From Planctomycetaceae bacterium (lineage in GTDB: Bacteria > Planctomycetota > Planctomycetia > Pirellulales > Pirellulaceae): 38,275 nt of DNA. Where the stretch lies: NCBI GenBank assembly GCA_002862205.1, contig PKCN01000374.1:1-38275 (forward strand), written 5' to 3'. The notes under the pieces were generated by a model that saw nothing but the letters and a program-made list of their open reading frames with translations, was not told the DNA's origin and made no database searches. Position numbers and translations under genes: made by a program. Below, piece by piece: positions 1 to 38,275 of this stretch (within the stretch, counting starts at the first letter, position 1; every line of letters begins with the position of its first letter).

Positions 1-429
1 AGGATCAAACGTGAGCTGAAGGGATCAGCGGCCGCGGTTCCTTCACGCAGTCTAGTCATTAAAGCGAATGAGGCTGGGCAAAGATTCGAATGTGATTCGA
101 GACAGTCCAAGCGAAATGTGGCCTTGATCAGCATGACCCCCCATATGCATCTGAGAGGCAAAGCGTTTCGCTATGAACTGGTCGATGCCAAAACCGACAC
201 TGTCATTGAAACACTGCTTGATGTGCCAGCATATGACTTCAACTGGCAACTGAAATACATCCTCAAACAACCCAAAGTGATTCGCCCCGGACAGTTCATT
301 CGATGCACCGCTGTCTTCGACAACTCGGTGAACAATCTGTCCAACCCCGACCCCTCAGCAGAGGTGCGTTGGGGTCGGCAGAGTGAAAATGAAATGATGA
401 TCGGCTTCATGGAGTACCTCCCGCTGTAG
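1..429 (+). CDS. C-terminal part of planctomycete copper-monooxygenase-like (PHM-type) redox protein, 5' truncated
   Basis: The frame is open from base 1 to the TAG at 427-429, so the gene starts outside the window; 142 residues are visible. They contain the block TPHMHLRGK followed by FDNSVNNLSNPDP and a WGRQSENEMMIGF block close to the C-terminus. This layout (a His-x-His pair, a Cys/Asp-Asn strand, then a Met-containing strand) matches the C-terminal domain of copper type II ascorbate-dependent monooxygenases. In planctomycetes that domain is found at the end of larger thioredoxin-like or cytochrome-c-like proteins. The HMH pair and the Met would be the copper ligands. What the missing N-terminal part carries cannot be seen. 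The GTG at 118 lies inside the conserved domain and is not a believable start. Confidence 0.75.
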   Translation, partial: RIKRELKGSAAAVPSRSLVIKANEAGQRFECDSRQSKRNVALISMTPHMHLRGKAFRYELVDAKTDTVIETLLDVPAYDFNWQLKYILKQPKVIRPGQFIRCTAVFDNSVNNLSNPDPSAEVRWGRQSENEMMIGFMEYLPL

Positions 430-457
430 GACACAAGAAGACAAAAAGATGCCCCAA

Positions 458-493
458 AATCCACCGCGTAATCCACCGCGTAATCCACCGGGC
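458..493. repeat. 12-bp tandem repeat, 3 copies
   Basis: Three adjacent copies of AATCCACCGCGT (458-469, 470-481, and 482-493 with a changed end) lie between the copper-domain gene and the DUF502 gene. No dyad symmetry was seen. Confidence 0.8.
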
Positions 494-551
494 ATTAGAC
501 TGCTGACTGTGATTCCCCCATCACCACGCCAACCGAACCCACCCATGCTGC

Positions 552-1223
552 ATGATTGTTAAAAAGTCAAAGCGTTTCATCAACTTTCTGAAGACGACCG
601 CCATCGGCGGGTTGTTGTTTCTGTTGCCACTGATCGTTGTGGGTGCATTGGTGGGGCAAATCGCACCCATCGTCGTCACGGTTGCATCGGCACTCAATGA
701 GTACATACCGGTTAAAACACCAACTGGAATTGCTGTCCTGATCGGACTGTCCATCGCCATCATCCTGCTGCTCTGTTTCGCTGCTGGTATGTTTGCTCGT
801 TGGTCGTTTGGAAAAAAAATCACAACCGCTTTCGAGAAAAAGCTGTCTCTCTTTTTCCCACGCTACTCGATCCTCAAAGATCAGATGGCAGATACGATTG
901 GAGGGGATGAAACAAGACCACAAATGAAACCGGTACTCGTGGTCTTTCAAGAGTACCAACGCATCGCTTTTGAAACGGAACGTGATGAAAAACAGGGCTT
1001 GGCCACCATCTACCTGCCCGGTTCACCTGATCCATGGTCAGGCAAAGCGGTCATCCTGAAACTTGATCGTGTCACACGCTTGGATGCCGATTTTGGACAC
1101 GCAGCAGCCACCTGCGAACAAGTGGGACGAGGCGCGATTGCGATGGCCGGGAGAGTGGCCAAATCATCCAAGCCCGCCAGCAACCCTGAAACCACCAGCG
1201 GCTCAGCGTCGACTGACGCCTGA
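552..1223 (+). CDS. DUF502 family membrane protein
   Basis: The 223-residue protein has two hydrophobic segments at about residues 16-38 and 56-80. A soluble region follows with the family-like stretches YSILKDQMAD and VFQEYQRIAFETE. Size and layout (two membrane helices, then a roughly 130-residue domain) fit DUF502, a widespread bacterial and plant family of integral membrane proteins without a clear biochemical role. The last 25 residues are Ser/Thr/Ala-rich and look like a disordered tail. The ATG at 552 puts the first helix at the expected distance from the N-terminus; no strong ribosome-binding site is visible. It is separated from both neighbours, so it is probably transcribed alone. 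Confidence 0.8.
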   Translation: MIVKKSKRFINFLKTTAIGGLLFLLPLIVVGALVGQIAPIVVTVASALNEYIPVKTPTGIAVLIGLSIAIILLLCFAAGMFARWSFGKKITTAFEKKLSLFFPRYSILKDQMADTIGGDETRPQMKPVLVVFQEYQRIAFETERDEKQGLATIYLPGSPDPWSGKAVILKLDRVTRLDADFGHAAATCEQVGRGAIAMAGRVAKSSKPASNPETTSGSASTDA

Positions 1224-1303
1224 ATGAAGCACTGCCGGGGATCTGGAAAGCACCGTATTGGCAAATGGCCAAAATGTCGCCGAGCAGGTGATCAGACGCA
1301 ACG

Positions 1304-1412
1304 AGCCTGGGCCTCGACAGCTTCACGCCTCAGCCTCGACAGCTTCACGCCTCAGCCTCGACAGCTTCACGCCTCAGCCTCGACAGCTTCACGCCTGGGC
1401 CTCGACAGCTTC
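1304..1412. repeat. 22-bp tandem repeat, about 4.6 copies
   Basis: The unit CCTCGACAGCTTCACGCCTCAG is repeated at 1312, 1334, 1356 and 1378 (the last ends CCTGGG), with a partial copy at 1400-1412. The sequence just before the first unit also reads CCTGGG. Units are almost identical, which suggests recent expansion. Since 22 is not a multiple of three, all three frames stay open and give pseudo-proteins with a 22-residue period. Confidence 0.9.
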
Positions 1413-1495
1413 GTCCCCATCAGTAACAGAGTGTTGCTGGGGCTGGGAAGGCATCGCGGGGTTGAGCAAAATGCTTGCATTGCCATTTCCATAGT

Positions 1496-1512
1496 TTGCC
1501 CGGGGTTGGCAA
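1496..1512. promoter_or_regulatory. Inverted repeat upstream of SYLF gene, possible operator
   Basis: TTGCC and GGCAA arms are separated by 7 bases about 90 bp upstream of the SYLF start. A related GGCAAA lies at 1533-1538 and a possible -10 hexamer (TACACT) follows. No matching -35 at 17 bp was found, so the reading is weak. Confidence 0.25.
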
Positions 1513-1601
1513 GGTTCGTGTTTTGGGAATCTGGCAAACCCTCTACACTGTGCGTTCTGCTCAGTTTATGAATTGCTCGCACCGGGAAGGATTCCAGGAA
1601 G

Positions 1602-2744
1602 ATGTTTCGTCACGCTTTTCCCCCACTTCTGATAGCCATTGGCTTGCTCACCGTCTCCGCTCCGCAAGTTGCCCATGGCCAACAAATGGAAGCGGCCACA
1701 GTTCAAGCCGCCACCTCCGTCTTGAGTGAGGCGATGACAACGCCTGGAAACAAGATTCCCGAGGCAATGCTCTCGGACTCTTATGGCGTAGCGATCATTC
1801 CTAACGTGATCAAGGGTGGTTTTGTTATTGGAGCGAGATTCGGCCGCGGCCTATTATTCATTCGTGATGCCAATGGCATTTGGCATGCGCCGGTTTTCAT
1901 CACGCTGACCGGTGGCAACATTGGTTGGCAGGTGGGAGTCCAAGCCTCCGACATCATTTTGGTTTTCAAGACGTTGAACAGTGTGCAAGGGATTCTTCAA
2001 GGCAAACTGACCATCGGAGCTGATGCGGCTGCATCAGCTGGCCCGATTGGGCGGCAAACAGCAGCAGCCACGGACGGACAGCTCAAAGCGGAGATCTATA
2101 CCTATTCTCGGAGCCGAGGATTATTTGCGGGTGTATCGATTGATGGTTCCGTGGTTCGGACCGATCCATTGGCCACCAGTTCCTATTACCACAGTGCAGG
2201 TCCCGAAACACCGTTGGTGATTCCTCCAGCCGCTCTGCAATTGACACAAACCATTGCTCGTTACGCTGGTGTGATCCCGCAGCCGACATCACCAACAGCA
2301 ACCTCCACACCGCCCTTGGGAGGCAATCCAGCCGTTCCTTTTGGAACCCCAACTGTCGACAATCGCCCTGCAACATCGGGAGTTCCAGCGAGGCCGGTGA
2401 GCACCCAAAACCCACCGATCGTCTGGCAACACGTGGGATCCGAAGCTGATGTTCTGAGAACCCAACTCACAAAACTGGCTCCTGAACTGTACGAAAAACT
2501 GGACGACAATTGGAAGAATTATCTTGCCCTACCATCATCGATTTTCTTGACCGGTGGTCACCCCTCAGCCACTGAGATCGCAACCGTTCTGCAACATTTC
2601 GAAGCGGTCGCCAGAAATCCGGCTTACAAAGAGCTGGCTTCTTACCCTGCATTTCAGTCAGTGTACGGAGTGCTGCGGCATTACCAGCAAACGATCACCA
2701 GTGCATCAGCAACTTTGAACCTCCCACCTCCACCAACTCGATAA
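1602..2744 (+). CDS. Secreted SYLF (Ysc84-type) domain protein
   Basis: The 380-residue protein begins with a signal peptide (hydrophobic core LLIAIGLLTVSA, likely cleavage after AHG near residue 26). The mature N-terminal half, about residues 30-205, matches the SYLF/Ysc84 domain: IPEAMLSDSYGVAIIPNVIK, a Gly-rich GARFGRG turn, and a TLTGGNIGWQVG strand followed by DIILVF. In eukaryotes this domain binds phosphoinositides; bacterial members are secreted or periplasmic and poorly characterised. A Pro/Thr-rich linker (about 228-270) leads to a helical C-terminal region of about 110 residues that I do not recognise. AAGG at 1587-1590 could serve as ribosome-binding site. The gene appears monocistronic. 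Confidence 0.82.
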   Translation: MFRHAFPPLLIAIGLLTVSAPQVAHGQQMEAATVQAATSVLSEAMTTPGNKIPEAMLSDSYGVAIIPNVIKGGFVIGARFGRGLLFIRDANGIWHAPVFITLTGGNIGWQVGVQASDIILVFKTLNSVQGILQGKLTIGADAAASAGPIGRQTAAATDGQLKAEIYTYSRSRGLFAGVSIDGSVVRTDPLATSSYYHSAGPETPLVIPPAALQLTQTIARYAGVIPQPTSPTATSTPPLGGNPAVPFGTPTVDNRPATSGVPARPVSTQNPPIVWQHVGSEADVLRTQLTKLAPELYEKLDDNWKNYLALPSSIFLTGGHPSATEIATVLQHFEAVARNPAYKELASYPAFQSVYGVLRHYQQTITSASATLNLPPPPTR

Positions 2745-2767
2745 TGGCAGGCAGCGATTTCTCACAG

Positions 2768-2782
2768 AAAAAAAGGGGGGGG
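2768..2782. repeat. A7-G8 homopurine tract
   Basis: Seven A followed by eight G lie just after the SYLF gene stop, in non-coding sequence. Such runs are prone to slippage. No hairpin was seen next to it, so it is not a standard terminator. Confidence 0.6.
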
Positions 2783-2939
2783 AATCCTGCATGACCTGTC
2801 TGGCCATCCGTTAATCTGTGCAAGAAAACTGCTCTGCCGGCTTTCAGGCGTCATCCTCAGCTACGGGCAACATTGGCTTTGGCTGCGGATTACGATTCAA
2901 TGAAGTTGCTTATCACCGCCTCATCAAATTTCATCAAAC

Positions 2940-3848
2940 ATGTACACATCTTCAGCCACGCCGATCGCAACCCTGTGGTCAGTTGCTCGCGAATTGTGGC
3001 GTCATTTCCTGGCAGTTATCCTCTACGTTAGCGTGATTGAAGGTCTTGACATTCGCTACGGATGGAAAGACACGGCGTTCCCGCTTCCAGTGATCGCCAT
3101 CATGGGTACGGTGATTGGTTTACTCTTGGGTTTTCGCACCAACTCATGCTACGGCCGCTGGTGGGAAGCTCGAATTCTATGGGGTGCGATCGTCAATGAT
3201 TCCCGCACCTGGACACGGCAACTTCTTGAATTCACACCATCCACTGACACAGAAACTCAAATGGCGGTAAAACGCATGAGCCATCGTCAGATCGCTTGGT
3301 GCTATTCGCTGAGCCGAAATCTTCGGGGCCAAGAGGCAACGCAGGACATCGATAATCTATTGACAGAAGAAGAGATTCGGGAAGTGAAGCAAAAACATGT
3401 ACCGAACCTGCTGCTGTTACGACAGGGTGAGGAACTTCGAACCTTGAAACAACGGGGGCATCTTGAGACTTTTGAGTTCATTGAACTTGAAAGAACGTTA
3501 ACCAGGCTTACCAATGCGATGGGCGGATGTGAGCGGATTCGAAATACAGCGTTCCCCCGCTCCTACACACGGATGATCAATCTGCTGATTTACCTGTTTG
3601 TCATTTGCCTTCCCTTTGGCCTGGTTGACCTCCCTTGGTTTGGTTTGATCTCGACATCCATCAGTTTTGCATTTGCGTTTCTGATGGTGGACCGGGTATC
3701 CATTTTTCTGCAGGACCCCTTCAGCAATCGGCCCTCAGACACGCCGACTCAAAGCCTTTCACGCACCATAGAAATCAATGTTCGTGAAATGCTGGGTGAG
3801 ACTAATTTGCCCGATAAGTCAATTCCCGTGAATGGTGTTCTGATGTAG
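2940..3848 (+). CDS. Bestrophin-family (UPF0187, RFP-TM type) anion channel
   Basis: The 302-residue protein shows the family signature GLLLGFRTNSCYGRWWEAR followed by LWGAIVNDSR at about residues 60-90, and a pair of hydrophobic helices near 210-250 followed by DPF. Length agrees with bacterial bestrophins of about 300 residues. Relatives form homopentameric membrane channels for ions. The ATG at 2940 leaves only about 20 residues before the first hydrophobic segment, slightly short for the family; an upstream ATG at 2900 is in another frame. The gene stands alone between two long spacers, and no partner is evident. Confidence 0.82.
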   Translation: MYTSSATPIATLWSVARELWRHFLAVILYVSVIEGLDIRYGWKDTAFPLPVIAIMGTVIGLLLGFRTNSCYGRWWEARILWGAIVNDSRTWTRQLLEFTPSTDTETQMAVKRMSHRQIAWCYSLSRNLRGQEATQDIDNLLTEEEIREVKQKHVPNLLLLRQGEELRTLKQRGHLETFEFIELERTLTRLTNAMGGCERIRNTAFPRSYTRMINLLIYLFVICLPFGLVDLPWFGLISTSISFAFAFLMVDRVSIFLQDPFSNRPSDTPTQSLSRTIEINVREMLGETNLPDKSIPVNGVLM

Positions 3849-4031
3849 CCATGCTGCACTGGCAACAGCGACTGTGACACTGCTTGCAACCATCCTCACG
3901 AAACGATGTCCAACCCGGTCAAACAGGCGCCCCCGAGCAAGTGTCTCATTGAGGTCAGATTTCCCAGCAAAGATACGGTCTCATTGGTGACTCTGCTGCT
4001 CACGCAAAAAGCTTCTCCGGAGGGGTAACAC

Positions 4032-4079
4032 CATCACCCCTGATCGCCATCACCTGTGATCGCCATCACCTGTGATCAT
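4032..4079. repeat. 16-bp tandem repeat, 3 copies
   Basis: CATCACCCCTGATCGC, CATCACCTGTGATCGC and CATCACCTGTGATCAT lie end to end at 4032, 4048 and 4064. Confidence 0.8.
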
Positions 4080-4436
4080 TGTGCAGGAATCTGTCAGCGG
4101 CATGCAAAGAACCTCAATACGAGAGTGTGGCTGTAAGATCATTCCCTCATGCTGTGTTCCTTGAGCGGGGCATTTTTCTGTGTCGAGTTCCAGTCCATTG
4201 ATTGGCTGAAAGTATTCAGGTGAAGTAAAAAATGTCCGCCAAAACAAGGAGTTTCTTCCCATCAATAAAATTGAGCACCCGCCCAATTCGAGCATCACTT
4301 GGCTACCAAGCAGAAGTGATTTGGCAGGAATACAAGGTGGATTTCCCCGTGGAAGCATCCAGCCCCCTCTTGGCCTTCCCCACTACGCTAGTGCTACAAT
4401 CAAGCCAGCGATGTTAGCCTTGCATCAGGCGTAGAC

Positions 4437-4484
4437 CGATCACGCTATCCACTGGGGGCCCGATCACGCTATCCACTGGGGGTA
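4437..4484. repeat. 24-bp direct repeat, 2 copies
   Basis: Two copies (4437-4460 and 4461-4484) starting CGATCACGCTATCC share 22 identical bases and differ only in the last two. A further CGATCAC follows at 4488. Confidence 0.85.
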
Positions 4485-4530
4485 AGGCGATCACCTGGAA
4501 GAGAGAGGGGGAGTGCTTGGAAGCAGGAAA

Positions 4531-4590
4531 CACAATCCAAGCCGAAAATGCACAATTCAGGCCGAACACGCACAATTCAGGCTGAACACG
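4531..4590. repeat. 20-bp tandem repeat, 3 copies
   Basis: The copies are CACAATCCAAGCCGAAAATG, CACAATTCAGGCCGAACACG and CACAATTCAGGCTGAACACG. The first has diverged most. Confidence 0.8.
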
Positions 4591-4607
4591 CAGTGACCGC
4601 CAATCCT

Positions 4608-4646
4608 TGTCTTCTCATTTTGTCTTCTCATTTTGTCTTCTCATTT
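4608..4646. repeat. 13-bp tandem repeat, 3 copies
   Basis: Three perfect copies of TGTCTTCTCATTT end 52 bp before the start of the SnoaL-like gene. The strand bias is C/T-rich. Confidence 0.85.
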
Positions 4647-4698
4647 CTCAACGACCTACGAGTACTTGTCACCCAGAATTCTTGATACAACAAAAACC

Positions 4699-5676
4699 AT
4701 GAAATACAGAACATATACCACGTCGTTGCTATTGCTGGGTGCTTACCTTGCCCTACCACCCTCTGCATCGGGTCAAAGTCCCCGGACTGTGAGTAACGAC
4801 TCTGCAGTAACCGCTGGGCCCCCGATTGAAGTTGCGGAAGAACACAAACCGTTTCTTGCCAGCGCCCAAGCCTTCGTTGATGCCTATGCAAAACGTGATT
4901 CCGCAGCGATCGGAGAAATGTTTACGACAGATGCAGAGTTTTTGGATGAGTTTGGGGAACTGACTCAGGGGCGGGAAGCGATTATCACAGTATTCGAGAG
5001 TGTATTTCGCAACACCCAGACCGCGACCATTGATGAAATTGCGATCGAACGAATCAGAAAAATCACCGATCGGGTTGTGCTGGAAGAAGGTGTGATCTTT
5101 GCAGCTGAATCGTCTGATCACGTGCGGACTCAGAGTCGTTATGTCGCGTTACATACGTTGGGGGACGACGGCAAATGGCGAATCAACTCGCTGAAGAACT
5201 TGCCGGCCAGCGATGTCAGTCGAAAGGAACAACTCGAACAACTTGCCTGGCTGACCGGAAACTGGGTCAATGAGGATGACAATTCCGTGGTTCATACAAC
5301 TTGCCACTGGTCGGATGACGGCAACTACCTGCTACGACGTTTCACGGTAAAAACACGGGAGGGCAATGAAATGAGCGGAGTCCAACGCATTGGCTGGGAT
5401 CCGGCCCGCAAAAAAATCCGTTCATGGACCTTCGATTCCCACGGAGGATTCTTCAGCGGACTATGGACGAAACACGATAAACAATGGCTGCTGAATTCCG
5501 CTGGTGTGACGGCGGATGGTGAAACCGTAACCGCGACCAGTGCCTACACCCTTCACGACGCAGAAATGGTGACATGGCAATATCGAAGCCTGATTGTCGC
5601 CGGTGATGTTCGAGAGGACATGGAACCCATCACGATGGTAAAACGTCCGCCACCGCCGACCCGATCCAACAAGTGA
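4699..5676 (+). CDS. Secreted SnoaL-like (SgcJ/EcaC-type) protein with second beta domain
   Basis: Starting at the ATG at 4699 gives 325 residues with a clear signal peptide (LLLLGAYLALPPSASG, cleavage near residue 26). A frame extension to a TTG at 4633 would run into the 13-bp repeat and is rejected. Residues of about 50-180 form a SnoaL-like/NTF2-fold domain: FVDAYAKRDSAAIGEMFTTD, then FGELTQGREAI, then a strand-rich part ending in WRINSLKNL. Such domains are labelled SgcJ/EcaC family, but an enzymatic role is rarely proven. The remaining 145 residues (from LAWLTGNW through WDPARKKIRSWTFDS) look like a beta-rich ligand-binding fold. The next gene begins 49 bp downstream, so the two may be co-transcribed. 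Confidence 0.78.
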   Translation: MKYRTYTTSLLLLGAYLALPPSASGQSPRTVSNDSAVTAGPPIEVAEEHKPFLASAQAFVDAYAKRDSAAIGEMFTTDAEFLDEFGELTQGREAIITVFESVFRNTQTATIDEIAIERIRKITDRVVLEEGVIFAAESSDHVRTQSRYVALHTLGDDGKWRINSLKNLPASDVSRKEQLEQLAWLTGNWVNEDDNSVVHTTCHWSDDGNYLLRRFTVKTREGNEMSGVQRIGWDPARKKIRSWTFDSHGGFFSGLWTKHDKQWLLNSAGVTADGETVTATSAYTLHDAEMVTWQYRSLIVAGDVREDMEPITMVKRPPPPTRSNK

Positions 5677-5725
5677 TCAAACCCAATTCCCACACGCAGA
5701 AATCCACACTTTTGAGATACGACCG

Positions 5726-7525
5726 ATGATGAAGACAGCATCCTACTTTCTGCTGGCTGGAACCTTGCTCTTAACGCCAATCAGCGAGCTGCACGCTCGC
5801 GGTCGGGGCGGCGGCGGCGGCGGTGGCGGCGGTGGCGGTCGCGCCAACATGAGCCGCGGCAACATGAGCCGCCCCAGTGCCAGCAGGCCCAGCCCAAGCT
5901 TCAGTCGTCCCACCCGGCCTAGCACTGGGATGCCTTCAGTCTCACGTCCTTCCATGCCGTCGAATCGACCCTCCTTCCCATCCACACGACCATCGATGCC
6001 GTCAACTCGACCATCATTTCCGTCCACACGGCCCTCGATCCCATCCACACGGCCTGCGATCCCATCCACACGGCCTGCGATCCCATCCACACGGCCCTCG
6101 CTGCCAGGAGGCCGACCGTCCACAAGACCTTCGTTGCCGGATCGCCCTTCGACTCTGCCTGCGAACCGACCTGGTGATGGAACCCGACCCGGCAATGGAA
6201 CCCGACCTGGTAATGGAACCCGACCTGGTAATGGAACCCGACCCGGCAATGACCGCCCCTCGGTGAGGCCCAGCCTGCCAGGGCTTGATGGGGATCGGCC
6301 TACCCGCCCCAACCGTCCGGATCGGCCCAGTATCGATGACCGCCGCGCGTCGTTGAATGATCGTTTGGAACAACGACCAGGCAATCTTCACTCCAATCAT
6401 GACCGACCAGGATACGGCTGGGACAACTGGTACGATAAGCACTACAGCCATCATCACCATTGGCATCACGGTTCGTGGCACCATCCGTGGCGTCCCCCCA
6501 CCTACTGGAACTACTGGTGGAATCGTTACCCAGCTCTCACAACATTTGGTTTGACAACTTGGGGACTCAATCGCGTCGGTTGGGCTTTCGGGTACAACAA
6601 TTATTACAATCCATATGTGACCCCCAGCACCGTCGTTGTCGATAACAGCGTCTACGACTATTCGCAGCCGATCATCATGGCCCCCGGCGAGACGACACTC
6701 TCAAGCAACCCATCCAACGCACCGATGGCTGAGGTACCCGAGGCATCACTTACGACCTTTGATCAAGCACGCAATGATTTCTACGCCGGCGATTACACGG
6801 CAGCGTTGAAGGCGACTGATGAAGCACTCAAAGAGAGCCCCAACGATGCCGTGATGCATGAGTTTCGGGCATTGACCTTGTTCGCGTTGGGGCAATACCA
6901 GGAATCAGCGGCAACTTTGTATGCAGTCTTGAGTGTTGGTCCCGGCTGGGATTGGACGACCATGATCGGTCTCTATCCGCAAGTCGATATTTACACAGAA
7001 CAACTTCGCAAGCTTGAGCAATTTGTCACAGACAAGCCTGACGACAATGCCGGCTTACTGGTACTTTCGTATCAATACATCACTGCCGGACACGATCAGG
7101 CAGCAGCCACAGAACTGGAACGTCTGGTTGCCTTGACCCCGACTGACCCGGTAGCCATCCAGTTGCTGCTGAGTGTTGACCCAGACGCCAAAATTCCTGA
7201 TCCGCCCCAGGAAGTCCTCCCACCTCAACCAACGGCCAAGATCACCAAAGACGAACTCAATGGTTCATGGTCAGCAGGCAGGGACGGACGTGAATTTGAG
7301 ATGGACCTCAGGGAAGACGGAACGTTCTCGTGGACTTATTCCCAAGGCGATCAATCGCAGCAAGTCACGGGTGTCTGGGATGTGGATGATCAGGGAATTC
7401 TGGCGATGGAAATGAACGACGACGGCGTGATGCTGGCACAGGTTCTATTCAAAGACGGAAAACTCGACTTTTACATGATTGGTGATACCGAGGGAACGCC
7501 ACCGTTGGAGTTCACAAAAGGTTAA
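5726..7525 (+). CDS. Secreted Pro/Arg/Ser-repeat protein with TPR region
   Basis: The 599-residue protein has a signal peptide (cleavage near residue 25, LHA-RG), an 11-residue glycine run, and about 150 residues of low complexity: repeats of the type PSTRPS/PSTRPA with 21-bp DNA units, and NGTRPG with 18-bp units. A His/Trp-rich stretch follows near residues 235-262. TPR-like helices start at about residue 344 (FDQARNDFYAGDYTAALKA) and run to about 480. The C-terminal domain (about 508-599, starting LNGSWSAGRDGREFEM) looks like a small beta barrel. The basic repeat region could bind polyanions or cell wall, but this is inference. The long minus-strand frame opposite the repeats is a by-product of the repeat composition. 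Confidence 0.75.
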   Translation: MMKTASYFLLAGTLLLTPISELHARGRGGGGGGGGGGGRANMSRGNMSRPSASRPSPSFSRPTRPSTGMPSVSRPSMPSNRPSFPSTRPSMPSTRPSFPSTRPSIPSTRPAIPSTRPAIPSTRPSLPGGRPSTRPSLPDRPSTLPANRPGDGTRPGNGTRPGNGTRPGNGTRPGNDRPSVRPSLPGLDGDRPTRPNRPDRPSIDDRRASLNDRLEQRPGNLHSNHDRPGYGWDNWYDKHYSHHHHWHHGSWHHPWRPPTYWNYWWNRYPALTTFGLTTWGLNRVGWAFGYNNYYNPYVTPSTVVVDNSVYDYSQPIIMAPGETTLSSNPSNAPMAEVPEASLTTFDQARNDFYAGDYTAALKATDEALKESPNDAVMHEFRALTLFALGQYQESAATLYAVLSVGPGWDWTTMIGLYPQVDIYTEQLRKLEQFVTDKPDDNAGLLVLSYQYITAGHDQAAATELERLVALTPTDPVAIQLLLSVDPDAKIPDPPQEVLPPQPTAKITKDELNGSWSAGRDGREFEMDLREDGTFSWTYSQGDQSQQVTGVWDVDDQGILAMEMNDDGVMLAQVLFKDGKLDFYMIGDTEGTPPLEFTKG

Positions 7526-7551
7526 ATGGATCGGTTAGGATGGAGGCCGGC

Positions 7552-7626
7552 AGTTTCGCCAGACACAGTTTCGCCAGATAGCCTGCCGGACAACAGCCTG
7601 CTGGACAACAGCCTGCCTCACGACAC
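7552..7626. repeat. Two adjacent 15-bp repeat families
   Basis: AGTTTCGCCAGACAC and AGTTTCGCCAGATAG (7552-7581) are followed directly by CCTGCCGGACAACAG, CCTGCTGGACAACAG and a decayed CCTGCCTCACGACAC (7582-7626). Both families have the same 15-bp period. Confidence 0.8.
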
Positions 7627-7747
7627 CATTTCTTTGGGCAATCATGCTCTAGAAAATCCGCTTTCCTCTGCAAACAGGCATGAAAGCGTATGAACGATCA
7701 GCCGATGTTACTTGTGCCCAACCTTTCCTTGCGACCAGCGATCGATC

Positions 7748-8344
7748 ATGAAAGACCGTGAATTCCCCCGAACAGCCCCCCTGTATGTCATCGGTGCTGT
7801 TCTTACGCTGCTGGGTGGCCTCGCATTCGCGACACCCCTCGTCGCGGGAACGTGGGTGGTAGGAGTGCTGGGGGTGGTTCTGTTAATCGCTGGGATCATG
7901 CAATTGATCACAGGCTGGTGGGCTGAACGTTGGTCACAAAAGATCTCGCCGATGATCATTGGAGTGGTATCCACCGTCTCCGGGGTTGGCCTTCTTACCG
8001 AGCCTTGGATTGGTTCAACGATGGTCATTTTGGTCATGTCCATATTTTTCGTGGCCAGCGGTGTCTGGAAGATAGTCAACGCTTTCAGTTACCGGCCTGC
8101 CAAGGGCTGGCTTTTTCTGTTCATCAGTGGTGTGATTGCCTGTGGACTGGGATACTGGATGTACACGCGAACGCCCGAACAAGCTCTTGAGATCATCGGA
8201 TATCTGGCTGGCATTGATTTTTTGCTGACAGGCATATCCATGCTGGCTGTTGCCATTACCGTGCGTCAACTGATGGCCGTTGTCGGGGACGCATCAGAGC
8301 AGGTTACTGAGACACAGAACCCCGACAAACCGCTAGTGGACTGA
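7748..8344 (+). CDS. HdeD-like (DUF308) membrane protein
   Basis: The 198-residue protein has about six hydrophobic segments in three pairs, typical of HdeD/DUF308 proteins (IGAVLTLLGGLAFATPLVAG, then VVLLIAGIMQLITGWWAE, then a second similar round). Family members in enterobacteria protect against acid stress; the role here is unproven. I chose the ATG at 7748 because an extension to 7712 adds a non-conserved 12-residue piece. The downstream phosphodiesterase gene begins 11 bp after the stop, so the two probably form an operon concerned with the membrane. Confidence 0.8.
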   Translation: MKDREFPRTAPLYVIGAVLTLLGGLAFATPLVAGTWVVGVLGVVLLIAGIMQLITGWWAERWSQKISPMIIGVVSTVSGVGLLTEPWIGSTMVILVMSIFFVASGVWKIVNAFSYRPAKGWLFLFISGVIACGLGYWMYTRTPEQALEIIGYLAGIDFLLTGISMLAVAITVRQLMAVVGDASEQVTETQNPDKPLVD

Positions 8345-8355
8345 TCAGGTCTGAG

Positions 8356-10239
8356 ATGCTGCGGAATAATACGCTTCGAAAAACAATCGATGATTTTGGC
8401 CGACATTGGCCTCAACTCTTCCTGACCAATGGACTCTACACAGTCATTGCGGTCGTTCTGTTGACACCACTGTTGGCAGTCTTGACACAGGTGCTCCTTG
8501 CCCTTGCCGGAAAGCCGGTACTTGCGGATCAGGACATTCTCTTTTTCGTGCTCCAGCCAACGGGCTGGATCTGCGTGGTCACGTTGGGTGCATTATGGCT
8601 GGGCATCATCATTCTCGGACAAGCGGCGCTGATGGCTATTCTCGCTGCGCCCGGTGCATCGCTCAACGACAAGACAGGTGCATCGCTCCAGATCAGCACG
8701 CTTAATGCAATTCGATTTGCGATGGCCCACACTTGGCTAATCAGTCAAGTCACAGCACGAGTCATCATCCGTGTTGGGCTATTGGCAACACCGTTCCTTG
8801 GTATCGCAGGAGCCACCTACGCAATTCTGCTGACCAAGTTTGACATTAATTTTTATCTTCAGGAAAAACCAACTGAATTCATTGTTGCTGTTTCGATCGG
8901 GGCAGTTCTGGGCATCGCTCTGACGCTTCTGCTGCTGCGGTTTCTCGCCAGCTGGATTCTCGCCCTTCCGCTGGTGTTATTTGAGAAGGTCCCGGCATCC
9001 AAAGCACTTCTTGAGAGTTCCCGTCGGACAATCGGATCACGGCCCCGAATTGTCTTCCTGTTCTGCATCTGGATAGTGGCGGGATTTGTCGCATCGGCAT
9101 CCGCAACAACATTGGTGATTGGGTTAGGGCGTTTGATCATTCCAGACACCGCCAGTTCACTCAGTCTGCTGGTCATCACACTGGGCATCTTTTTACTGAT
9201 TTGGACGATCGTCAATTTATTGATCCAGATGACCAGCAGCAGTCTGTTTGCCGCTCTCTGGTTGAATCTATATCGGGACATCGGGTGCAACGACGAATCA
9301 TTCGTTTTCCCAAACATTGATTCTGCAAATTCACCTGATGCTCGTGGCAGGATTCAAATCACAGGTAAACGCTTGATCGCTGGCAGCATGCTTGGTCTGG
9401 TCGCGGCAACATTCATCGGAATCTGGACTTTTGAAAGCATTCGTCTGGAGGACAATGTCGAAATCATCGCCCACCGTGGTGCATCTGCTGACGCTCCTGA
9501 AAACACCTTGGCCGCGATGCGTCAGGCCATCGACGATGCCACTGACTGGGTCGAGATCGACGTTCAGGAAACAAGTGATGACCAAGTTGTTGTTTTCCAT
9601 GACAGCGATTTCATGAAGCTGGCGAATATCGATCTCAAAATCTGGGATGCGACCATGGCTGATCTTGAATCGATTGATATTGGCAGTCACAAAGATCCAG
9701 TATTCAGCAACGAACGGGTACCAACCCTGTCTGAGTTACTTGCTATCTGCAAAGGAAAAACAAAAGTAGTCATTGAACTGAAATATTATGGTCATGACAA
9801 AGACCTGGAACAGCGAGTGCTTGGTATCGTCAAAGCACGCGGCATGACATCCGATGTGATGTACATGTCATTGAATCTGGATGCCGTAACAAAGATAAAA
9901 GAGCTGGATCCTGATTGCCGGACCGGTTTACTGATGTCGGTATTGAGCGGCAAAATCGAGGACACGCGAGTAGATTTTCTGGCGGTCAATGCGATGTTCG
10001 TCAGCCGCTCATTCATCCAACGTGCGCATGCCAGCGGTAAACAGGTGTACGTGTGGACGATCAATGATGCCGTAACCATGTCACGAATGATCGGGATGGG
10101 GGTGGATGGACTCATCACGGACAAGCCCGATCTGGCCCGCCGGGTGCTAGCGGAAAGAGCGACTTTGAATCCAGCAGAACGATTGCTGCTGGAACTCTCC
10201 GAAACCTTCGGTGTCACACCTGTCGTGACAGAGCAATAG
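8356..10239 (+). CDS. Membrane-anchored glycerophosphodiester phosphodiesterase
   Basis: The 627-residue protein has an N-terminal membrane domain of about 365 residues with roughly seven hydrophobic segments, resembling the GDPD membrane domain family, and a final helix (LIAGSMLGLVAATFIGIW) leading into the catalytic domain. That domain (about 368-610) shows EIIAHRGASADAPENT with the catalytic His near 373, WVEIDVQ with an acidic metal ligand near 400, VVFHDSD with the second His near 415, then VVIELK, and VYVWTINDAVTMSRMIGMGVDG at the end. The reaction is hydrolysis of glycerophosphodiesters to glycerol-3-phosphate and an alcohol, probably on the outer face of the cytoplasmic membrane. It follows the HdeD-like gene by 11 bp and converges with the patatin gene. 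Confidence 0.88.
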   Translation: MLRNNTLRKTIDDFGRHWPQLFLTNGLYTVIAVVLLTPLLAVLTQVLLALAGKPVLADQDILFFVLQPTGWICVVTLGALWLGIIILGQAALMAILAAPGASLNDKTGASLQISTLNAIRFAMAHTWLISQVTARVIIRVGLLATPFLGIAGATYAILLTKFDINFYLQEKPTEFIVAVSIGAVLGIALTLLLLRFLASWILALPLVLFEKVPASKALLESSRRTIGSRPRIVFLFCIWIVAGFVASASATTLVIGLGRLIIPDTASSLSLLVITLGIFLLIWTIVNLLIQMTSSSLFAALWLNLYRDIGCNDESFVFPNIDSANSPDARGRIQITGKRLIAGSMLGLVAATFIGIWTFESIRLEDNVEIIAHRGASADAPENTLAAMRQAIDDATDWVEIDVQETSDDQVVVFHDSDFMKLANIDLKIWDATMADLESIDIGSHKDPVFSNERVPTLSELLAICKGKTKVVIELKYYGHDKDLEQRVLGIVKARGMTSDVMYMSLNLDAVTKIKELDPDCRTGLLMSVLSGKIEDTRVDFLAVNAMFVSRSFIQRAHASGKQVYVWTINDAVTMSRMIGMGVDGLITDKPDLARRVLAERATLNPAERLLLELSETFGVTPVVTEQ

Positions 10240-10277
10240 CCACTGCGGGCCAACTTCACGCCACGTGTGCACTTGTC

Positions 10278-12767
10278 CTATTGAACAGTCTGCACATCAG
10301 TCCAAGTCCAACGACACTCATATTGCCGATTGCTCTTGGGATTGATCAATTGAAATGTCGCGATGGATCCAATCGGCAAATCAACCGTAGTTGCGGGAAC
10401 AACCAGTTCGCTCAATTCGGGATGGTCAATCGGATGAGACCAAATCTGAAATTGTTCGTATTGCCGGCCGGACGGCATCAGAATCCATATTTGAGCAAGT
10501 CCTGTATTATTGACGATGGTAAATCGGAACCGACCTTGATTGCCAATCACTTCCGCCATGTCTCGAGGGAGCATGGTTTCAAAAACGCCAACGATTTCAT
10601 CGTTGATTGGAATGGCCGTCATATCAAAGCGGACATCCCAGTGAAACTTGCCACTATCATTGAGGCATCGGGTGTACTCGGGGACCAGCGATGGCGTACG
10701 ACACCGATACTTCAGATTCTCGTCAACAGTCACCAAATGGATTCCAAGTTCTTCGTTCTCCTCGGAATCCGCAATCCGTCGCATCCTGATTCGACTGTAC
10801 GAATAAGGTTGCCACTCCTGGGTCGTTGCTGTAGCAGCCCAGTCTCTTAAGTCAAAAATACGGTCATCGGAGATCACTTCGATGCCAAGGATCGAGGTTT
10901 CGGGTAACGCCTCGACTTCTTCATACTCAACATCGGGAATTTCGTGGACAGGCTTCGCATCCAGCAAGTCAAGAATCCTCCGGTACAGCGGACTGGTTCT
11001 GGATACCGCCTCCAATACATAACTTTGCTGAGCGGCAATCCTGTTGGACCGGTAGAGCATGTAGGGCAGTGTGAACACCAACACCAGGAACAAAGGTGCC
11101 CAGATGTACGTGGGCCAATCCTTGATTGCCAACAAAGTACTGAAGACATGTCGTGACGCCGACTTTTTGAGCCATTTTGCTGTTGCCAATGCCGTGGTCT
11201 CATCGTTCAAAGAAACCACTGCCCCGGATTCACCACCGACACCCTTGGCCGACACCTCCAGCGGGTTCCATGGTGCAACCTTGGATTGCGGTGTCGGAAC
11301 CAGACCTTTGACACGACAACACCGCTGTCGTGCAACACAGTATCCATGCTGCACCAACGTCGAGACTTCGAGATCGGTAAAACGATCCATGTCCGTTCGA
11401 ATCAGTGCCGCTTGTCTCTGAATTTCGGGATGGGGTGCGTATGCATCCTGTTCCTGCGAAACCACTTGGGTGATCGGAATAAAGAGCGAACCTGAGCTTC
11501 TCTCAAACGAGTCCATTTCCAACTGGTAGACTCGATCCATGAGGATGTCGGTGGCCCTCATGGCAGTGGACATCAACCCACCGGCTCGGCCATCCGCACG
11601 AACCTTGAATGAGGCACCCGCGTTACTGACCAGAATTCCATCGATCCTGTCCGTGCTGCTCCGCAAACATGGCTGCCCTGCTTCCTGTTCCAGCACATGA
11701 CTGACCAACTGGCGATTGAGCCAGATCGCATCCGTTCCCTGCATTGGATCAGGGGACTGGCTGTACTCATGTAACAACGACTGGGCACCTTCATCAGACA
11801 GCGATACCGTTTGAAAAACCGGATCTCTGTGCAGTTGTTCTGTTTGTAGCACAGAGCCGATATTGTTGAATGCTGCGGTCACACTTTCTTCTGATGGACT
11901 GCTGCTCGCAGAAGTGCCCTGATTGCTGTTGAGGAGTTGCCATAACTTGCCCAAAGGGGTTTCTTCGGAGTGTCCGGCTGCATTTCTCAGCACACCAAGG
12001 ATCGCGTTTCGATTCAAGATATCGCGTTCACCGAATTCAGCAGTCTCTCGCAACGATGAACTTTGCAGATGCCGAAACATCCTCAGGCCGAGGTTGTCGT
12101 AAATTCCTCCATCCGTAAATGCATGACGCGAAAACTCACCCTCCAAAGCTCCTACATCACTACCTTGCAACTCGAGTGGTGGAAAGAAACCCGGAAAGGC
12201 AGACGAGGCAGCAACCGCCATGGCGACGGTTGCCAAACCAATTTGCAATTTTTCGAACTCATCGTGCCCGCTGGCAGTGCGGCGGTGCAACAGCAGGCCA
12301 TCACGATGGAAAGCACAAAGCGATCCTTCACTCAGATCAGTCGAAAGGATGTAAAGCCGTGGTGTATCCGGAAGACTGAACAATCCAACATCACCGTAGA
12401 GATAGTTCTGGTAATGCTGTTCCAGAAGGCCAGCGCGAGTGTATTGTCGCCATGCCTGCATTCGGACGGTACGTCGACCCCAATTCACCATCGAAGCCAA
12501 GGGAAAACGCCGGACAATCCGATTCCGCACATCCATTTGCAAAAAGCGAATCAATTCGCCAGAAACCTGATCAAATTCTTCATCGCTTCCGCAGTACCGA
12601 TCCCAATTCAGGACCATATGCGCAGCGACAACGCTTCCTCCGGAAACCGAGGTAATTTGATTCACATTCTGGATAATTCCGGCATCACGCAAATACCGGA
12701 TCACACCGAGATGGTAGAGCGACGCGCGGAATCCACCGCCAGATAATGCGAGTCCGTAGCGATTCAT
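10278..12767 (-). CDS. Patatin-like phospholipase with membrane segment and C-terminal extension
   Basis: Starting at the ATG at 12767 (one codon inside a possible TTG start) gives 829 residues. Residues of about 1-240 are a patatin domain: the oxyanion loop LSGGGFRASLYHLGV at 9-23, the nucleophile Ser42 in ITSVSGGSV (first Gly of GxSxG replaced by Ser, as in some bacterial members), and Asp219 in FTDGGIYDNLG. This Ser/Asp dyad predicts acyl ester hydrolysis of lipids. A middle region lies next, then one hydrophobic helix near 554-577 (PLFLVLVFTLPYMLY), then about 250 residues I do not recognise, rich in Trp/Tyr and charged residues. The length is more than twice that of a minimal patatin. 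With the helix, the C-terminal part may sit on the other side of the membrane from the catalytic part. Confidence 0.85.
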   Translation of the reverse strand: MNRYGLALSGGGFRASLYHLGVIRYLRDAGIIQNVNQITSVSGGSVVAAHMVLNWDRYCGSDEEFDQVSGELIRFLQMDVRNRIVRRFPLASMVNWGRRTVRMQAWRQYTRAGLLEQHYQNYLYGDVGLFSLPDTPRLYILSTDLSEGSLCAFHRDGLLLHRRTASGHDEFEKLQIGLATVAMAVAASSAFPGFFPPLELQGSDVGALEGEFSRHAFTDGGIYDNLGLRMFRHLQSSSLRETAEFGERDILNRNAILGVLRNAAGHSEETPLGKLWQLLNSNQGTSASSSPSEESVTAAFNNIGSVLQTEQLHRDPVFQTVSLSDEGAQSLLHEYSQSPDPMQGTDAIWLNRQLVSHVLEQEAGQPCLRSSTDRIDGILVSNAGASFKVRADGRAGGLMSTAMRATDILMDRVYQLEMDSFERSSGSLFIPITQVVSQEQDAYAPHPEIQRQAALIRTDMDRFTDLEVSTLVQHGYCVARQRCCRVKGLVPTPQSKVAPWNPLEVSAKGVGGESGAVVSLNDETTALATAKWLKKSASRHVFSTLLAIKDWPTYIWAPLFLVLVFTLPYMLYRSNRIAAQQSYVLEAVSRTSPLYRRILDLLDAKPVHEIPDVEYEEVEALPETSILGIEVISDDRIFDLRDWAATATTQEWQPYSYSRIRMRRIADSEENEELGIHLVTVDENLKYRCRTPSLVPEYTRCLNDSGKFHWDVRFDMTAIPINDEIVGVFETMLPRDMAEVIGNQGRFRFTIVNNTGLAQIWILMPSGRQYEQFQIWSHPIDHPELSELVVPATTVDLPIGSIATFQLINPKSNRQYECRWTWTDVQTVQ

Positions 12768-13049
12768 CAATCAGTTCTCACAGACCAAACTGTATTGGAA
12801 CGAGCAGAAAGTCGTCCCGTTTACGACCAAACTCACTTCAAGCCTAGACTCAAATGACCGCATGGGTACAAAAAAGTGAGGGCGAGCAGATGAAAAAGGC
12901 ACCGAAACCTGTGTAGCGCCACCGCGACATCGAGCATGAAGAACCCGGCAATTCCTATGGCCGGAAAATTTGATATGAACGTCAAACCGCGAAGATTCCG
13001 ACGTCTGCCGAATTGTCCCGCAGCAGTCCTCTGATGGGGTACTCCAGGT
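12768..13049. other. Intergenic region, nothing recognised
   Basis: An open frame at 12833-13081 on the minus strand overlaps the end of the creatininase-family gene and has no recognisable domain. No hairpin-plus-T terminator was seen. Confidence 0.5.
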
Positions 13050-13865
13050 TCAACTCGTTGATTCCACAAAGGGGAAATCATCGTCCAGCCGAGACTCGGA
13101 TAATTCCAGAAGAAATTGCGACAGTCGATTACAGATCAACGCCATCACTTGCTCACCTTTTTCGGCCGTGGCCGCATGGGGATACCCTGAACCGCTGTTG
13201 GTGGTCAACCGATCCCACTTTCTGGTGATCTGAACCCATCCCTGATTCACCGCATGAAAACGGTTGTCCCGAGTGGCACCCTCATCTGCCATGAGTGAAC
13301 CATCGGGTTGGGTTGCCACCAGATGTGGAAAATAGGCGAGCGCAAGTGACGTTTCCATTTCACCCGCATGGTCCTCTGGATGATCGAATATCGAGTCATA
13401 AACATCTTGAACCATTTTGAACCAGTCGCACAAAAAGACGGTCTGGTCCCGGCCTGCCAGCGTCCTCAAAAGTGGCTTGAAGTCATTTCCACCATGACTA
13501 TTCAATAGAACAATTTTTTCGATGCCGGAGTTGACCAGAGAGTCCACCAAGTCGATGAGAAACAAATCAAGAGTCGCCGGGTTGACATTCATTGCCAATG
13601 GCAAGTTGCGCATATTTGTCTGCACACCAAAGGGGATTGTTGGCAACAAACTGACAGCAGCACCCCGCTGAAATGCTTCGGCGCAAATACGCTCACCGAT
13701 GATCGTCGCCTCATAAACATCTGTCCCATATGGCAGATGCAGGTTGTGAGGCTCCGTCGCACCCAGCGGAATCACAGCAACACGAATGTCTGCATTTTTC
13801 ACATACTCATAGTTGCACTCGGCCAGCAACCATGGTCTGGCGTCATTTGCCATCTGCTTTTCCAT
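13050..13865 (-). CDS. Creatininase-family amidohydrolase
   Basis: The 271-residue protein has the family hallmarks: IPLGATEPHNLHLPYGTD at about 32-49, with metal-binding Glu38, His40 and Asp49; a buried NSHGGND block near 120; and DHAGEMETS near 168, carrying further acidic and His ligands. Family members are metal-dependent amidases (creatinine amidohydrolase, mycofactocin MftE and FAPy deformylase are examples), so the substrate cannot be named. No mycofactocin or riboflavin-type genes are nearby. The ATG at 13865 is preceded within 10 bp by a 15-bp repeat array. The upstream gene on the same strand encodes a SASA esterase and ends 99 bp before it. Confidence 0.85.
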   Translation of the reverse strand: MEKQMANDARPWLLAECNYEYVKNADIRVAVIPLGATEPHNLHLPYGTDVYEATIIGERICAEAFQRGAAVSLLPTIPFGVQTNMRNLPLAMNVNPATLDLFLIDLVDSLVNSGIEKIVLLNSHGGNDFKPLLRTLAGRDQTVFLCDWFKMVQDVYDSIFDHPEDHAGEMETSLALAYFPHLVATQPDGSLMADEGATRDNRFHAVNQGWVQITRKWDRLTTNSGSGYPHAATAEKGEQVMALICNRLSQFLLELSESRLDDDFPFVESTS

Positions 13866-13875
13866 CGGAACCTTC

Positions 13876-13935
13876 CGTTATCAATCAACCCGTTATCAAT
13901 CAACCCATTATCAATCAACCCGTTATCAATCAACA
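13876..13935. repeat. 15-bp tandem repeat, 4 copies, in the leader of the creatininase-family gene
   Basis: CGTTATCAATCAACC occurs at 13876, 13891, 13906 (as CATTATC...) and 13921 (last base A). On the coding strand the unit reads GGTTGATTGATAACG and ends 10 bases before the start codon, where a ribosome-binding site is expected. The repeats therefore lie within the probable 5' leader. Confidence 0.85.
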
Positions 13936-13964
13936 GAAGCCGGGAAAAAGTGTTGGATACGCAA

Positions 13965-14756
13965 TCAGGGCTTGATCGGCTTGCCCGCTGTACCGGCTTG
14001 GCGTGACTTGACCATTCGGATGGCCTGATCAGCAAAACGCTGTCCAAGAATCACATATCCATCAGCAGAATAATGCAGATCATTCTTGATCGTCTTTCCA
14101 CGTCGATTCTTGCCATCATTCAAGTCATCCGTATCCACCCAGACGCAGTTTTCGTTCTTTTCCGCCACCGCAACCTGTTGTTCTCGAACGAGTGTCCAGT
14201 GCGGATATTTCTGGTTTGGCAGGTCAAAATCACTCAAGCGTCCAATGACAAAATTTAAATCATTGCGTCCAAGGTCGGAAGCAAGTTGTTCAAAGAGACC
14301 GTGCAAGCTCGCTCCATAGATCTGTCCATGCTTTTCGTTTGCATCACGCTCACCCTGCATCCAGACAAAGGTAACGGTCCCGATTTTCCTGTCACCATTC
14401 TTCGTTTCCGCATTTACCTTTTCCATCAGCCGACCATAGAGATCTCCGGTTTTATCCGGGCGACTTCCGTCAGCCGCTTTCCAGTCTTTGTACCACCTGC
14501 GAATGGGTTGCCCGCCGTGAGCATCTTTGACGACGATCACATTTTCTTTACCAAATGCTTTCTCAACTGCCGGTGTGAAAGATTCCTCCGGTTTCATCCC
14601 GGCCATGTTCGACTGACCAGACAAAATGAACAGGTTGGCACCCACCCCATCATTTTCCGCATGCAAAGGCAAACAGCAGCACTGGGCAACCACCACCACC
14701 GCGATGAACACAAGCGGGCTGAATCTCAGTCGTTTTCCAGCGCCGATAACTCTCAT
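13965..14756 (-). CDS. Secreted SASA-type SGNH esterase (sialate O-acetylesterase-like)
   Basis: The ATG at 14756 gives 263 residues with a signal peptide (FSPLVFIAVVVVAQCCCLPLHA, mature end near 35). A longer frame to 14819 would add 21 basic residues before it. The catalytic Ser lies in FILSGQSNMAGM, the second block is VWMQGERDA, and the Asp/His pair is in DLHYSADGY near the C-terminus. These are the blocks of the SASA/DUF303 branch of SGNH hydrolases, which remove acetyl groups from sialic acids or plant polysaccharides. Planctomycetes carry many such genes, commonly linked with polysaccharide use. It lies upstream of the creatininase-family gene on the same strand. Confidence 0.85.
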   Translation of the reverse strand: MRVIGAGKRLRFSPLVFIAVVVVAQCCCLPLHAENDGVGANLFILSGQSNMAGMKPEESFTPAVEKAFGKENVIVVKDAHGGQPIRRWYKDWKAADGSRPDKTGDLYGRLMEKVNAETKNGDRKIGTVTFVWMQGERDANEKHGQIYGASLHGLFEQLASDLGRNDLNFVIGRLSDFDLPNQKYPHWTLVREQQVAVAEKNENCVWVDTDDLNDGKNRRGKTIKNDLHYSADGYVILGQRFADQAIRMVKSRQAGTAGKPIKP

Positions 14757-15645
14757 GCATGATGTGGTGACAGTGACCACTCGAAATGCCCTAACACGCT
14801 TGTTGGCAACGGGAACCATCGATCAATCCTCTCTGATATTGGTGAGTTATTCTTGGTTTCCCCGCCATGAGGAACATTCGGAAACTGCTAGTCTTCCACC
14901 AACTGTATTTCAGTCAGGCGTTTCAATTTCTGCTCTCCACTACCGACAGCCATATTGCCATCGGTGGGGTGAACCTGAATTGAGCAACACCATGCATCAC
15001 TGATACTCAGTCTTCCTGGCAACTCCATTGTATCAGGCTTGATCCCACGACATGCCACCAACAGATTCCTGGAGGTGCCGGAAGTAGGGTTGCCAGAGCA
15101 GACACTCGTTGGTTCGGCCACGATCACCGCAGATCTTTTCGTAGGGGTCACGACCCCAACCAGCACTGCGGTACCTGAGATGACAGCAAAAATCCAGTGA
15201 GATCCCCGAAATGGGGCGATGAATTCTATCTGCTCAAAAGCCACCCAACTCTACTGAACATCAGTTAACGCACCGGGCCTTGGACTGCCAGGCGGGTGTC
15301 GATTTCCGTTTACCCGCGTTCGCTTTCCAACGATTAGGCAATTCTTAACGGGGAATTCGACATTCGGTTACAAACAGATACCGGAAAGCCATGTTTCATC
15401 AAGCGTTTCGCTGCGATAGTAAGACCCGTTGCGGAAGCGCTGCGAGTTTTTCTCGCGTTTGACTTGAAGGCTTTCACAGGCTTTTCAGAAAGACTGAATT
15501 CGCAACCTACCGTGAGTTCCAAGAGTCTGGATTCATCGACCAACCTAACCGAATGAAGTTCACGTGATGATTCCGATCTCACGTGCTCCTTACACCGATG
15601 GCAGGAAGCTTCATTCATACAACCTTCAAACGAAGGCAATCGACC
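14757..15645. other. Divergent intergenic region with one doubtful ORF
   Basis: This stretch separates the minus-strand esterase gene from the plus-strand adaptor gene. It contains one possible gene (14888-15244, minus) and nothing else I can support. A 6-bp stem (GCGGGT/ACCCGC, 15292-15317, loop of 14) has no T-run. A minus-strand frame at 15334-15639 has no recognisable feature. Confidence 0.5.
14888..15244 (-). CDS. Possible hypothetical protein, 118 residues
   Basis: The frame opens with GTG at 15244 and ends at the TAG at 14888. The product has one weak hydrophobic stretch (WIFAVISGTAVLVGVV, residues 17-32) that could be a signal anchor, then a four-Cys region without a known motif. There is no ATG at the N-terminus and no visible ribosome-binding site. 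Codon choice is not clearly different from its neighbours. It could equally be the worn remainder of a longer gene or chance. Confidence 0.3.
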   Translation of the reverse strand: MAFEQIEFIAPFRGSHWIFAVISGTAVLVGVVTPTKRSAVIVAEPTSVCSGNPTSGTSRNLLVACRGIKPDTMELPGRLSISDAWCCSIQVHPTDGNMAVGSGEQKLKRLTEIQLVED

Positions 15646-17286
15646 ATGTGGATCAAGATAGCGTTCAGCGTCACAGCCCTTGCGGCGATCACTGCAGGAA
15701 CGGTTCCATTTCTTCAGACAGGTGACCGTAGTACTGCCGACAAGTCACTCATGACGTACAACGTCAGTCGCGGTGACCTCAACGTCACCGTTACGGAAAA
15801 CGGGATGTTGGAGAGTTCCAACAACGAAGAAATAAAATGCATGGTGAAAGGTGGCAGCACCGTTCTGTGGGTGATCGAAACAGGCACGATCGTCAAGCCG
15901 GGAGAAGAACTGGTCCGAATGGATACTTCCTTGATCGAAGACAACATTACACAGCAACAGATAACCTACGAGCGTGCGGTCGCCAATGAGATTATCGCAA
16001 AAAGTGAAGTCGATGTAGCGAGGACAAATATCGAAGAGTACGTCAACGGTACTTACGTCGAAGAACGAAGTACCATCGAGAAGTCCATTTTCGACTCAGA
16101 GGAGATGGTCAAGAAGAAACAATTGGCATTTGAGTCCTCGTTGAGGCTTGCATCCAAGGGCGTTTATGGATCGCTGCAAATGGAAAGCGAGCAGTTCGCT
16201 GTCGACTCGGCTCGCAAAGATCTGGAATTACAAAAAAAGAAACTTGAAACGCTGGACCGCTACAAAAGAAAGAAAACGTTGCAACAACTGCAGAGTGCAT
16301 TGGACGCTGCAGAAGCACGCCTCGCGGCCGAACAGGCATCACTGAAACTTGCCAAGGACCGATTGGATCGCGACAAGGAGCAATTGAAGAACTGTATCAT
16401 CACAGCGCCGGCTGAGGGCATGGTCATTTTTCCATCGGCCGCCGAGTGGAAAGAGACACCCGACATCGAAGAAGGCGCACGTGTACGAGAGCAGCAGACA
16501 CTGTTGATGATTCCAGACACAAGCAAGATGCAGGTGAAGGTTGGCGTTCATGAATCGAAGGTGGGTCGTCTTCGCATTGGAATGACAGCCAAAGTTGCAC
16601 TTCAGGATCTGGAATTGACGGGCAAGGTTGACGAAATAGCTGAAGTCACGCGACCCGCAGGTTGGTGGACAGGCAACATGGTCAAGTATGACACCATGAT
16701 CCGGTTGGATCCACAACCTGGTCTCAAACCAGGCATGAGCGCCGTCGTTGACATTGTGCTCGCAGATTACACTGATGTTCTCAAGGTCCCAGTTGCAGCG
16801 ATCGTTGAATCCTCAGAGGGCTACCTTTGCTGGATTCGCGAAGACGGCCAGATCAAAAAAAGAAACGTCCAACTGGGTGACACCAACGACGAATACACCG
16901 TTGTCGAATCAGGATTATCCGAGGGAGAAGAGGTCGTACTCAATCCTCTGGCGCAGCTCGAACAAGCAGAAAAGGAAGCACTAAAACCAGGTAACTCAAA
17001 CGGGGCGAGTGCTCCGAGTGAAAAAACACCCGCACCGGAAAAGAAAGAGAAAACGCAACAGAAAAAGAAGAGCGCGAAACCTGCTGACAAAGCGACAGGA
17101 AAGACAACGGACAAAAATGCCCAGAACTTGTTGAAGTCAGGCGATAAAAACGGAGATGGCTTTTTGCAAAAGGAGGAACTCCCTGCAAAAGACCAGGCTA
17201 ACTTTCCGAAAATCGATGCGAACAAGGATGGTAAAATAAGCGTTTCTGAACTCTCCGATGCCCTCAATGCGGCAAAGGGAAAATGA
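15646..17286 (+). CDS. HlyD/MacA-type export adaptor with C-terminal paired EF-hands
   Basis: The ATG at 15646 (after GAAGG, 15632-15636) gives 546 residues; a longer frame to 15583 was rejected because it precedes the membrane anchor. An N-terminal anchor (IAFSVTALAAITAGTVPFL) is followed by a biotinyl-lipoyl-like half (VKPGEELVRMD), a long coiled coil (about 95-240, rich in Lys/Glu/Leu), the second half motif ITAPAEGMVIFPS, a beta barrel and a membrane-proximal domain ending in EGEEVVLNPL. After a Lys/Pro linker, two perfect EF-hand loops follow at 500-511 (DKNGDGFLQKEE) and 524-535 (DANKDGKISVSE), implying calcium binding in the periplasm. It overlaps the permease gene by 4 bp, which argues for one export machine. 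Confidence 0.88.
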   Translation: MWIKIAFSVTALAAITAGTVPFLQTGDRSTADKSLMTYNVSRGDLNVTVTENGMLESSNNEEIKCMVKGGSTVLWVIETGTIVKPGEELVRMDTSLIEDNITQQQITYERAVANEIIAKSEVDVARTNIEEYVNGTYVEERSTIEKSIFDSEEMVKKKQLAFESSLRLASKGVYGSLQMESEQFAVDSARKDLELQKKKLETLDRYKRKKTLQQLQSALDAAEARLAAEQASLKLAKDRLDRDKEQLKNCIITAPAEGMVIFPSAAEWKETPDIEEGARVREQQTLLMIPDTSKMQVKVGVHESKVGRLRIGMTAKVALQDLELTGKVDEIAEVTRPAGWWTGNMVKYDTMIRLDPQPGLKPGMSAVVDIVLADYTDVLKVPVAAIVESSEGYLCWIREDGQIKKRNVQLGDTNDEYTVVESGLSEGEEVVLNPLAQLEQAEKEALKPGNSNGASAPSEKTPAPEKKEKTQQKKKSAKPADKATGKTTDKNAQNLLKSGDKNGDGFLQKEELPAKDQANFPKIDANKDGKISVSELSDALNAAKGK

Positions 17287-18596
17287 GCAGTATATTTGGG
17301 CAAACACTGCTTCTGGGACTGAAAAGCCTACTGCTACAGAAGATGCGGTCAGCCCTCGCCGCACTGGGCATCTTCATTGGTACAACCACGGTCATCTGGT
17401 TGGTGGCCATGGGTGAGGGTGTCAGCTACGACGCCCAGCAGCAGATCATGGAACTTGGTGCCAAAAACATCATCATCCGAAGTGTTGAGCCACAGTCCGC
17501 TGACAGTGCTTCGGAACGTGTCAAAACCTACGGGTTGCTGCGCAAAGATTACAAACGGATCCTTGCGAATGTCCCCACCATCAACAGTGCTGTTCCCATG
17601 CGGGAACTCAAGCGTCAATTTCTAGTTGATGGCCGAACAGCCGACGTGAATCTTGTTGGTTGTACGCAAGAGTATCTGGACCTGAATCACCTGAAGATCG
17701 CCCGCGGCAGATGGATGTCTCCTCAGGATGATGGAGTCAACGTCATCGTCCTCGCCGACCAGACAGCCAAGCGACTCTTTCCCATAAGTAACCCGATCGG
17801 TAAGAAAGTGGGAGTCGAAAGTGATGTGTACACCGTCATCGGACAGACCAAGCCACGATCTGCGGCAGCCGCAATTGGAGGCAGTCTGGAGGCAAGAGAC
17901 TACGCGTTCGACGCTTACATTCCATTGAAGACATTCGAGCAGCGTGTTGGTGATCAAATCATGACGCGTCAAGGCGAGGGTTTTAATTTCCGCGGTGAAA
18001 TCGTGGAACTGACGCAAATCACTTTAACCGTCGACGACATCGAAACTGTCGATGCAACCGCTGCCATTGTCGAACTTCTGATGAAGGAAAACCACGAGCA
18101 GGAAGACTATGCGGTGGTCGTACCCAAGGAGTTGCTCGCGCAGGCAGCACGCACAAGAGCCATGTTCAACGTCCTGCTGGTCGTCATCGCCGGTATTTCG
18201 CTACTGGTCGGCGGTATCGGCATCATGAATATCATGCTTGCCACCGTTACTGAGCGAACACGCGAAATTGGCATTCGACGTGCCTTGGGTGCAAAACGCA
18301 GCGACATCATCGCCCAGTTTCTCACCGAGACTCTGGTGTTGACGGGAAGTGGTGGATTGTTGGGTGTTCTATTCGGTTTACTGTGCAAACCGATTTTTCA
18401 GACTTTGCGATACCTTGTGCTCTTGATCGATCCCAGCCTGCTACCACCAACCGTATTGACACTTGAACCAAGAATCGCATTGTGGTCGGTTGGCCTGTCA
18501 CTCTTTATCTCCTTGGGGGTTGGGCTGATCTTTGGCGTCTACCCTGCTCGCCGTGCCGCGCACATGAATCCAATTGACGCTTTGCGTCACGAGTAA
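17283..18596 (+). CDS. MacB-type ABC transporter permease (FtsX superfamily)
   Basis: The 437-residue protein has an N-terminal helix (residues of about 20-45), a long periplasmic domain (about 50-285), and three C-terminal helices (NVLLVVIAGISLLVGGIGIMN, then after TERTREIGIRRALGAKRSDI two more) ending in YPARRAAHMNPIDALRHE. These are the classical blocks of the MacB/LolC/FtsX permease group. Such permeases move no substrate through themselves; with an ATPase and an adaptor they power export or extraction of lipids and peptides. Unlike full-length MacB there is no fused ATPase domain, and no separate ATPase gene lies on either side. The ATGA overlap with the adaptor gene indicates coupled translation. 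Confidence 0.9.
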   Translation: MSSIFGQTLLLGLKSLLLQKMRSALAALGIFIGTTTVIWLVAMGEGVSYDAQQQIMELGAKNIIIRSVEPQSADSASERVKTYGLLRKDYKRILANVPTINSAVPMRELKRQFLVDGRTADVNLVGCTQEYLDLNHLKIARGRWMSPQDDGVNVIVLADQTAKRLFPISNPIGKKVGVESDVYTVIGQTKPRSAAAAIGGSLEARDYAFDAYIPLKTFEQRVGDQIMTRQGEGFNFRGEIVELTQITLTVDDIETVDATAAIVELLMKENHEQEDYAVVVPKELLAQAARTRAMFNVLLVVIAGISLLVGGIGIMNIMLATVTERTREIGIRRALGAKRSDIIAQFLTETLVLTGSGGLLGVLFGLLCKPIFQTLRYLVLLIDPSLLPPTVLTLEPRIALWSVGLSLFISLGVGLIFGVYPARRAAHMNPIDALRHE

Positions 18597-19093
18597 CCGC
18601 AACAAGTGGTAGAAAAACATAGCTGCTGCAGCGGTGATGAAGCATTCACTGATTACCAATGAATCAAATGCTACCACTTGCCACACACGACATCGCAACC
18701 CTCCTGCGACGACATGAACTCGATACGCTGCGAAGGATTGTCACGTTGTTGAACCGTCCGGGAAAACATCCCCAACCGATCCTGATGGCCACTCTTTCCA
18801 GCAGCGGCTCAACGAGTCTCAAGCCGATTTCAGATGGCGAGTTTGGTAGCTGATCACATCACTTTCAGCTTGATAACATCCTGTCTGTTCGGGTGCAGGA
18901 GATGGTGCCCCAAATACCATTGCACGACTTGATTAGGTTCGTCCACCGTGTTCTCCACTTTTGTTCACTACGAAAATGGGCTCTTCCGAGTAGACTGGCG
19001 CACCAATCAGCGAACATCAGGCTCACAGATGAGGATGCCGAATTTCGGTAATGCCGTACTTTCGTTTCTTTGGCAATCAGACAAGTCTCCAAA
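18597..19093. other. Intergenic region with a foldable element
   Basis: About 500 bases without a convincing gene. A plus-strand frame at 18659-18853 starts inside a large inverted repeat and shows no domain. The structured element at 18603-18680 is listed separately. The rest holds nothing I recognise. Confidence 0.5.
18603..18680 (+). ncRNA. Possible structured RNA element after the MacB-type permease gene
   Basis: A perfect 10-bp inverted repeat, CAAGTGGTAG (18603-18612) and CTACCACTTG (18671-18680), encloses two smaller hairpin candidates: the palindrome GCTGCAGC and ATTCA/TGAAT arms at 18644-18648 and 18660-18664. It starts 6 bp after the permease stop. No T-run follows, so an intrinsic terminator is unlikely; a transcript-end structure or small RNA is possible. 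Confidence 0.3.
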
Positions 19094-22000
19094 ATGAGTG
19101 ATTTTTTCATCGCCCTGGGAATCGGTTGGATTGCCGTAACCCTTGTAGGGCATGCCAGTTGGCTGATCGTTGAAAAATTCATCAGGCTGTTCACCAGTCC
19201 CAAAGATCAGGCTGGGACCAACGTTCGGGATCGCAGTTCCATCGCAAAGTCCGTCATTCAGGGCTTGCATCAAGAAGGCCGGATTGACAGTGGCACCGTG
19301 ACAAAGGTGGTTTCCGCCATCGATCAGAGCGAATCAGGGATTCCGCTGAATCCGCTTGATCAACCAGCTCTCGCTACCAGTTCCGTGGGTCGGAACAAAA
19401 CTGCCGCGGATCAGGACACTGATGCCGTGGTTTCCTCTGGTGATGGTTTCCAAATCGACGATCCGTTGAAAAGCGCTCGTACCACTGAAGGTTCAGAGCC
19501 CGAAATCATCATGGCACGGGTGATCGACGAAAGCAAACCTCCGACGCCAATCGAATCACCAACGAATCCCGCTGCAAATATTCCAGGCTCTGACAATCAG
19601 AAACAAGAACGCATTTCGAGCTTGCTCGATCCAATCACACCTGCCAGCAGCCAAACGAACACGAAAGAACATCAGCAAGCGTTGCAAGTTGATCCGGCAT
19701 CCCAGTCATCTGAAGCGGCAAACACAAGTTCAAATGCGGCTGATCAAAAACCCAACACGACGATCTCGATGGGTGAGATCATTCAGTCATTTTTATCGGC
19801 ACATAATATTCGCTGGGGTGAATTGATTGCGGGAACCTTGATCGTCGTCTGTTCCATTGGCCTCGTCATCAGTTTATGGGGTCCGTTAGTCCAAACTCAC
19901 CGCGCGATACCGACCCTGATTTTCCTTGCTGCCAATGCAGCGATCTACAGCGTAGGTCTTTATACACTTTCGCGATGGCGCCTGCGTCACACCAGTCGTG
20001 CAGTGCTCATCATTGCAACCTTGCTGATTCCTTTGAGCGTGCTTGCGGGCATGGCCGCCTCTGGAATTGATGCCACGCAGGCGATCGACTTGAGTGATCC
20101 CATCACCCTGGGAACCATTGGACTTGCAGGGCTAGTGTATTCAGTGTTCCTTTATTTGGGTGGAAAAGCACTCACCAGCCGCACCCATGTCTGGACCATT
20201 TTCACAGCGGTTGCTGGTTCGGTGCTGGCTCTGGTTTTATCACCAGCTGCCATCCGCGCCTTTGAAAATCAAGCTGGCTGGCTGATCGCGATTGGCAGTT
20301 CTTCGGTAATATTCGCCTGTGTGATGCTTGGCAATCTGAACCGCCGAAGATTCACAAGCCTCGGCCCAGCAGGTGCGAGGCTGCGTCTATTGGTCATGGG
20401 CTTGAGTGTGTACTCATTAGCGATCGCAACCATTTCCATGGGTTACCACCTACGTGGTTTCGCGCCATCAGCTCTACTGCCTTTGGCAATGGCTTTGATT
20501 CCTGCATGCATTGCTTTGGCGGGCGTTGCCAGTTCGTTAAGGGAACGATCCCGAAACAGCACGATATCGATGATTGGTGCAGTCTGTTGCGTCTTATTGT
20601 CCGCCATCACGCTGGTCATCGTTGCACCTGCAATGTCATCACCCACTTGGCTTTGGACATGGGCGCTGACGATGTCCATCAGTCTGGTTGCCGGCAGATA
20701 TCTGTTGCAGCAGCCATCATGGTTCGCGATTTCAACTATCCCCATCGGCTTGGTTGCCATCTGCACCGCTCAGGTCTGGCTTGGTGGTCAGACATGGCAG
20801 ACAAGTGCACTGTTCGCGAAATTCCTGAACGGAGAGGCAATGGCTGCCTCATTACTGATGTGCCTGACCAGTGGCTCTCTGTGTTGGGTGTCATCCAAAA
20901 GCCCGGCAAAGAAGTGGCTGCTCTATGCAAACATGGGCTGGTGTGGTGCCACGCTGCTGATCGCTGCTGCTCTTTCGCTTGCCCCCGAATCACAAATGGG
21001 AGTGATGCCCACTTGGGTCATCACGGCAACACTCTTCGCAGCAGCCTTGGCAACTTTCCTGTTTTCAATTCGAGATTATCGAGCTGATTATCTGACAGTC
21101 GTTATAACTGCTCTTGCTTTCAACTCAATCTACCGAGTCACGCCATCTCTCAGTCTCGACAATCTACCTAACTGGCTCTACCTGACCCTCAGTGTTGCCG
21201 TCATTCTTACTATTCTGAGTGAACTCTCCTGCAGGCTTGCACTGCGATTCAATGATGGTTGTGTAGAAAATGCCAGCTTGGTTCGAAAGCAGCTTGCGCA
21301 CATCAGCCTCGCCACTGTCGGTATCGGCATCCTGCTGGCAGTCATCGGTACTCGAAGTCACTTCGAACTGAGCTGTGCAACCCATGTGATCTCAGCGGCC
21401 ATCCTGGTGTGGATTTCTTTGTTATTGGGCAACTTGAACATTTTCAAGATCGCGCAACTGCCAACCCTTCTGTTAACGGTCTCACTGACCCGTCACTTCT
21501 TTGAAGCTGAGTTGTGGACACAAGCAGGCTGGGTCAATGGCCAGGCGATCTGGGGTTGGTCAGTAGTTCTGGGAGCACTGGCTGTATTCTGGTACCTGTT
21601 ACGCGCAGCGACAAATTTCTATCTGAGCCGATCCGCTGCCAATGCCCCTATATCCGGGCTTTCAACGGAGGTCGGTCACAACACATCGTTTCGGGACCGA
21701 GCCTCTCTTCTGCTGGGTCAACCAATACGTCCGCTGGAAATGCCTGATACCTGGTTCGGTCTCGCATCGTCCAGCCTTGCTACAGCAGCAACAACCTACC
21801 TGTTTTTCTGCCTCAATCGATTTACGATTTCCCAGTTACCACTTGATTACAACACGTCATGGGTGATGCCGGTGTTGGGCTGGCTGTCAGTCGGAGTGTT
21901 TGCAGGTCTACTTGCCAAGCAGAAAGTTCAGAGGGAGATCACTTGCACACTGATCGGACTGCTTGGAATAATTTTTACTCTCTGGTTTTCATGCCAACTG

Positions 22001-25000
22001 ACGACGTCGATTCTGTCGGACGTAAAAATGACATTGATCATTTCTGTAAGTCTTGCCACGACTTTAGGATTTGCTGCAAAAACGGCTCTTCGTTACACAA
22101 ACTCGACACTCCTGACTCCTCACTTTGTGAACGGCTGCAATGCGACACAATGCTTCGTACTATTAACAGCATCAATCTCACTCTTGTATTCAGGTGTCTA
22201 TCTTCCAGTTGAGGCAGGGCAACTTGCGGATGTTGCGTCGGCTTTGAGCATAGCCACCTGGTGGTTGATCGTATCGATGCTCGCTTTGTGGGAAACAAAG
22301 CAGCATGGCAAAGCATGGAGCCTTGTCGTATCAGCCTTGTTCTTTGCGGCATCTGGTTGTGTTCTGGCAACACCATTTGTGATCTTTACGCCGATCACTC
22401 AAATACAAATAGCATGTCTGCTGACGTTTGCCTGGTTGCCTTTGGCAAGCCGTGTCGTGCGTTTAGACAAGGACGTTAGCGAAGAAACGGATCAAGTCTT
22501 TTATCTCCACGAAATCCTGCGCTTGATGGTATTTGCGGGAATCATCACATCCGTGTCTTGCACGGTATGTGTCTTCCTGAATCACAGCGTCTTGGACGGT
22601 CTACTGAGTCCGGCCAGCATCATGGTCTCAGCACTGGCTGCGGCAAGCATGGCGTCAAGTCGTGTTGAATCTTTTCTCAGCGGCACCTCCGACCCGAAAT
22701 GGTCCATTTCACTTCCATTTTCGTTGTCACTGCTAGCCGGCCAAATCGCGTGGATTCTGCATGAACTGAATATCACCACTGGTTCCCTGGGTGGCCCACA
22801 GTCAGTCGAGATCATTGCTGCAGTATGGATCGCGGCCGCAGTCGCTTCGATTCTGATGCCCGGACGTCGACAGCAAGCAGTTGACTTCTACCACATGGCC
22901 GCAGTGACCTTGGTGACGATGATTGCAGCAATCTATTATCAAGGTAAATCTGATATCCTGCCATGGTTGAGCCTGCTTGCAACAGCAACCAGTGGTGCCC
23001 AAATCACACTGATGTCGGCTGGCATGAAACCCCTGAATGTTCCGGTGGTGGCGGCTCGCATGCTGGGCTGGCTTGTGGGCGCTGCTGGGATTGTGCTGAT
23101 ATGGCAATTCATGGAATTCCATACCAGTTATGTGACGCTTTGGATCGCGGCTTGGGTCCTGATATGGCGATATGTTGGCCGGGACCGGATGGCGACTGAT
23201 CGTGAATCGAAACAGATGTACGACCTTCCTTCACTGGAGTTCTCAATCCTGCTGCTTGCTATCGCGTTTGCAGATATTGCTTTCAGTTTGGGTTTCTTTG
23301 CCGATTTCCATTCTCTTGATAATCCGATGCTTTGGCTACGGTCCAGCTGTTATGCATTGACTGCAATTTCAGTGGTATTTCGACCGCGTACAAGTGGCGA
23401 CTGGTTCGTTTCGCTGATGATGCTGAGCACTGCGTTTTCACTTCTTGTGATTGCGGCCACCAAGATGTTGGGCGGAGCTCCTGCTGACCAATACACAGCT
23501 GCAATCATCAGCTATGCGTTCTTCTTTGCCGCAAGTACTACCTCGCTGGGCAATCTCGCAAAATTAGCTGGCTGGACAACTTCCAGTCCAGCTGGAGTGC
23601 ATTTCAAACGCCTTGTCTCAACGACCACGTCAATTCTCACCATATTTGCTGTGGTGAGTGTTGGCAGTCCGATCATCATGATGATCGTGCAACTACCATT
23701 GCCCGAAATTCAGCTTGCCATCGTGAGTGTCGCCATGATTGCTTGGGCTTTCGCGGAAGTCTCAGAGCAAGCCTCCCTTGCCAAACTGAGATATGTAGCG
23801 GTTTCTCTGGCATTGGTCGCCATCGCACTTTGGGCGAGCGCAAGCTCGTTGGACAATGAATATTTGCTACTGACAACCTGCATGCGTTGGTTGGTGGCAT
23901 CTGCCCTGATCATTCCCACACTTCTATTTGTACTCCCCAAAATTCTGGGTTCCGGCATCCGGACCCGCTGGATGGATGCGTTCCAGAAAGGTGCGATCAC
24001 CGCCGGGATGGCTGGCATCGGCTCAACATTCGCCATGATCACTTTGGAATTCCTGAGTCGTGACAGCAACGGCCTGGAAACCTTACCTCTGGTAGCAGTC
24101 ATAGGAGCAGCGATCACTTTGGGTGTATTGAGCCTGATGTGCGGAGCGACTGCACTGGCAACGGGTCCCAAAGGATACTTGCGTTTGACGCTTTCGCTCA
24201 CAGATCAACAACGCACGTACCTTCTGCTGGCAACACAATTGCTTGGATTCCTGACTTGGTTGCATCTTTTCCTGTGCAAGCCTGCGTGGGCCTTCATGGG
24301 TCTCAAAGAACACTGGCCCTACGTGGTCATGGGACTCGCATTTGCAACTGTCGGGATCACTGAATTTGCTCGCCGCCGAGGTGATACGGTGATGTCCACG
24401 ACAATTCGCAAAACCTCGCTCTACCTGCCCCTGATTCCTGTCCTGGGTCTATGGCTCAGTGCATCCAATCAAGGCGGCCTTTTCTTTTCGAACATGATCA
24501 AGTCGAATTACGAAATCCTGCTGGTGATGGCAGCGGTGTATTACCTGGCAGTGGGTACGCTGTGGAAAGCAACCATGCCGCGCGTGACGGGTGTGATTCT
24601 CGGCAATGCAGCATGGTGGTTTGTGCTGATTCAGTTGCCGGGATGGGGATTCATGATGCACCCACAACTGTGGCTGATTCCGCCAGCAGCCTGTGTTCTT
24701 GTCATGACTCATTTTTATCGGGAACGCCTCGACCCCAAACTGGCATCTGGCATTCGATATGGTTCAACCCTACTGATCTACATCAGCAGCTCAGCCGATA
24801 TGCTGCTTCAACAAATTGGGACGACGCTTGCTGGTCCCATTGTTTTGATTCTGCTTGCCTTGACGGGAATGTTACTGGGAGTGGTACTGAGAATCCGTCC
24901 ATTCCTTTATCTCGGCGCAACCTTTGTATTTCTGGGAGTAACCAGCATGGTTTGGCATGCCAATCGGGCCTTTGACTCGACTTGGCCATGGTGGGTATTC

Positions 25001-25105
25001 GGCATCAGCATGGGGCTAGTCCTTCTAGCCGGTTTGATGATGTTGGAAAAATTCAAACCTCAATTGCAGGCTTACGCAAAGAGTCTCTCAACTTGGGAAG
25101 CATGA
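19094..25105 (+). CDS. Giant polytopic membrane protein (2003 residues), function unknown
   Basis: The ATG at 19094 is chosen because it opens the first membrane helix (MSDFFIALGIGWIAV); a TTG at 19070 lies 8 codons upstream. After that helix come about 200 soluble residues rich in Ser/Asp/Gln/Pro (about 35-225) that look disordered. From HNIRWGELIAGTLIVVCSIG onwards, near residue 236, the protein is almost continuous hydrophobic segments to the end, with short polar loops; I estimate around fifty helices. A helical, largely hydrophilic tail is absent: it ends in MMLEKFKPQLQAYAKSLSTWEA. The start of the membrane part resembles the architecture of large DUF2157/DUF2339-type membrane proteins, but I cannot assign a family. 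No catalytic motif was seen. It is transcribed alone. Confidence 0.8.
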   Translation: MSDFFIALGIGWIAVTLVGHASWLIVEKFIRLFTSPKDQAGTNVRDRSSIAKSVIQGLHQEGRIDSGTVTKVVSAIDQSESGIPLNPLDQPALATSSVGRNKTAADQDTDAVVSSGDGFQIDDPLKSARTTEGSEPEIIMARVIDESKPPTPIESPTNPAANIPGSDNQKQERISSLLDPITPASSQTNTKEHQQALQVDPASQSSEAANTSSNAADQKPNTTISMGEIIQSFLSAHNIRWGELIAGTLIVVCSIGLVISLWGPLVQTHRAIPTLIFLAANAAIYSVGLYTLSRWRLRHTSRAVLIIATLLIPLSVLAGMAASGIDATQAIDLSDPITLGTIGLAGLVYSVFLYLGGKALTSRTHVWTIFTAVAGSVLALVLSPAAIRAFENQAGWLIAIGSSSVIFACVMLGNLNRRRFTSLGPAGARLRLLVMGLSVYSLAIATISMGYHLRGFAPSALLPLAMALIPACIALAGVASSLRERSRNSTISMIGAVCCVLLSAITLVIVAPAMSSPTWLWTWALTMSISLVAGRYLLQQPSWFAISTIPIGLVAICTAQVWLGGQTWQTSALFAKFLNGEAMAASLLMCLTSGSLCWVSSKSPAKKWLLYANMGWCGATLLIAAALSLAPESQMGVMPTWVITATLFAAALATFLFSIRDYRADYLTVVITALAFNSIYRVTPSLSLDNLPNWLYLTLSVAVILTILSELSCRLALRFNDGCVENASLVRKQLAHISLATVGIGILLAVIGTRSHFELSCATHVISAAILVWISLLLGNLNIFKIAQLPTLLLTVSLTRHFFEAELWTQAGWVNGQAIWGWSVVLGALAVFWYLLRAATNFYLSRSAANAPISGLSTEVGHNTSFRDRASLLLGQPIRPLEMPDTWFGLASSSLATAATTYLFFCLNRFTISQLPLDYNTSWVMPVLGWLSVGVFAGLLAKQKVQREITCTLIGLLGIIFTLWFSCQLTTSILSDVKMTLIISVSLATTLGFAAKTALRYTNSTLLTPHFVNGCNATQCFVLLTASISLLYSGVYLPVEAGQLADVASALSIATWWLIVSMLALWETKQHGKAWSLVVSALFFAASGCVLATPFVIFTPITQIQIACLLTFAWLPLASRVVRLDKDVSEETDQVFYLHEILRLMVFAGIITSVSCTVCVFLNHSVLDGLLSPASIMVSALAAASMASSRVESFLSGTSDPKWSISLPFSLSLLAGQIAWILHELNITTGSLGGPQSVEIIAAVWIAAAVASILMPGRRQQAVDFYHMAAVTLVTMIAAIYYQGKSDILPWLSLLATATSGAQITLMSAGMKPLNVPVVAARMLGWLVGAAGIVLIWQFMEFHTSYVTLWIAAWVLIWRYVGRDRMATDRESKQMYDLPSLEFSILLLAIAFADIAFSLGFFADFHSLDNPMLWLRSSCYALTAISVVFRPRTSGDWFVSLMMLSTAFSLLVIAATKMLGGAPADQYTAAIISYAFFFAASTTSLGNLAKLAGWTTSSPAGVHFKRLVSTTTSILTIFAVVSVGSPIIMMIVQLPLPEIQLAIVSVAMIAWAFAEVSEQASLAKLRYVAVSLALVAIALWASASSLDNEYLLLTTCMRWLVASALIIPTLLFVLPKILGSGIRTRWMDAFQKGAITAGMAGIGSTFAMITLEFLSRDSNGLETLPLVAVIGAAITLGVLSLMCGATALATGPKGYLRLTLSLTDQQRTYLLLATQLLGFLTWLHLFLCKPAWAFMGLKEHWPYVVMGLAFATVGITEFARRRGDTVMSTTIRKTSLYLPLIPVLGLWLSASNQGGLFFSNMIKSNYEILLVMAAVYYLAVGTLWKATMPRVTGVILGNAAWWFVLIQLPGWGFMMHPQLWLIPPAACVLVMTHFYRERLDPKLASGIRYGSTLLIYISSSADMLLQQIGTTLAGPIVLILLALTGMLLGVVLRIRPFLYLGATFVFLGVTSMVWHANRAFDSTWPWWVFGISMGLVLLAGLMMLEKFKPQLQAYAKSLSTWEA

Positions 25106-25187
25106 ACCACACTCTGCGTTGCCTCGCTGGCACTGAATCTTCCCCGACTTGTTCTGGATATTCCACATGGCGTTGAACAGCCAGACA

Positions 25188-26618
25188 TCAGTCGACTGGT
25201 TGTGCAGTGAACTTGATGACGTACTCACGATTCTGATCAACAACACGTGGATTCGGCACCAGAATAAAGTCGTCTGCTACGACAACTTCGAGATCATCAC
25301 CGGAGATCATGGCGACATTCTGGATTCGACGGTCAAGTAACTGAACGATGGGTCGCCAGCCTCGCTGGGCCCCATTGGTATTGACCGGCTCGAAAGACAT
25401 GGACCCCTTTTGGGGCGTGATGGTAAGCGTATAAGTATCTCCCTGCACTTCCAGTTTCTGTCCGTACGCCTTGGGGCGCGAGGGCAGGCGTGCTTCCCAG
25501 GCGGGATCACCATAAAACGCAACGGTATCACGATCCCACAACAAGCCTCTGCAATCCAATGCTGACAACCCCAACTGCTTACCTGCTGGATTCGGGTCCA
25601 CCGCTGGCAAGCGTTGTGATCCTGGTTCGAGCGCGACCCCGGTGATTCCATCAAAGTGACGATCGAGTCGATGAATCAGGGCGTGATGATTGGCGTGAAA
25701 CGCCTCAGCAAGCGTATAACGCCCCGGCTGCTCTGTAAAATAATCCAACACACCCCAACCACCATAGCCATACCAGGTCACAACCGTGTAACCCACCATT
25801 TGCCGCACACCAAGACCGTTCATCCATGCCAACGCCATGGCATCAGGCCCATCGATGTGCCCCATCAGACAATTACCAATCGCCATATAGACTCTGGGAT
25901 CCGACGAAACGATCTCAAACGGTTCCCCTTGCAGGGGGACACCAAACATCTGTCCTTGCTTCGATTGAAACGTGCCGTTTTTGTATCGGAATCCGATCTG
26001 CCAGTCACGTTCCGTTGCGTGACCAGAAGTAACAAACAGATCCGCTGATCCAGTTGTCAATGTGTCGGCCAAAGCACGAGTTGTATCTGATGGCCCCCGT
26101 TGCTCTGTTGGCATACCGTCGGTGTCTTTGCTCACCTTCTTGTTTTTTACCAACTCGTCATACCAAACACCCTGCTCACACAGCTCGAGCGCCAACTCTG
26201 TCCCTGATGCAACTTTCTTCACTGACAGGGGTTCATCTGTTTTTGCGATCGCAAGCGCATTGCTGGCGTCATAACCGGTCAATATTCCCCATAGAGTATC
26301 TGTGTAGGGATCCGTGTCGTATTGTCGGGTCAACTGATGAACTGCCGCCACAAACTCCCTGCCGGCTTCCTCCGGACGAGCGACAAAACAGGTATGCCGC
26401 GGATGCTGTTCACGCAACAAAGGCAAGACTTCTGAAACATCATTTTCCCATATCAGCACATCAGCGTTTGCATGTCGCGCCAATAAAGCGTCAACGACAG
26501 CCTGCCATCCTGCCTGTTTATTTGTTTGGCGAGATATAACCACCGAATAATCGGATGCTTCAGCCAGTGCCACAGAAACCATACATGCCATGCATGCTGC
26601 CAGAACAGTCTTTTTCAT
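25188..26618 (-). CDS. Secreted protein with caspase-like (clan CD, C25-like) cysteine peptidase core
   Basis: The ATG at 26618 gives 476 residues with a signal peptide (TVLAACMACMVSVALA, cleavage near residue 19-21); 28 further upstream residues in frame were rejected for lack of a second signal. Two blocks mark the caspase fold: a hydrophobic strand followed by SGHATE with His200 (LFVTSGHATE), and a second strand followed by GNCLMGHID with Cys250 (VYMAIGNC). The His/Cys order and 50-residue spacing agree with clan CD peptidases such as gingipains and caspases. A Trp/Gly-rich strand (MVGYTVVTWYGYGGWG) follows. The C-terminal 110 residues look like a beta domain. Substrate and activation are unknown. 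It converges with the giant membrane protein gene. Confidence 0.65.
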   Translation of the reverse strand: MKKTVLAACMACMVSVALAEASDYSVVISRQTNKQAGWQAVVDALLARHANADVLIWENDVSEVLPLLREQHPRHTCFVARPEEAGREFVAAVHQLTRQYDTDPYTDTLWGILTGYDASNALAIAKTDEPLSVKKVASGTELALELCEQGVWYDELVKNKKVSKDTDGMPTEQRGPSDTTRALADTLTTGSADLFVTSGHATERDWQIGFRYKNGTFQSKQGQMFGVPLQGEPFEIVSSDPRVYMAIGNCLMGHIDGPDAMALAWMNGLGVRQMVGYTVVTWYGYGGWGVLDYFTEQPGRYTLAEAFHANHHALIHRLDRHFDGITGVALEPGSQRLPAVDPNPAGKQLGLSALDCRGLLWDRDTVAFYGDPAWEARLPSRPKAYGQKLEVQGDTYTLTITPQKGSMSFEPVNTNGAQRGWRPIVQLLDRRIQNVAMISGDDLEVVVADDFILVPNPRVVDQNREYVIKFTAQPVD

Positions 26619-26747
26619 CACCAGTTTACGTTTGATCGAGTTAGTACTTGTGAGCCAAAACGCACGAGCATGCGAAACCGAATGCTCGTGATCATCAATC
26701 ATTCAGGTAAACAGTTTTCATGGTTGACCACAAAAAGTCACCCTTAC

Positions 26748-26763
26748 GTACCCCGAGGGGTAC
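26748..26763. promoter_or_regulatory. Perfect 16-bp palindrome between divergent genes
   Basis: GTACCCCGAGGGGTAC has 7-bp perfect arms and a 2-base centre, and is followed by an overlapping GTACCCCGTAC. It lies between the divergent caspase-like and phosphatase genes, about 17 bp before a TATACT box. It could be an operator. Confidence 0.4.
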
Positions 26764-26779
26764 CCCGTACGTGCTCTTG

Positions 26780-26785
26780 TATACT
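26780..26785 (+). promoter_or_regulatory. Possible -10 element for the MDP-1-like gene
   Basis: TATACT is a good -10 hexamer, about 55 bp before the start codon. No -35 match lies at 16-18 bp; that position is occupied by the end of the palindrome, which would suit a regulator-dependent promoter. Confidence 0.3.
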
Positions 26786-26840
26786 ACCGCGTCAGACGAA
26801 TGCCCGCCTCCCCCGCTGAACCGGGACACCTGGATACGTG

Positions 26841-27323
26841 ATGCCGCCACAACTGATCGTTTTCGATCTCGACTTCACACTTTGGGACTGCGACGGCACT
26901 TGGTGTGACTGCCTTTCCCCTCCCTTTGAGATCCGATCTGGAATGGTTTTGGACTCGAGGAAAAGACACATCACACTCTATTCGGATATTCAAAAAATAT
27001 TGGATGAGTGCAAGTTCCAAAAATGGAAAATGGCTTTAGCCTCGCGGACAGAACAACCCGCCTGGGCGCAACAACTGATTGAGTTACTGGGGATTGCTGA
27101 GCATTTCAGCTACTCAGAAATTTATCCTTCGAGCAAACTGGAACATTTTGCTGCACTCAGAGAAGCGACCAATATCGAGTACCAGCAAATGCTGTTCTTT
27201 GACGACGAAAGACGCAACATCACTGAGGTGAGTTCACTTGGTGTCTGCTGCGTTCATGTCACCCAGGGATTGAATCATCTGCTATTCAGGCAAAGTTTGG
27301 ATCGCTTTGAGCAGCACAACTGA
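26841..27323 (+). CDS. MDP-1-type magnesium-dependent HAD phosphatase
   Basis: The ATG at 26841 (a GTG precedes it directly) gives 160 residues. HAD motifs are present: motif I VFDLDFTLWDCD with nucleophile Asp9 and acid/base Asp11; motif II ALASRTEQP with Ser; motif III Lys in SSKLEHF; motif IV FFDDERRNI. The LDFTLWDCD sequence and short length without a cap domain are typical of MDP-1 (eukaryotic magnesium-dependent phosphatase 1), which hydrolyses phosphate from small molecules or glycated/phosphotyrosine substrates. Bacterial relatives are common in planctomycetes, but their substrate is not known. It is divergent from the caspase-like gene. Confidence 0.85.
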   Translation: MPPQLIVFDLDFTLWDCDGTWCDCLSPPFEIRSGMVLDSRKRHITLYSDIQKILDECKFQKWKMALASRTEQPAWAQQLIELLGIAEHFSYSEIYPSSKLEHFAALREATNIEYQQMLFFDDERRNITEVSSLGVCCVHVTQGLNHLLFRQSLDRFEQHN

Positions 27324-27544
27324 GCATCAATTGGGGAATTTCCGCTTCAAGTGTCTTCCCAGAAGTTGCAAGAAACGCTGGTCAGCAGAAAAAGTTTCAA
27401 GGCCGCGTGACATTCAGTAGGGGAAAACGCCCTTACAAAGCGGGGTAAAAGTCCGACAATCCCGACGATTTGCCGTCGAGCATGGATCCAGAAAGCCTCC
27501 CATTTCCGGGTCAGACGGAATCATTTGGAGATTATTTTGCAACT

Positions 27545-27632
27545 TGCGTGATGTCCACTCAGAGGATGCGTGATGTCCAGTCAGAAGGAGCGTCATGTCC
27601 ACTCAGAGGATGCATCATGTCCACTCAGAGGA
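27545..27632. repeat. 21-23-bp tandem repeat, 4 copies
   Basis: Units start at 27545, 27567, 27590 and 27611 and share the core ATGTCCACTCAGAGGA (second copy: ATGTCCAGTCAGAAGGA). Unit length varies (22, 23, 21, 22 bp). The array ends about 120 bp before the sigma factor start. Confidence 0.85.
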
Positions 27633-27699
27633 GTGGTGCAGCCCTGAAAAACCGTCTCACTGGTCAGATGGCAGTGGATAATGCGAATTATTTGCCGTT

Positions 27700-27719
27700 G
27701 TTTACCCAGAGGAGTAAAC
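27700..27719. promoter_or_regulatory. Inverted repeat 35 bp before the sigma factor gene
   Basis: GTTTAC and GTAAAC arms are separated by 8 bases (CCAGAGGA). Position and symmetry suit a dimeric regulator site or a leader hairpin; the intervening AGAGGAG is 40 bases from the start and too far to be the ribosome-binding site. Confidence 0.35.
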
Positions 27720-27754
27720 TACAAGCCTCATCTTTTCTTATCTGAGACCGTGTC

Positions 27755-28408
27755 ATGGTCAACATTTCAACATCAGGATCGCCGTGTGCGCACGTAGATT
27801 TCCGGGATCTACTGGATCGTGCCAGAAACGGTGACATCGAATCTCTGGGCAAGTTGCTTCAGTGGTACGCAAATTATTTAAACATTTTGGCCTCGACGTC
27901 ACTGGATCGCCAACTACGTCAAAGAATCAATCCATCCGACGTAGTTCAAGAAACGATGCTCGCTGCACATCGTGACTTCAATGCATTCCGCGGAACCAGT
28001 CAGCCAGAAATGCTTGGCTGGCTTCGCAAGATTCTGATCAACACGCTGCACCGCGCATTCTCGACTCATGTACGGGCCGACAAACGCGACATCCGGCGTG
28101 AAGTGTCCATTGAGCGTACATCACAGCGGATGGATGAATCTGCCTGCAATCTGGCTGCGATCCTGCCCGGACGCGCGAATTCGCCAAGTGAACCAATGAG
28201 GGCGAGGGAACAAGCTGTAGATTTCGCAAATCAACTCAACCAACTGCCTACCCAATACCGAGATGTGATCGTCTATCGCGTATTGCAGGGTCTGGCGTTT
28301 GAAGAAATTGCGGAACGGATGGATCGCTCATGTGGTGCCGTACGAATGCTGTGGCTGCGAGCTCTTGACCAATTCAAATTGTCATACGGGGACTCCAATG
28401 ATTGCTAG
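27755..28408 (+). CDS. ECF-type RNA polymerase sigma factor (planctomycete subfamily)
   Basis: The 217-residue protein has sigma region 2 at about 45-110 (QRINPSDVVQETMLAAHRDF, with RGTSQPEMLGWLRKILINTL) and region 4 at about 155-215 (LPTQYRDVIVYRVLQGLAFEEIAERM, with GAVRMLWLRALDQFK). A linker of about 45 residues joins them; sigma region 3 is missing, as in ECF factors. The NPSDVVQET/EFLGWLR-type sequence is that of the planctomycete-specific sigma-70 subfamilies. Such genes commonly sit beside Ser/Thr kinase genes; here the kinase start overlaps this gene by 11 bp. No anti-sigma factor with a zinc motif is seen, so control through phosphorylation by the kinase is an inference. Confidence 0.9.
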   Translation: MVNISTSGSPCAHVDFRDLLDRARNGDIESLGKLLQWYANYLNILASTSLDRQLRQRINPSDVVQETMLAAHRDFNAFRGTSQPEMLGWLRKILINTLHRAFSTHVRADKRDIRREVSIERTSQRMDESACNLAAILPGRANSPSEPMRAREQAVDFANQLNQLPTQYRDVIVYRVLQGLAFEEIAERMDRSCGAVRMLWLRALDQFKLSYGDSNDC

Positions 28409-31190
28409 GCGAAATCCTCAAAACATCTCTTCATCCTCTTGCCAGATCGCGGACCTGAATCATGATCAGCAACAACGCCTGACAGACGTCCTTGACGACT
28501 ACCTGAAAGGACTTGAAGAAGGTGAACCGGTCGATGTTCAAAAAGTCCTACGGCAAAACGCTGACATTGCCGACACACTGCGGGACTACCTCGCAACCCT
28601 TAACAGTTTGCGAGGCATTGCACCTGGATTTCAATCCCATGGTGACCTCGAGCCACTGGTGTCAGGTGATTCCGGTGACTCCGTTCATTCGCTGCAACTG
28701 GGTGAGTACACCATCATTGGTGAAGTGGGCCGTGGTGGGATGGGTATTGTCTATGAGGCCCAACACGATGCGCTGAACCGGCGCGTGGCATTAAAAATCC
28801 TTCCCATTGCTTCGATGCTCGACTCTCGGCAAATCGCCCGATTCAAAAATGAATCAAACGCAGCCGCACAACTACAGCACCCACACATCGTGCCGATTTA
28901 CAGCGTTGGTATGGAAAGGGGCATCCATTACTACGCGATGCAATTCATTGAAGGAGAAAACATTGAATCAGCCATCGCAACTGCCAACGAATCGGGGCAA
29001 CAGGACCATTATCGACAAGTTCTTTCCAGAGTTGCTGAGGTAGCAGATGCACTTCACTGTGCCCACCAATGCGGCATCATTCACCGGGACATCAAACCGT
29101 CAAACCTGATTCTGGACAAGTCGGGAAAAATCTGGGTCACTGACTTTGGACTCGCCCGCTGCCAAAATCAAAACTCACTGACCTTGAGTGGTGATGTGGT
29201 CGGCACGATGCGATACATGAGCCCTGAGCAGGCAGCGGGCCAGATGGAGCGTGTTGACCACCGAGCCGACATCTATTCTCTGGGGGCCACACTGTACGAA
29301 ATGCTGACCGGGCTTCCAGCGATCACAGGAGAAGACAGCCCAGCAGTCTTGAGTGAGATTGCCAATTGCCCAGTGCCCAAACCGCGACGATTGAAACCTG
29401 ATTTGCCGCCAGCCATCGACTTTGTTGTCCAAAAAGCCATGGCAAAGAACAAGGATGATCGCTATTGCACGGCGTTGGAATTTGCCAATGACCTCGAAGC
29501 TGTGCTTGACCAAAAGCCAACTCTGGCAAGACCTCCCTCCAGAACATGGCTGTTAAAACAATGGACCAGTCGACACCGCAGACTCGTTCTGAGCACATCG
29601 GTCATGCTGCTATTTGGAATCGCTGCGATGCTGACAGCGCTCGTGGTCATTGCGAACAAAAATGGGGAACTGCAGGCGAGCAAGCAAGCAGCTGATCGAA
29701 ATTTCCAGAAAGCACAGGAAGCAGTCGGCACGCTTGGGCTCGCGGTCTCTGCTGATCTTGCATCCATTCCAGGAACTGAGCATATCAGACAATCAGTACT
29801 TGAAAACACTCTCAAACATTACAAGGATTTTGTTCAGGAGTCCGAAGGCAAAAGAACATTACTGTCTGAACTTGCCCTGACACACAGTCGCATTGGTTCT
29901 CTGATTCTCGAATTGGAATCTCCTGAGGCGGCGATCCCGCATTTTGCTGCATCTGAAAATTCCTATCGGGCACTTTTAACTGAGAATCCAGGATCCGTAG
30001 AAGCGTTACAGGGACGTGCTCGCAATCTGAACCAGATGGGACTTGCCCAGACAGCAAGCGGTGATCACCAAGGTGCGCGACGATGCTACGACCATGCTAT
30101 AAGAATTCAGCAGAACCTGACCGAACATACGTCTGCTGTCGAGCATCAAATCGACCTTGCATTGAGTCAAAGCAACCTCGGTTTGCTGATGGTCGCCGCC
30201 GACAACGCGAGTGAAGCAGAAATAATCTTACACCAATCAGTGAACAGCCTGTCCAAACTGACCCAAACGCATCCCAATCATGTCCTCGCCAATCGGGGAC
30301 TCGCCGCAGCACTGACCAACCTCAGTTCCCTCACCCTGGACACTGCACCTGATCAAGCCATTGTGCTTCTTGAAGCAGCAATCGACTGCCAACTTCGAAT
30401 TCGCAAATCTGCCCCCAGTCAGCTCAAGTCATCCAGCGAAATTGCGAACACATACAACGCATTGGGTGCAGCAGAGCTTTCTGCGGAAAATCCATCTGAG
30501 GCTATCGATGCCTTTGCGCTCGCAATCGAAATCAATCGTAAAATGCATGCGATTGCCCCCTCGGTCAGCAACTACCGAGATGACCTGGCAACGAGCCTCA
30601 ACAACATTGCCAATGCCTACTATCAACAGCAACAATACGCGTCAGCCACCCAGGCCGCACGCGAAGCCATCAACTTGCAATTGACCAGCCTGAAACGCAA
30701 TCCGGCGAATGCTGATTCACTCAAGCGACTTGCAATCATGCATGGCAATTTGGCGGCAGCTCTGGCTGCCATGGAATTGACCGCAACTGCCATCCAAGCG
30801 TACCAGCATGCAATCGACTTTCAAACTCAAGTACTGGAAGTCGACCCCACGGATACGGCAAGTCAAATCAGCCTGATGCAACTGTACAGTGCGTTGCTGC
30901 GATACCAGATTCAACAACAACACTGGAACGAAGCCAACCGGACATTGACCGCGTACCGACTTGCCGCCGAAGACCGGCCTGAACATATAATCCCAGCGGC
31001 AACAAGCATTGCAGAAATTTCAAAGTCATTTGACGGTCATCGACATCAGGAACTATTCACCGCCAACATCGCCGCTCTCTTCGCCACTGCGAAGCAGCGT
31101 GGTATCAACATCAATCCGGCCATTCTGGAGACAGAGGTCTTTGCCAATTTCAGCGAAGACAATCAGATTCGCAGGGCGGTGCGGAAATGA
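28398..31190 (+). CDS. Membrane Ser/Thr protein kinase with TPR sensor region
   Basis: The ATG at 28398 overlaps the sigma gene (GGGGA six bases before it) and gives 930 residues. After about 100 residues with a helical segment (DVLDDYLKGLEEGEPVDV) comes a full Hanks-type kinase: Gly loop GRGGMG near 110, VALKIL Lys near 131, IIHRDIKPSNL near 227, TDFGLA near 248 and MRYMSPEQAAG. All catalytic residues are present, so it should be active. One membrane helix (VMLLFGIAAMLTALVVIA, about 398-418) separates it from about 500 residues of TPR-like helices (repeats such as ALAQTASGDHQGARRCYDHAI), presumably on the far side of the membrane and acting as sensor or scaffold. The stop overlaps the next gene's ATGA. 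Confidence 0.92.
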   Translation: MIARRNPQNISSSSCQIADLNHDQQQRLTDVLDDYLKGLEEGEPVDVQKVLRQNADIADTLRDYLATLNSLRGIAPGFQSHGDLEPLVSGDSGDSVHSLQLGEYTIIGEVGRGGMGIVYEAQHDALNRRVALKILPIASMLDSRQIARFKNESNAAAQLQHPHIVPIYSVGMERGIHYYAMQFIEGENIESAIATANESGQQDHYRQVLSRVAEVADALHCAHQCGIIHRDIKPSNLILDKSGKIWVTDFGLARCQNQNSLTLSGDVVGTMRYMSPEQAAGQMERVDHRADIYSLGATLYEMLTGLPAITGEDSPAVLSEIANCPVPKPRRLKPDLPPAIDFVVQKAMAKNKDDRYCTALEFANDLEAVLDQKPTLARPPSRTWLLKQWTSRHRRLVLSTSVMLLFGIAAMLTALVVIANKNGELQASKQAADRNFQKAQEAVGTLGLAVSADLASIPGTEHIRQSVLENTLKHYKDFVQESEGKRTLLSELALTHSRIGSLILELESPEAAIPHFAASENSYRALLTENPGSVEALQGRARNLNQMGLAQTASGDHQGARRCYDHAIRIQQNLTEHTSAVEHQIDLALSQSNLGLLMVAADNASEAEIILHQSVNSLSKLTQTHPNHVLANRGLAAALTNLSSLTLDTAPDQAIVLLEAAIDCQLRIRKSAPSQLKSSSEIANTYNALGAAELSAENPSEAIDAFALAIEINRKMHAIAPSVSNYRDDLATSLNNIANAYYQQQQYASATQAAREAINLQLTSLKRNPANADSLKRLAIMHGNLAAALAAMELTATAIQAYQHAIDFQTQVLEVDPTDTASQISLMQLYSALLRYQIQQQHWNEANRTLTAYRLAAEDRPEHIIPAATSIAEISKSFDGHRHQELFTANIAALFATAKQRGININPAILETEVFANFSEDNQIRRAVRK

Positions 31191-32650
31191 TTCAACATCG
31201 AAACAAACACCAGCAAAGCAAGCGAACCTGTCGCGTTGAATTGCTCGAACAACGAATGACTCTTAGCGGCATGGGATTGATCGGCGCAAATGGCCTTGGC
31301 TCCCACACCCCGGAACTGAACGGTCATTCACATCAGCAAGCCCGGGAATCGGCTCAACCCAGCGAACACTCCTCTGAGCTATCACCTGAACATAAACGTA
31401 CACACAATGACCAGACTTCGCACCCATCGGAAATCCACCCACCCCAACGTGGTCCTCACACAGACCCACATCCGACACATCATCAGTATCTCTCGCACAC
31501 TCGACACCCCCAACCTCATCACTCAGCTTTCGAACGCAGTGGCCAGAACGATAGCTTGACTGTTGCGGCAGCGTCCCCAGCGATCTCGCAGGAATTGACA
31601 GAACAGTCTCCAGCTCCAGTCTTTAACGCCAATGAGCCGTTATTCAATCCACCGTCAGCCACTCTGGAATCACTTGCAGTTGTGATCACGCAACGCCCCA
31701 ACACTCCTTCCAGCTTGACTCCTTCCAGCTTGACTCCTTCCAGCTCGCCTAATTCCCGAAGTGATTCTCTTGTGCTGACGGGATCAACAGACGAATCCAC
31801 GTTGTTTGACAATACGAATGATGACTTTCCAGCCAGCCCAGCAAACGCTCTCAATCCCGAAGCGTCCAGTACTAATTCCACAACGAAAAACACCCTATCC
31901 AACAGTGACCCACGCAATGTATCAGCCAGCAACTTATCTCAGGCCAGAGTGAGCGCAGCTGAACGAACGAGCCACAGCGAGCTACCAACGGCACAACAGC
32001 TGGCATCACCACCAACTCACACGGCTGAAGAAGCTGCAGACTCGCTATTTGCTTCAGACTTCGTTCAGCATGAATTACAAATACAGGTGCGAGGGCCCCA
32101 CCACGAAAGGGCCCAGTTGCCTACAAATAGCATTCATCTGCAACTCACCAGTCTGGAGGATTTACTGCAGAGCCTCGCCATATCTCGTGCAACCGGACAC
32201 CGAGCTGGCAACGCCGACGCAGCAACAGGAGATAAGGTTAGGGGTGTGGAGCAAGACGCATCCCACACCAATCAGCGGGCGTCGAGGTTGAATCCCATGA
32301 TCCTGTTGATGCCAACAGACCCTTCCCATTCTGAATCAGCTGCAACAGCCAAGTTGCATCCCACACAGCTGCAGCACAGTAGCCAATGGGGTATCCCGTT
32401 GGGGCGACACCGTGCAATCACGTCGACCCTTGTTCACGAAGCGACTTCACACGAACCCATTTTGACTGGCCCACCTGGCATGCGTGATGAGTTGGCGTCC
32501 CTCCCCGTGGATCCCAACAGCAAACCGATGAACTTCACGCCCACAGCACCACGCGGATTTGCAATTTTATGCTGTGTGATGGTCATTCCGCTCATCCGTC
32601 GAAAGTATCAACAACGACGCAGGTCGCCGTACCAATGTCTTGGAGATTGA
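31187..32650 (+). CDS. Low-complexity protein with LEPR-XLL-like N-terminus and C-terminal hydrophobic/basic tail
   Basis: The ATG overlaps the kinase stop by 4 bp (ATGA). The 487-residue product starts with basic residues and CRVELLEQRMTLSGMG (16-30), similar to the LEPR-XLL motif (LEDRMMLS and alike) found at the N-termini of many large planctomycete surface proteins. The middle is disordered: His/Pro/Gln-rich at 40-115, then Ser/Thr/Asn/Ala-rich with a 15-bp repeat encoding SSLTP near residue 175. The end is a short hydrophobic stretch (GFAILCCVMVIPLI) followed by RRKYQQRRR, shaped like a cell-surface sorting signal or tail anchor. No enzyme motif is seen. Co-translation with a kinase and sigma factor suggests it is part of that signalling route. 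Confidence 0.7.
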   Translation: MIQHRNKHQQSKRTCRVELLEQRMTLSGMGLIGANGLGSHTPELNGHSHQQARESAQPSEHSSELSPEHKRTHNDQTSHPSEIHPPQRGPHTDPHPTHHQYLSHTRHPQPHHSAFERSGQNDSLTVAAASPAISQELTEQSPAPVFNANEPLFNPPSATLESLAVVITQRPNTPSSLTPSSLTPSSSPNSRSDSLVLTGSTDESTLFDNTNDDFPASPANALNPEASSTNSTTKNTLSNSDPRNVSASNLSQARVSAAERTSHSELPTAQQLASPPTHTAEEAADSLFASDFVQHELQIQVRGPHHERAQLPTNSIHLQLTSLEDLLQSLAISRATGHRAGNADAATGDKVRGVEQDASHTNQRASRLNPMILLMPTDPSHSESAATAKLHPTQLQHSSQWGIPLGRHRAITSTLVHEATSHEPILTGPPGMRDELASLPVDPNSKPMNFTPTAPRGFAILCCVMVIPLIRRKYQQRRRSPYQCLGD

Positions 32651-32699
32651 CGTTTCAGGTGTTGATGCATGCTCGGAGAATGTTAGTTCTGCATTCAAC

Positions 32700-35174
32700 C
32701 TAGGCATGGGAATCATCTTTGCCCAAATATTTCTTGGGCTGTGACAGCGTTTCGATTTGGTTCGCGCGACAGAGATTCAAAAGGGACTCGGCATTTTTCA
32801 GTAAGTCGATCCACTCGAGTTGTCCCTGATTTGCTTCTTCCCGAATTCTATCAGCGGCAGACGCAATCTCTTCGCTTTGATGTTTTCGGGCGGTATTTGC
32901 CAAACTTGCAGCGAGCTCCTGAAGTTCCACAACATCCCGGGCGTCAACCGCATCCGCAATTTTCTCCGCCTGTGCACCGATAGCTGTCACAGACAGATCG
33001 ACTTGCGGCTCCAGATCACGCTTGCCTTGTGTCCCATCCTGCTGCAAAAAGTGAACAAGATGCTCAACCAGCGCAGGATCGAACTGCTGACCGGCACATT
33101 CCTGCAACTCCTCGATGGCCTCAAGCTGTGACTTGGCTGGACGGTGCCTCTGTTCTGTAATCATTGCATCGTAGGCGTCAGACAATTTCAGCAGTCTGGC
33201 CGTCAGCGGGATGTCATTGCCCATCGGCAAGGGAGAATCAGAGTCATTGTTCCGGTAATCAGCTCGATAGGTACGAAGTATTTCAAATAGTTCGTCCGAG
33301 CTGAATGTACATGAGATAATTTCCAAACCAATCCGCTCATACTGCCGCATCGACGTCCATTCATCGTTCGACAGTTGGTCCGGCTTCAAAAGTATGTCAT
33401 CGGCGATTCCAATCTTTCCAATGTCGTGCAACAAGGCAGCAATTTCCAACAGGTAGATATCCCTTGCACTGAGTAATCCGTCAGCCAACTTGAGACACAA
33501 ATCGGCAACTCTTCTGGAATGTTCTGCTGTCTCATAATCACGGTAAGCCAGCGCGCTGACCAATGCTTTTACTGCGCGAAAAGAAATATCATTTTCTTCG
33601 TGTTCGTTCTGGACAGGGCACAATCTCTGACCTGTCGCATAATCATCCCACTGCTCGAACGATTCTGAAAATGCCACCACCGCATCTCGTCCGCTACGCT
33701 TGGCCCCATACAGACATCGATCTGCCTGATTGATCAATTCCTCAGGACTACTGGCACCAGACTGCAGATCTGAGATCCCGATACTGACGCTGACAGACAA
33801 ATCAGGGTACTCATCAAGTCGGAGGGCTCTGACTTTGTCTCGCACCAAATTCGCCTGTTCCATGACAGACCCCATCCAATGATCTTTGATGACGATACAG
33901 AATTCTTCACCACCATACCGACAAACCAGGGCCGATTCTGTAAACACATCCACCAGGATACCGGAAACTCGCACCAGTACATCATCACCGGTTTGGTGAC
34001 CATATTGATCGTTGACATTTTTGAAGTGATCGCAGTCCAACATCAGACATGCCAACTCACCATCATTTGCGGAAACATCTTCCCAGAGCACCTCAAGTTG
34101 CTCAAAGAAAGCCCGACGATTCAGGCATCCCGTCATGGCATCCTGAGTGGCCAAAATCTGCAACTCACGATTCTGAAGACGAACCTCATCACGACTGCTT
34201 TTCAACATTGCAAGCATGTGCTCGGTTTGCGCACGGTGCTGTTCACTATCAGTCACATCCCGAAACGTAAGCAACACATCCCGCAATTCTTCATCCGGCG
34301 ATTCAACTGGAGACGAATTGATTGAGAAGAATCGATAGACTCCATCCGGCTTTTGAAAACGCATCAGTTGCTCTATCTGCGATTGCGATTCATCACGAGC
34401 GCGAATCCAGGGGAAATCGGATTTTCGCGTTGCTTCACTGCAATCCCAGGACAGTGAACTAACACTCTTGCCAATCAACTGGTCGGTATGCAGACCAGTC
34501 ATTTTTTGAAATGCCAGATTTGTGAGGATGATTTTTTCGTGCTTGTCCATCACCAGCAGGCCCTCGGACAACATGTCAATGGAATGCCGCACACGCTTGG
34601 GAATCCCCTGCGCAGCGTGCATTTTGGTAACACTGCGTCCCCACTGAGAGATACACAACAACACACTGATGGTCAGCACCAGCAACAGAGGCCAGACATT
34701 CAGGTCGTAATCGGAGACTGCATTGACAACCTCCGCAGGTCGGAAAAAGGTTCGAGCACGATAATAAAAGTCCACTCGCCCTGCGAGTCCCGACGTTCCT
34801 GTGACAACTCTCGAATCGATTTGATGGTCAACACTTCCTATTTCATCGAGCGTTGCGATGTCCGGCACGACGAGGGTGGCAGCATGACGATCTGGCGTAT
34901 TGCCAGCATCCGGTACTTCCAGGGAGCCAAAGCACTCGACCCGGATTGCCTTCAAACCCGGTTCCGTACGCACGGTCTGCTGCAGCAAATCCACCAACTG
35001 CTCTGTTTCACTGCCAGTCCTCTTTTTTGCCAACCAAGCCTGGAATCCGTGGATAACTTGCCCGTTCAAATCCGTACGTGTTGCTTTCAAGATTTCAGAT
35101 TGGGGGACTTGCCGCAAGCCGATCCATATCACCAGTGTCAGGAGCGCAAACAGCAGCATCAGAAAGGTGCTCAT
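32700..35174 (-). CDS. PAS-GGDEF-HD-GYP-HPt-like protein, probable diguanylate cyclase
   Basis: From the ATG at 35174 the product has 824 residues; the frame continues upstream to 35501 (ATGs at 35384 and 35465), so the start is uncertain. Order: helix 2-24, extracytoplasmic sensor region about 25-155, helix about 156-176, PAS domain about 195-310 (LSEGLLVMDKHEKIILTNLAF), GGDEF domain about 345-500 with DAMTGCLNRRAFF, LDCDHFKNVNDQYGH and intact RYGGEEF near 419, then an HD domain (AEHSRRVADLCLKLA, HDIGKIG near 581). The HHExxDGxGYP block is replaced by RTYRADYRNN near 634. The last 90 residues resemble an HPt domain with Ala756 where the phospho-His would be. There is no RxxD inhibition site before GGEEF. 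Net prediction: c-di-GMP synthesis, with decayed hydrolase and HPt-like parts. Confidence 0.85.
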   Translation of the reverse strand: MSTFLMLLFALLTLVIWIGLRQVPQSEILKATRTDLNGQVIHGFQAWLAKKRTGSETEQLVDLLQQTVRTEPGLKAIRVECFGSLEVPDAGNTPDRHAATLVVPDIATLDEIGSVDHQIDSRVVTGTSGLAGRVDFYYRARTFFRPAEVVNAVSDYDLNVWPLLLVLTISVLLCISQWGRSVTKMHAAQGIPKRVRHSIDMLSEGLLVMDKHEKIILTNLAFQKMTGLHTDQLIGKSVSSLSWDCSEATRKSDFPWIRARDESQSQIEQLMRFQKPDGVYRFFSINSSPVESPDEELRDVLLTFRDVTDSEQHRAQTEHMLAMLKSSRDEVRLQNRELQILATQDAMTGCLNRRAFFEQLEVLWEDVSANDGELACLMLDCDHFKNVNDQYGHQTGDDVLVRVSGILVDVFTESALVCRYGGEEFCIVIKDHWMGSVMEQANLVRDKVRALRLDEYPDLSVSVSIGISDLQSGASSPEELINQADRCLYGAKRSGRDAVVAFSESFEQWDDYATGQRLCPVQNEHEENDISFRAVKALVSALAYRDYETAEHSRRVADLCLKLADGLLSARDIYLLEIAALLHDIGKIGIADDILLKPDQLSNDEWTSMRQYERIGLEIISCTFSSDELFEILRTYRADYRNNDSDSPLPMGNDIPLTARLLKLSDAYDAMITEQRHRPAKSQLEAIEELQECAGQQFDPALVEHLVHFLQQDGTQGKRDLEPQVDLSVTAIGAQAEKIADAVDARDVVELQELAASLANTARKHQSEEIASAADRIREEANQGQLEWIDLLKNAESLLNLCRANQIETLSQPKKYLGKDDSHA

Positions 35175-35375
35175 GGAGCGCGCAGAGGCAACACGGTTCG
35201 TGAGCACAGTAGAAATCCGATTCAGTGCAGTTTCGTCAACAGAAGTGAGGCTTCTAGAACTGTGTTTAACGTTGCTGTGTTGTGCAACGTCTGGATTGAA
35301 TTCCGACCACCGGATCAAACAGCAGAGCAAGTCTTTAACGATTGTGCGGGTTATGTCGCCGTCGCCCGCGAGTCG

Positions 35376-35419
35376 GCCCTCCATCGCCCCTCCGTCGGCC
35401 CTCCATCGCCCCTCCGTCG
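35376..35419. repeat. 22-bp direct repeat, 2 copies
   Basis: Two perfect 22-bp copies starting GCCCTCCATCGCCCC (35376-35397 and 35398-35419), with partial similarity on either side. The array lies in the uncertain upstream extension of the GGDEF gene and creates an ATG with a GGAGGGG in front on the minus strand. Confidence 0.85.
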
Positions 35420-35535
35420 CCTCGCAGGTCGGCCCGAATGCGTGGGTTCGTCTACCCGGGTGCACCATTGATCCCTTGGGGCGGAAAACAAATCCATCCA
35501 CGTCAATTCAAATTCGAACACAGCTCATCGCCGCT

Positions 35536-36561
35536 TCAGTGATCTGGCCTGAGGGTCATCATCACGCACGAGGAACCACTTTCAACATGCAATTGCTTTG
35601 CGTCACTTGCAAGCAGATCAACAGCATCGCCATTGATCTGGACTTCAGTCAGTACACTGGTGAAGCCTTCCTTAGTACTGGCAACCATTGCTTGGATCGA
35701 AGGCCCACTGATTTGATTGATAACGCGACCGATAGTGAACGAACGCGTTCGCTGTACAGCACGAATTGATTGGGTTTCAGCGCTAATCACCGGGCCAGCA
35801 TCAAAGATATCGAACAGATCTGTAGCGGTAAAACCCTCTGCTTTCAGCATGGCAACTGCTGGCTCTGTTTCGATGTGCACCTGCCCGATTCCGTCGCGAA
35901 TATTCTTCCCAAGAAGCTCAAGATAAATTGGGTGCTGGGGCATCATCTCTTCGATGAATTGCTTGGAGATGGTGGACATGGCATCAGCGGTCGCGAAATC
36001 GACAGGGATGAACCTGCCGGCAACAGCATCCCAGAAGGGAACGCTTCCATCGGTTTCTGCTCTGCCTCGCATCTGAGCAATCACCCGATCCGCAAAACGA
36101 TGGGGCAGCATGGAAATCAACGCAAAGCGAGCCAGAGACAACCAGCGTCCCCGTCCTTCACCCCGATAAATTCCCCGCAAAAACAGGCTTCCAATTTCAG
36201 TTGGTCCATCATGAATACGTTTCAAATCCAGACGTACCCGATGTTGGCTGACCCCCAACAATTCACTTTGGTGATCGGACTCAATACGGCGATACGCGTA
36301 AAGCGGTTGATAGCCACCTGTCTTGGCATAAATGGTTGACGTGCCAACGAGTTCACCGGATTCAGTGTTCACGAGGACCAACACATAGGGTTCGCCTCGC
36401 GGTGAGATTCCTGTACGACTGAAAGCAAACGTTGACTGTTCCACCCGGTCCAGTAGTCTTGCCCGGTCCAACTGCAATGATGTCAGCCCCTTGGTTGCCG
36501 ACTGGGCAAGCCGAAAGAGGGCATCAATGTCATCGATACGTACCGAACGAACAATCCACAT
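35536..36561 (-). CDS. astA: Arginine N-succinyltransferase (AstA-like)
   Basis: The 341-residue length equals that of AstA. Recognisable blocks are the N-terminal RSVRIDDIDALFRLA, then GTSTIYAKTGG, then EIGSLFLRGIYRGEGRGRWLS near 125-145, and GIGQVHIETEPAVAMLKAEGF with DIFDAGP in the C-terminal half. AstA transfers succinyl from succinyl-CoA to the alpha-amino group of arginine, the first step of the arginine succinyltransferase pathway. The aminotransferase gene upstream ends 11 bp before it, consistent with an operon; dihydrolase, dehydrogenase and desuccinylase genes (astB, astD, astE) are not in the window. The ATG at 36561 begins a typical N-terminus. Confidence 0.85.
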   Translation of the reverse strand: MWIVRSVRIDDIDALFRLAQSATKGLTSLQLDRARLLDRVEQSTFAFSRTGISPRGEPYVLVLVNTESGELVGTSTIYAKTGGYQPLYAYRRIESDHQSELLGVSQHRVRLDLKRIHDGPTEIGSLFLRGIYRGEGRGRWLSLARFALISMLPHRFADRVIAQMRGRAETDGSVPFWDAVAGRFIPVDFATADAMSTISKQFIEEMMPQHPIYLELLGKNIRDGIGQVHIETEPAVAMLKAEGFTATDLFDIFDAGPVISAETQSIRAVQRTRSFTIGRVINQISGPSIQAMVASTKEGFTSVLTEVQINGDAVDLLASDAKQLHVESGSSCVMMTLRPDH

Positions 36562-36572
36562 GGCCTGGGTCC

Positions 36573-38003
36573 TTAATCGACTTGCTTTGAAAACTGCAGC
36601 AACGAGGTTTCCAAAAGAGCAATGGCCGCATCAATATGCTCGAATGTTGTCGTTGCCGGCGGAGGCAGGAAACGAATACGGGTCGGATCAGAACCACAGA
36701 CAAAGCCCAACAAACCCACGTCATACATGGTCATCATCAATCGTTTGGCTTGATCAAAACTGCCATCACCGGGAGTAAAAGCAATCATCATGCCCTCACC
36801 GAAGGGACCGCGGATCAGTGCTGGATATTTTTCGGCTAGCGACATGAGTTGGCTGGCAAAGTAGTCATGACGCGCCACATTCTGACCTTGGCTGCCGAAG
36901 CACTGGCCAGACTCCAACAAATCCAACATTTTCAGCCCGGTAGCGATTGATGATGAAGACCCGGTAAAGGTCTGACTCAGGATCGGCCCCTTCGGCTTGA
37001 ACGCCTCGCCATACAACGTGGCGCAAACCTGTGTGACCTTTCCCACTGTCACTACATCCGCAAACTCATCTAAACCGTAATGCTGAAAAGCATAGGGTCT
37101 GGAAGTGCGTGAAAATGACTGGACCTCATCAAAGATGATCGGCACACCCGCCTCGCGTAAGGGTTCACACAAAGCCCGGAAAAACTCGTGACTGCCTGGA
37201 TAGTATCCACCCTCACCGGCAATGGGCTCTGCCCAAAACGCAGCGTACCTGTCGGGATGACGGTTCAGCAGTCGGTGCAACTCGTCCACTGCCCACCGCA
37301 AACTACGTTCAGGATTTCCAGGATCCCTGAACGGCAGATAATCGACATTCAATGATAACGGCAAACCCATTCGATAATTCGGGCGATCAGTCAATGCAGC
37401 CATTGCCAAGGATCGTCCGGCAAAGGCATTGTCAAAAGCAATGATTCGATCAGCAGGAAACTTGTGATGCAACGCTATCTTCAGTGCGTTCTCATTCGCC
37501 ATCGCCCCACTGGTGGACAACAGACAATGGTCAATGGCTGCTCCATCTACACGCGCCAACTGGATCAAACGCTCGGACATTTTGATACTGGGAGGATGCT
37601 GTTGGAGATTTCCCTGCATCACCGTGTCCTCGAGCGCGGCGTCAAGTGCCGCATCAATCATTGCTTGATGGCTATGGCCAGCCCCATGAACACCAATCCC
37701 ACCAATGAAATCAAGCTTGACGCTGCCATCAGCCAACTCAACATACGGTCCCTGCCCGAGTCCAGCGGAGAGGTAGGGCCAGAATGGCGGCCCACCGCGA
37801 GTATCCGATAACCGCGACAACAACTGCTCATAAGCACCTGTTAACTGGGGGTTGGCGGCTTGCACATCCTGAATTCCTCGACTGTGGTCAGCCACGGCCT
37901 CAGCGATCAAACGGCGCGCCTCGGCGATTCGTGAATCTGCTCGCAAATCGGCAGCAGCCAAGGTTGGATGTGATGAACCAGATGACTCCGAAGGTTGACC
38001 CAC
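36573..38003 (-). CDS. Class III PLP-dependent aminotransferase (possible succinylornithine aminotransferase)
   Basis: The 476-residue protein begins with GTG at 38003, preceded by AGGAG nine bases away, which decides the start. Fold type I class III motifs: LDFIGGIGVHGAGHSHQA, LLSTSGAMANENALKIA, AFWAEPIAGEGGYYPG, IIFDEVQSFSR with the Asp that contacts PLP, and Lys322 in TVGKVTQVCATLYG forming the Schiff base. Cotranscription with AstA suggests the ornithine-type step of arginine catabolism (AstC role). However, the GKxTQVC sequence around the lysine is reminiscent of L-lysine 6-aminotransferases, so the substrate may differ. The N-terminal about 60 residues are longer than in AstC. Confidence 0.75.
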   Translation of the reverse strand: MGQPSESSGSSHPTLAAADLRADSRIAEARRLIAEAVADHSRGIQDVQAANPQLTGAYEQLLSRLSDTRGGPPFWPYLSAGLGQGPYVELADGSVKLDFIGGIGVHGAGHSHQAMIDAALDAALEDTVMQGNLQQHPPSIKMSERLIQLARVDGAAIDHCLLSTSGAMANENALKIALHHKFPADRIIAFDNAFAGRSLAMAALTDRPNYRMGLPLSLNVDYLPFRDPGNPERSLRWAVDELHRLLNRHPDRYAAFWAEPIAGEGGYYPGSHEFFRALCEPLREAGVPIIFDEVQSFSRTSRPYAFQHYGLDEFADVVTVGKVTQVCATLYGEAFKPKGPILSQTFTGSSSSIATGLKMLDLLESGQCFGSQGQNVARHDYFASQLMSLAEKYPALIRGPFGEGMMIAFTPGDGSFDQAKRLMMTMYDVGLLGFVCGSDPTRIRFLPPPATTTFEHIDAAIALLETSLLQFSKQVD

Positions 38004-38275
38004 GAGATACCGCTCCTATGTAAAAAGTTTGTCCTGCACGCCCCTATAGTAACGCCTCCCCTCAAAAAGGTTCAGCCTCAGCCTGATCGCAGGATCAACA
38101 TCAACCAAAATCTCGCCTCGGACACCACGCCACCGACGCAGGCACAGCATCCACAAGCGATACGAGGGCGGCGGGTTAAAAGGTCGCAAACAGTCTTTCC
38201 GTTCACCGAGGCAATGTTGCCAGTCCCGCGGCGACCGTGTTGGATTGCGAGTTCGCTGATAAGAGATTTTGCTGA
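38004..38275. other. Region upstream of the aminotransferase gene
   Basis: No gene was found up to the window end. On the minus strand it carries the ribosome-binding site (AGGAG, complement of 38013-38017) and AT-rich hexamers (TACATA, TACTAT) that could be -10 elements, without a good -35. Confidence 0.4.

Follow-up and report, generated by a model that had tools for sequence, protein, structure and literature searches.

What a third gene is doing immediately behind the genes for an ECF sigma factor and a Ser/Thr protein kinase, and whether the three products act as one signalling unit, is the question raised by a locus in the window analysed here, a stretch of 38,275 nucleotides that makes up one of the 451 contigs (C44) in a planctomycete assembly of 7.77 Mb. 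The initial annotation described three ORFs, all on the forward strand, namely a sigma factor gene (27755-28408), a kinase gene (28398-31190) and the third gene (31187-32650). These coordinates were exact, as were the overlaps of 11 bp (28398-28408) between the first two genes and 4 bp (ATGA, 31187-31190) between the second and third. It also took ECF-kinase pairs to be common in planctomycetes; such pairs were indeed already known, and kinase-linked groups have been tabulated (PMC8999054, Table 2).

The sigma factor (217 aa) scores 242.9 bits with the model TIGR02984 (Sig-70_plancto1, Planctomycetaceae-specific subfamily 1), for which the curated cut-off is 183.75 bits, and is thus a member of this subfamily. 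At the site of the DAED core-binding motif in region 2.2 it carries NPSD (residues 59-62, 27929-27940); the first D is replaced by N and the E by S, which puts a Ser at the acceptor place, and the last Asp is retained. Sigma factors encoded with both a kinase and a third gene, referred to here as cassette sigma factors, mostly read [SN]PSD at this site. Only one of the 91 cassette rows still has the first acidic residue (lost in the other 90), as against 34 of 43 rows for kinase-linked sigma factors without a third gene. Both the Ser at the third place (Ser61) and the last acidic residue are present in all 91 cassette rows. However, Ser at the third place was also found in 33 of the 43 kinase-linked rows without a third gene and in 14 of 15 rows without a kinase, and it was ruled out as a kinase signature because kinase-less sigma factors carry it too. 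As Ser is common outside the clade it proves nothing alone, and it is the loss of the first acid that marks the cassette clade. One sigma factor with neither an adjacent kinase nor a third gene (L050) has SDSD, with an acid where cassette members mostly have Pro. This is a single case; a second kinase-less sigma factor (L054) has SPSD.

The kinase (930 aa, 28398-31190) consists of an N-terminal region, a kinase domain (about residues 104-376, 28707-29525; Pkinase, E 9.1e-41), one transmembrane (TM) segment (about residues 401-423, 29598-29666; best 19-residue hydropathy 2.56, from residue 401) and a TPR region (about residues 430-925, 29685-31172; Pfam TPR matches). K133, E152, HRDxKxxN and DFG are invariant in all 42 aligned cassette kinases. 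Assignment to the PknB-type PASTA kinases (NF033483) was rejected, as the score of 292.8 bits lies below the cut-off of 450, the match covers only residues 103-376, and TPRs are found in place of PASTA.

The ECF groups used for comparison reportedly originate from Casas-Pastor 2021. In the kinase-linked group ECF43, PknT phosphorylates EcfP of Vibrio on a Thr of the motif that replaces DAED (PMC8999054), and PknS of Xanthomonas, with a kinase domain, a TM segment and periplasmic TPRs, directly phosphorylates the ECF sigma factor EcfK, in which a Thr of the linker also plays a part and T51A does not abolish function (PMC13147305). As in these pairs, the ECF gene in the window lies beside a gene for a membrane Hanks-type kinase, and the acidic motif in region 2.2 is altered in part, with a Ser at the acceptor place, where ECF43 has uncharged residues with a phospho-acceptor (STTA or QTTA). 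The order of kinase domain, TM segment and TPRs is that of PknS, and by this analogy the TPR region is predicted to be extracytoplasmic. Unlike ECF43, the sigma factor in the window belongs to the TIGR02984 subfamily, and the last Asp is retained in [SN]PSD. According to a review, acidic residues persist at this place in the kinase-linked groups outside ECF43, which may work differently (PMC8999054, section 3.4).

To what extent the third gene accompanies such pairs was assessed in three sets of loci. Set 1 comprised 60 sigma factor loci among the matches listed, namely 20 of the 23 that ranked highest below the window's own and then 40 picked by hand, which included the three skipped earlier, were mostly from genomes in few contigs, and included two from the window's own genome. 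A kinase gene follows the sigma factor gene in 48 of the 60 and not in the other 12, and a third ORF with the motif described below was found behind 23 of the 48 kinase genes and not behind 25. These 23 ORFs were called with a regular expression written after inspection and were therefore used for training. From 21 of the training proteins and that of the window, an HMM was built for the N-terminal motif; the outliers L057 and L067 were left out, and the L057 protein is missed by the HMM. Set 2, with one genome per species, comprised the best 80 of 152 sigma factor relatives, with titles that name planctomycetes or only 'bacterium'. A kinase gene was found at 77 of the 80 loci, and the contigs of the other three end 50, 256 and 470 bases past the sigma factor ORF. 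The end of the kinase gene lies inside the sequence in 75 of the 77, leaving 75 evaluable loci. Counting HMM matches in the interval between 60 bp upstream and 450 bp downstream of the kinase stop codon, a third ORF was found at 64 of these at ≥8 bits and at 62 at ≥10 bits. The remaining 11 loci were inspected by eye, which gave weaker calls than the HMM; ten have an ORF with a variant motif and one, L121, has none. Hence, a third ORF with a motif of the same kind is present at 74 of the 75 evaluable loci among the best 80 sigma factor relatives (64 by HMM and 10 by eye). Seven set 2 loci repeat training loci, and with these excluded the figures are 57 of 68 by HMM and 10 by eye. In the rest of the 1.098 Mb there were 27 HMM matches at ≥10 bits, from which about 0.006 per locus is expected by chance in a stretch of the size scanned.

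The third gene was not found with any kinase pair outside the sigma factor clade, either in set 1 (0/25) or in set 3 (0/17), which comprised 20 loci chosen from 27 matches, three of them without a kinase gene and all but one (L219, from the window's family) from other families. The proposal that the three genes form a cassette thus survives comparison with relatives, in which the third gene could have been absent or elsewhere, whereas the view of the third gene as an unusual addition does not, as it is the rule in this sigma factor clade. With the same trio recurring in many related bacteria, the third protein probably belongs to the signalling route as a regular component. The single judged kinase of the cassette clade without a third gene (L121, 8581-11664, strain SV_7m_r) has a Gly/Pro-rich low-complexity C-terminal extension.

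A maximum-likelihood tree built quickly from 154 sigma factors, with deeper relations unsure owing to long branches outside the cassette group, places all 91 cassette rows in a single 99-row group (SH-aLRT 93, short of the starred level of 95). The other eight rows are five that could not be judged, two without a kinase (L050 and L054) and one with a kinase only (L121). With unjudged rows left out, the fewest changes between presence and absence of the third gene is four, for example one gain and three losses. A near sigma factor (E≤1e-40) was found in 20 of 294 genomes from across the phylum, the window's own included. Pirellulales is the best-supported limit of the group rather than a proven one, and some set 2 genomes were named Planctomycetaceae or Planctomycetales by their depositors. 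At least 11 genomes have two or three cassettes each, and every cassette has its own third gene.

Within the locus, ORF calling alone places the kinase start at an upstream TTG (28299). We use the ATG at 28398 because the same spacing of -11 recurs in the two closest orthologues, L035 and L036. At the second junction, an ATG at -4 from the kinase stop codon was found for 35 of 90 third genes of relatives, a GTG for two and a TTG for one. Every possible ATG overlaps the kinase stop codon in 29 of the 90, every ATG lies downstream of it in 33, either arrangement is possible in 22, and six have no ATG; the third gene overlaps the kinase gene in 50 of the 90 under the start rule used, which favours overlaps. 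No terminator-like sites were found on the forward strand in 27300-32800 by a scan that provides weak evidence, a promoter scan, with five sites where 3.9 are expected, was uninformative, and there were no Rfam matches at the gathering score in 25000-34000.

Overlapping genes are costly to separate, and the three could in principle be conserved neighbours without a functional link, held together by the overlaps only. L121, which has lost the third gene and retained the sigma-kinase pair, would agree with this. However, the trio is intact in the 33 cassettes in which every ATG lies past the kinase stop codon, and a search of 60 genomes, of limited sensitivity (see below), gave no member of the third family elsewhere. 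We therefore regard an association through gene overlap alone as very improbable.

The third protein (487 aa, 31187-32650) is mostly of low complexity. It has no Pfam match at E≤1, and the only NCBIfam match is at chance level (MPN396, E 0.6). Near the N-terminus lies KRTCRVELLEQRMTLSG (31220-31270), a variant of RRLxxExLExRxLLA, the consensus of a motif found in planctomycete cell-surface proteins and a proposed export signal (PMC8567305, citing Studholme 2004). In 83 aligned third proteins the conserved residues of this motif are R in 71, E in 82, L in 69, E in 81, R in 83 and L in 71. The initial annotation had named it a LEPR-XLL-like, surface-protein-type motif. An export-type motif is indeed present in the family, but the LEPR-XLL label does not hold, since PF07595 ('Planctomycete extracellular') is closer, with matches at E≤0.1 in nine of 24 third proteins (best E 1.9e-5; none in the other 15) versus two of 24 for LEPR-XLL (NF012209; best E 0.08). 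The window protein matches neither model at E≤1, and its motif is a degenerate copy; LEPR-XLL was consequently ruled out as a family name. Like PF07595 proteins, third proteins carry the RRLxxExLExRxLLA-type motif at the N-terminus; unlike them, they add shared C-terminal blocks, mostly a hydrophobic C-terminal segment, and linkage to a sigma-kinase pair.

The conserved C-terminal part of the window protein (31991-32647) contains blocks predicted to be helical from the model of a relative, a TM segment and a basic tail. The hydrophobic segment (residues 454-470, 32546-32596; mean hydropathy 2.04) is followed by RRKYQQRRR. Besides the N-terminal motif, conservation among the 83 aligned proteins is seen in a pair of GGxI-type blocks, in a block that includes [VI]G-x-[HYF] and at the C-terminus, where a hydrophobic part is followed by R or K; single isolated Pro or Asp columns are probably alignment artefacts. 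Third proteins thus have in common the N-terminal motif, the GGxI-type blocks, the block before the TM segment and an R-rich tail. The window protein has all three features used to define the family (position after the kinase, N-terminal motif, and C-terminal blocks with a TM segment), and matches the C-terminal model with 66.3 bits (E 1.2e-17), itself being a training row. Of 84 complete third proteins, 62 have a C-terminal hydrophobic segment, 49 with a basic tail in addition, and 22 have no clear segment. Of 775 other open frames of ≥350 codons from the same loci (third ORFs excluded), 103 have such a segment and 42 a basic tail as well, a rough comparison as non-coding frames are included. 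An AlphaFold model of a relative (L044; 29 rows) has a pTM of 0.23 and a mean pLDDT of 52.2 and contains only three helices (245-271, 325-341 and 358-378), the last of which is the hydrophobic segment. In this model the protein looks disordered outside the C-terminal blocks and hydrophobic segment. No relative of the C-terminal part was found among solved structures (best E 0.97). By eye, the third genes of L057 and L067 seemed to encode a cohesin-like domain, but this has no Pfam support.

Such a protein may not be a signalling component at all, but a protein of the surface or envelope, produced by an autoregulated operon when the sigma factor is active, with the N-terminal motif exporting it and the hydrophobic and basic C-terminal end acting as a sorting or anchoring signal. 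The motif itself, common to planctomycete cell-surface proteins, the C-terminal segment with its basic tail, and the predominant disorder predicted in the single relative modelled all agree with an output protein, as does very fast divergence (median distance 0.97 for the third protein versus 0.46 for the kinase domain). What does not agree is that there is one third gene per sigma-kinase pair, even in paralogous cassettes within one genome, that the ATG at -4 in 35 of 90 cassettes suggests a fixed stoichiometry with the kinase, and that a conserved block, helical in the model, adjoins the TM segment. In addition, no stand-alone copy was found with the C-terminal model in 60 genomes. This model gave matches in 12 of them (the window's included), one each and all at known cassettes, but it misses about half of the 24 known cassettes, and 11 of the 12 that match are training rows, so the result is limited evidence for absence elsewhere. 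Direct comparison of the window protein with the same 60 genomes (the window's and 59 relatives) gave full-length matches in G005 and G020, with 31 and 25 % identity, and, in one more relative, a weak match interrupted by stops. On this evidence we consider an output protein unlikely, though it is the main rival to the reading preferred below.

The third protein could also remain inside the cell, tail-anchored, and tether or inhibit the sigma factor in the manner of an anti-sigma factor until the kinase phosphorylates its Ser/Thr-rich part and frees it. The family contains 11.0 % Ser and 6.6 % Thr, only one of the 84 complete proteins has a hydrophobic N-terminus by the cut used, no anti-sigma gene is recognizable among the three ORFs with Pfam or NCBIfam, and one of 24 members has a weak NCBIfam 'antisigma' match (E 0.024). 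However, a basic tail after the TM segment fits a tail inside and the bulk of the protein outside, the N-terminal motif is of the surface-protein type, and no anti-sigma family is among the Pfam matches of the 24 members at E≤0.1. A cytoplasmic inhibitor is therefore improbable.

The reading we prefer, at a probability of roughly one half, is a three-component unit from envelope to transcription in which the third protein is an exported, membrane-anchored and dedicated partner of the sensor kinase. The kinase would lie in the membrane with the catalytic domain inside and the TPR region outside. The third protein would be exported via the planctomycete-type N-terminal signal and anchored by the C-terminal helix, with the short basic tail inside and the long disordered part outside, and might be a co-receptor for the kinase, hold its ligand or inhibit it. 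Changes in the cell envelope would alter the contact between the two and activate the kinase, which would phosphorylate the sigma factor, probably at Ser61 of NPSD or in the Ser-Pro-Ser linker, and the phosphorylated sigma factor would then bind RNA polymerase. The proposed direction from surface to kinase to sigma factor, also suggested in the initial annotation, fits published ECF-kinase pairs.

The third protein co-varies most with the TPR region, but weakly (partial rank correlation 0.18, versus 0.04 for the kinase domain and 0.10 for the sigma factor). The TPR region ranked highest in 139 of 200 half-samples, and another run gave 0.20, 0.02 and 0.08 for TPR region, kinase domain and sigma factor, respectively. 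Differences in rate could lie behind this pattern. Counted against a signalling unit were L121, with sigma factor and kinase but no third gene, the 22 of 84 proteins without a clear hydrophobic C-terminus, the pTM of 0.23 for the L044 model, and the lack of a PF07595 or LEPR-XLL match for the window protein. Counted against a switch at Ser61 were the frequency of Ser in sigma factors without a kinase or without a third gene, retention of the last acid in 91 of 91 cassette rows, the possibly different mode of action of groups other than ECF43, and the functional T51A version of EcfK.

No account of a third component of ECF-kinase pairs was found in the literature searched, coverage of which was partial, so that an earlier description is possible. 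An exported-type third protein is not mentioned for ECF43 in the available parts of PMC8999054 and PMC13147305. The groups ECF59, ECF61, ECF62 and ECF217, with representatives that include Rhodopirellula, are listed as regulated by phosphorylation (PMC8999054, Table 2), and the available parts of that source mention no third component for them, in contrast to the cassette in the window. In a sister ECF-kinase clade a gene for a membrane protein follows the kinase gene (L068, L077, L080 and L084). The ECF-kinase-histidine kinase units L077 and L080 resemble the cassette in having a further gene after the pair, but it encodes a CHASE4-HAMP-HATPase sensor and not an exported disordered protein. 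At the loci of five kinase-less TIGR02984-like sigma factors (L056, on contig C159 of the window's own genome, L060, L069, L071 and L085), the next gene is glutamyl-tRNA synthetase-like by its N-terminus, as judged by eye.

ECF-kinase pairs are a recognized but little-tested coupling between envelope and transcription, with many in planctomycetes, and a conserved third component with an export-type motif is a concrete candidate for what these kinases read. It would tie the planctomycete surface-protein motif to signal transduction, and there is a defined sigma factor clade for testing, with the natural losses L050, L054 and L121 as comparisons. A wider view is tentative and on balance doubtful: that the cassettes form a widespread three-component class of bacterial signalling with a kinase-gated ECF sigma factor, duplicated as whole cassettes in Pirellulales, in which the exported disordered third protein and not the kinase would set the envelope signal that is read.

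Four direct copies of a 22-bp unit (TGCGTCATGTCCACTCAGAGGA) were found at 27545-27632, about 120-210 bp upstream of the sigma factor start. The 16-base core of this unit (≤1 mismatch) occurs nowhere else in the assembly, and the repeat is absent upstream of the two closest orthologues. Further upstream, a 504-aa protein without a Pfam match at E≤0.01 is encoded at 25188-26702 on the reverse strand, and the upstream neighbour (26838-27323) encodes a HAD-type acid phosphatase (PF12689, E 2.1e-45). The downstream neighbour, on the reverse strand at 32700-35501, encodes a PAS-GGDEF-HD protein.
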